A stretch of DNA of 37,043 nucleotides, taken from the NCBI GenBank assembly GCA_011390065.1, contig JAABTD010000017.1, forward strand, positions 1-37,043, read 5' to 3'. Position numbers and translations under genes: made by a program. Origin of the DNA: Desulfobacteraceae bacterium. Its GTDB lineage: Bacteria; Desulfobacterota; Desulfobacteria; Desulfobacterales; JAABSP01. Positions 1 through 37,043 of this stretch are shown piece by piece (position 1 is the first letter of the stretch; every line of letters starts with the position of its first letter). The notes below the pieces were generated by a model. The model was not told where the DNA came from. It saw only the letters and a program-made list of their open reading frames with translations, and made no database searches.

Positions 1-147
1 CGTAGTCAAGAAGCTTTCGGAAAGTTGCGTTCCTTTCTTGACGTCGTCCGGGTCATGGGGTATGGTGTCGCCGTTATGAATCGTTTTTTCATCAAACAGG
101 TCACCGAACCGCCATACGGAGGAATCAACATATGCCGGACCACACAT
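1..147. other. Unresolved open reading frames at the left edge
   Basis: Two frames that are exact antisense of each other are both open to the window edge. The forward one ends with a stop at 148-150. The reverse one would start at an ATG complementary to 145-147 and run off the left end. The reverse reading gives an acidic, protein-like sequence (containing VWRFGDLFDEKT) but has no visible Shine-Dalgarno. The forward reading would overlap the start of the next gene. Base composition at the three codon positions does not separate the two, and the stretch is less GC-rich than its neighbours. It is probably the edge of one partial gene; which strand is real cannot be decided here. Confidence 0.25.
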
Positions 148-311
148 TGAGAGCGGCCGCAGGCGCCGCCTTTTTCACCCTGGTCTTTTTTCTGTTAGTC
201 GCCTTTCAGCCGGCGCCGCCGGACGTCTTTTCGCCGGATGACGCCTCGGCATCGATTTATTCACGAGAAGATCGGGCCGCGGCCCCCTACGCCCCGGTCA
301 GGATGCCATAG
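132..311 (+). CDS. Small single-pass membrane peptide (59 aa), unknown function
   Basis: This is a short gene whose start is supported by a good ribosome binding site, GGAGGA at 118-123, eight bases before the ATG. The product has a short polar N-terminus, one hydrophobic segment at about residues 9-25 (FFTLVFFLLVAF), then a Pro/Ala/Asp-rich tail. This suits a signal anchor or small inner-membrane peptide with an extracytoplasmic tail. It ends 21 bases before the thioesterase gene and is probably co-transcribed with it. I do not recognise a family. Support rests on the binding site, the hydrophobic segment and the spacing; a chance open frame is still possible. Confidence 0.45.
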   Translation: MPDHTLRAAAGAAFFTLVFFLLVAFQPAPPDVFSPDDASASIYSREDRAAAPYAPVRMP

Positions 312-332
312 GGGTGGAAACGGACTAACGGC

Positions 333-716
333 ATGGAAATCGATACCCACCAGCGCATCGATCAGCGCCTTTGCGGAAAACCCCTCCAGGTGGAGGCGGG
401 GTTCAGCCGGGTGGCGCTGCGCGCCACAGAGGATATGGCGGCGGACCCTTCCGGTCTGGTCCACGGGGGCTTCATCTTCGGACTGGCCGATTATGCCGCC
501 ATGATCGCCGTCAATCATCCCCATGTGGTGCTCGGCGCGGCCGATGTCGCATTTCTGAAACCGGTTTCCGTGGGAGAAATGGTGACCGCCGAAGCGACGG
601 CAGATCCCCCTTCCGGAAAAAAACGACCGGTTCGGGTGACGGTTTTCCGGGATGAGACCGAGGTCTTCCGGGGAACCTTTACCTGTTTTGTTCTCGACCG
701 CCACGTACTGGCCTGA
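333..716 (+). CDS. PaaI-family hotdog-fold thioesterase
   Basis: A 127-residue protein of the usual length for single-domain hotdog thioesterases, which hydrolyse acyl-CoA or aryl-CoA thioesters in the cytoplasm, usually as tetramers. The diagnostic segment HGGFIFGLADYAAM lies near residues 44-57. HGG with an acidic residue in the following helix is the active-site pattern of the PaaI/YbgC-like group. The later segment with FLKPVSVGEMVTAEA matches the family's central strands. The substrate cannot be read from sequence: phenylacetyl-CoA, benzoyl-CoA and other aromatic or medium-chain CoAs are all used by relatives. It follows the small membrane peptide gene by 21 bases and converges on moaA, with 22 bases between the stops. 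Confidence 0.85.
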   Translation: MEIDTHQRIDQRLCGKPLQVEAGFSRVALRATEDMAADPSGLVHGGFIFGLADYAAMIAVNHPHVVLGAADVAFLKPVSVGEMVTAEATADPPSGKKRPVRVTVFRDETEVFRGTFTCFVLDRHVLA

Positions 717-738
717 TGCCGGCCGGACGCCGCTCCGG

Positions 739-1725
739 CTATCCGCCAATGGCGGACATGCGGCCCTTTACGGCCTGTTTGTCCAGGCAGTGGGAAATCG
801 GCTTGAATCGGACGGCGTTTAAAAAAATATCGGCCAGTTGCGCGTCGGTGCAACCGCTTCTCAGGGGGCCCTTGACGTCCTCCTGACGGTCAGACAGCAG
901 GCAGGGCCGCAGATGGCCGCTGGCGGTCAGCCGCAGCCGGTTGCATCGGGCGCAGAAATGGTGGCTCATGGGACGGATCAATCCGATCTCGCCCACCGCC
1001 CCCTCGAACCGATACCGGACCGCCGGACCGTCCTGTTCCCCCGCCGCCACCGGTAAAAGCCGGCCCCCCCCCCCCACCTTTTCCAGAATTTCCTCTCCCA
1101 GAAGCGGATTGTCCACCCGCAGCGGCCCCTCGCCCATGGGCATGTACTCGATGAAGCGGATATGCAGCGGCAAACTGAACGTCAAGCGGGCCATGTCCGC
1201 CAATTCGTCTTCGTTCACCCCTCGAAGTACCACTACGTTGAGTTTAACAGGTGAAAACCCGGCCGCCAAAGCTTCCTGGACGCCGTCCCAGACCTTTTGG
1301 AACGCATCCCGGCCGGTGATCCGCGCATATCGTTCAGGCTTTAGAGCGTCCACGCTGATATTGAGCCGCCGGATGCCCGCCGATCGGATCTCCCGGAGAT
1401 GGTTTTTCAACATCACGGCATTGGTGGTGAGGGCGATATCCGAAATGCCGCGGATCTCCGACAGTGCATGGAGAAAAGGATAAATTCCTTTGCGGACCAG
1501 AGGTTCGCCCCCGGTCACCCGGACCTTGGTGATTCCCATCTCCACGCCGACGCGGACGACGCGGAGGATCTCTTCGTACCGCAACACCTCCTCATGAGGC
1601 AGTTTGGGGACGCATCCCCCTCCGGGCATGCAGTAGATGCATCCCAGATTGCATCGGTCCGTCACCGAAATTCTCAGATAATTCAAGTGCCGGTTATAAG
1701 GGTCAACCAGTTTCAGGGATTTCAC
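739..1725 (-). CDS. moaA: GTP 3',8-cyclase MoaA (molybdenum cofactor synthesis)
   Basis: MoaA catalyses the first step of molybdopterin synthesis, the S-adenosylmethionine-dependent rearrangement of GTP to 3',8-cyclo-GTP. The protein has 328 residues, typical for the family. The N-terminal radical-SAM cluster is C25-x3-C29-x2-C32 (in TDRCNLGCIYC). The S-adenosylmethionine-binding TGGEPLVRKG segment follows. The second, C-terminal cluster shows in FCARCNRLRLTASG and the later RPCL cysteine. The chain ends in Gly-Gly, the conserved tail needed for catalysis in MoaA. The start is a GTG with only a weak ribosome site. It lies 46 bases downstream of the HEAT-CNB-PilZ gene on the same strand and may be read through from it. 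No other moa genes are in the window. A run of 12 Gs on the coding strand falls inside the gene. Confidence 0.97.
   Translation of the reverse strand: MKSLKLVDPYNRHLNYLRISVTDRCNLGCIYCMPGGGCVPKLPHEEVLRYEEILRVVRVGVEMGITKVRVTGGEPLVRKGIYPFLHALSEIRGISDIALTTNAVMLKNHLREIRSAGIRRLNISVDALKPERYARITGRDAFQKVWDGVQEALAAGFSPVKLNVVVLRGVNEDELADMARLTFSLPLHIRFIEYMPMGEGPLRVDNPLLGEEILEKVGGGGRLLPVAAGEQDGPAVRYRFEGAVGEIGLIRPMSHHFCARCNRLRLTASGHLRPCLLSDRQEDVKGPLRSGCTDAQLADIFLNAVRFKPISHCLDKQAVKGRMSAIGG
1064..1075. repeat. 12-base C/G homopolymer inside moaA
   Basis: Twelve consecutive C residues on the + strand (G on the coding strand of moaA) encode a Gly-rich turn in EKVGGGGRLLP between the barrel and the C-terminal cluster region. 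It is the longest single-base run I noticed in the window. Tracts of this length are prone to replication slippage and to sequencing error. The frame is intact as given. Confidence 0.95.
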
Positions 1726-1771
1726 CGTCTCTTATGTCCTTGCTGTCTGCACAGACCGGATGATGCGCGGT

Positions 1772-3823
1772 TCACTCCGGCAACCGTGTGATCAAAAAAT
1801 CATCCTTCTTCTCAGGCGCTCTGTTTTCTTCGAAATCTTCGGCCACGCCTTTTATCCGGATCATCGATTCAAGGCCGAGCAGTCGGTTAAGACGCCGGTC
1901 GAATTTAATATGGATTGAAGCGGATTCGTTGTTGTTCTTCGGGAATACCGCCACGATGACGCCATTCCCGTCGACCTCCAAAGGGGAATCGCCCACTTCC
2001 AGGACAAGTTTCGCATTGATCCGCTTCTCCACAAACCGGCAGGCCTCCTCGGCCGGAAGCGCCACCAGGGTGGAAAGACCTCCTGCTGAAATATCCAGCA
2101 AATCGCCCCGGGTCGCCCTCCTCTCCGGCTGGCCGTTTTTCGACAGGAGTTGGATCGATACCCGGGCGGCGATTTCCATCCTTTGATCGATGCGCCGCTC
2201 CATGCCGTATTGTTTCAGGATGGTCCGAATATTGCCCGTCTTGTAACAATAATCCTTGAGTTTCTCCTCAAGCTCGGGGAATCGCAGGCAACAGCGCATG
2301 AGGGCGTCTTTTTCCAGGACATGAAGGCGAACGGCGGTCACCGCCCGAAGGGACGCGGTGGTCACCGAAGCTGAAAAAAAACTCTCTCCGCCGGCAATGT
2401 CTCCGGGCTTCAGCGTTTTGACCCAGATCTCTTCTCCATTCTGGTCGTAGGCCAGCACCAGTTCGCCTTCCTCAATGAAAAACAGGCGCTGGTTCATGTG
2501 TCCCTGTTTGAGGATCAGATGCTCTTGCTCATGGTCCTTTTGCACCAGAGAGAAGAAAAAAGCCTCTCCTTCTTCCCGCGACATGGCGTCGTACAGACCC
2601 GCCCACAGCTTCATGTGCTTCTGTTTGGAGGGCAACCGAACCGACTTACGGCCGGTCTTCTCCTGGATTCTGACCAGAGCCCCGGCCGCCGCTGCGCGAA
2701 TTTTCTTGTTGTAGGCGGTGCTTCCAGCGCCTTCGATAATCCGGTTGAGCGTTGGGACAGCCTCCGTCGATCCGATCTGCCCCAGAGCTTCGCAAACGGA
2801 TGCTCCCAGATCCTCCACCTCCTGGACCGTGTCCGAATGGAGAATGCGCAACAGCTCGGCTACCGCGTTCCGGGATTTGACCGCGCCGAGCACCCGGGCG
2901 ATATCCGGTTTGAGGCGCTCGTCAGCCCCGGGCAGAATCGACAGGGCGATCGATTCGCTTTTGTCGCCGCCCAGCCGGTGGATCGCGTGGAGCGCCTCCC
3001 GTTGAACCCTCAAATCCTTATGGTTCAGCAACGGCTGAAGGATCGTCATGTGACGCGCCTTCCCCACCTTCCCGATCAGCTGGACCATATTGCGGGTATA
3101 GAACCAGGGCTGTTCTTTTCCGATCTCCCGCGTCAGGGCCGGGATGGCCTGGGGTCCGATGAAGGAAAGGATCTGAAGTATCCGCGCCCGTTCGTATCGG
3201 GAAGGGCTCCATCGCAGCAATCCCAGCAGCGGCCCGGCAGACGCCGTCCCCAGATGGAGGAGACAATCGACGGCAGGCGACCGCTTTCCCCGGGCATTGG
3301 TCTGGAACTCGTCCAGCAGTATGTCCAGCACTTCGTCCGTCGCGACATCATCCAGCAGCCTGGCCGCCAGATTTTGAATTTCTTGCGATTTTTTCAGCTT
3401 GCCGGTCCGAATGATATAAAAGGTTTCGAGAATATGGTCGCTTTCAGCGAATTGGCTGTTAAGGATCAGATGGGCGACCAGCTCCCGGAACTGATCACAG
3501 ATCCGCTCGTAAGTGGGGGACAGCCGGGCCTCCAGAATGATCCAGATCACCACCCGATGAGAAAGTTGATAGAACAGCGTCATTTCCCGGCGGGCCAGCA
3601 ACCGGTCCCCCACCCGGCTCACCGCTCGGGCGATATCCGGCAAAAACGAAGCATCTTCGCTGAGAAGGCTTTCGCCCAGCCGCTTTGCAGCGATTTCGGC
3701 GCTCATGAGATCCGAGGCGTCCAACCACCGTTGGATGTGATCGGGAAGAGCTTCCAAAGCGTTTTTGTCTTCGAACGCCTGCTTGTCGCCTTTGAGAAAC
3801 GCCTTCAGCTCTGATTCCAGCAT
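1772..3823 (-). CDS. HEAT-repeat protein with cyclic-nucleotide-binding-like and PilZ domains
   Basis: A 683-residue soluble signalling protein. Residues about 1-390 are helical HEAT-type repeats (for example HKDLRVQREALHAIHRLGG). Residues about 415-520 form a cyclic-nucleotide-binding-like beta roll (ILKQGH...FFIEEGELVL...LKPGDIAGGESFF). Residues 543-660 form a PilZ domain with the c-di-GMP motif R544-x3-R548 and D577-x-S579-x2-G582. The cNMP phosphate cassette is degenerate: where RxA is expected the chain reads TTAS, so canonical cAMP binding is doubtful, while c-di-GMP binding looks intact. There is no membrane segment, DNA-binding domain or enzyme domain, so it probably acts as a scaffold that changes partners on ligand binding. 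The start has GGAG eight bases upstream. The gene lies 36 bases after a HEAT paralog in the same direction. Confidence 0.85.
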   Translation of the reverse strand: MLESELKAFLKGDKQAFEDKNALEALPDHIQRWLDASDLMSAEIAAKRLGESLLSEDASFLPDIARAVSRVGDRLLARREMTLFYQLSHRVVIWIILEARLSPTYERICDQFRELVAHLILNSQFAESDHILETFYIIRTGKLKKSQEIQNLAARLLDDVATDEVLDILLDEFQTNARGKRSPAVDCLLHLGTASAGPLLGLLRWSPSRYERARILQILSFIGPQAIPALTREIGKEQPWFYTRNMVQLIGKVGKARHMTILQPLLNHKDLRVQREALHAIHRLGGDKSESIALSILPGADERLKPDIARVLGAVKSRNAVAELLRILHSDTVQEVEDLGASVCEALGQIGSTEAVPTLNRIIEGAGSTAYNKKIRAAAAGALVRIQEKTGRKSVRLPSKQKHMKLWAGLYDAMSREEGEAFFFSLVQKDHEQEHLILKQGHMNQRLFFIEEGELVLAYDQNGEEIWVKTLKPGDIAGGESFFSASVTTASLRAVTAVRLHVLEKDALMRCCLRFPELEEKLKDYCYKTGNIRTILKQYGMERRIDQRMEIAARVSIQLLSKNGQPERRATRGDLLDISAGGLSTLVALPAEEACRFVEKRINAKLVLEVGDSPLEVDGNGVIVAVFPKNNNESASIHIKFDRRLNRLLGLESMIRIKGVAEDFEENRAPEKKDDFLITRLPE

Positions 3824-3859
3824 CCTGCATCTCCGTTGGATGGTCTACGCGCCAATCGC

Positions 3860-5992
3860 TTATTCCACCGCCCCTTCTTTTCCGCTTTTGCGGTGCGGGT
3901 TCGACGCGTCGGGTCCATTTCTTTTCGGGCTCGACGACGCCGCTTTCCGTTCAATGGCATTGATGGCAGTTTGGGCGGCCGCGCCCACGGCGCCGCCGAA
4001 GCCTTTGCCGGCGGCGAACATGCCTTTTTTCCGGTCTTCGGCGATCTCGCGCAGCAGCGGAAGGGCTTCAGGCGCGCCGATGCCGGCCAGCGCGTTGCAG
4101 ATCCGCACTGCCAGTTCATTTTTCAATTTGGATGCGTTCAGGGCCTCCGACTCAAGGAGCTTCAGAAGCGGGTAAACCGCTTCCCGTTCCTGCCAGGCCC
4201 CCAGCAGACCGATGATGTTGAGTTTCAACTCGTCATCTGCCTGGGGAAGGGCCTCGAGCACGCGCCGCCGGCCTTCCTGTCCGCCGATGGCGTAAATGCT
4301 GTTCAGGGCCTCCCGCCGCACCCGCAGATCCCGATGTTCCAGAAACGGAGTGATGGTCGGCAGATGCGCCTCGGTTCCAAACTTCCCGAACAACAGAATC
4401 AGATTCCGGACATAATACCATGGGGCCTCCTGAGCCACGGCCTCTTCGAGTTTCGGCAGGGCCGTCTTTCCCATCAGATAAATCACCCGGATGATGCGGG
4501 ACCGTTCTTTTCTGGCGGGACTCTCCCCCAATCGATGCAGCAACGCATCCATCGCGCCGGCCCCCAGCAGGACCAGCCGGTCCGTGGCCTGTTTCCGGGC
4601 GCCTTCATCGCCGGACAGGAGATTCTCCAGGTAGACCGCGGTCAACTGGGGAGCGGCGATCTCCTCCAGCGCTTTCCGGGCGGCGACGACCATCCCTTCC
4701 TCTTTCCGGACCCTGCCGGCATGGATGAAATTGAAGATTTTCAGAATATGACGGCAACTGTCGAATTTTTCGTTTTGGATCAAGAGGCGCGCGACATCCC
4801 GAAGCTGAGAGCAGACCCTCCCGTAGGTCCGACTCATCTCCGTTTCGGTCCGGACCCAGCCGGCCAATTTATAGGACAGCGTCAGCATCAGCGCTTCATG
4901 GTCCGAATCCGCCATCAGGCGATCCATGGTCCGGGAAAGAATCGGGGCGATGTCGGCCCGCACTTGCCGGCCTTCGCTGAGCAGCGCTTCAGAAAGGCGT
5001 TCGATAACGCCTTCCATCGCGTTCTGATTCCCTTTGGCCAGAAATCGATCGATGACATCGGGCAGCGTCATAAGGAATTCGGTATCCTGAAAGACCGTTT
5101 TTTCGCTTTTAAAGAGGCGTTCCATGCCGGATTTGATCCGGTTATTCGCACCGCGGTTCATCGATTCGAGCAACCGTTTTCCCCGAGCCGATCGCGTCAC
5201 GTTGCGCCATGCCGCATCGACGGCGTCCAGCGACGGCGTCTCCTCAGCATGGGCGGAGATCCCACGCTTGGAGGCCATCGCCTCGCGTTTCCGCCGTATG
5301 CCGGCCAGCAGCCGTTCATAGCGGACATTGTCGATCCCGTCCAGGATGACCGTAAGAAGGCGTTCCCGAAAGCCGCCTTCCATTTTCCTGGACAGGAAGT
5401 TGCAGACCGTCTCATCGTCCCTGGAAACGACGGCGCGGCCCAGATGGCGGCAGACCGCTTCCCTGTCCGCCCCCTCCAGGATCGCTTCCAGAGAAAAGAG
5501 CATCGCCTCGATTGCGGCTGGACCCAGGGTCTGCTCAGGGGCGTTTCCGGTCTTCTCCCCGGCCGGCCCGCCATCCACCAGGACATGATCCAGGTGGGCG
5601 ACGGCGGCTGCCGCCCCCCCGCGCTTTTCCACCGACTCGGGTTTTTCAGTGAGAAGTTCCAGAAACTTTGTAAACTCCGGGCGATCCAGTCGATGATCCA
5701 TCACCAGCCGGCGGACGCCGAATCCGAAGAGCAGATCCAGAAACGACGCCACCTGGGCCTTGCGCAGCAGTTTCTCTTCCAGCGGCTCTCCGCAGACGCC
5801 GACGCCATGGTCTGTCTTTTGGACGGAAAAAGGGGCGTCGTCTTTAAAAAAATCGGAGATGGCTTCGTAGGCTTTGTCGATGTAATCGACCGTCGAGGGG
5901 TTGGAAACGGGAAAAAGGCGAATCCGCTGAATCGCCGCATTCATGGCGATCATCGCGCCCACCGCCTTTTCCTGGATATCTGAAGTCGCCAT
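3860..5992 (-). CDS. HEAT-repeat protein, upstream paralog
   Basis: A 710-residue predicted soluble protein. From about residue 300 to the end it is collinear with the HEAT part of the downstream neighbour. Shared landmarks are the segment around LSRTMDRLMADSDHE, then PWYYVRNLILLFGKFG (PWFYTRNMVQLIGKVG in the paralog), then HRDLRVRREALNSIYAIGG. The first 300 residues are an additional helical region, including FFKDDAPFSVQ and a segment near FLDLLFGFGVRRL that I have seen at the N-terminus of other large HEAT proteins. The tail after residue 660 is basic and disordered. No CNB or PilZ domain is present. It is the first gene of the transcription unit and has a plausible promoter at 6052-6081. 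The function is unknown; the pair looks like a duplication in which one copy gained sensor domains. Confidence 0.8.
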   Translation of the reverse strand: MATSDIQEKAVGAMIAMNAAIQRIRLFPVSNPSTVDYIDKAYEAISDFFKDDAPFSVQKTDHGVGVCGEPLEEKLLRKAQVASFLDLLFGFGVRRLVMDHRLDRPEFTKFLELLTEKPESVEKRGGAAAAVAHLDHVLVDGGPAGEKTGNAPEQTLGPAAIEAMLFSLEAILEGADREAVCRHLGRAVVSRDDETVCNFLSRKMEGGFRERLLTVILDGIDNVRYERLLAGIRRKREAMASKRGISAHAEETPSLDAVDAAWRNVTRSARGKRLLESMNRGANNRIKSGMERLFKSEKTVFQDTEFLMTLPDVIDRFLAKGNQNAMEGVIERLSEALLSEGRQVRADIAPILSRTMDRLMADSDHEALMLTLSYKLAGWVRTETEMSRTYGRVCSQLRDVARLLIQNEKFDSCRHILKIFNFIHAGRVRKEEGMVVAARKALEEIAAPQLTAVYLENLLSGDEGARKQATDRLVLLGAGAMDALLHRLGESPARKERSRIIRVIYLMGKTALPKLEEAVAQEAPWYYVRNLILLFGKFGTEAHLPTITPFLEHRDLRVRREALNSIYAIGGQEGRRRVLEALPQADDELKLNIIGLLGAWQEREAVYPLLKLLESEALNASKLKNELAVRICNALAGIGAPEALPLLREIAEDRKKGMFAAGKGFGGAVGAAAQTAINAIERKAASSSPKRNGPDASNPHRKSGKEGAVE

Positions 5993-6051
5993 GATATCGT
6001 CCTGCCGGAGAATAATCTGAATAACCTATAATTTCAATAAGATCTATTTAT

Positions 6052-6081
6052 ATCCTAAGATGAATCCGACGGTGTTGTCAA
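6052..6081 (-). promoter_or_regulatory. Sigma-70-type promoter for the HEAT-repeat operon
   Basis: Read on the minus strand, TTGACA (complement of 6076-6081) is a perfect -35 box, followed by an 18-base spacer and TAGGAT (complement of 6052-6057, 4 of 6). The transcript would begin about 50 bases before the start at 5992. The surrounding stretch is AT-rich, unlike the genes on either side. Confidence 0.55.
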
Positions 6082-6126
6082 TTAAAATCAAAGGAACCTG
6101 AAAGCGCGCGGCGCGCCACATGGGAC

Positions 6127-6155
6127 TTGACGGATACGGGCATACCCGATAATAT
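6127..6155 (+). promoter_or_regulatory. Sigma-70-type promoter for the split purH genes
   Basis: TTGACG at 6127-6132 (5 of 6 matches) and TAATAT at 6150-6155 are separated by exactly 17 bases. This is one of the best promoter matches in the window. It lies about 80 bases upstream of the IMP cyclohydrolase start and back to back with the promoter of the HEAT operon. Confidence 0.65.
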
Positions 6156-6182
6156 ACGGTTATTTTAAAGCGTTACCCGTAT
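6134..6182. promoter_or_regulatory. Possible operator: inverted repeats over the purH promoter
   Basis: CGGG (6137-6140) and CCCG (6145-6148) form a small inverted repeat inside the promoter spacer. A longer pair, ATACGGG at 6134-6140 and CCCGTAT at 6176-6182, spans the -10 box and the expected transcription start. This position suits a repressor site, perhaps purine-responsive. No known purine regulator motif is recognised, so the assignment is by position only. Confidence 0.35.
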
Positions 6183-6238
6183 TCTTCCCCCTTAAAAAGG
6201 GCTACTTTCAACCATACATGATTTGAGTGCAAAAGGCC

Positions 6239-6925
6239 ATGAGTATTAATGTTGTTGACAAAATCGACGATCTGGTAAACGTCGACCATGTGCTGGTCAG
6301 CGTTTCCGACAAAACCGGGCTGGAGACCTTCATCCCCCGCCTGGTCGAGGTGAACCCCAGCATCCGCTTCTTCTCCACCGGCGGCACCTACAACCGGATT
6401 AAGGAGATCCTCGGTCCGGAGGCCGACGACCGGTTGACCCCGGTCTCCGATTATACCGGCCAGCCGGAGACCCAGGGCGGACTGGTGAAAACGCTTGATT
6501 TCAAGATTTACCTGGGACTTCTCACCGAAACCTACAACGAAGATCATCAGGGGGATCTCCGGCGCACCGGGGCGGTTCCCATCGACATGGTGGTGGTCAA
6601 CCTCTACCCGTTTAAGGAAACCGTGGCCAAGCCGGACGTCACCGTGGAAGGGGCCCGGGGCAACATCGACATCGGCGGCCCCTGCATGATCCGGGCCTCG
6701 GCCAAAAATTTCATCCGGGTGGCGTCGGTGGTGGATCCGGCCGATTACGACACGATCCTGACCCACATGGCGGAAAACGGGGGCGGAACCCGCCATGGAT
6801 TGCGGTTCGAACTGGCCCGAAAGGCCTTCAACCACACCGCGGCCTACGACCGGGCCATCGCCGATTACCTCGACGCATGCGCCCTCCAGGACATTCAAAC
6901 CCCCTACGCCTACGAAAGGATCTGA
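6239..6925 (+). CDS. purH: IMP cyclohydrolase (N-terminal PurH domain as a separate protein)
   Basis: This protein closes the ring of FAICAR to give IMP, the last step of purine synthesis. It corresponds to the N-terminal, MGS-like half of bifunctional PurH. It opens with VLVSVSDKTGLE, followed by the phosphate-binding FFSTGGTY, then PETQGGLVKTLDFKIYLGLL, VVVNLYPF and GNIDIGGPCMIRASAKN, all hallmark segments. The domain stops after about 228 residues, and the transformylase domain is encoded by the next gene after a 3-base gap. I chose the ATG at 6239; a GTG four codons upstream (6227) is possible, and neither has a strong ribosome site. The two proteins very likely act together and may form a complex. 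A good promoter lies about 80 bases upstream. Confidence 0.92.
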   Translation: MSINVVDKIDDLVNVDHVLVSVSDKTGLETFIPRLVEVNPSIRFFSTGGTYNRIKEILGPEADDRLTPVSDYTGQPETQGGLVKTLDFKIYLGLLTETYNEDHQGDLRRTGAVPIDMVVVNLYPFKETVAKPDVTVEGARGNIDIGGPCMIRASAKNFIRVASVVDPADYDTILTHMAENGGGTRHGLRFELARKAFNHTAAYDRAIADYLDACALQDIQTPYAYERI

Positions 6926-6928
6926 TCC

Positions 6929-8179
6929 ATGGCCCAGAAACTTCAGGAAATGTACAAGACAGTCGTTCACGACCATTTCCCCCCCCGAATGGAGATCGCC
7001 TTCGTGGACGAAAACCGGCGTCAGACCCTGTTTTACGAAAAGGTGACCTGGCGGATCGAAGGGGTGGAAAAGGGACTTCGATACGGCGAAAACCCCGGCC
7101 AGGAGGCGGCCCTCTACAAACTGGTCAACGGCAACCTCGTCCTGGGCGAGACCGAGACCCTGACGCCGGGCCGGCATTTGGCCTCAGACATCGAACTCCT
7201 CCAGTCGGGGAAGCACCCCGGCAAGACCAATTTAACAGATGCCGACAACGCCCTGAACATCCTGCGGTATTTCAGCGACCAGCCCGCCGCGGTCATCGTC
7301 AAGCACAACAACCCCTGCGGGGCGGCCCGGGCGAACGCCTTGGCCGACGCCTACGAAAAGGCCTACATGGCCGACCGGGTGGCGGCCTTCGGCGGGTGCA
7401 TCGCCCTCAATCGGGCGGTTGACAAAGCTACGGCCGAGGCCGTTTCGGCCCAGTACGCCGAGGTCGTCGTCGCCCCCGATTTCGAAGACGGGTGCCTGGA
7501 GATTCTGGCCCGCCGGAAAAATCTGCGGGTGATCCGCATCCGGGCCATCGAGCGGCTCCAGACCTTTGTGGGGCAACGGGTGGTGGAGTTCAAGTCGCTC
7601 ATGGACGGCGGCGTGGTGGCCCAGTGGTCCTTTGTGCCCGAGGCCCGGTCCAAGGCGGATCTGACCCCGGCCAGCCACGATTACAAGGGTAAAACCTATC
7701 GAATCCAGCGGGAACCCACCGACGCGGAATACGACGACCTGCTCTTCGGTTGGCTGGTGGAATCGGGCATCACCTCCAATTCCGTCATCTACGTAAAAGA
7801 CAATTGCACCGTGGGCATCGGCACCGGCGAACAGGACCGGGTGGGCGTGGCGGAAATCGCCCGGGACAAGGCCTACCGGAAGCTGGCCGACCGGTACTGC
7901 TTTCTGGAACACGCCCTGCCCTACAACGACCTGGCGGACGCCGATAAAAAAGCGGCCATCGACGCCCGGGTGGCTGAAGAAAACGGCGGTCTCATCGGCG
8001 CGGCCATGGTCAGCGACGCCTTTTTCCCCTTCCGGGACGGCGTGGACGTGGGCATTCGGGAAGGCATCACATCGGTGATCCAGCCGGGCGGATCGGGCAA
8101 CGACTACCAGTCCATCGAAGCCTGCAACGACGCCGGAGTGGCCATGGTCTATACGGGCCAGCGGAGCTTCAAGCACTGA
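6929..8179 (+). CDS. purH: AICAR formyltransferase (C-terminal PurH domain as a separate protein)
   Basis: Transfers a formyl group from 10-formyltetrahydrofolate to AICAR, giving FAICAR for the adjacent cyclohydrolase. It has 416 residues with the family signatures LRYGENPGQEAALY near the N-terminus, the catalytic KHNNPCG (Lys-His with Asn), AFGGCIALNR, and the C-terminal DGVDVGIREGITSVIQPGG followed by a terminal RSFKH. It begins three bases after the cyclohydrolase stop with its own AAAGGA ribosome site, so the split is clean: there is no in-frame remnant of a fused linker and no sign of a recent frameshift. The N-terminal 45 residues, before the conserved LRYGENP, are extra and may replace the linker contact. 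The last 11 bases overlap the convergent channel gene. Confidence 0.93.
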   Translation: MAQKLQEMYKTVVHDHFPPRMEIAFVDENRRQTLFYEKVTWRIEGVEKGLRYGENPGQEAALYKLVNGNLVLGETETLTPGRHLASDIELLQSGKHPGKTNLTDADNALNILRYFSDQPAAVIVKHNNPCGAARANALADAYEKAYMADRVAAFGGCIALNRAVDKATAEAVSAQYAEVVVAPDFEDGCLEILARRKNLRVIRIRAIERLQTFVGQRVVEFKSLMDGGVVAQWSFVPEARSKADLTPASHDYKGKTYRIQREPTDAEYDDLLFGWLVESGITSNSVIYVKDNCTVGIGTGEQDRVGVAEIARDKAYRKLADRYCFLEHALPYNDLADADKKAAIDARVAEENGGLIGAAMVSDAFFPFRDGVDVGIREGITSVIQPGGSGNDYQSIEACNDAGVAMVYTGQRSFKH

Positions 8180-10898
8180 CCGGTCCGGGGGGCTCATCGC
8201 CGGAGGGGGGCGACCTCTCCTCCTCCGGCGCATCGGCCAACGGCCGTTTTCCTCCGTCTCCGGCGGGATAGAGATGCACATCCCGCTGGGGAAAGGGAAT
8301 CTGGATGCCGTTTTCCCGGAACCGTCGGTCGATCTCGAACCGGATGTTGGTGTCCACCGTCAGCATGTTGTCGATGTCGGTCCAGACCCGCAGCTGGAAG
8401 TCTAGGGAGCTGTCGCCAAACTCCGTAAAGAGCACCACCGGCCGGGGATATTTAAGGGCGTTGGGGATTCCGTCCGGGATCTCCAGCAGGACCCGACGCA
8501 CCTTCTCGATGTCCGACCCGTAGGCCACGCCCACCTTGATGATCCGGCGGATCCGCATGTCCTTGAAACTCCAGTTGGTCACCTGGCTGCTGATGAAATC
8601 GGAGTTGGGGATGATCAGGGCCGCGTTGTCGTAGGTCTTGACCACGGTGGATCGGACGTTGATCCGGGTCACCTCCCCCCAGACCCCGTTGACCTCCACG
8701 GCGTCGCCCACCTGGATGGGTCGCTCGAAAAGGAGGATGATCCCCGAGATGAAGTTGGAAAAGATGTTCTGGAGGCCGAAGCCGAGGCCGATGGAGAGGG
8801 CGCCGAAGGCCACCGCCAGGGAGGTGGTGCTGACCCCCAGGGCGTTGAGGGCGACGATGATCCCCACCCCCCAGATGAGGTAAATGGTGATGATGGTGAT
8901 GGAGTGCTTCAGGCCCGTCTCCAGGCCGCTGTCGGCCAGCACCTGATAGAGCAGGAAACTCCGCCAGATCCGGGTCAGGGCATGGATCACCAGCAGAATC
9001 AGCACAACGTTGAAGATCCCCGCCAGGCTGATGTCGAGACCGCCGATGGTGAAGGAGTGGCGCGCCACATTGAAAAGCCCCACCACCACCTGCCGGTCCG
9101 CCCCCCAGGCAACGATCAGGGCGAGCACCAGCCCGATCCCCCACCCGATCCAGCACAGCTTCTGCAGCAGCCACCGCAGGGGAACCGAGGCCTTGACCGT
9201 GACCGACGGCTCGGCGGCCAGGGGCTTCGGCGCCGCCTTGGCGGTCCGCCCCCATTCCCGCAGCATTTTATAGGCCAGGATGATCCAGAGACCGAACACC
9301 GCCGTGAGCCCCCAGGATACCAGCCAGAAAGCCGCCAGGGACCCGTAACCGGCCACTTCCAACAGGAGGGCCCCGATCCATATCACGTCCCCCGCGCCGA
9401 TGAGCGCGGTTTTGATGGCCCGGCCGATGCGGGAGCTTTCCGACTCGACCGACGGCTCCGTCGGCGTCCGCCGGAAAAAAGAGGCCAGGCGGCCGATCCG
9501 GGCCGCATCCGGGTCCACATCCCGGAACACCCGCCAGAAGAAGGCTCCCCAGACCAGCACCGTCAACAGAAACAGGATGCGGGCAAAAGAGAGGATGACG
9601 TTGAATTCGCCCAGCAACCACGAGAGAGCCGTGTATCCCACGGCGAAGAACCCCAGGATAAAGATCAGCAGGCGCAGTTGTCGCACCAGCCGTTCGGGAA
9701 TCTTGTTGTCCGACCGTTCGTTCCACAGATGGATGAAATCGTACCCCCAGCGGCAGCATAGAACAATGAACAGGATATGGACCACCGCATGGCTTAAGGG
9801 CACGTTGTCGTAAAACCCCCGGATTTTGGCGTGGGCGTAAACGAAAGCCGTAAATCCGGCCTGAAGAAGGGATCGCTGAAAAAGGGACAGCGTAAAATGG
9901 CGCCACGGATAGCGCCGGGACAAATCGTAGGCGGCGTCCAGATAGCGGCAGTACCGGCGCAGCCGCAGCAGCAGGTACTCCACCACCGCCAGCACCAGCA
10001 GGAAGGAGAGGGTCAGCCAGATATGGAAATCCTGAATCCCCCGGAACTGGTCGATCCAGTAAGCGCGGGTGAACAGCTCCCCCGCGCTCGACCGGATTTC
10101 CGCCAGGGCCGATTGGATCCGCTCCCCGGTCAACTCCAGGAGGGGCAGCCCCTTCCGCTCGAACAGCACCTCTTTCCGCTTTTGCTGGCGGGTCTCCTCG
10201 AATTTGGGAACCAGCCGGCCAAAGGAGGTCTGCAATTCTTCCAGGGAGACGATGGCCTCGGTGTAAATTCCGTCGATGGTTTCCAGCAGGTTGATCTTGC
10301 GGGCCAGGAGCCGGATCAGGGCCTGGAGCTGCTCCACCATCGCCTGGGTCCGGGCCGGATCGGCGGTTTGGGCGTTGATCTCGGTCAGTTGCTTCTGGTT
10401 CAGGCTGTACTGGTTCTCGGCCGCTTCCAGGCGCTGCCGGACGGCCTCCCGGCGCTGGACGAGATCCGCCAGCCGGGTTTCGATCCGGTTCAGGGCCGTC
10501 TGGTGGGCCGCCCGGGCCTTTTCGATCACTCCGATGCCGGCCGCGGGCGAAGCCAGAAGATTGGCGTGGGCCGTCAGCTGAAGATGGTGGCCGTTGATCT
10601 CGGTGGCCATGCTTTTTTGGAAGGCCCGGACGCTTTCCAGTTGCGCCTGTAGCCGGTCCAGGTTCTCCTTTTCCGCCGCGATGACGTCGGTCGCCGATTT
10701 CTCCAGCCGGTCGACCTCCGACGAGGTCTTGATCTGGGGAACCATCAGCGGAAAGGGGGCGTTGGGGCTGGCCGCCGGCGTCGCGGCGGGTTGGGCGGCG
10801 GCCCGGTCGGGAACGCCGGGTCCGCCGATCCAGAGAACGGCCAGGATCAGCACCCACGGGAGAACCGACCGGCGAATGAAGTTAGGGAGTTGGACCAA
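8169..10898 (-). CDS. Large MscS-family mechanosensitive ion channel
   Basis: A 909-residue inner-membrane protein of the MscK/MscM-like large MscS class, which opens on membrane tension and protects against osmotic downshock. The order is a signal peptide (residues 10-36), a periplasmic coiled-coil region to about residue 270, roughly eight further membrane segments, and then the pore-lining helix rich in Gly and Ala (SLAVAFGALSIGLGFGLQNI). The beta domain (FERPIQVGDAVEV...GEVTRINVRST) and the C-terminal alpha/beta domain (IIPNSDFISSQVTNWS) complete the MscS core. A TTG start is preferred because GAGGAG lies about eight bases upstream. The charged C-terminal tail is extra. The gene starts 24 bases after priA on the same strand and converges with the AICAR transformylase gene. 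Confidence 0.9.
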   Translation of the reverse strand: MVQLPNFIRRSVLPWVLILAVLWIGGPGVPDRAAAQPAATPAASPNAPFPLMVPQIKTSSEVDRLEKSATDVIAAEKENLDRLQAQLESVRAFQKSMATEINGHHLQLTAHANLLASPAAGIGVIEKARAAHQTALNRIETRLADLVQRREAVRQRLEAAENQYSLNQKQLTEINAQTADPARTQAMVEQLQALIRLLARKINLLETIDGIYTEAIVSLEELQTSFGRLVPKFEETRQQKRKEVLFERKGLPLLELTGERIQSALAEIRSSAGELFTRAYWIDQFRGIQDFHIWLTLSFLLVLAVVEYLLLRLRRYCRYLDAAYDLSRRYPWRHFTLSLFQRSLLQAGFTAFVYAHAKIRGFYDNVPLSHAVVHILFIVLCCRWGYDFIHLWNERSDNKIPERLVRQLRLLIFILGFFAVGYTALSWLLGEFNVILSFARILFLLTVLVWGAFFWRVFRDVDPDAARIGRLASFFRRTPTEPSVESESSRIGRAIKTALIGAGDVIWIGALLLEVAGYGSLAAFWLVSWGLTAVFGLWIILAYKMLREWGRTAKAAPKPLAAEPSVTVKASVPLRWLLQKLCWIGWGIGLVLALIVAWGADRQVVVGLFNVARHSFTIGGLDISLAGIFNVVLILLVIHALTRIWRSFLLYQVLADSGLETGLKHSITIITIYLIWGVGIIVALNALGVSTTSLAVAFGALSIGLGFGLQNIFSNFISGIILLFERPIQVGDAVEVNGVWGEVTRINVRSTVVKTYDNAALIIPNSDFISSQVTNWSFKDMRIRRIIKVGVAYGSDIEKVRRVLLEIPDGIPNALKYPRPVVLFTEFGDSSLDFQLRVWTDIDNMLTVDTNIRFEIDRRFRENGIQIPFPQRDVHLYPAGDGGKRPLADAPEEERSPPSGDEPPGPVSA

Positions 10899-10922
10899 GG
10901 AAATCGCTCCTCTTACTGGGGG

Positions 10923-13376
10923 TTAAAGCATATTGACGGGATCCACATCGACCGTCACCCGAACGGCCCGGTTCCCGAACAGGGCCGGATCCCGAAAACG
11001 AAGCCCCTCAACGAACCGGTGCAGGGCGGCCGCGGTCTTTCCCTTCAAAAGCATCTGCCACCGGTATTTTTCCGCTACCCGGTGGGGCGACCCTTCGATG
11101 GGTCCCATGACCGATATTGCCGAACGCAAGGTCGGTTCGCTGGCCAGAAGCTCCCGGCACAGACCCCCCAACCGTTCAGCCGCGTTTCGGGTCTTGGCGG
11201 AAACTTTACCACTGATCCGGATCTGGATCAATCGCGAGAAAGGCGGATAGTCCAGCGTCTTCCGGAAATCGATTTCCCGGCGGTAGAAGGCCCGAAAATC
11301 CTGCTGACGGGCTGTGGTGATGCTGAAATGACCGGGATTATAAGTCTGGAGGATGACCCGGCCCGGCGCATCCCCCCGGCCGGCCCGGCCCGCCACCTGG
11401 GCCAGAAGCTGGAAGGTCCGCTCTCCGGCCCTGAAATCGGGAAAGCTGAGGGAGAGGTCGGCGCAGACGATCCCCACCAACGTGATATTGGGAAAATCAT
11501 GCCCCTTGGTCACCATCTGGGTTCCCACCAGAATGTCGATGGCCCCGCTTCTCAAATCCTTCAGGATCTTGAAGAGCGATCCTTTCCGGGCCGTGGCGTC
11601 CCGATCCATCCGCGCCGCCCGAGCCTCGGGAAAAAGGGTTTTGACCGCAGCCTCCACCTTTTCGGTGCCGAACCCCAACAACTTGATGGAGGCCGACCCG
11701 CAAACCGGACACCCGGCCGCGGAGGGCCGGGAGAAGCCGCAGTAATGGCATTTATAGGCGTTGGCCGCCTGGTGGAGGGTCAAAGTGATGTCGCAGTGTT
11801 TGCACCGGACAGCTTCCCCGCAACCGCCGCAGACCGGGTAGGTGGCAAATCCCCGGCGGTTGAGGAAGATGAGCGTCTGCTCCCCCCGATCAAGGGTCTC
11901 TTTCATGGCGGTATGGAGGGCCGGCGTGAAAAAGCGTCGGGCGCCCTGTCGGTCCGGAATCCGGCGCAGATCGACAATCTCGATTTCCGGCAGGGAACGA
12001 TCCGATATCCGCCGGTTGAGGACGTGCTCGACGAACCGCCCGGATACCGCGTTATGATAGGACTGAATCGATGGGGTGGCCGATCCCAGCAAGGCCACGC
12101 AATCTGAATGCCGGGCGCGGATCACGGCCATGTCCCGGCCATTGTAGAGCAGATCCCGCTCCTGCTTGTAGGAGGGATCGTGTTCTTCATCCACCACGAT
12201 GAGGCCCGGATCCCGGAGGGGGGCGAAGACCGCGGACCGGGCCCCGATGACGATGTCGGCCCCGCCCGACATGATGCGCCGCCATTGATCATACCGCTCT
12301 CCCCCGCTCAAACCGCTGTGGAGTACGGCCACGCGCTCCCCGAAACGGGCCCGGAACCGGTACTCCATCTGAGCGACCAGGGCGATCTCCGGCGCCAGCA
12401 CCAGCACCCCCCGACCCCGACGGACGGCGACATCGGCCAGCTGGAGGTACACCTCGGTCTTGCCCGACCCGGTCACTCCGGCCAACAAATGGACTGAAAA
12501 CCCCTTTCCCATGGCTGCGGACACGTCCGAGACCACGCGCCCCTGGGCCCGGGTCAGGGTCAGGGGCCGGTCGGGTCGGATGACCTCCCCGAATGGATCC
12601 CGGTAAACCGGTTTTTCAAAAACGACCAGATATCCCGCCTCCACAAGAGGATTGACCCGCCGAGATGCAGATCTGTCCTGTTCCCGAAGGGTTTTGAGGG
12701 GCATGGCCCCTTCCCGGATCAGAATATCGACGATCCGCCGCCGGGCCGCAACCAACGCTTCCGGAGGCGGCGGATCATCGGCAAGGGCAACCCACCGTTC
12801 CATGCGCGCCCGGGTCCGGGCGCCGCGCATCTCCCGGGTCCGCGCGAGCCAGCCTTTTTTTTCCAGGGTGTAGATCACCGACAGGGGCGCCTCGGTCTTC
12901 AGGCGGCTGCGGATCTCTTTTAACCGCAGGGGACTGTTTTTCAAGGTTTGGAGCACGGCCGACTGAAGGGGGGGCAGGCCAGTTTCTGAAAGGGCCTGTC
13001 GTCCCTCGTCGGTGAGGGATTCAACGGTATAATCATAGACATTGAGGCCGGCGGGCAAGGCATTGTGGATCACTTCCCCCAGGGGATAAAGGTAGTACCG
13101 GGCGATCCATCGGAAAAAATCGATCATCTCCGGGGGGAACAGGGGGGTTTCGTCCAGGATGTCCAGGATGTGCCGGATCTCGTAGCCGCCGCCCTTGTTG
13201 TCCGGGGGACGTCCCTCCCCGAGGATGTAACCGGTGACGCGGCGGTTTCCGAAGGGCGCCAGCACCCGTTTGCCTGTCGCTGCAAACGGGCTCAGGGCCG
13301 CAGGCACGCTGAAGGTAAACGTCCCGTCCACGGGCAGGGCGACAGCCACTTCGATATAGGGAGAGGGGAGGGTCAT
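10923..13376 (-). CDS. priA: Primosomal replication-restart helicase PriA
   Basis: PriA recognises stalled or repaired replication forks and reloads the DnaB helicase. The protein (817 residues) has an N-terminal DNA-binding domain (YIEVAVALPVDGTFTFSVP), Walker A in GVTGSGKTEVYL at about residue 300, the DEEHDPSYKQ box, and LLGSATPS. The eight-cysteine zinc-binding region begins CGGCGEAVRCKHC and continues to CPVCGS. Helicase motifs V-VI follow (GTQMVTKGHDFPNI, QVAGRAGRG). The ATG at 13376 is chosen because AAGGAAG precedes it by six bases; a GTG nine codons upstream lacks such a site. It lies upstream of the MscS-type gene with a 24-base gap, and the two are probably co-transcribed. Confidence 0.97.
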   Translation of the reverse strand: MTLPSPYIEVAVALPVDGTFTFSVPAALSPFAATGKRVLAPFGNRRVTGYILGEGRPPDNKGGGYEIRHILDILDETPLFPPEMIDFFRWIARYYLYPLGEVIHNALPAGLNVYDYTVESLTDEGRQALSETGLPPLQSAVLQTLKNSPLRLKEIRSRLKTEAPLSVIYTLEKKGWLARTREMRGARTRARMERWVALADDPPPPEALVAARRRIVDILIREGAMPLKTLREQDRSASRRVNPLVEAGYLVVFEKPVYRDPFGEVIRPDRPLTLTRAQGRVVSDVSAAMGKGFSVHLLAGVTGSGKTEVYLQLADVAVRRGRGVLVLAPEIALVAQMEYRFRARFGERVAVLHSGLSGGERYDQWRRIMSGGADIVIGARSAVFAPLRDPGLIVVDEEHDPSYKQERDLLYNGRDMAVIRARHSDCVALLGSATPSIQSYHNAVSGRFVEHVLNRRISDRSLPEIEIVDLRRIPDRQGARRFFTPALHTAMKETLDRGEQTLIFLNRRGFATYPVCGGCGEAVRCKHCDITLTLHQAANAYKCHYCGFSRPSAAGCPVCGSASIKLLGFGTEKVEAAVKTLFPEARAARMDRDATARKGSLFKILKDLRSGAIDILVGTQMVTKGHDFPNITLVGIVCADLSLSFPDFRAGERTFQLLAQVAGRAGRGDAPGRVILQTYNPGHFSITTARQQDFRAFYRREIDFRKTLDYPPFSRLIQIRISGKVSAKTRNAAERLGGLCRELLASEPTLRSAISVMGPIEGSPHRVAEKYRWQMLLKGKTAAALHRFVEGLRFRDPALFGNRAVRVTVDVDPVNML

Positions 13377-13535
13377 GATGCTTCCTTTTAGCTTGACAGG
13401 CACATTGGCTTTCTTTACTTAGAAGAAGGCGGCCCGCCTGTCAATCGGGCGGATGGAGATGCCGCGCGTTCCCATCACCACAACCGGGTTGCCGGGTGAA
13501 CAAAGCGTCTCCGGCCATCCCCGAAGGAGGGACAG

Positions 13536-13862
13536 ATGAAAACGACGGCAATGAAGGCCCTGAGCCTCCTGGTAGCGCTGACCCTTGGCGGACTGATGTG
13601 CCACCCGGCCGCCGGCCGCTGCGCCGAACAGGATGTGACGACCGCAGAAGAGACGCGCCTACAAGAAATCAGCGGCGAAGAGATGATGGTCGATTTTTTC
13701 CTGCTCCGGCCGGCCGGGTTTCTGGCGACGGTGGTCGGTTCCGTTTTTTTTGTGGTATCGCTTCCCCTGAATTACGCCACCGGAAGGACCGAGCCCGCCT
13801 ATGAGAAACTGGTGATCAACCCCGTCCACTACACCTTCCAAAGGACGCTGGGAGATTTCTGA
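13536..13862 (+). CDS. Small exported or membrane protein, unknown function
   Basis: A 108-residue protein with a clear signal peptide (Lys at the start, hydrophobic core [16 protein letters not shown], likely cleavage after the Ala-rich AAGRCA). A short acidic stretch is followed by one hydrophobic segment at about residues 58-80 ([22 protein letters not shown]). The ribosome site AAGGAGG lies just upstream. The pattern of a Gly/Phe-rich segment followed by a conserved-looking [17 protein letters not shown] tail resembles a family of small envelope proteins in sulfate reducers that databases sometimes misname as multidrug transporters. One membrane pass cannot make a transporter, so I give no function. 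It precedes upp by 77 bases. Confidence 0.7.
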
Positions 13863-13939
13863 AGGATCTGATTCGACCGCCGACCCGAGACCTTCGACAA
13901 GTTGAACCGATCATACCGAACCAGCAGAAGGAGACCGCC

Positions 13940-14566
13940 GTGCCCGTACATGTCGTCAACCACCCGCTCATCCGACACAAACTGGGACTCATGCGAGAAC
14001 AGCACATCTCCACCAAAGACTTCCGGGATCTCGCATCGGAAGTCGGTCGTCTGTTGACTTACGAAGCCACCAAGGATCTGGAGACGGAAACCCGCACCGT
14101 GGAGGGCTGGGCCGGTCCGGTGACGGTCGAACGGATCAAAGGAAAAAAAATCACGGTGGTGCCCATCCTGCGGGCCGGTCTCGGGATGATGGACGGCGTG
14201 CTCGACATGATCCCGTCGGCCCGGGTGAGCGTCGTGGGGCTCTACCGCAACGAAGAGACCCTGGAACCGGTCCGATACTACGTCAAGATGACCAGTCAGA
14301 TGGAGGAACGGATCGCGCTGATCCTCGATCCCATGCTGGCCACGGGCGGCACCCTCATTGCGACCATCGATCTGATCAAGGAGGCCGGGTGCCCTCACAT
14401 CCGGGGCATTTTCCTCGTGGCTGCGCCCGAAGGCATCGAACGGCTGGAAAAAGCCCACCCGGACGTCGATGTCTATGTGGCGGCGATCGATGAAAAACTC
14501 AACGAGGTCGGCTACATCCTGCCGGGGCTCGGAGACGCCGGCGACAAAATCTTCGGCACCAAATAA
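13940..14566 (+). CDS. upp: Uracil phosphoribosyltransferase
   Basis: Converts uracil and PRPP to UMP in pyrimidine salvage. The protein has 208 residues, exactly the family size. Diagnostic parts are [12 protein letters not shown] at the N-terminus, [14 protein letters not shown], the PRPP loop in [13 protein letters not shown], and the uracil-binding C-terminal segment [18 protein letters not shown]. The start is a GTG with AGAAGGAG placed five to eight bases before it. The permease gene uraA follows after 11 bases, giving the common upp-uraA uptake-and-salvage operon. No PyrR attenuator or uracil-sensing leader could be identified in the 77 bases upstream. Confidence 0.97.
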
Positions 14567-14577
14567 AGGAGAATCCC

Positions 14578-15828
14578 ATGTCCGACGCCGCCGTCCATTC
14601 CACCGAATACCGATTCCGGATCCAAGACAGCCTCCTGGGGGGCCAGATGCTCTTCGTGGCCTTCGGCGCCCTGGTGCTCGTCCCGCTCCTGACCGGGCTC
14701 GACCCCAACGTGGCCCTCTTCACGGCGGGAGCCGGCACCCTCATTTTCCAGGGGATCACCAAACGGATGATCCCCATTTTTTTGGCCTCGTCCTTCGCCT
14801 TCATCGCTCCCATCATCTACGGCGTTCAGAACTGGGGGATTCCCGCCACCATGTGCGGCCTGGCGGCGGCCGGCGTCGTCTACATCGCGCTCAGTCTGCT
14901 GATCCTCTGGCGGGGGACCGACATGGTGCTGCGGATCCTGCCGCCGGTGGTGACCGGCCCGGTGATCATGGTCATCGGCCTCATCCTGGCGCCGATAGCC
15001 GTCAACATGGCCATGGGCAAGACCGGCGACGGATCGGCGGTCCTGGTTCCCGAGGGGCGGGCGCTGATCATCTCCATGGTTTCTTTGGCCGTGACCATTC
15101 TGGCGTCTTTGCGGGGAAGGGGGATGCTGCGGCTGATTCCCATCCTCTGCGGGATTGCAGCAGGATATGCGCTGTCCCTGTTTTTCGGCATCGTCGATTT
15201 CTCCCCGGTGGCGGAGGCCGCCTGGATCGCCGTCCCCAATTTCGTCTTTCCCGCCTGGAGCTGGGAGGCCATCTTTTTCATCGTGCCCGTGGCCATCGCA
15301 CCGGCCATCGAACATTTCGGCGATGTGCTGGCCATCTCCTCCATCACCGGCAAAAACTACCTGGATGATCCGGGGGTCCACCGGACCATGATGGGCGACG
15401 GCATCGCCACCTCTTTTGCGTCGTTTCTGGGGGGGCCGCCGAATACAACCTACTCCGAGGTCACGGGCGCCGTGGCCCTGACCAAGGTCTTCAACCCGGC
15501 CATCATGACCTGGGCGGCGCTGTTCGCCATCGCGCTGGCCTTCATCGGCAAGGTGGGCTCGGTGCTTCAGACCATCCCCGCGCCGGTGATGGGCGGCATC
15601 ATGCTGCTTTTGTTCGGCGCCATCATGGTGGTGGGGTTGAACAGCCTGGTCAAGGCGGGAGAGGACCTGATGGAACCGCGAAATCTGGCCATCGTGGCAT
15701 TGATTCTGGTCTTCGGGATCGGGGGTATGGCGTTTTCGGCCGGGAAGTTTACGTTGCAGGGGATTGGGTTGGCGGGGATTTTGGGGGTGGTGCTGAATCT
15801 GGTGCTGCCCTACGCCAGAAATGAGTGA
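14578..15828 (+). CDS. uraA: Uracil permease (NCS2 family)
   Basis: A 416-residue inner-membrane uracil:proton symporter of the nucleobase-cation symporter 2 family, with about 14 hydrophobic segments. Family signatures include QMLFVAFGALVLVPLLTGL at the N-terminus and the substrate-binding region AIEHFGDVLAIS, where the Glu corresponds to the uracil-binding Glu of UraA. The following GGPPNTTYSEVTGAVALT is the NCS2 core motif. It begins 11 bases after upp with AAAGGAG as the ribosome site. Pairing with upp makes uracil the likely substrate rather than xanthine or urate. Confidence 0.95.
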   Translation: MSDAAVHSTEYRFRIQDSLLGGQMLFVAFGALVLVPLLTGLDPNVALFTAGAGTLIFQGITKRMIPIFLASSFAFIAPIIYGVQNWGIPATMCGLAAAGVVYIALSLLILWRGTDMVLRILPPVVTGPVIMVIGLILAPIAVNMAMGKTGDGSAVLVPEGRALIISMVSLAVTILASLRGRGMLRLIPILCGIAAGYALSLFFGIVDFSPVAEAAWIAVPNFVFPAWSWEAIFFIVPVAIAPAIEHFGDVLAISSITGKNYLDDPGVHRTMMGDGIATSFASFLGGPPNTTYSEVTGAVALTKVFNPAIMTWAALFAIALAFIGKVGSVLQTIPAPVMGGIMLLLFGAIMVVGLNSLVKAGEDLMEPRNLAIVALILVFGIGGMAFSAGKFTLQGIGLAGILGVVLNLVLPYARNE

Positions 15829-15935
15829 CTGCGACCCTGCGACGACGATCCGGCGCAGAATTGCCGGGATAGTGTACAAAAGTATTGCACCCAAACGGTA
15901 ATTTCTATAAATTGGCCCCATTGGGAGGTAAATCC

Positions 15936-16895
15936 ATGAACATTTACACCAGTCTTATCATTTTGGGGTCCGTTGCCGTGGGGCTGTCGGCATATCTGCC
16001 GTTTCAGATCCCCAACAAAAGCGTCTCTTTTATCTCCACCATCTTCTCCTCGATTTTTTCCCTGCTCATTACCTACATCATCACCCGGCGGTATATGGAG
16101 CAGGAGCACGAGGCGTCGATGAAGGCGCTCAAGGACAAATACGAACGAAAAATCCGGCGGCTGAAAAAGGAGCACGATACCACCACCCTGGAAAAAACCA
16201 TCCGGGACGGCACCCAGACCCTCATCAAAAACGCCCTGGACTATTTCAAGCTGGAAAACATCAAAAACGAAATCGGGGCGTCGGCGGCCATCCAGAACCT
16301 CCAGTTGGACAAATACGGTCAGATCATCGAACTCCTGGCCGATTTTTCGCTGATCCTTCCCGATTTCCAGGAAAACCAGCTCATCGTCCAGCGGGAGATC
16401 GATCATCAGATCTCCATCTACGAAACCGATGAAAGACCCTTCGCCATTTTCATGGAACGGATACTGGAAAAATACCAGACCACCGTGGACAAGAAGATCC
16501 GGGAAAAAATCGAGCAGCGCACCATCGAGAGCATGAAAACCTGCCCCCGCTGCGCCGAACGGGTCCTTTTCAAGGCGAAGATCTGCAAACACTGCAACTA
16601 CGAATTCAAGTCGGTTCCCAAAACCCCCACCCATTCCACCGTGGCCATGGACCGGGTCGAAAAAGGGAAATCGCTCTACAACGACGGCCGTTTCGAAGAG
16701 GCCCTGGAGGTCTTCAACAGCGCCATCGAGTTGAAACCCAACTACGCACTGGCCTATTACAACCGGGCGATCGTTTACAACAAGCTCGGGAACAACAAAC
16801 GGGCCGAAGACGATCTGAAAGAGGCGTGCTATCTGGGCAACAAAAAAGCCCAGGAACTGCTCAACCAGCAGCAGAAACGGGCCGTGGCCAACTGA
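15936..16895 (+). CDS. Membrane-anchored coiled-coil protein with zinc ribbon and TPR repeats
   Basis: A 319-residue protein. Two hydrophobic segments at about residues 4-20 and 28-50 form an N-terminal membrane anchor. A highly charged coiled coil follows (EHEASMKALKDKYERKIRRLKKEHD), then a helical middle region. Near residue 205 there is a rubredoxin-like zinc ribbon, CPRCAERVLFKAKICKHC. The C-terminus carries about two TPR repeats (GKSLYNDGRFEEALEVFNSA and ALAYYNRAIVYNKLGN). The ATG at 15936 has GGGAGG nine bases upstream, so I prefer it to an in-frame start 51 bases earlier. I do not recognise a named family. The layout suggests a cytoplasmic-face adaptor that recruits proteins to the membrane. 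A strong terminator follows directly. Confidence 0.75.
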   Translation: MNIYTSLIILGSVAVGLSAYLPFQIPNKSVSFISTIFSSIFSLLITYIITRRYMEQEHEASMKALKDKYERKIRRLKKEHDTTTLEKTIRDGTQTLIKNALDYFKLENIKNEIGASAAIQNLQLDKYGQIIELLADFSLILPDFQENQLIVQREIDHQISIYETDERPFAIFMERILEKYQTTVDKKIREKIEQRTIESMKTCPRCAERVLFKAKICKHCNYEFKSVPKTPTHSTVAMDRVEKGKSLYNDGRFEEALEVFNSAIELKPNYALAYYNRAIVYNKLGNNKRAEDDLKEACYLGNKKAQELLNQQQKRAVAN

Positions 16896-16925
16896 CGACA
16901 CTATTTATCGCGCAACGCCAGCAAA

Positions 16926-16951
16926 GGCCGGGGGGCTCCCCCGGCCTTTTT
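16926..16951 (+). terminator. Strong rho-independent terminator
   Basis: A perfect nine-base-pair GC stem (GGCCGGGGG at 16926-16934 with CCCCCGGCC at 16938-16946) has a three-base loop and is followed by TTTTT. It ends transcription of the zinc-ribbon/TPR gene. AAA just before the stem means it could also work weakly in reverse, for the HD-domain gene whose stop codon lies at 16951-16953. Confidence 0.9.
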
Positions 16952-17508
16952 CAGGTCCATCTTCCTTTCCCCAGCCGCCGGCGAAGCTCCTCGGGCCCGA
17001 AAGGCAATTGCCGGAAGATTTTTCGCTCCAGCTCACGGGTTTCCTCCCAGAGATCCCGCAGCCGCTCCCGGTGCGCCACCTGTTTGCAATAACGATCCCT
17101 GATATAGGCCATCCGGTCGTCCAGGGAGGCGACCCGATCATGGAGCACCCGCTTGTCGGCGTAATTGACAATCTCGGCTTCCGTGAACGGCCCGGCCGGA
17201 TTGAACCGTTCCAGGCAGACGTGCTGCCCCACGATCTCCCCCACCTCGGGATAGCCCCGCTGCAGGAGGAATTCTTCTCCTGTCCGCGCATGGTCTTCCC
17301 GGGTATCGAAACTCCGGGTCTTGGTGATGTCGTGGAGCAGGGCCGAGGCCCGGACCAAGTCCCGGTTGAGGGCGACATGCAATGCAATGAGATGATCGGT
17401 CAGCAACATCGCCACCCGGCACACCAGCCGCGAATGGGAAATGATGTTCTCGAGCATCTCCATTTCCCTGATGAAGCGGCCGCATTCTTCTCTGGTGGGA
17501 ATCTGCAT
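16951..17508 (-). CDS. HD-domain phosphohydrolase-like protein
   Basis: A 185-residue protein with an HD domain, the metal-dependent phosphohydrolase fold. Visible metal-ligand positions are the early His in NIISHSRLV, the His-Asp pair in ASALLHDITKTRSF, His in EDHARTGEEFL and the later Asp in NYADKRVLHDR. This is the set found in small stand-alone HD enzymes acting on nucleotides or phosphorylated metabolites. The HDIG variant here reads HDIT. The substrate is unknown. It is the third gene of a reverse-strand unit after the universal stress gene and the UPF0210 gene (14-base gap). Its stop codon lies in the T-tract of the opposing terminator. Confidence 0.8.
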   Translation of the reverse strand: MQIPTREECGRFIREMEMLENIISHSRLVCRVAMLLTDHLIALHVALNRDLVRASALLHDITKTRSFDTREDHARTGEEFLLQRGYPEVGEIVGQHVCLERFNPAGPFTEAEIVNYADKRVLHDRVASLDDRMAYIRDRYCKQVAHRERLRDLWEETRELERKIFRQLPFGPEELRRRLGKGRWT

Positions 17509-17522
17509 GACGGGCGGGGCCT

Positions 17523-18896
17523 TCAGTTGTTCAAACTGTGAATCGGCGCCGGAATCCGCCCGCCGTGGCGGATAAAGCGGTTGTCGCCGGCGGCGTTGTT
17601 GACCGGCATGATCACCGATTGGCCCAGCAGGCCGCCGAAATAGGCCTTTTCCCCGGCCTTCTTGCCCGGAACCGGGATGAGCCGGGCGGCGGTGGTTTTT
17701 TTGTTGATCACGCCGATGGCCATCTCATCGGCGATGATGGCGGCCAGGGTCTCCTCGGACGTATCGCCGGGAAGGGCCACCATGTCCAGGCCCACGGAAC
17801 AGACGCTGGTGACGGCCTCCAGTTTTTCCAGGGAAAGGTGTCCGGCTTCGGCCGATTCCGAGATGTTCAAGTCCTCGCTCACCGGAATGAAGGCCCCGCT
17901 CAACCCCCCCACATGGGAACTGGCAAACGCCCCGCCCTTTTTCACCGCATCGTTTAACAGGGCCAGCGCGGCGGTGGTGCCCGGCACGCCGATGGCCTTC
18001 AACCCCAGGCTCTGGAAGATTTCCCCCACCGAATCCCCCACATTGGGGGTGGGTGCAAGGGAAAGATCCACCACGCCGAAGGCGATGCCCAGTTGTTCGG
18101 CCACCTCCCGGCCGATCAGCTCGCCCACGCGGGTCACCTTATAGGCGGTTCGCTTGATCAGTTCGGAAATCTGCCCCAAGTCCATATCCGGATGGGCCTC
18201 CAGGGCTCTGTCGATGGCCTTTTTGACCACTCCGGGGCCGGAAACGCCGACGTTGATCACGGCGTCCGCCTCGCCGATGCCCAGATAGGCCCCGGCCATG
18301 AAGGGGATGTCCTGGGGAATGTTGGCAAAGACGCAGAGCTTGGCGCAGCCGATGCCGTCCCGCTGGGCCGTAAGGGCGGCCGCCCGCTTGATGGTCCTGC
18401 CCATGAGGCTCACGGCGTCCATGTTGATGCCGGCTCTGGAGGAGGCCACGTTGATCGAAGCGCAAACCCGCTCTGTCCGGGCCATGGCATCGGGAATCGC
18501 TTCGATGAGGGCCCGATCGCCCCGGGCCATGCCCTTTTCCACAAGGGCCGAAAATCCGCCAATAAAATCGACGTTCACCGAGCCGGCGGCCGCATCCATG
18601 GTTTCAGCTACTGCGACCAGGTCCTCGGAAGCGTGAGCCGCGCCGAAGGCCGCGACCGGGCTGACGGCGATCCGCTTGTTCACCACGGGAATGCCGTATT
18701 TGTCGCCCACCTCGTTGCAGACCGTCACCAGATGGCCGGCAACGGCGGCGATCCGGTTCCGGACGTTCTCCCTGAGCCGTTCCGGTTCATGGCTGGCACA
18801 GTCGAACAGGTTAATGCCGAGGGTAACGGTGCGCACATCCAGATGCTCGTTCTGAAGCATTTCGAGGGTGGACAGAATCTCTCTTTGGGTCAACAT
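17523..18896 (-). CDS. UPF0210 / PFL-like family protein (DUF711)
   Basis: A 457-residue protein of the conserved UPF0210 family, often named PFL family because of distant likeness to pyruvate formate-lyase. Its reaction is unknown. Recognisable segments are TVTLGINLFDCASHE near the N-terminus, NVDFIGGFSALVEKG, SSRAGINMDAV, VINVGVSGPGVVKKAI, DLSLAPTPNVGDSVGEI and the C-terminal GGRIPAPIHSLNN. No glycyl-radical motif is evident. In many bacteria this gene stands next to a UPF0237 ACT-domain gene. Here an ACT gene lies 1.6 kb away on the same strand, and a universal stress gene is directly upstream (13-base gap). A joint amino-acid- or metabolite-sensing role with the ACT protein is an inference from that recurrent pairing. 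Confidence 0.9.
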   Translation of the reverse strand: MLTQREILSTLEMLQNEHLDVRTVTLGINLFDCASHEPERLRENVRNRIAAVAGHLVTVCNEVGDKYGIPVVNKRIAVSPVAAFGAAHASEDLVAVAETMDAAAGSVNVDFIGGFSALVEKGMARGDRALIEAIPDAMARTERVCASINVASSRAGINMDAVSLMGRTIKRAAALTAQRDGIGCAKLCVFANIPQDIPFMAGAYLGIGEADAVINVGVSGPGVVKKAIDRALEAHPDMDLGQISELIKRTAYKVTRVGELIGREVAEQLGIAFGVVDLSLAPTPNVGDSVGEIFQSLGLKAIGVPGTTAALALLNDAVKKGGAFASSHVGGLSGAFIPVSEDLNISESAEAGHLSLEKLEAVTSVCSVGLDMVALPGDTSEETLAAIIADEMAIGVINKKTTAARLIPVPGKKAGEKAYFGGLLGQSVIMPVNNAAGDNRFIRHGGRIPAPIHSLNN

Positions 18897-18909
18897 GAGG
18901 CGTTTTCTT

Positions 18910-19839
18910 TCAGGATATCAGCCATAAGGCGCGGTTTGACAGTTTGTTGATGAGGTAGTTGGAGACGCTGCCCATGAAAAAGGCTTTATTGATGCCCCGG
19001 CGGCCGAAGACCACCGTGCCGTAGTCGCCGCGTTCGGCTTCCGCCTGGAGGGCCTTGCCCACGCTCAGGTTTCCGGGCAGCTCCCGGATCTCGATCCGAT
19101 CCTTTTCGATGCCGGCGGCTTTGAATTTGGCGTAGGCGTGGACCATGAAGTTTTCCACGCACCGCTTGTCGCCCTGGATAATAACGTCTTCCAATTCTTG
19201 GGCGTCTTCACCGAAATCGATTTCGCAGTAGTCCTTGAGTTTGGGCGCCGCATGAACCAGGGTGAAGCTGACGTCGGGGGATCGGGAGAACAGGAAACTG
19301 AGGTGATCCACCGCCCTGAGGGCGCTTTCCGAGCCGTCCACGGCCGCCATGACGCGATCGTTTTCCACCAGACCGTCCACCATCCAGACCGGGATGACCC
19401 TGGAATGTTCCAGAAGGTTGGTGGTGACGCTTCCGGAGAACATCTCCTGGAGCTTGGAGACGCCCCGCCGGCCCACCACAATGGCGTCGTATCGTCCTTT
19501 TTCCGCCTCCTCAAGGATATCCCTCGCCAGGCCCAGTTTTTTGGGTCGGGTCTTGGTCTCGATGCGCGACCCATCGATGCCCCGTTCCTCCAACAGGGTC
19601 TTGTACGCCTCTAAAGTCGACAGGGCCTTTTCCGCGTTTTTCCGCTTCATCTTCTCCAGTGCGGCCTGGGCCCGGACATCCTTTTTGGCCTCGTCGGTGA
19701 GAAAAAGCGAAATGGCGGGCTGGACAGAGAAAAGGGTCAGTTTGAGGTCAACAATTTTCCCGGCCATGCGGGCTGCGTATTCCACAGCATGCTTGGAATA
19801 AAGCGAATCATCCAGAGCCAGCAGGATCTGTTTTTCCAT
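18910..19839 (-). CDS. Tandem universal stress protein (two Usp domains)
   Basis: A 309-residue cytoplasmic protein made of two Usp folds. The first (residues about 1-150) carries a complete ATP-binding signature G-x2-G-x9-G-S, seen as GRRGVSKLQEMFSGS. The second (about 160-309) has GRRGINKAFFMGS, with only seven residues between the glycine pairs, so nucleotide binding there is uncertain. Proteins of this kind modulate survival under energy or redox stress; the partners are unknown. The ATG has AAGGAA seven bases upstream. It is the first gene of a unit with the UPF0210 and HD-domain genes and is divergent from the PsiE-like gene. Confidence 0.92.
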   Translation of the reverse strand: MEKQILLALDDSLYSKHAVEYAARMAGKIVDLKLTLFSVQPAISLFLTDEAKKDVRAQAALEKMKRKNAEKALSTLEAYKTLLEERGIDGSRIETKTRPKKLGLARDILEEAEKGRYDAIVVGRRGVSKLQEMFSGSVTTNLLEHSRVIPVWMVDGLVENDRVMAAVDGSESALRAVDHLSFLFSRSPDVSFTLVHAAPKLKDYCEIDFGEDAQELEDVIIQGDKRCVENFMVHAYAKFKAAGIEKDRIEIRELPGNLSVGKALQAEAERGDYGTVVFGRRGINKAFFMGSVSNYLINKLSNRALWLIS

Positions 19840-19902
19840 GGCGGTTCCTTATATTTAGGGTTGCGGGTTGGGTCGCGTCGCGGAAAGGCCGGGCTATCGC
19901 CC

Positions 19903-19931
19903 TTGAAATCCACGATCATCTCCAGTATCCT
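19903..19931 (+). promoter_or_regulatory. Candidate promoter for the PsiE-like gene
   Basis: TTGAAA at 19903-19908 (5 of 6) and TATCCT at 19926-19931 (4 of 6) are separated by 17 bases, about 50 bases before the PsiE-like start. The region is the only gap between the divergent stress-protein and PsiE-like genes, so promoters are expected here. Confidence 0.4.
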
Positions 19932-19979
19932 ATTATTTTAAACAAGACGCAATGCTTTCGACGAAAGACAACGGACCTT

Positions 19980-20474
19980 ATGACCGACGAACTCAACGAA
20001 AAAGACCTCCGCGCCGAAAAAACCGGCCTCGCATCCGAGTGCCGGGTGCGGACCGAAGACCCCCTGATCTGTTTTCTCCACAAGGTGATCCGGTTCGCCG
20101 TGCGCATCATGGCGGTGCTCATGGTGCTGATCATCCTCTGGGGCATCGGGGACATCGTCTGGGTGCTCTATCAGCGCCTCCAGGTGGAACCCTATTTCCT
20201 CCTCAACATCAGCGACATCTTCACCACCTTCGGCGCCTTCATGGCGGTGCTCATCGCCATTGAAATCTTCCAGAACATCACCCTCTATCTCCGGGACGAC
20301 ATCATTCACGTCAACATCGTCCTGGCCACGGCGCTGATGGCCATCGCCCGGAAGGTGATCGTCTTCGATTTCAACGCCGTCGGCCCCGAATACATCTGGG
20401 CCAGCGCCGCCGTCATCCTGGCCCTGGGAGTGACGTATTGGCTGGTGGTCCGGAATGGAGCGGGGAATCATTAG
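19980..20474 (+). CDS. PsiE-like (phosphate-starvation-inducible E family) membrane protein
   Basis: A 164-residue inner-membrane protein with a charged cytoplasmic N-terminus of about 40 residues and four hydrophobic segments at roughly 44-66, 78-98, 112-130 and 138-158. The segment IFTTFGAFMAVLIAIEIFQNI, with the following charged loop LRDDIIH and VLATALMAIARKVIVFD, matches the PsiE family, whose biochemical function is unknown despite its name. It stands alone between a divergent stress-protein gene and a convergent ACT gene. I assign the family, not phosphate control; no Pho box was seen. Confidence 0.8.
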   Translation: MTDELNEKDLRAEKTGLASECRVRTEDPLICFLHKVIRFAVRIMAVLMVLIILWGIGDIVWVLYQRLQVEPYFLLNISDIFTTFGAFMAVLIAIEIFQNITLYLRDDIIHVNIVLATALMAIARKVIVFDFNAVGPEYIWASAAVILALGVTYWLVVRNGAGNH

Positions 20475-20506
20475 CGCCGACAGCGTTCGGCAATCCGGCG
20501 CAAAAC

Positions 20507-21061
20507 TCAGATCCGATTAATGGCCTCGAAAATGTTCCGATGTTGAATGGCGATGTCCAGATCCAGTTCGGCGGCCGTTTTCCGCAGGTCTGTCTGAAGG
20601 GCCTGCCGATCCACGCCCCGGGGGATATCGACTTCGTAGATCATGACGTTCCGGTCCGGGTCATCGCCCCCCTTGAAAACCGCCTGGAGGTTCGTCACGT
20701 TCACCCCGTAGGCGGCGATGACCTCGGTGACCCGCGCCACCAGCCCTTTACGGTCGGGACCTCGGGTGGAGATGACAAACGGCTCGGCGTCCTCGAACAC
20801 CGGATTCGCTTCGGCCGCCGACAGATCCCGGACATGGGCAAACATGCCCAGATGAGCGATGGCGTCGACCAGGCTCATCTCCAGCTCGTCTGCAGCGGCG
20901 TCCGCCGGGATGGAGGCGATGAAAATTCCCGAAAACTGCGCCTGGAGGATGGTCTGGCTCACGTTCTCCACATTGCACCCTCTATCGAATAGAAACCGGG
21001 TGACAGTGGCGATAATGCCGGGACGGTCCCGCCCCACCACCGAGATGATGACCTTTTTCAT
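20507..21061 (-). CDS. UPF0237-type protein with two ACT domains
   Basis: A 184-residue protein with two ACT domains, small regulatory folds that bind amino acids or similar ligands. The first begins KKVIISVVGRDRPGIIATV (residues 2-20). The second begins near VISTRGPDRKGLVARVTEVI. No enzyme domain is attached. The start at 21061 is chosen because it overlaps the upstream stop as ATGA and has GGGAGG nine bases before it. In other bacteria UPF0237 genes sit beside UPF0210 genes. Here the ACT gene is instead coupled to an FMN-dependent dehydrogenase, and its UPF0210 partner lies 1.6 kb away on the same strand. It may sense a ligand for either neighbour; that is inference. Confidence 0.88.
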   Translation of the reverse strand: MKKVIISVVGRDRPGIIATVTRFLFDRGCNVENVSQTILQAQFSGIFIASIPADAAADELEMSLVDAIAHLGMFAHVRDLSAAEANPVFEDAEPFVISTRGPDRKGLVARVTEVIAAYGVNVTNLQAVFKGGDDPDRNVMIYEVDIPRGVDRQALQTDLRKTAAELDLDIAIQHRNIFEAINRI

Positions 21062-22095
21062 CGATCGGCGCCCTCCCATGCCGCCGGATCATACAGGATC
21101 CCGGGGCCCACGGAGGCGACATCCGGGCATCCGGTCAGAATCATGGCCTGAACCAGTTCCGAAGCGATCCTTTCCAGATAGGTTCTGACCCCTTCGCGGA
21201 GCCCGCCCACCGCCGCCACGGAAAAGGGCCGCCCGATCATGACGGCGTCGGCCCCCATGGCCAGCATCTTGAGGACATCGCCGCCGGTTCGCACCCCGCC
21301 GTCGGCCAGGATGGCGATCTGCCCCTTGACCGCGCCGGCCACAGCCGGCAGCACATCCGCCACGCCGGGGGTCCCGTCCAGGACCCGACCGCCGTGGTTG
21401 GACACCACGATGCCCGCCGCCCCCACATCCACCGCCAGTCGGGCTTCATCCGGGGTCATGATCCCTTTGAGAATGCACTTCAACGGGGTGTTTTCAATGA
21501 TCTCCCGAAGGCGTTCCGGCGGTTTTGGGGAGACCGGGCGGCCCATGAGGCGCAAGGTGATGAGGCCCGCGGCGTCGATGTCGATGCCCACGGCCTCGGC
21601 CCCCGAGGCCTCGGCCTTTTCCAGTTTCTGATAGAGTTCGGGCGTCTCCCAGGGTTTGATGAAAGGAATGCCGGCGCCGTTTTGCTTCCGGATGGCCGCG
21701 AAGGCCGTCTCGTGGATGAAATCCGGGGCCCCGTCCCCGGTGCAGCCGAGGGTCCCCTGCTCCCGGCACCCTCCCAGGACGGCGTCGATGTAGTCTTCCT
21801 CGGAGATCTCTCCGCCCATATTGAAGGAGACGCCCCCGATGGGGGCGGCCAGCACCGGCAACGCCAGATCCTTGCCGAAAAGATGGATTCGGGTATCCGG
21901 CGTCGCCGCATCATGGATCAGCCGCATGTTGAGCTTTCTGGCCGAAAGCGCTGCGACATTGGCCATGAAAGAGGATCCGGTTCCCAGCCCGCCCATGCCC
22001 GGCACCTCCCCGGCGCAGGCTTTTCCGTCGCAGACCGGGCAAACCCGGCAATATCCTTTCATCCGTTCCCTGGCGATCTTCCGTATCTCTTTCAT
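21058..22095 (-). CDS. FMN-dependent alpha-hydroxy-acid dehydrogenase with N-terminal cysteine cluster
   Basis: A 345-residue TIM-barrel flavoprotein of the lactate/glycolate oxidase superfamily. The catalytic His-Gly-Gly-Arg motif is in VVSNHGGRVLDGTPG, and the FMN phosphate site is in ILADGGVRTGGDVLKMLAMG. The substrate is probably a 2-hydroxy acid such as lactate. Unusual for the family, the N-terminus has C16-x2-C19-x2-C22-x4-C27 (YCRVCPVCDGKAC), which could bind zinc or an iron-sulfur cluster and pass electrons to something other than oxygen, fitting an anaerobe. It overlaps the ACT-protein start by four bases, so the two are translationally coupled. A candidate promoter lies at 22147-22174. 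Confidence 0.85.
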   Translation of the reverse strand: MKEIRKIARERMKGYCRVCPVCDGKACAGEVPGMGGLGTGSSFMANVAALSARKLNMRLIHDAATPDTRIHLFGKDLALPVLAAPIGGVSFNMGGEISEEDYIDAVLGGCREQGTLGCTGDGAPDFIHETAFAAIRKQNGAGIPFIKPWETPELYQKLEKAEASGAEAVGIDIDAAGLITLRLMGRPVSPKPPERLREIIENTPLKCILKGIMTPDEARLAVDVGAAGIVVSNHGGRVLDGTPGVADVLPAVAGAVKGQIAILADGGVRTGGDVLKMLAMGADAVMIGRPFSVAAVGGLREGVRTYLERIASELVQAMILTGCPDVASVGPGILYDPAAWEGADR

Positions 22096-22146
22096 TACAG
22101 CACCTTGTTCTTTCTTTTTCCGCCTTGAATCTTTCCGCAGGCTTGT

Positions 22147-22174
22147 GATATAGTTTTTAATTTAGTTCTTTCAA
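22147..22174 (-). promoter_or_regulatory. Candidate promoter for the dehydrogenase-ACT unit
   Basis: On the minus strand TTGAAA (complement of 22169-22174, 5 of 6) and TATATC (complement of 22147-22152, 4 of 6) are 16 bases apart, about 50 bases before the dehydrogenase start. The stretch is strikingly AT-rich compared with the genes. Confidence 0.4.
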
Positions 22175-22176
22175 GA

Positions 22177-22210
22177 TTCGAATTGAACCTTCGAACCTTT
22201 CTTTTATCGA
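22177..22210 (+). promoter_or_regulatory. Paired TTCGAA sites and weak promoter before the membrane-protein operon
   Basis: Two copies of the palindrome TTCGAA (22177-22182 and 22190-22195), 13 bases centre to centre, flank a possible -35 TTGAAC (22183-22188). TATCGA at 22205-22210 could serve as a -10 box after 16 bases. The arrangement looks like an operator over a weak promoter for the forward operon, but no known regulator site is recognised. Confidence 0.3.
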
Positions 22211-22241
22211 AAAAAGGATATGAAATCAAAGGGAAATACAT

Positions 22242-23084
22242 ATGGCAAATAAAAACATCGCTGAGCTGATCCGCGAGAACAAGACCGCCTTTATCGTCAT
22301 TGCCGTGGTGCTCTTCCTGCTCGAACTGGAGATATTTGCCGTGGCCGTGATGAAATCGGGCCGCAAATCCTGGCTCCAGGTGCTGGACCAAAAGGGCAAT
22401 GTCATCCATGAGACCGACGGCAGGAGCCTCAGCGATTTCAACAAGTATTATTTCGAAAAGACCTTCGGACCTTTTGAAAATTATGAAGTCCGCCTCCAGC
22501 GGGAGGACGAACCCTTCCCCTTCCGGGCCTGGTTCGTGGCCGCCGTCGGAATCCCATTAGGGATCATCCTGCTGTTCGCCTTTACGGTCAGAGCCTACAT
22601 CGCCCTCTTCTACGGAGACGAGCAGGAGGGCCCCGGCGGCAAACGGGAATGGGACGCCGCCTCCGACGCCAACAGTCTGGAAAGGGTGGTGTCGGCGGTC
22701 TCCGGATTCAACATCTTCACCATCGGCTTTCTCCTCCTGATAGGGGTGCTCGCCTACTGGGTGGTGCCCAATCTGGTCACCTATATGGGCCAGTTGGGAA
22801 TCGAGACCCTGAGCCGGTACAAATGGGTCTTTATCACCGCAGTGGCGGTGGCCCTGACCATTTTCATCTGGATGATCTATCTGCGGTTTCTGCTGGCCAA
22901 AAAGGCCATCGACAAGCAGGCCGAGATGAACCAGTACCGGGTCAAGCTCGAATACGACTACAAACAGCAACTCGCCCTGGAACATCGCGAAGGGGCCGAC
23001 GAACCCCGCCCCATGGTCGGCTGGGATCAGGACGAGGTCGTCGATGCCGACGGAGAGATAAAGGAGCCGGGGAAAACGGGCTGA
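22242..23084 (+). CDS. Four-helix inner-membrane protein, unknown function
   Basis: A 280-residue protein with four hydrophobic segments at about residues 14-36, 97-122, 153-178 and 192-217. The first two flank a charged, probably periplasmic domain of about 60 residues (LQVLDQKGNVIHETDGRSL). The C-terminal 60 residues after the last segment are a charged, coiled-coil-like cytoplasmic tail (KKAIDKQAEMNQYRVKLEYD) ending in an acidic stretch. AAAGGGA serves as ribosome site. I recognise no family. It is the first gene of a three-gene unit, 20 bases before the DHH-CBS gene, so a role in sensing or anchoring for the downstream phosphoesterase is possible but unproven. Confidence 0.75.
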   Translation: MANKNIAELIRENKTAFIVIAVVLFLLELEIFAVAVMKSGRKSWLQVLDQKGNVIHETDGRSLSDFNKYYFEKTFGPFENYEVRLQREDEPFPFRAWFVAAVGIPLGIILLFAFTVRAYIALFYGDEQEGPGGKREWDAASDANSLERVVSAVSGFNIFTIGFLLLIGVLAYWVVPNLVTYMGQLGIETLSRYKWVFITAVAVALTIFIWMIYLRFLLAKKAIDKQAEMNQYRVKLEYDYKQQLALEHREGADEPRPMVGWDQDEVVDADGEIKEPGKTG

Positions 23085-23104
23085 CCGACCCCGTTTCAAA
23101 GACC

Positions 23105-24406
23105 ATGGAACAGGTTATCGTCACCCACCGGAATACCGATTTCGACGCGATGGCGTCGCTGATCTGCGCATCCATCCTCTACCCGGAGGCGACCCCCATC
23201 CTTTCCCGGGCGGTCAATGCCAATGTCAAGGCGTTTTTGTCGATCCACAAGGACATCTTTGAAACCATCTTCTGGGACGACATCGATCCCGACCGGGTTC
23301 GACGTCTGATCGTGGTGGATGTCAACCGTTGGAATCGACTGGGCCGGGCCCAGGCCCTCCGGGACAAATCGGACCTCGACATCGTCTTGTGGGACCACCA
23401 CGCGCCGCCGGGGGACATCGCCGCCGGGTGGCAGTGTCAGGAGCCGATGGGGGCCGTCATCACCCTGATGCTTCGCAAGCTCATCGCCGACGACCGGCCC
23501 CTGAGCCCCATGCAGGCCACCCTCTTTCTGGCGGGCCTTTACGAAGACACCGGCAGTCTCCTGTTCCCCGCCACCCGGCCCGAAGACGCCCGGGCCGCTG
23601 CTTTCCTGCTGGAAAAGGGCGCCGATCTGGCCATTGTAGGCAACCTGCTCAGACCCGCCTATGGCGAAAAGCAGAAGGACATACTTTTCAACATGCTCCA
23701 GGAGACCCGGCGGGAGACCATCAACGGGTACAGCATCAGTTTTAACCGGCAGCGGACCAAGGGGCATGTGGGGGGGTTGTCGGTGGTGGTCAACATGTAC
23801 CGCCAGATCCTCAACGTCGATGCGGCCTTCGGCATCTTCTCCAACAAAGACGATCGGTGCATGGTCATCGGCCGGAGCGCTGTGGAAGCCCTGGATTTGG
23901 GCGCCGTCATGCGGCGCCTGGGCGGCGGAGGCCACCCCGCGGCGGGATCGGCCATGCTCAAATCGGCCAACCCCGAAGCCATCGAGGGAATGATCCGGGA
24001 CCTGATCCAGGGCAACCAGCAAGCCTCGGTTCAGATCAGCGACCTCATGTCCTTCCCGGTGACCGCCGTCCCACCGGACATCCCCATGAAGGAGGCCGCC
24101 ATGATCCTCCGGGAAAAGGGCTGCACCGGCATGCCGGTGGTGGATAGCGACGGGCGCATCCTGGGGATTATCTCGCGGCGGGATTTCGCCAAACTCCGGC
24201 AGGACCGACAATACGACGCCCCGGTCAAAGCGTTCATGAGCGCCAACGTCGTGACCATCGAACCCGACATCAGCCCCATGCAGGCGGTCCGTCTCATGAT
24301 CCGCCACGACATCGGCCGGCTGCCGGTGGTGGAAGACGGGCGGCTCATCGGCATCATCACCCGGTCCGACGCCATGACCTATTTCTACGACCTGCTTCCC
24401 TCCTGA
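23105..24406 (+). CDS. DHH/DHHA1 phosphoesterase-like protein with two CBS domains
   Basis: A 433-residue protein. The DHH domain has THRNTDFDAMAS (metal-binding Asp pair), LIVVDVNRW and VLWDHHAPPGD; the DHHA1 domain ends in RRLGGGGHPAAGSAML. After residue 310 come two CBS domains (around VTAVPPDIPMKEAAMILREKG and VVTIEPDISPMQAVRLMIRHD), which usually bind adenine nucleotides. The same order, DHH-DHHA1-CBS-CBS, forms the N-terminus of a longer protein in related bacteria that ends in a poly(A)/CCA polymerase domain. That domain is absent here and a helicase gene follows instead, 14 bases on. Likely activities are cleavage of short oligonucleotides or cyclic dinucleotides under nucleotide control. 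The ATG at 23105 gives the conserved start; the open frame extends upstream in overlap with the previous gene. Confidence 0.85.
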   Translation: MEQVIVTHRNTDFDAMASLICASILYPEATPILSRAVNANVKAFLSIHKDIFETIFWDDIDPDRVRRLIVVDVNRWNRLGRAQALRDKSDLDIVLWDHHAPPGDIAAGWQCQEPMGAVITLMLRKLIADDRPLSPMQATLFLAGLYEDTGSLLFPATRPEDARAAAFLLEKGADLAIVGNLLRPAYGEKQKDILFNMLQETRRETINGYSISFNRQRTKGHVGGLSVVVNMYRQILNVDAAFGIFSNKDDRCMVIGRSAVEALDLGAVMRRLGGGGHPAAGSAMLKSANPEAIEGMIRDLIQGNQQASVQISDLMSFPVTAVPPDIPMKEAAMILREKGCTGMPVVDSDGRILGIISRRDFAKLRQDRQYDAPVKAFMSANVVTIEPDISPMQAVRLMIRHDIGRLPVVEDGRLIGIITRSDAMTYFYDLLPS

Positions 24407-24420
24407 TCGGCCGCCGCCCC

Positions 24421-25821
24421 TTGCAGATCACCCTCAAAAACCGTCTGTTCCTTTCAGATGTTCCCGACGGCCTGGCCGCCCAACTCAAGGACCGGCTCCG
24501 GTTTAAAAACCCCAAATGGCTGGAAAACGAGCGGCAGGGGCGATGGAATCAGGGGGTGCCGGAATACCTGTCTTTCTGCCGCGAGACGCCGAACGGCGGT
24601 CTGGCCATCCCCCGTGGGTATATCCGGCATCTGATCCTTTTGTGCCGCAAGGCGGGGATTCCTCACGAAATCGACGACCGGCGCCGTTCCTTTCCGCCGG
24701 TGGATTTCCGGTTCTCCGGCGAGTTGGCCGCCTTTCAAGAGACGGCGGTCTCCGCCATGCTGTCCAAGGATTTCGGCGTCCTGTGCGCCCCCACCGGCAG
24801 CGGTAAAACCGTCATGGCCCTTTCCATGATCGCCCGGCGGCGCCAGCCGGCCCTGATCGTGGTCCATACCCGGGAACTGGCCGATCAGTGGGTGAACCGG
24901 ATCGGGTCGTTTCTCTCCATCCCCGAAGCCGAGGTGGGGTTCATCGGCGGTGGAAAGCGGGAGACGGGGAGAACGGTCACCGTGGCGCTGATCCAGTCGC
25001 TCTACAAATGCGCCGGGGAGGCGGCCCGTCATACCGGTTATCTCATCGTGGATGAATGCCACCGGACCCCCAGCCGCACCTTCACCGAAGCGGTGAGCGC
25101 CTTTGATTCACGCTGCCTGCTGGGTCTGTCCGCCACTCCCTGGCGACGGGACAAGCTCTCCCGGCTCATCTACTGGCATCTGGGAGATCTTCACCATGAA
25201 GTGCAGACCACCGATCTGGTGGAAAAAGGCCATATACTGCAAGCCGAGGTCATCGTCCGGGAGACCGAATTCGAAGCCCGTTCCGATCCGGTTCGGGACT
25301 ACAGCAAGATGCTCTCGGAACTGACCCATGACGACGGGCGCAACCACCTTGTCGCCGCCGACGTGGCCGCAGAGGCGGCCCGGGAGCGGGGGGCCATTCT
25401 GGTGTTGTCGGACCGGAAACACCACTGCGAAACCCTCCAGGCCATCCTCCGGTTCCGCCACGGCATCCCGGCGGGTCTGCTCACCGGAGATCTGAGTCCG
25501 GCCAAACGCCGGGAGGTCCTGGACCGGCTCAACGCCGGCGAGATGCGGGTCCTGGTGGCCACGGGCCAGCTCGTGGGCGAAGGGTTCGACTGCCCGGACC
25601 TCTCCACTTTGTTCATCGCCACCCCCATCCGGTTCAGCGGCCGGGTGATCCAGTACCTGGGCCGGGTCCTCCGTCCCTCGCCGGGCAAAAAAACGGCCCG
25701 GGTCTACGATTATGTGGACGTCAAGGTCGGCCCGCTCCAGGCGGCGGCCCAGGCCCGGCAGCGCGCTTACAGCGGCATCCGCCCCGACTATGCCGAAGAA
25801 GCCTCCGGCAGCACCAGCTGA
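24421..25821 (+). CDS. Superfamily 2 DEAD/DEAH-type helicase
   Basis: A 466-residue ATP-dependent helicase. Motifs in order are Q-like FQETAVSAML, Walker A APTGSGKTVMAL (about residues 122-133), motif Ia VVHTRELADQW, DECH in LIVDECHRTPS, SATPWRRD, and in the second domain VLVATGQLVGEGFDCPDL and QYLGRVLRPSPGKK. The organisation resembles the XPB/type III restriction helicase-like group rather than RNA helicases. The first 100 residues have no known domain. The start is a TTG without a clear ribosome site, 14 bases after the DHH-CBS stop, so translation probably depends on coupling. The last 34 bases overlap the convergent small cysteine-protein gene. The co-operonic DHH protein suggests a joint nucleic-acid processing role, by inference. 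Confidence 0.88.
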   Translation: MQITLKNRLFLSDVPDGLAAQLKDRLRFKNPKWLENERQGRWNQGVPEYLSFCRETPNGGLAIPRGYIRHLILLCRKAGIPHEIDDRRRSFPPVDFRFSGELAAFQETAVSAMLSKDFGVLCAPTGSGKTVMALSMIARRRQPALIVVHTRELADQWVNRIGSFLSIPEAEVGFIGGGKRETGRTVTVALIQSLYKCAGEAARHTGYLIVDECHRTPSRTFTEAVSAFDSRCLLGLSATPWRRDKLSRLIYWHLGDLHHEVQTTDLVEKGHILQAEVIVRETEFEARSDPVRDYSKMLSELTHDDGRNHLVAADVAAEAARERGAILVLSDRKHHCETLQAILRFRHGIPAGLLTGDLSPAKRREVLDRLNAGEMRVLVATGQLVGEGFDCPDLSTLFIATPIRFSGRVIQYLGRVLRPSPGKKTARVYDYVDVKVGPLQAAAQARQRAYSGIRPDYAEEASGSTS

Positions 25822-26078
25822 AACCGGGTCTTCCCGCCCTTCAGCACCACCCAGAGTTCAGGAGATCCGCCGGAGCAGCCGCCCGGCACGCTTCCCCCGG
25901 ACGGGCAGCCCTGGACATGACAAATGTTTTCCAGCATCACTTTCAGAAAGGGAACCGGGTCCATGCCCACGGCGTCGCAGAATCCGGCCCAGATTTCCGC
26001 CTCCTTCCACCCGAATCCGCCGATGTTTCGAAATACCGATGCGATCTGCTCCTCGCAGGAACTGATGGTTGTATCCAT
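25788..26078 (-). CDS. Small cysteine-containing protein (96 aa), unknown function
   Basis: A short protein with five cysteines, C8, C34, C53, C58 and C68. The last three are in a Gly-rich loop (CHVQGCPSGGSVPGGCSGGS) that could bind a metal or a cluster. The first 50 residues are helical with a GWKEAEIWAGFCDAVGMD segment. A strand-like C-terminus follows. The start at 26078 has GGGAGA about six bases upstream; open frame upstream of it runs into promoter sequence. The gene has its own promoter, overlapping that of the lyase operon, and its 3' end overlaps the helicase gene by 34 bases. I do not recognise the family. Being divergent from a sulfur-amino-acid lyase, it may relate to sulfide or metal handling; this is speculative. 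Confidence 0.65.
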   Translation of the reverse strand: MDTTISSCEEQIASVFRNIGGFGWKEAEIWAGFCDAVGMDPVPFLKVMLENICHVQGCPSGGSVPGGCSGGSPELWVVLKGGKTRFQLVLPEASSA

Positions 26079-26136
26079 GATGTTCTCCCGCCATGTACAG
26101 GTAAAATCCGTAAAGCCGTTGCGCTGGTGAAAAAGT

Positions 26137-26166
26137 TTGCAAGCACTGATGGACATCCTATATATT
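26137..26166 (+). promoter_or_regulatory. Promoter of the lyase-zraSR operon
   Basis: TTGCAA at 26137-26142 (4 of 6) and TATATT at 26161-26166 (5 of 6) are 18 bases apart, with the lyase start 75 bases further on. The -10 box overlaps the -10 box of the opposing promoter. Confidence 0.5.
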
Positions 26167-26185
26167 GAAATAAAGTCCGCGTCAA
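26157..26185 (-). promoter_or_regulatory. Promoter of the small cysteine-protein gene
   Basis: On the minus strand TTGACG (complement of 26180-26185, 5 of 6) and TATAGG (complement of 26157-26162, 4 of 6) are 17 bases apart. The expected start site lies about 70 bases before the gene. It faces and overlaps the lyase promoter, so the two polymerases cannot bind together. Confidence 0.5.
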
Positions 26186-26240
26186 TGGACCGCCGCCCAT
26201 TGTCGTCGAATCCCGCGACCCCGCCGGCAAGGAGGCTCCC

Positions 26241-27446
26241 ATGAAACAGACCAAACCAACCAGGCCCCTCTCTCTGGAGACGCAGATCGTTCACGGCGTC
26301 CACACCGTCCACACCACCTCCCTGGACCTGGTGGCCCCCATTCATATGACGTCAACCTACCGGTTCCAGTCCGCCGATCATGGGGCCGGCATCTTCGACG
26401 GAACGGAAGAGGGGTTCGTGTACACCCGGATCGGCAATCCCACCGTGGCCCTTTTGCAGGAGAAGATGGCGGTTCTGGAGGGGGGCGAAGCGGCCATCGC
26501 CACGGCTTCGGGCATGTCGGCCATTGCCGCGGTGGGCCTCTCTCTGGCCAAGCCGGGGGATAATTTCGTCTCCTGCACCACCCTGTACGGCGGGACTTTT
26601 TCCCTGTTCAACCGCCATTTCAAGGATCTCTCCATCGAATCCCGGTTCATCGCGCCATCGACCGGCCGCACCGCCGAACAGATTGAAGCGCTGATCGACG
26701 ACCGGACCCGCTTTCTTTACATGGAGACCCCCGCCAATCCCACCCTGGACATCCTGGACATCCGGCTCTGGGGATCGGTGGCCCAAAAACACGGCATCCC
26801 CCTGGTCGTTGACAACACCTTCGCCTCGCCTTACCTCCAGCGCCCCTTAGAACTGGGGGCCGAAATCGTGGTCCACTCCGCCACCAAATACCTGGGAGGG
26901 CACGGCGACATCATCGGCGGCGTCATCGTGAGCAACGCCGCCATAATCGACCGCATCCGGCAGGAATACGCCCATCATTACGGACCGGCCATGAGCCCGT
27001 TCAACGCCTGGCTGTTTCTGCGCGGCATCAAGACCCTGGCCCTGCGCATGGAGCGCCACTGCGACAGCGGCCTCAGGATCGCCCAGTGGCTGGACGCCCA
27101 TCCCAAGGTCGACGCCGTCCACTACCCGGGTCTGCCCTCTCATCCGGGCCACGGCGTCGCCCGGGATCAGATGCGCAAATTCGGCGGGATGCTCGCCTTT
27201 GAGGTCAAAGGGGGACTGGCCGCCGGCAAGACCATCATGAACGCGGTCTCGCTGTGCATCCTGGCCGTCAGCCTGGGGGACTGCGAAACCCTGATCCAGC
27301 ACCCGGCTTCCATGACCCACGCCACCTACACGCCGGCGGAACGGAAGGAAGCGGGGATCGGCGAAGGGCTGATCCGGCTGTCGGTGGGGCTGGAGGATCC
27401 GGACGATATTATCGCGGATCTGGAGGGGGCGTTGGATCTTGCATGA
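26241..27446 (+). CDS. PLP-dependent Cys/Met metabolism enzyme, methionine gamma-lyase-like
   Basis: A 401-residue cytoplasmic PLP enzyme of the cystathionine gamma-synthase/methionine gamma-lyase family. The PLP lysine is K216 in VHSATKYLGGHGD. Y61 and R63 (VYTRIGNPT) bind the cofactor phosphate of the neighbouring subunit, Y116 stacks on the ring, and D191 (VVDNTFASP) contacts its nitrogen. The C-terminal ILAVSLGDCETLIQHPASM and RLSVGLED are closest to methionine gamma-lyases, which release methanethiol, ammonia and 2-oxobutyrate. However, the active-site Cys that follows the tyrosine in known methionine lyases is Gly here (LYGGTF), as in cystathionine enzymes, so the substrate is not settled. 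AAGGAGG precedes the start. Its stop overlaps the zraS start as ATGA. Confidence 0.9.
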   Translation: MKQTKPTRPLSLETQIVHGVHTVHTTSLDLVAPIHMTSTYRFQSADHGAGIFDGTEEGFVYTRIGNPTVALLQEKMAVLEGGEAAIATASGMSAIAAVGLSLAKPGDNFVSCTTLYGGTFSLFNRHFKDLSIESRFIAPSTGRTAEQIEALIDDRTRFLYMETPANPTLDILDIRLWGSVAQKHGIPLVVDNTFASPYLQRPLELGAEIVVHSATKYLGGHGDIIGGVIVSNAAIIDRIRQEYAHHYGPAMSPFNAWLFLRGIKTLALRMERHCDSGLRIAQWLDAHPKVDAVHYPGLPSHPGHGVARDQMRKFGGMLAFEVKGGLAAGKTIMNAVSLCILAVSLGDCETLIQHPASMTHATYTPAERKEAGIGEGLIRLSVGLEDPDDIIADLEGALDLA

Positions 27447-29242
27447 TTGAAGAGGGTTCCGCCGCCGCATCCGTTTCTACCGCCCGCTTCTGGCCCGGCG
27501 GCATCCCCCCCTGGCTCTTTCTGGGGGCTCTTGCCATCCTGTTTCCCATCTTCACCCTCATGACCCTCCAGAACCTCAACCGGCAGAAAGAGAACAGCAT
27601 CAGGCTGCTGACGGAGAAGGGCGCCGCCCTGATCCGCTCTTTCGAGGCCGGAACCCGCACCGGCATGGGGATGATGGGCATGGGACGGATGTACGGCGGG
27701 AACCCCGATTTCAAGCTTCAGCGGCTGCTCATGGAAACAGCCCAACAGCCGGACATCGCCTATCTGCTGGTGGCCGACGCAGACGGCCGGGTCCTGGCCC
27801 ACAGCGACCCAGACCGCATCGACCGCCGATACGGGTCGGATCTCAACATGGCCGATGCGGTCCGATCCGAGGCCCTGCGGTGGCGCACCGTCCAGAGGCC
27901 CGACGGCGCCCGGATCTTCGAGGTCTTCCGTCGATTTTTCCCCACCCGCGCCCCCCAGGGCCATATGGGCATGGGCCGCCATATGTGGCCGGGACGGGGC
28001 CCCGACCCCGAAGCGCCCACCGCCATCTTCGTGGGCCTCGACATGAGCACCGTGGAGGCGGCCCGGCGCGTGGACCAGCGCCACACAGTGGTCATGGGCG
28101 CCATCTTCCTCTTTCTGGGGTTCGCCGGCATCTTTCTCCTGTTTCTGACCCACAACTACCGGTCGGCCCGGAGGTCCCTGTCGCGGGTTCAGGCATTTTC
28201 CGACACCCTGGTGGAAAACATTCCCGTGGGGCTCCTGGCCACTGACGGCGCCGGTCGCGTGATCTCCTTTAACCAGACCGCCGCCGCCATCCTCGATCGC
28301 CGCCCGGAAGACGTCATCGGCAAGCCCCTCCGGGACGAAATCCCGACGGCCCTGTGGGGACCGGTCAGGGATCTGGAAATCGGCAACGCCATTCCCGAAC
28401 AGGAAATCGACTGCCCCCTGGGGCCGGATCGGGCGATCCCCCTGGCGGTGACCGCTTCCCGGCTCCACGACGAAACCGGCGGGTTTCTCGGATATGTGCT
28501 TGTGTTCAAGGACCTCAGTGAAATCCGGGCCCTCCGGAAACGCATCGAAAAAAACGAGCGGCTGGCGGCGGTGGGCCGACTGGCCGCCGGAGTGGCCCAT
28601 GAGATCCGCAACCCTTTGAGTTCGGTCAAGGGATTCGCCACCTATTTCCGGGAGCGGTATCCGAATGTTCCCGAAGACCGGGAGGCGGCCGACATCCTTA
28701 TCGGCGAGGTGGATCGTCTCAACCGGGTGGTCAACGGCCTTCTGGAATTCGCCCGACCCGTCACCCTCTCCCCATCCCCCATCGACCTGAAACGCTTCAT
28801 CGATGCCTCCCTTCAGCTGATAAAAAAGCGGGCCGAAGAGGCCGGCATCGTCATCACAACCCAAATCGGCGCGGACGCAGGAAAAGCAGTGATCGACGCG
28901 GACCGAATCAACCAGGTGCTCCTCAACCTCTACCTCAATGCCGTGGAAGCCATGGCGTCCGGCGGCATCCTGACCGTGGCCGTCGATCGGGACGAAGCCA
29001 ACCGGCCTGTGATTCGGGTTTCAGACGCCGGGGCCGGCATCGACCCCGAAGACCTTCCCCGCGTCTTCGATCCCTATTTTACCACCAAACCTTCCGGCAC
29101 CGGCCTGGGGCTGGCCATCGCCGACAACATCATGAAAGCCCACGGCGGCCGCCTCGACATCGTCAGCCGGAAGGGCCGGGGAACCACCGTCGCCCTCGTC
29201 TTCGACACGGACACGGGACAGGAGAAGCAACAAAAATCATGA
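27443..29242 (+). CDS. zraS: ZraS-like sensor histidine kinase
   Basis: A 599-residue membrane sensor kinase. TM1 is at about 22-42 and TM2 at 215-236, enclosing a periplasmic domain. In E. coli ZraS, which senses Zn2+ and envelope stress, the corresponding domain contains a GMGM stretch and an LHSDPDK motif. Here these are TRTGMGMMGMGRM (71-83) and AHSDPDRID, and a second Met/His patch HMGMGRHMW lies at 174-182. After TM2 there is a PAS domain (about 255-365), which E. coli ZraS lacks as I recall it. The phosphoacceptor is H386 in VAHEIRNPLSSVKG, followed by N-, G1- and G2-boxes (NLYLNAVEAM, DAGAGIDPED, GTGLGLAI). It starts inside the lyase stop codon and ends overlapping zraR. Confidence 0.88.
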   Translation: MIEEGSAAASVSTARFWPGGIPPWLFLGALAILFPIFTLMTLQNLNRQKENSIRLLTEKGAALIRSFEAGTRTGMGMMGMGRMYGGNPDFKLQRLLMETAQQPDIAYLLVADADGRVLAHSDPDRIDRRYGSDLNMADAVRSEALRWRTVQRPDGARIFEVFRRFFPTRAPQGHMGMGRHMWPGRGPDPEAPTAIFVGLDMSTVEAARRVDQRHTVVMGAIFLFLGFAGIFLLFLTHNYRSARRSLSRVQAFSDTLVENIPVGLLATDGAGRVISFNQTAAAILDRRPEDVIGKPLRDEIPTALWGPVRDLEIGNAIPEQEIDCPLGPDRAIPLAVTASRLHDETGGFLGYVLVFKDLSEIRALRKRIEKNERLAAVGRLAAGVAHEIRNPLSSVKGFATYFRERYPNVPEDREAADILIGEVDRLNRVVNGLLEFARPVTLSPSPIDLKRFIDASLQLIKKRAEEAGIVITTQIGADAGKAVIDADRINQVLLNLYLNAVEAMASGGILTVAVDRDEANRPVIRVSDAGAGIDPEDLPRVFDPYFTTKPSGTGLGLAIADNIMKAHGGRLDIVSRKGRGTTVALVFDTDTGQEKQQKS

Positions 29243-30621
29243 CCCCTGAGAACACAGTACTGGTGGTTGACGACGATGCGGCCCACCGCACCATGCTCAA
29301 GACCCTTCTGAGGGGCTGGGGATACGCCGTCGCCGAAGCCGACGACGGGCAGACCGCCGTCGAACAGGTGGAAAAGGGGCCTTTCGACCTGGCGCTCATG
29401 GACATCCGGATGCTCAAGGTGTCGGGCATCGAGGCGCTGGAACGGATCAAGACGCTCAACCCGGCCATCCCGGTGATCGTCATGACGGCCTATTCCTCGG
29501 TGGAAACCGCCGTGGCGGCGCTTAAAAAAGGGGCCTACGACTATTTGACCAAACCCCTGGATTTTGAAAAGCTCCGGGTGACCATGGAGCGGGCCATGGA
29601 GCATACCCGGTTGAAAGATGAAAATCGCCGGCTCAAGGCCGAACTCGGGGACCGGTTCGACCGGCGTCGGATCATTGGCCGGAGCGCGGCCATGGCAGGT
29701 CTGCTGGAAACGGTGGCCCAGGCGGCGCCCTCTGAGGCCACGATCATGATCACCGGCGAATCGGGCGCCGGAAAAGAGCTGATCGCCGCGGCGGTCCACT
29801 ACAACAGCCCGCGGAAAGACGGCCCCTTTGTCAAGATCAACTGCGCCGCCATTACCGAGACCCTGTTGGAATCGGAACTTTTCGGCCATGAAAAAGGGGC
29901 CTTCACCGGCGCCGATCGGCGAAAGGAGGGGCGGTTTGTTCAGGCCTCCGGCGGCAGCCTCTTTCTGGACGAGGTGAGCGAAATGGCCCTCACCATGCAG
30001 GCCAAGCTCCTCCGGGTCCTCCAGGAACGGGAGCTGACCCGGGTGGGCGGCGAGGCGGTCATCCCCGTGGATGTCCGGGTCATCGCCGCCACCAACAAGG
30101 ACTTGGCGGATCTCATCGCCCAAGGGGGCTTCCGCGAGGACCTTTACTATCGCCTCAATGTGGTGAGCCTCCACGTGCCGCCCCTGCGGGAGCGGCGGGA
30201 GGACATCCCCCTGCTGGCCGATCATTTTCTCCATCTTTTTGCCGAAAAAAACCGAAAACCCGTCAAGGGCTTCACTCCGGAGGCCATGGACCGACTGACC
30301 CGGGGGGACTGGCCGGGCAATGTGCGGGAATTGATGAACGCAGTGGAACGCGCCGTGGTCCTGACCCGGGCCGAGTACCTGGATGAAAAAGATTTTACCG
30401 GCGTCGGACCCGCTCCCTTCCGTGAACCGAATCCGGCCGCCGTCCCTGAACCGGGAACCGCCGCTCGCTCCCGCGGCGACGTTTCCCTTGAAGATGTGGA
30501 AAAAGCCACTATCTTACAGACCATGGCGGCCACGGGCGGCAACAAAAGCGAAGCGGCCCGCCGTCTGGGCATCACCCGGAAGACGCTTCACAAAAAACTG
30601 AAAGCCTACGGCGTGATGTGA
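29239..30621 (+). CDS. zraR: ZraR-like sigma-54-dependent response regulator
   Basis: A 460-residue NtrC-family activator and the cognate regulator of the kinase just upstream. The receiver domain has the phosphoacceptor D55 (LALMDIRML), the DDD acidic pocket at 11-13 and the conserved K105 (LTKPLD). The AAA+ domain has Walker A GESGAGKE at 173-180 and the sigma-54-contact loop GAFTGA at 220-225. A Fis-type helix-turn-helix ends the chain (NKSEAARRLGITRKTLHKKL). A Pro/Ala-rich linker of about 40 residues separates the last two domains. Its start overlaps the zraS stop by four bases. It should drive sigma-54 promoters, but none with correct -24/-12 spacing was found in the gaps examined. Confidence 0.92.
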   Translation: MTPENTVLVVDDDAAHRTMLKTLLRGWGYAVAEADDGQTAVEQVEKGPFDLALMDIRMLKVSGIEALERIKTLNPAIPVIVMTAYSSVETAVAALKKGAYDYLTKPLDFEKLRVTMERAMEHTRLKDENRRLKAELGDRFDRRRIIGRSAAMAGLLETVAQAAPSEATIMITGESGAGKELIAAAVHYNSPRKDGPFVKINCAAITETLLESELFGHEKGAFTGADRRKEGRFVQASGGSLFLDEVSEMALTMQAKLLRVLQERELTRVGGEAVIPVDVRVIAATNKDLADLIAQGGFREDLYYRLNVVSLHVPPLRERREDIPLLADHFLHLFAEKNRKPVKGFTPEAMDRLTRGDWPGNVRELMNAVERAVVLTRAEYLDEKDFTGVGPAPFREPNPAAVPEPGTAARSRGDVSLEDVEKATILQTMAATGGNKSEAARRLGITRKTLHKKLKAYGVM

Positions 30622-30646
30622 CCACTGATGAAAGGAGATCTGCTGT

Positions 30647-31111
30647 ATGGCGCGAACCAATGCCTATCTCATACGATGCCCCTCCTGCGGAACCCAAAAC
30701 CGGATCCCGGCGGATCGGGCGGGACAGACCGCCAAATGTGGGAAGTGCCAGTCCTCTGTGGCCACGGACATCCTCCTGACCGCTGCGCCGGTTATGGTCA
30801 CGGATCGGGATTTCGAGATGAAGGTTCTCAAATCCCCGTTGCCGGTGCTGATGGACTGCTGGGCGCCGTGGTGCGGCCCCTGCCGGACCATGACTCCGGT
30901 GATGGCCGCACTGGCCAGGGAGTGGCAGGGGAAAGCCCGGGTGGGAAAGCTCAACATCGACCAGAACCCTTTGACCGCCACGCGGTTCCAGGTGATGAGC
31001 GTCCCCACCTTTCTCATCTTCGACAACGGGCGGCTCAAGGAGACCATTCCCGGCGCCGTCCAGAAGGAGATCCTCCAAACGAAAATGCGCCCTTACCTTT
31101 ACGGGGCGTAA
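30647..31111 (+). CDS. trxC: Thioredoxin 2-type protein with N-terminal zinc ribbon
   Basis: A 154-residue cytoplasmic disulfide reductase. The N-terminus has four zinc-ligand cysteines, C11-x2-C14 and C31-x2-C34, as in thioredoxin 2. The thioredoxin fold has the redox pair C76 and C79 in CWAPWCGPCR and the cis-Pro loop in MSVPTFLIFDNG. An additional Cys (C71) lies just before the active site. AAAGGAG lies about ten bases before the start. It follows zraR by 25 bases, so its expression may be linked to the two-component system, which would suit thiol or metal stress. The hypothetical gene follows after 9 bases. Confidence 0.92.
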   Translation: MARTNAYLIRCPSCGTQNRIPADRAGQTAKCGKCQSSVATDILLTAAPVMVTDRDFEMKVLKSPLPVLMDCWAPWCGPCRTMTPVMAALAREWQGKARVGKLNIDQNPLTATRFQVMSVPTFLIFDNGRLKETIPGAVQKEILQTKMRPYLYGA

Positions 31112-31120
31112 GGAACAAAG

Positions 31121-32029
31121 ATGATCGATACAGACCGATACGCCGTCATCGCCGCTCGGTTGCGGGAAGTGCTCGGAGAAGGCATGGATCTTAACGGGAA
31201 CGTGGTGCAAACCCTCGACTCCCTGATCTCCCCCGCCTCCGGCGCCGAACTGACCGACGCCGTGGGCGACGGAGACAAAGCGGAATCCCAGACGATCCTG
31301 GAACTGATCTGCTTTCCAGACGAAAAGCTCCAGGCGAAACTGGAACCGTTGCTGGCGGACGCGAACCTGGAACCAGCGGATGCGGAACAGATCCTGGCCC
31401 GCCTGAGCCATCCGCCGCCCACGGCCCGATTCACTTTTCCCGACGGCCGGGGAACGGCCGAGGTCCAACTGCCCGAGTCGGCTGCGGCGGCGTTTCTGGA
31501 CCGGCTCCACATCGACCGGAACCCGGACCCCCGTCTGGTGGATGCCGTGGCCGCCGGCGCGCCGCCCGACCGCCAGGCCCTGTTCCGGGCCAAACTGCGC
31601 AACTGCCGGTTCCGGTGGTCCGAGCCCCGGATCAATTTTCTGCAGCTTTTTTTTCAGAACATCGACTTTGTGGCCCGGGATCCGGAACGGCTTCTCGATT
31701 TCACCCTGTCCCTTTTCCATGAACTGCCGGACACCCCGGACCTGTGGTCCGCCGTTTCAGCCAAAAAGCAGGACTATGTCAACACCCTGGAAAAGGCCGC
31801 CCGGTTCGAGGAACAGCGCCGGGGACAAAACATGGAAACCCTGTCCATGCAAGGGGTGCGAATCCCCCATGTGGATGCAGCGGACATCGGGGAACGCCTT
31901 GAACTCATCGACGCTCTCTGCCTGGCGGTGTTCGGCCTCACCCCGCCGGTGGAACAAACCGCTGAGGTGAACCTGGGCCCCATCGAAGGGGATGAAGATT
32001 TAAAACGGATGATCCGAATGCTGTCCTGA
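31121..32029 (+). CDS. Hypothetical protein (302 aa)
   Basis: I do not recognise this protein. It is soluble, mostly helical and acidic, with no membrane segment, signal peptide or catalytic motif that I can identify. A central part (about 95-180) has alternating strand-like stretches (ARFTFPDGRGTAEVQLP), followed by an aromatic segment with INFLQLFFQNIDFVARDPERL near 185-205. The start has AAGGAA about six bases upstream, and the gene begins 9 bases after trxC, so it is probably co-transcribed. Codon use looks like that of its neighbours. A promoter for the next gene lies after its end. Confidence 0.75.
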   Translation: MIDTDRYAVIAARLREVLGEGMDLNGNVVQTLDSLISPASGAELTDAVGDGDKAESQTILELICFPDEKLQAKLEPLLADANLEPADAEQILARLSHPPPTARFTFPDGRGTAEVQLPESAAAAFLDRLHIDRNPDPRLVDAVAAGAPPDRQALFRAKLRNCRFRWSEPRINFLQLFFQNIDFVARDPERLLDFTLSLFHELPDTPDLWSAVSAKKQDYVNTLEKAARFEEQRRGQNMETLSMQGVRIPHVDAADIGERLELIDALCLAVFGLTPPVEQTAEVNLGPIEGDEDLKRMIRMLS

Positions 32030-32080
32030 AAACGGGGTCGACGGGACGAGACGTCACCAGCGGGATAGTGCCCCGGCCTG

Positions 32081-32109
32081 TTGACGAATTCGGGGATGGA
32101 TGGAATACT
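32081..32109 (+). promoter_or_regulatory. Candidate promoter for the MORN-repeat gene
   Basis: TTGACG at 32081-32086 (5 of 6) and AATACT at 32104-32109 (4 of 6) are 17 bases apart. The start site would be about 65 bases before the ATG at 32180. This also argues against translation beginning at the in-frame TTG at 32081. Confidence 0.45.
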
Positions 32110-32179
32110 TTTCGCGTTCGTTCAGAATCATTTGAAATGGTTTGGAAAGATGCGAAAACAGCCTCCCGGAGATCTGTCC

Positions 32180-33631
32180 ATGACCCCGTTTCAACGCGGC
32201 AAGTCGCTGAAAAGAGAGTTCCAGCGCAAACGGAGAACCGTCCCATCCCCCGATGAAGAGCCGACCTCTGAATCCCCGGCGTCGCCATTCGCGCGGATAC
32301 GGCCATTCAGGCCGAAGGACGCTGAAACCCGGCGTCGGGGCGACGGCGCCGAACTGACCGGTCGCTTTACGGACGGCCGCCTCGACGGCTGCGGGGTCAT
32401 GGTCTTTCCGGATGGTCGCCGCTATGAAGGGGAATTCAAGGCAGGCGCTCTGGAGGGTCACGGGACCCTGTTCTATCCCAGCGGCGCCGTCTATGTGGGA
32501 CGCTTTCGCCGCAACAAACGCCACGGACAGGGCGACATGACCTTTGCCAGCGGCTTTCGGTACGAAGGCCATTTCAGGCAAGGCCGGTGTCATGGGTATG
32601 GATCCCTTTACTTTCCCGACGGCGCCGTCTATCATGGCCAGTTTGAAAACGGTCGATTCAACGGCCGGGGAGACCTCTCTTTCCCGGACGGCGCCCGCTA
32701 CGAGGGGCAATTCCGGGACGACCGGCGCCATGGGCCGGGAACCCTGATCCTTCCCAACGGCTTCAAATACGACGGCCAGTTCGCGAACAACCGGCCGGAG
32801 GGCCGCGGCGAGATGACCTATCCCGGCGGGGCCTCGTATGTGGGCCGGCTCAAGGCCGGCAAATGCCATGGCTATGGTCGCCTGGTTTATGGAAACGGCG
32901 CCCGGTACGAGGGGGAGTTCAAGGAAGGCTATTACCACGGGCAGGGGCGGCTGACCTTTCCCGACGGCACGGTCCAGGAAGGAAAATTTCACAACGACCA
33001 GCTTCAGAACCAAGGGACCGTCGCCCGGCCGGACGGGAAGACGGGGAAAAAACAGACCGGCAAGATGGCCGTGGTCGGGAAAAAGCCGGAGCAGAGCGTC
33101 TTCCTGCTGGATATGGATATGGAGGATTTATGGCTCAGGGAGGATGAACCCGAAAAGGAGGCCGACCTCCGGGCCCCTGAGCAGCCCGGCCGCAAACGAT
33201 CCCGGCATCGAACCTCGGACGGCCATTTTGTGGCCTCCAAGGAGGAGATCATTGTGGACAACTGGCTTTACATGACCGGCGTCCGCCATGCCCACGGAAA
33301 ACGGCTGCCCCTGGAAGAAGAGATTTACGTCACCTTCTACTTGCCGGAAGGCCGGGTCTGCCTCGAGTGCCGGGGGGGATCGGAGCGGTCCGAAGAGAAG
33401 GAACGGAAACGACGCCTCTTTAAAAACAATCATTTCAACCTGATCGAACTCAGGGACGAGGATTTTTACAATCTTGACGACATCTTATCTCAAAAACTCC
33501 TGGCCTGCGGCATCCGCGCGCTTGAGCCGGAACCTCTTTTTCGCCGTTTTCACCCTGGCAATGCTGGGGTTCCTGCTGACCCTGACGCCTGCCCGGGGTC
33601 AAGAAGCCGATCCCCCGACAGCCGCCTCTGA
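32180..33631 (+). CDS. MORN-repeat protein with C-terminal nuclease-like domain
   Basis: A 483-residue protein. After a basic N-terminal region come ten consecutive 23-residue MORN repeats (residues 58-287, pattern YEGEFKxGxxHGxGxLxFPDG), a beta-hairpin array known for lipid or protein contact. A charged linker follows. Residues about 346-446 resemble a PD-(D/E)XK nuclease domain: VASKEEIIVDNWLYMTGVRH, FYLPEGRVCLECRG and FNLIELRDEDFYNLDDIL. In relatives the strand reads DFYLP...EYWG; here the Asp is Thr (VTFYLP) while the Glu is kept (LECRG), so catalysis may be lost. The ATG at 32180 has GGAG eight bases upstream. The last 158 bases overlap lolA, and the tail after residue 446 looks like out-of-frame lolA sequence rather than a conserved domain. 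Confidence 0.8.
   Translation: MTPFQRGKSLKREFQRKRRTVPSPDEEPTSESPASPFARIRPFRPKDAETRRRGDGAELTGRFTDGRLDGCGVMVFPDGRRYEGEFKAGALEGHGTLFYPSGAVYVGRFRRNKRHGQGDMTFASGFRYEGHFRQGRCHGYGSLYFPDGAVYHGQFENGRFNGRGDLSFPDGARYEGQFRDDRRHGPGTLILPNGFKYDGQFANNRPEGRGEMTYPGGASYVGRLKAGKCHGYGRLVYGNGARYEGEFKEGYYHGQGRLTFPDGTVQEGKFHNDQLQNQGTVARPDGKTGKKQTGKMAVVGKKPEQSVFLLDMDMEDLWLREDEPEKEADLRAPEQPGRKRSRHRTSDGHFVASKEEIIVDNWLYMTGVRHAHGKRLPLEEEIYVTFYLPEGRVCLECRGGSERSEEKERKRRLFKNNHFNLIELRDEDFYNLDDILSQKLLACGIRALEPEPLFRRFHPGNAGVPADPDACPGSRSRSPDSRL
32351..33040 (+). repeat. Tandem array of ten 69-bp units encoding MORN repeats
   Basis: Ten in-register units of 23 codons each, without insertions or gaps. Repeats 2 to 9 keep the Y-x-G-x-F start and the Gly-x-Gly core. 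The first (ELTGRF) and last (VQEGKF) are the most divergent, as usual for capping units. The DNA units have diverged in sequence, so this is an old protein repeat, not a recent expansion. Confidence 0.9.
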
Positions 33632-34235
33632 AACCAACCCCCAACCCGAAGCGACCCTGGACGACATCCTCGACCAGATCGAGAACCGCTACGCCGGCCG
33701 AAGCTTTTCCGCCAACTTCCATCAGGAATCGACCCTGGCGGCCATGGACATCACCGACACGGCCACCGGCCATCTTTTTGTCCGGCCGCCGGACCGGATG
33801 CGCTGGGAATACGAGCGGCCCGAACGGCAGGTGATCCTCACCGACGGCGAAACCCTGTGGATCTGGCGTCCCGAAGACAACCAGGTGATGGTGGGCCGGG
33901 CCCCGGCCTATTTCGGGGACGGCAAGGGGGCCAGCTTTCTCTCGGATATCCGGGAGATTCGGAAAAGCTTCGAGGTGAGACTGGAACCGGACGCCGAGCC
34001 CGGACATTACCGCCTGAAACTCCTTCCCAAGCAGAAAACGCATGACATCGCGGCTGTCTATCTCTCCGTATCAAAAGACCGTTTCATCGTGGCGCAGATT
34101 GCCACACACAACGACTACGGCGACATCACCCGCATCACCCTGACCGATTTCACCTTCGATGAACCATTGCCGGACGATATTTTCGATCTGGATGTGCCGC
34201 CGGGGACGGATATGATTCAAATGGACAGGGAATAA
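33474..34235 (+). CDS. lolA: Outer-membrane lipoprotein carrier protein LolA
   Basis: LolA carries lipoproteins across the periplasm from LolCDE to the outer membrane. The product has a signal peptide with hydrophobic core FFAVFTLAMLGFLLTL and a probable cleavage site at PARGQEA. The mature part shows the family pattern: IENRYAGRSFSANFHQEST, GHLFVRPPDRMRWEYERPE, VILTDGETLWIWRPEDNQV, and the C-terminal ITLTDFTFDEPLPDDIFDL. The start is uncertain: TTG at 33474 has GAGGA eleven bases upstream. TTG at 33522 gives a shorter, canonical signal peptide but no ribosome site, and ATG at 33561 would leave too short a signal. All of them lie inside the preceding MORN gene. A hairpin follows the stop. Confidence 0.88.
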   Translation: MTTSYLKNSWPAASARLSRNLFFAVFTLAMLGFLLTLTPARGQEADPPTAASETNPQPEATLDDILDQIENRYAGRSFSANFHQESTLAAMDITDTATGHLFVRPPDRMRWEYERPERQVILTDGETLWIWRPEDNQVMVGRAPAYFGDGKGASFLSDIREIRKSFEVRLEPDAEPGHYRLKLLPKQKTHDIAAVYLSVSKDRFIVAQIATHNDYGDITRITLTDFTFDEPLPDDIFDLDVPPGTDMIQMDRE

Positions 34236-34291
34236 CGGACTGAAAATGATTCATGAAAACTGACCCCGGTCATCCCTTCGGCCGTTTCCGA

Positions 34292-34312
34292 CCGACCGGA
34301 GAGGTCGGCTTT
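34292..34312 (+). terminator. Probable weak rho-independent terminator after lolA
   Basis: CCGACC (34292-34297) pairs with GGTCGG (34303-34308) around a five-base loop and is followed by CTTT. The T-tract is short, so this is a weaker candidate than the one at 16926. It lies in the gap between the convergent lolA and antiporter genes. Confidence 0.45.
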
Positions 34313-34328
34313 AATGCGTTCAGGTAAA

Positions 34329-35513
34329 TTACGATTCCTCCTTTCCCACCTTTTTCGGCGGCTTCGGGGCGCCTATCGTGACCAGCTTGAACAGCGTCGG
34401 CCCCAGAAAGCAGGTGATCAGGGCCAGAAAAACGATGGCGTCTCTGGCGGCCCCGGAGATCAGCTCGTTCTCAACCCCGATGGCCGCCGCCGCGATGATG
34501 AGGCTGAGTCGGGCAGAAAGGAGAAACCCGGTCTGGAGCACCTGGCGGAACGGGCGGCCCATGAGCAGCAGCAGGACCGCCGGGACGAGCTTCACCACCA
34601 GGGCGAAACCCAGCAGCTTGGCCGTGAAAATCAGGGCATCGGCCCCCAGAATGTTGCCCAGGTCGAACTGCATGCCCACATGGATAAAAAAGACCGGAAT
34701 GAGAAAACCGAACCCCATGGCAGACAGCTTGGTTTCCAGAACGCCCTTTTCCCGGAACACATAGGACAGCACACTGCCCCCCAGAAAGGCCCCCAGCACC
34801 GGCTCCAGGTGAACCAGTTCGGAAAGCCCCACAAACAGGAAAAGCAGGGCGATGGAGAAGCGAACTCCGATCTCCTGGGCGTCTTCCCGAAGGCCCAGCA
34901 GCAGCGCCGCCTGATCCGGGTTCCACCAGGCCCAGAGCCGTCCGAGGCGCAACAGAATCCCGAACCCCACGAAAAGGGCCAGGGGTTTGGCAAACTCCCA
35001 GCCAAACCCCTGCTGAATGTAGAGGATGTAAAAGGTGATCCCGAACAGGGTTAAAAAATCGGCCAGCGTGGCCGCGATCAGTATGGACTGCCCCAACTCG
35101 GTTTTGCTCAATCCCGCCTCCTTGAGGGTGGGCATCACCAGTCCCAGGGAGGTGGTGGAAAGCACCAGGGCCATGAACATGCCCCGGTTCAACAGCAGGG
35201 CCGCGCCGAAGGACAGGGCCAGTGTGGCGGCGAATAACGCCACATGAAACAGAAGCTGTCCCTTGCTCTGGCGCTGCAACGCGACGAAATCAATTTCCAT
35301 GCCCGCCTGGAACATCAGCAGCAAAAACCCCAGATCCGCGAGAAAGGGGAGCCAATCGCCCGCAAATGTGAATTGGAGGACGCTCTTTCCCAGCACCACG
35401 CCGAAAATAATCTCGAGCACCACCGCCGGAATGCGGAGCAGGATGCTGACGCCCGGCAACAGAAGAACCGCGACCGACACCATCAGCAGGGCATAAGCGT
35501 TCTGGCCGATCAC
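34329..35513 (-). CDS. CPA2-type cation:proton antiporter (Kef-like) membrane subunit
   Basis: An inner-membrane protein of 394 residues with about 12 hydrophobic segments, of the monovalent cation:proton antiporter-2 family. Characteristic stretches are LADLGFLLLMFQAGMEID, the acidic ILIAATLADFLTLFGI in a membrane helix (Asp expected in ion transport), GAFLGGSVLSYVF and FGFLIPVFFIHVGMQFD. The domain ends without the cytoplasmic RCK part that Kef proteins carry; that part is encoded by the upstream gene. I start at the GTG at 35513, which overlaps the RCK gene stop as GTGA; an ATG at 35549 is a possible longer start. K+ or Na+ efflux coupled to proton entry is the likely activity. Confidence 0.88.
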   Translation of the reverse strand: MIGQNAYALLMVSVAVLLLPGVSILLRIPAVVLEIIFGVVLGKSVLQFTFAGDWLPFLADLGFLLLMFQAGMEIDFVALQRQSKGQLLFHVALFAATLALSFGAALLLNRGMFMALVLSTTSLGLVMPTLKEAGLSKTELGQSILIAATLADFLTLFGITFYILYIQQGFGWEFAKPLALFVGFGILLRLGRLWAWWNPDQAALLLGLREDAQEIGVRFSIALLFLFVGLSELVHLEPVLGAFLGGSVLSYVFREKGVLETKLSAMGFGFLIPVFFIHVGMQFDLGNILGADALIFTAKLLGFALVVKLVPAVLLLLMGRPFRQVLQTGFLLSARLSLIIAAAAIGVENELISGAARDAIVFLALITCFLGPTLFKLVTIGAPKPPKKVGKEES

Positions 35514-36943
35514 AACTCGGGTTCCCGGGCCACCACCAGGACCGAACATGGGGTCCGTTCGGTGAGCAGTTCCCCGATGTTGGGGCTGAAAAACTCTTTC
35601 TCGTCCGATGAAGACCCCACCACCATCAGATCATACGCCTCTGCCAGCGCGGTCAACTCCCGCACGGGGTTGCCCTCCCGGGACACTTCGCCGATGCTGA
35701 TCTTTCTGAGGTGACTCAGCTCCCGCACCCGGCTGAACCGTTCATTGGGCGTGTTCTGCTCCCGGCCGTGTTCGTCGTGGATGAAGTCCGGCGCATGCAC
35801 CACGGCGGCATCGATCTCCGCCTCCAGCTCCTCGGCCACATCGATGGCCGTCTCCAACGCCATCTCGGACCGCGGCGCCCTGTGGAAGGGCGCCAGAATC
35901 CGTTTATAGGGCATGGACCGGCGGGATACCAGCATGGGACAGGGCAGCGAATGAGCCAGTTCCATCATCTCGGATGATGTCAGGGCCTTTAAGAACGACT
36001 TCTCCAGGGGCCGCAAGACCACCAGGCCGATATTTTCCTCCCGGCATAAATCCGGCAGGTCCCTCAGCGGATTTTTATCGACAACCCGAACCCGGACATC
36101 GAAATTGCTGCGCCACTCTTCGATGAGCGCTTCCGGATGGGGCGCCTTCCCATGCCGGAGGATGACCACATGGGATATATGGGTGTTGAGCGCGAGGTAC
36201 ATGGCCTCTTCCATCATCGATTCCACAGCCGTCTCGTCTCCGCCGCTCAGGATCAGCAGCATCCCCGACCCCCAGGCCATGGGAAAAGGGACATGGGCGC
36301 AGGCCAGGTGGGTGCACACGGAGCGGAAAAACCCCCGCTTCCCTGCGAGGATGATCCGGTCGCTCTCCTTTAGGACGGTGTCGGCATCCGGGTCCAGCAG
36401 CTCTCCGCCCCGAAATACGCCGGCGATGCGCCAGGTGGGGTCCTCGAACCCCCCGATGCCGACGCCCATCAGCCAGTGTTCCCGCAGGACCTCGACCTCC
36501 ACCACTTCCCCCCGGCCCTGGGCCACGGGGAAAACATTGATGCGGGGATCCTGGAGATAGTGGTAAAGCGTGGACCCGATCACATTGCCGGTCACCAGGG
36601 TGTATATTCCCAGTTCCCGAAACTTTTTTTCCAGGTCCTCATCGTTGTTGAGCGCCAGAATATGATGCACCCCTTTTTCACGGGCGTACCGGGCCGCGGC
36701 CAGGTTCACCTTGTCATTGTTGGTCAGAACGAGCACATAATCCGCTGAAGCAATATCCACATCGTCCAACAACACCGGACTTGAGGCATCCCCTGCAACC
36801 GCCTTTTCCACAATGGGATACAATGCGGGCAAATCGTTCAAACGGCTCTCGTCCTGATCGATGACGGTAATCCGCCACAGATCCCCCAGCCGCGACAGCA
36901 GATATCGGGTGAATTTCCCACCCCCGCAAATGATCACTTTCAT
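35510..36943 (-). CDS. RCK-domain regulator with tandem Usp-like domains
   Basis: A 477-residue soluble protein. Residues 1-115 are an RCK/TrkA-N Rossmann domain (VIICGGGKFTRYLL, acidic VIDQDESR at the end of strand 2, GDASSPVLL). Residues about 140-215 are an RCK-C domain. Then come two Usp-like folds: a degenerate one at about 225-342 and a second at 345-475 ending DLMVVGSSSDEKEFFSPNIGELL. The nucleotide motif GxGxxG reads GGGKFT, with the last Gly replaced by Thr. The coding region overlaps the antiporter start, so this is almost certainly its gating subunit, combining nucleotide or NAD(H) sensing with an energy-stress domain. A ribosome site GGAGG lies about 12 bases before the ATG. Confidence 0.87.
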   Translation of the reverse strand: MKVIICGGGKFTRYLLSRLGDLWRITVIDQDESRLNDLPALYPIVEKAVAGDASSPVLLDDVDIASADYVLVLTNNDKVNLAAARYAREKGVHHILALNNDEDLEKKFRELGIYTLVTGNVIGSTLYHYLQDPRINVFPVAQGRGEVVEVEVLREHWLMGVGIGGFEDPTWRIAGVFRGGELLDPDADTVLKESDRIILAGKRGFFRSVCTHLACAHVPFPMAWGSGMLLILSGGDETAVESMMEEAMYLALNTHISHVVILRHGKAPHPEALIEEWRSNFDVRVRVVDKNPLRDLPDLCREENIGLVVLRPLEKSFLKALTSSEMMELAHSLPCPMLVSRRSMPYKRILAPFHRAPRSEMALETAIDVAEELEAEIDAAVVHAPDFIHDEHGREQNTPNERFSRVRELSHLRKISIGEVSREGNPVRELTALAEAYDLMVVGSSSDEKEFFSPNIGELLTERTPCSVLVVAREPEL

Positions 36944-36970
36944 GACAATGCCGATCCTCCTCCTTGGCGC

Positions 36971-36986
36971 GTTTCAGGGTTGAAAC
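36971..36986 (-). promoter_or_regulatory. Small hairpin in the leader of the RCK-antiporter operon
   Basis: GTTTCA (36971-36976) and TGAAAC (36981-36986) are perfect complements around a four-base loop. The hairpin lies in the expected untranslated leader just before the ribosome binding site. It could affect translation or be an operator half-site pair. There is no T-tract, so it is not a terminator. Confidence 0.4.
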
Positions 36987-36994
36987 CAGCGTGA

Positions 36995-37024
36995 AATATA
37001 GGACATGTCCGGGGAGTTGTCCAA
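36995..37024 (-). promoter_or_regulatory. Candidate promoter with a palindrome in the spacer
   Basis: On the minus strand TATATT (complement of 36995-37000, 5 of 6) follows TTGGAC (complement of 37019-37024, 3 of 6) after 18 bases. The perfect ten-base palindrome GGACATGTCC fills 37001-37010 directly upstream of the -10 box, and GGACA occurs again 12 bases away. The poor -35 box with a palindrome in the spacer suggests a regulator-controlled promoter. Confidence 0.4.
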
Positions 37025-37043
37025 TGGGAATCGGCAGGCGATT

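Follow-up and report, generated by a model that had tools for sequence, protein, structure and literature searches.

Our analysis identified two adjacent genes, P0002 and P0001, in a 37,043-nt stretch of Desulfobacteraceae DNA (hereafter the window, which is one entire contig in an assembly of 5.0 Mb, 464 contigs and 98.6% completeness), whose products jointly carry an N-terminal domain (N domain), a HEAT-repeat solenoid, a cyclic-nucleotide-binding (CNB) fold and a PilZ domain. These four parts, encoded in one polypeptide or in two neighboring ones, define what is apparently an undescribed protein family of the phylum, with P0002 and P0001 together representing its two-polypeptide form. We favor, with moderate confidence, the reading that the pair constitutes a putative c-di-GMP-gated protein scaffold, which is probably hetero-oligomeric.

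A preliminary description of this DNA had reported two collinear HEAT-containing ORFs 36 bases apart, and both ORFs and the gap between them were recovered exactly as described. The features of the locus, in window coordinates and in the order of transcription, are as follows:

6052..6081, minus strand: promoter-like site TTGACA-18-TAGGAT, 5' of P0002; a consensus match only
3860..5992, minus strand: P0002, the upstream gene, 710 aa; N domain, helical middle region and HEAT solenoid, with neither CNB nor PilZ (Pfam, AlphaFold2)
5573..5992, minus strand: N domain of P0002, aa 1–140; alpha-alpha-beta-beta-alpha-beta-alpha in the AlphaFold2 model
5138..5524, minus strand: helical middle region of P0002, aa 157–285
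4037..5137, minus strand: HEAT solenoid of P0002, aa 286–652 (Pfam, paralog alignment, AlphaFold2, structure search)
3824..3859, minus strand: intergenic gap of 36 bp, with GGAG 5' of the P0001 ATG
1772..3823, minus strand: P0001, the downstream gene, 683 aa; HEAT, CNB and PilZ, with no N domain (Pfam, AlphaFold2)
2654..3820, minus strand: HEAT solenoid of P0001, aa 2–390 (Pfam, paralog alignment, AlphaFold2)
2234..2614, minus strand: CNB-fold domain of P0001, aa 404–530 (Pfam cNMP_binding, E 2.7e-14; structure search)
2360..2362, minus strand: codon of T488, where CNB domains that bind cyclic nucleotides have their phosphate-contact Arg (family alignment and kinase register)
1874..2203, minus strand: PilZ domain of P0001, aa 541–650 (Pfam, AlphaFold2, Pfam matches of homologs)
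2180..2194, minus strand: RxxxR motif, RIDQR, aa 544–548; exact
2078..2095, minus strand: DxSxxG motif, DISAGG, aa 577–582; exact

Plausible ribosome-binding sites are present at the start of both genes. On the upstream side, P0002 is adjoined by a divergent purH, and moaA lies 46 bp 3' of P0001 on the same strand; given the promoter-like site 5' of P0002, P0002, P0001 and moaA may share one transcript. No RNA families or tRNAs were found within the window, and a plasmid search returned no match. Homologs and structure models (AlphaFold2 mean pLDDT of 89.3 and 90.7 across the two proteins) rule out chance or spurious ORFs, and a single broken or frameshifted gene is likewise ruled out because the HEAT solenoid occurs twice and both copies are kept in four genomes. 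In the same window, purH (6227–8179, plus strand) itself comprises two same-frame ORFs of 232 and 416 aa, separated by a TGA at 6923–6925, with the break falling inside the AICARFT/IMPCHase domain. Its counterparts in relatives are also two ORFs, in some cases in different frames, and thus, judged from these sequences, the two-ORF form appears to be a genuine, conserved split of the gene. At 32081–33631, the plus strand encodes a 516-aa protein rich in MORN repeats (E 4e-54), and a LolA gene comes next.

The HEAT parts of P0001 and P0002 are paralogous, sharing 36% identity over 367 aa (E 2e-72). Both proteins match Pfam HEAT_2 (PF13646; E 1e-13 and 5e-13), and both the profile and the paired-helix solenoid expected of HEAT repeats are present. 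A structure search, in which the whole-P0002 results were filled by the HEAT part, matched the C-terminal half of P0002 to HEAT-like solenoids. The same helical solenoid is seen in the bacterial HEAT-repeat protein YibA (1oyz, Z 12.6, rmsd 13.7 over 241 residues) and in the designed alphaRep scaffolds (7z0g, Z 16.8, rmsd 4.2 over 191), which, unlike the P0001/P0002 family, have no N domain, CNB or PilZ. Upstream of its solenoid, P0002 had been credited with a 300-residue N-terminal extension; such an extension exists, but it measures 285 aa and resolves into the N domain and the helical middle region, both well folded in the AlphaFold2 model. The N domain is common to full-length relatives and resembles the N termini of HD-GYP proteins, and a profile search of it against the PDB gave only weak matches, mostly to designed proteins.

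The usual relative is a single chain of 918–1680 aa that runs from the N domain through a middle helical region, HEAT repeats and a helical linker to CNB and PilZ. We surveyed 389 genomes of the class for the HEAT family, recovered in 61, and for the CNB-PilZ cassette (CP), recovered in 115. Among the 73 HEAT regions, 25 share an ORF with CP, and another 22 are followed by a same-strand CP no more than 3.5 kb downstream. Family f57 accounts for 17 of these 22, all of them two-gene pairs of N-HEAT and stand-alone CP; the other five comprise the four P0002-type genes and, in genome G026, a copy with HEAT only. The remaining 26 HEAT regions have no CP within 3.5 kb, some of them lying at contig ends. 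Fused and split states follow families, and these linkage counts therefore do not represent independent events. Linked HEAT-CP forms occur in 41 of the 389 genomes. Fusion of HEAT to CNB-PilZ, mostly in the full-length form that includes the N domain, is seen in 11 families within the class and, beyond it, in the two families f85 and f163. Single-chain N-HEAT-CP proteins are found in G005, G011, G017, G020, G021, G026 and G054, among others, and outside the class in the same f85 and f163.

A single-protein scan of a named genome collection found no relative, and a HEAT profile search of named genomes yielded 20 loci, mostly from Desulfobacterales metagenome-assembled genomes; the Delta 4 endosymbiont of Olavius algarvensis carries the full-length form. 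In this endosymbiont (L080, 3164–6676, minus strand), the full-length gene is directly followed by one encoding a Guanylate_cyc (nucleotide cyclase)-AAA-TPR protein. The f57 pair closes a conserved run of L27, obg, proB, proA, nadD, rsfS, gpmI and an HSDR_N-like gene (L174, 1105–11471, plus strand). Large proteins with two tandem N domains (ORFs of ~1400 aa) are common in the class, and one sampled example (L222, 3–3344, plus strand) also contains AAA_16 and HEAT repeats.

These distributions bear on whether P0001 and P0002 act together. An alternative, which we regard as rather improbable, is that they are independent scaffolds with different partners, adjacent merely through tandem duplication. 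Gene duplicates do arise adjacent, the identity between the two HEAT parts is low, and the 26 HEAT regions with no nearby CP indicate that an N-HEAT protein can exist, and so may work, without a linked PilZ. Against this, P0001 and P0002 together reproduce the domain set of the single-chain relatives, as do two separate genes in the 17 f57 genomes, and the gene order and architecture are kept in all four genomes known of the window's family (G000–G003). Two f163 genomes also encode an N-less HEAT-CP protein elsewhere in the genome besides their full-length copy. The adjacency of the two genes in related genomes, on which the proposal of paired action had been made to depend, thus holds in 4/4 genomes.

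The genomic position of the pair is informative about its history. At the purH-side locus, G011 and G017 carry one full-length gene, G026 carries three tandem copies (full-length, N-less HEAT-CP and HEAT only), and G000–G003 carry the pair of N-HEAT and HEAT-CNB-PilZ genes; moaA is found on the other flank in G000, G001, G002 and G026. In the HEAT tree, the P0002-type sequences form one clade (100/99) and the P0001-type sequences another (100/94), each spanning the four genomes. Support for grouping these two clades is 93/89, and 83 in a second, quick tree; the duplication is therefore older than the family. The N-less copy of G026 was placed differently in the two HEAT trees. On the simplest history, a full-length gene would have duplicated in tandem, after which the two copies would have lost complementary domains. 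Fusions in many families, most of them full-length, and full-length genes at the purH-side locus make it the more likely course that each copy lost one end: CNB-PilZ in P0002, and the N domain, middle region and linker in P0001.

The preliminary description had proposed the opposite direction, with CNB-PilZ acquired by the downstream copy; this could have followed duplication of an N-HEAT gene, for instance if the copy had run into a neighboring CP gene. Although the f57 pairs of N-HEAT and separate CP make a fusion of a duplicated HEAT gene to a CP gene conceivable, and P0001 lacks the helical linker found ahead of CNB in most relatives, we consider such a gain unlikely, and the direction is probably the reverse. 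In addition to the full-length genes beside purH in G011, G017 and G026 and the fusions across 11 plus two families, the CP of P0001 groups with fused CPs (82/87 and 87/80) and apart from those of f57 and the stand-alone CPs. Moreover, the N-less copy of G026 retains some of the middle region, a state expected of a gene undergoing truncation from its N-terminal end.

In the reading of the pair as a c-di-GMP-responsive scaffold, the predicted c-di-GMP binder is the PilZ domain. The PilZ (PF07238) score of P0001 itself falls below threshold (15.9 bits against a curated cut-off of 22.5), and its model is mostly beta with high pLDDT over aa 541–650, a region for which the structure-search results were filled by the CNB domain. 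Nevertheless, 46 of 56 homologs match Pfam PilZ at E<=1e-3, several relatives exceed the cut-off, and the c-di-GMP residues are kept; on these sequence grounds, we regard the P0001 PilZ as real despite its weak score. The RxxxR and (D/N)xSxxG motifs of c-di-GMP-binding PilZ domains are both present, at the positions first reported, and are nearly invariant in homologs (R544, R548 and G582 in 55/55; D577 and S579 in 54/55). Alignment of this motif with c-di-GMP-binding PilZ domains, set beforehand as a check, was obtained in all homologs.

Among PilZ proteins that retain these residues, PlpA is reported not to bind c-di-GMP (PMC8316039). This precedent, together with the weak Pfam score of P0001, raises an unlikely alternative in which the PilZ no longer senses c-di-GMP and instead serves as a protein-binding module. 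Conservation of RR-x3-R and D-x-S-x-x-G in 54–55 of 55 homologs from many families, as expected under selection for ligand binding, speaks against it, as does one relative in which an HD-GYP domain is joined to the cassette.

The CNB domain of P0001 shows both the profile and the beta-roll of the cyclic-nucleotide-binding fold (PF00027), and aa 397–543 superimpose on HCN2 (3bpz) with Z 18.2 and rmsd 1.9 over 130 aligned residues. With the register set against kinase CNB domains that carry the phosphate-contact Arg, T488 occupies this site, and P0001 therefore lacks the phosphate-binding cassette Arg of cAMP/cGMP-binding CNB receptors, as the preliminary description had noted. Its label of a degenerate domain is less apt: all 56 family members match Pfam CNB, none has the Arg, and the site is instead Cys in 41, Ser in 10, Thr in four and Phe in one. 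The domain has thus not decayed in P0001 alone; rather, the whole family has replaced the site, and a stretch of FFxxSVCTTS is conserved in its CNB domains. We infer that the CNB acts as a structural coupler or binds a ligand other than an ordinary cyclic mononucleotide. CNB domains occur elsewhere in c-di-GMP signaling, and Bd1971 (CNB-EAL) and the Xanthomonas cGMP pathway of XC_0249 are reported to respond to cAMP or cGMP (PMC6717892, PMC3770947). In the P0001 family, by contrast, none of the 56 members has the phosphate Arg, and the c-di-GMP part is PilZ.

Several observations connect the family to c-di-GMP turnover. The genome of the window's organism (G000) contains 17 GGDEF matches (E<=3e-12), and by this count c-di-GMP is very probably made there. 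In G319 (L238, 1342–3723, minus strand), a single 794-aa protein combines N domain, HD-GYP, a helical region, CNB and PilZ, with the signature HDVGK...HH...DGTGYP, and its gene lies just downstream of a HEAT protein gene. This protein ties the CNB-PilZ cassette to the phosphodiesterase signature by gene fusion. The N domain is also found in more distant N-HEAT proteins, and five sampled loci of these (L223–L227) adjoin a gene for an HD-domain protein whose N terminus resembles the N domain; complete HD...GYP signatures are present in four, the retrieved sequence of the fifth being truncated. The distant N-HEAT genes and their adjacent HD-GYP genes are a possible partner system.

Two further accounts of function fare far worse. 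Regulation of the adjacent purine and molybdenum-cofactor genes, for which one could cite the short one-strand gap between P0001 and moaA and the fact that purH yields IMP and MoaA consumes GTP, is very improbable: the f57 module ends a different operon, so the neighbor genes do not travel with it, and since its conserved neighbors in f57 are housekeeping genes, a role tied to the neighbors is not supported. PilZ c-di-GMP receptors often control flagella, but a YcgR-type flagellar brake is ruled out here, with no YcgR N-terminal domain in a Pfam scan of P0001 and P0002 and no flagellin match in G000–G003, nor in 26 of the 41 genomes with linked HEAT-CP; without flagellin in G000–G003, the target there is not the flagellum.

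The predicted c-di-GMP-responsive scaffold thus remains the best reading, with its c-di-GMP residues kept in 54–55 of 55 PilZ homologs and the pair conserved in 4/4 genomes of the window's family. Under the mechanism we propose, P0002 and P0001 would assemble via their HEAT parts, and the PilZ of P0001 would bind c-di-GMP, which would alter the packing of the CNB-PilZ head on the HEAT solenoid; the repacked head would in turn open or close a protein-binding surface. Docking on a partner, perhaps a second protein with an N domain, would fall to the N domain of P0002. The genome encodes a PilT-family ATPase, which weakly suggests type IV pili as a possible target. More tentatively, and somewhat on the doubtful side, N-domain proteins could make up a c-di-GMP network across the phylum, with N-HEAT scaffolds, N-domain HD-GYP proteins and CNB-PilZ receptors as interchangeable parts of one complex docked via N domains, in which the Arg-less CNB would have a new ligand or a purely mechanical role.

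With the known PilZ receptors YcgR, PixA, PixB and PlpA, P0001 shares a cytosolic PilZ that bears RxxxR and DxSxxG and is attached to other domains. Unlike them, the pair has no YcgR N-terminal, kinase, receiver or acetyltransferase domain, and its PilZ is instead preceded by a HEAT solenoid and a CNB fold. The leptospiral YcgR-like proteins with a GAF-like insertion resemble the family in joining a PilZ receptor to a divergent domain and in lineage-specific paralog expansion, but they belong to another phylum, have a different extra domain and are without the HEAT repeats found here (PMC11800159). A search of the open-access literature recovered no paper in which the combination of HEAT repeats with either PilZ or HD-GYP is treated as a system. 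What we rate as new is the architecture of this PilZ receptor, in a divided form special to the window's family, and not PilZ receptors as such.

Few c-di-GMP effectors are as common as PilZ receptors, and for most of these the output is undescribed. Occurring linked in 41 of the 389 genomes surveyed and connected to an HD-GYP domain through a gene fusion, the PilZ-HEAT family offers a concrete entry to the output of c-di-GMP in flagellum-free bacteria of the sulfate-reducer type. As the CNB has lost its phosphate Arg throughout the family and has a newly conserved FFxxSVCTTS stretch, it can be tested whether this fold was repurposed. The split pair is a natural experiment, suggestive of the parts that have to remain joined and of the interface required between them. 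If the broader c-di-GMP network holds true, P0002 and P0001 would represent a receptor-scaffold that reciprocal domain loss has divided into an obligate heteromer.
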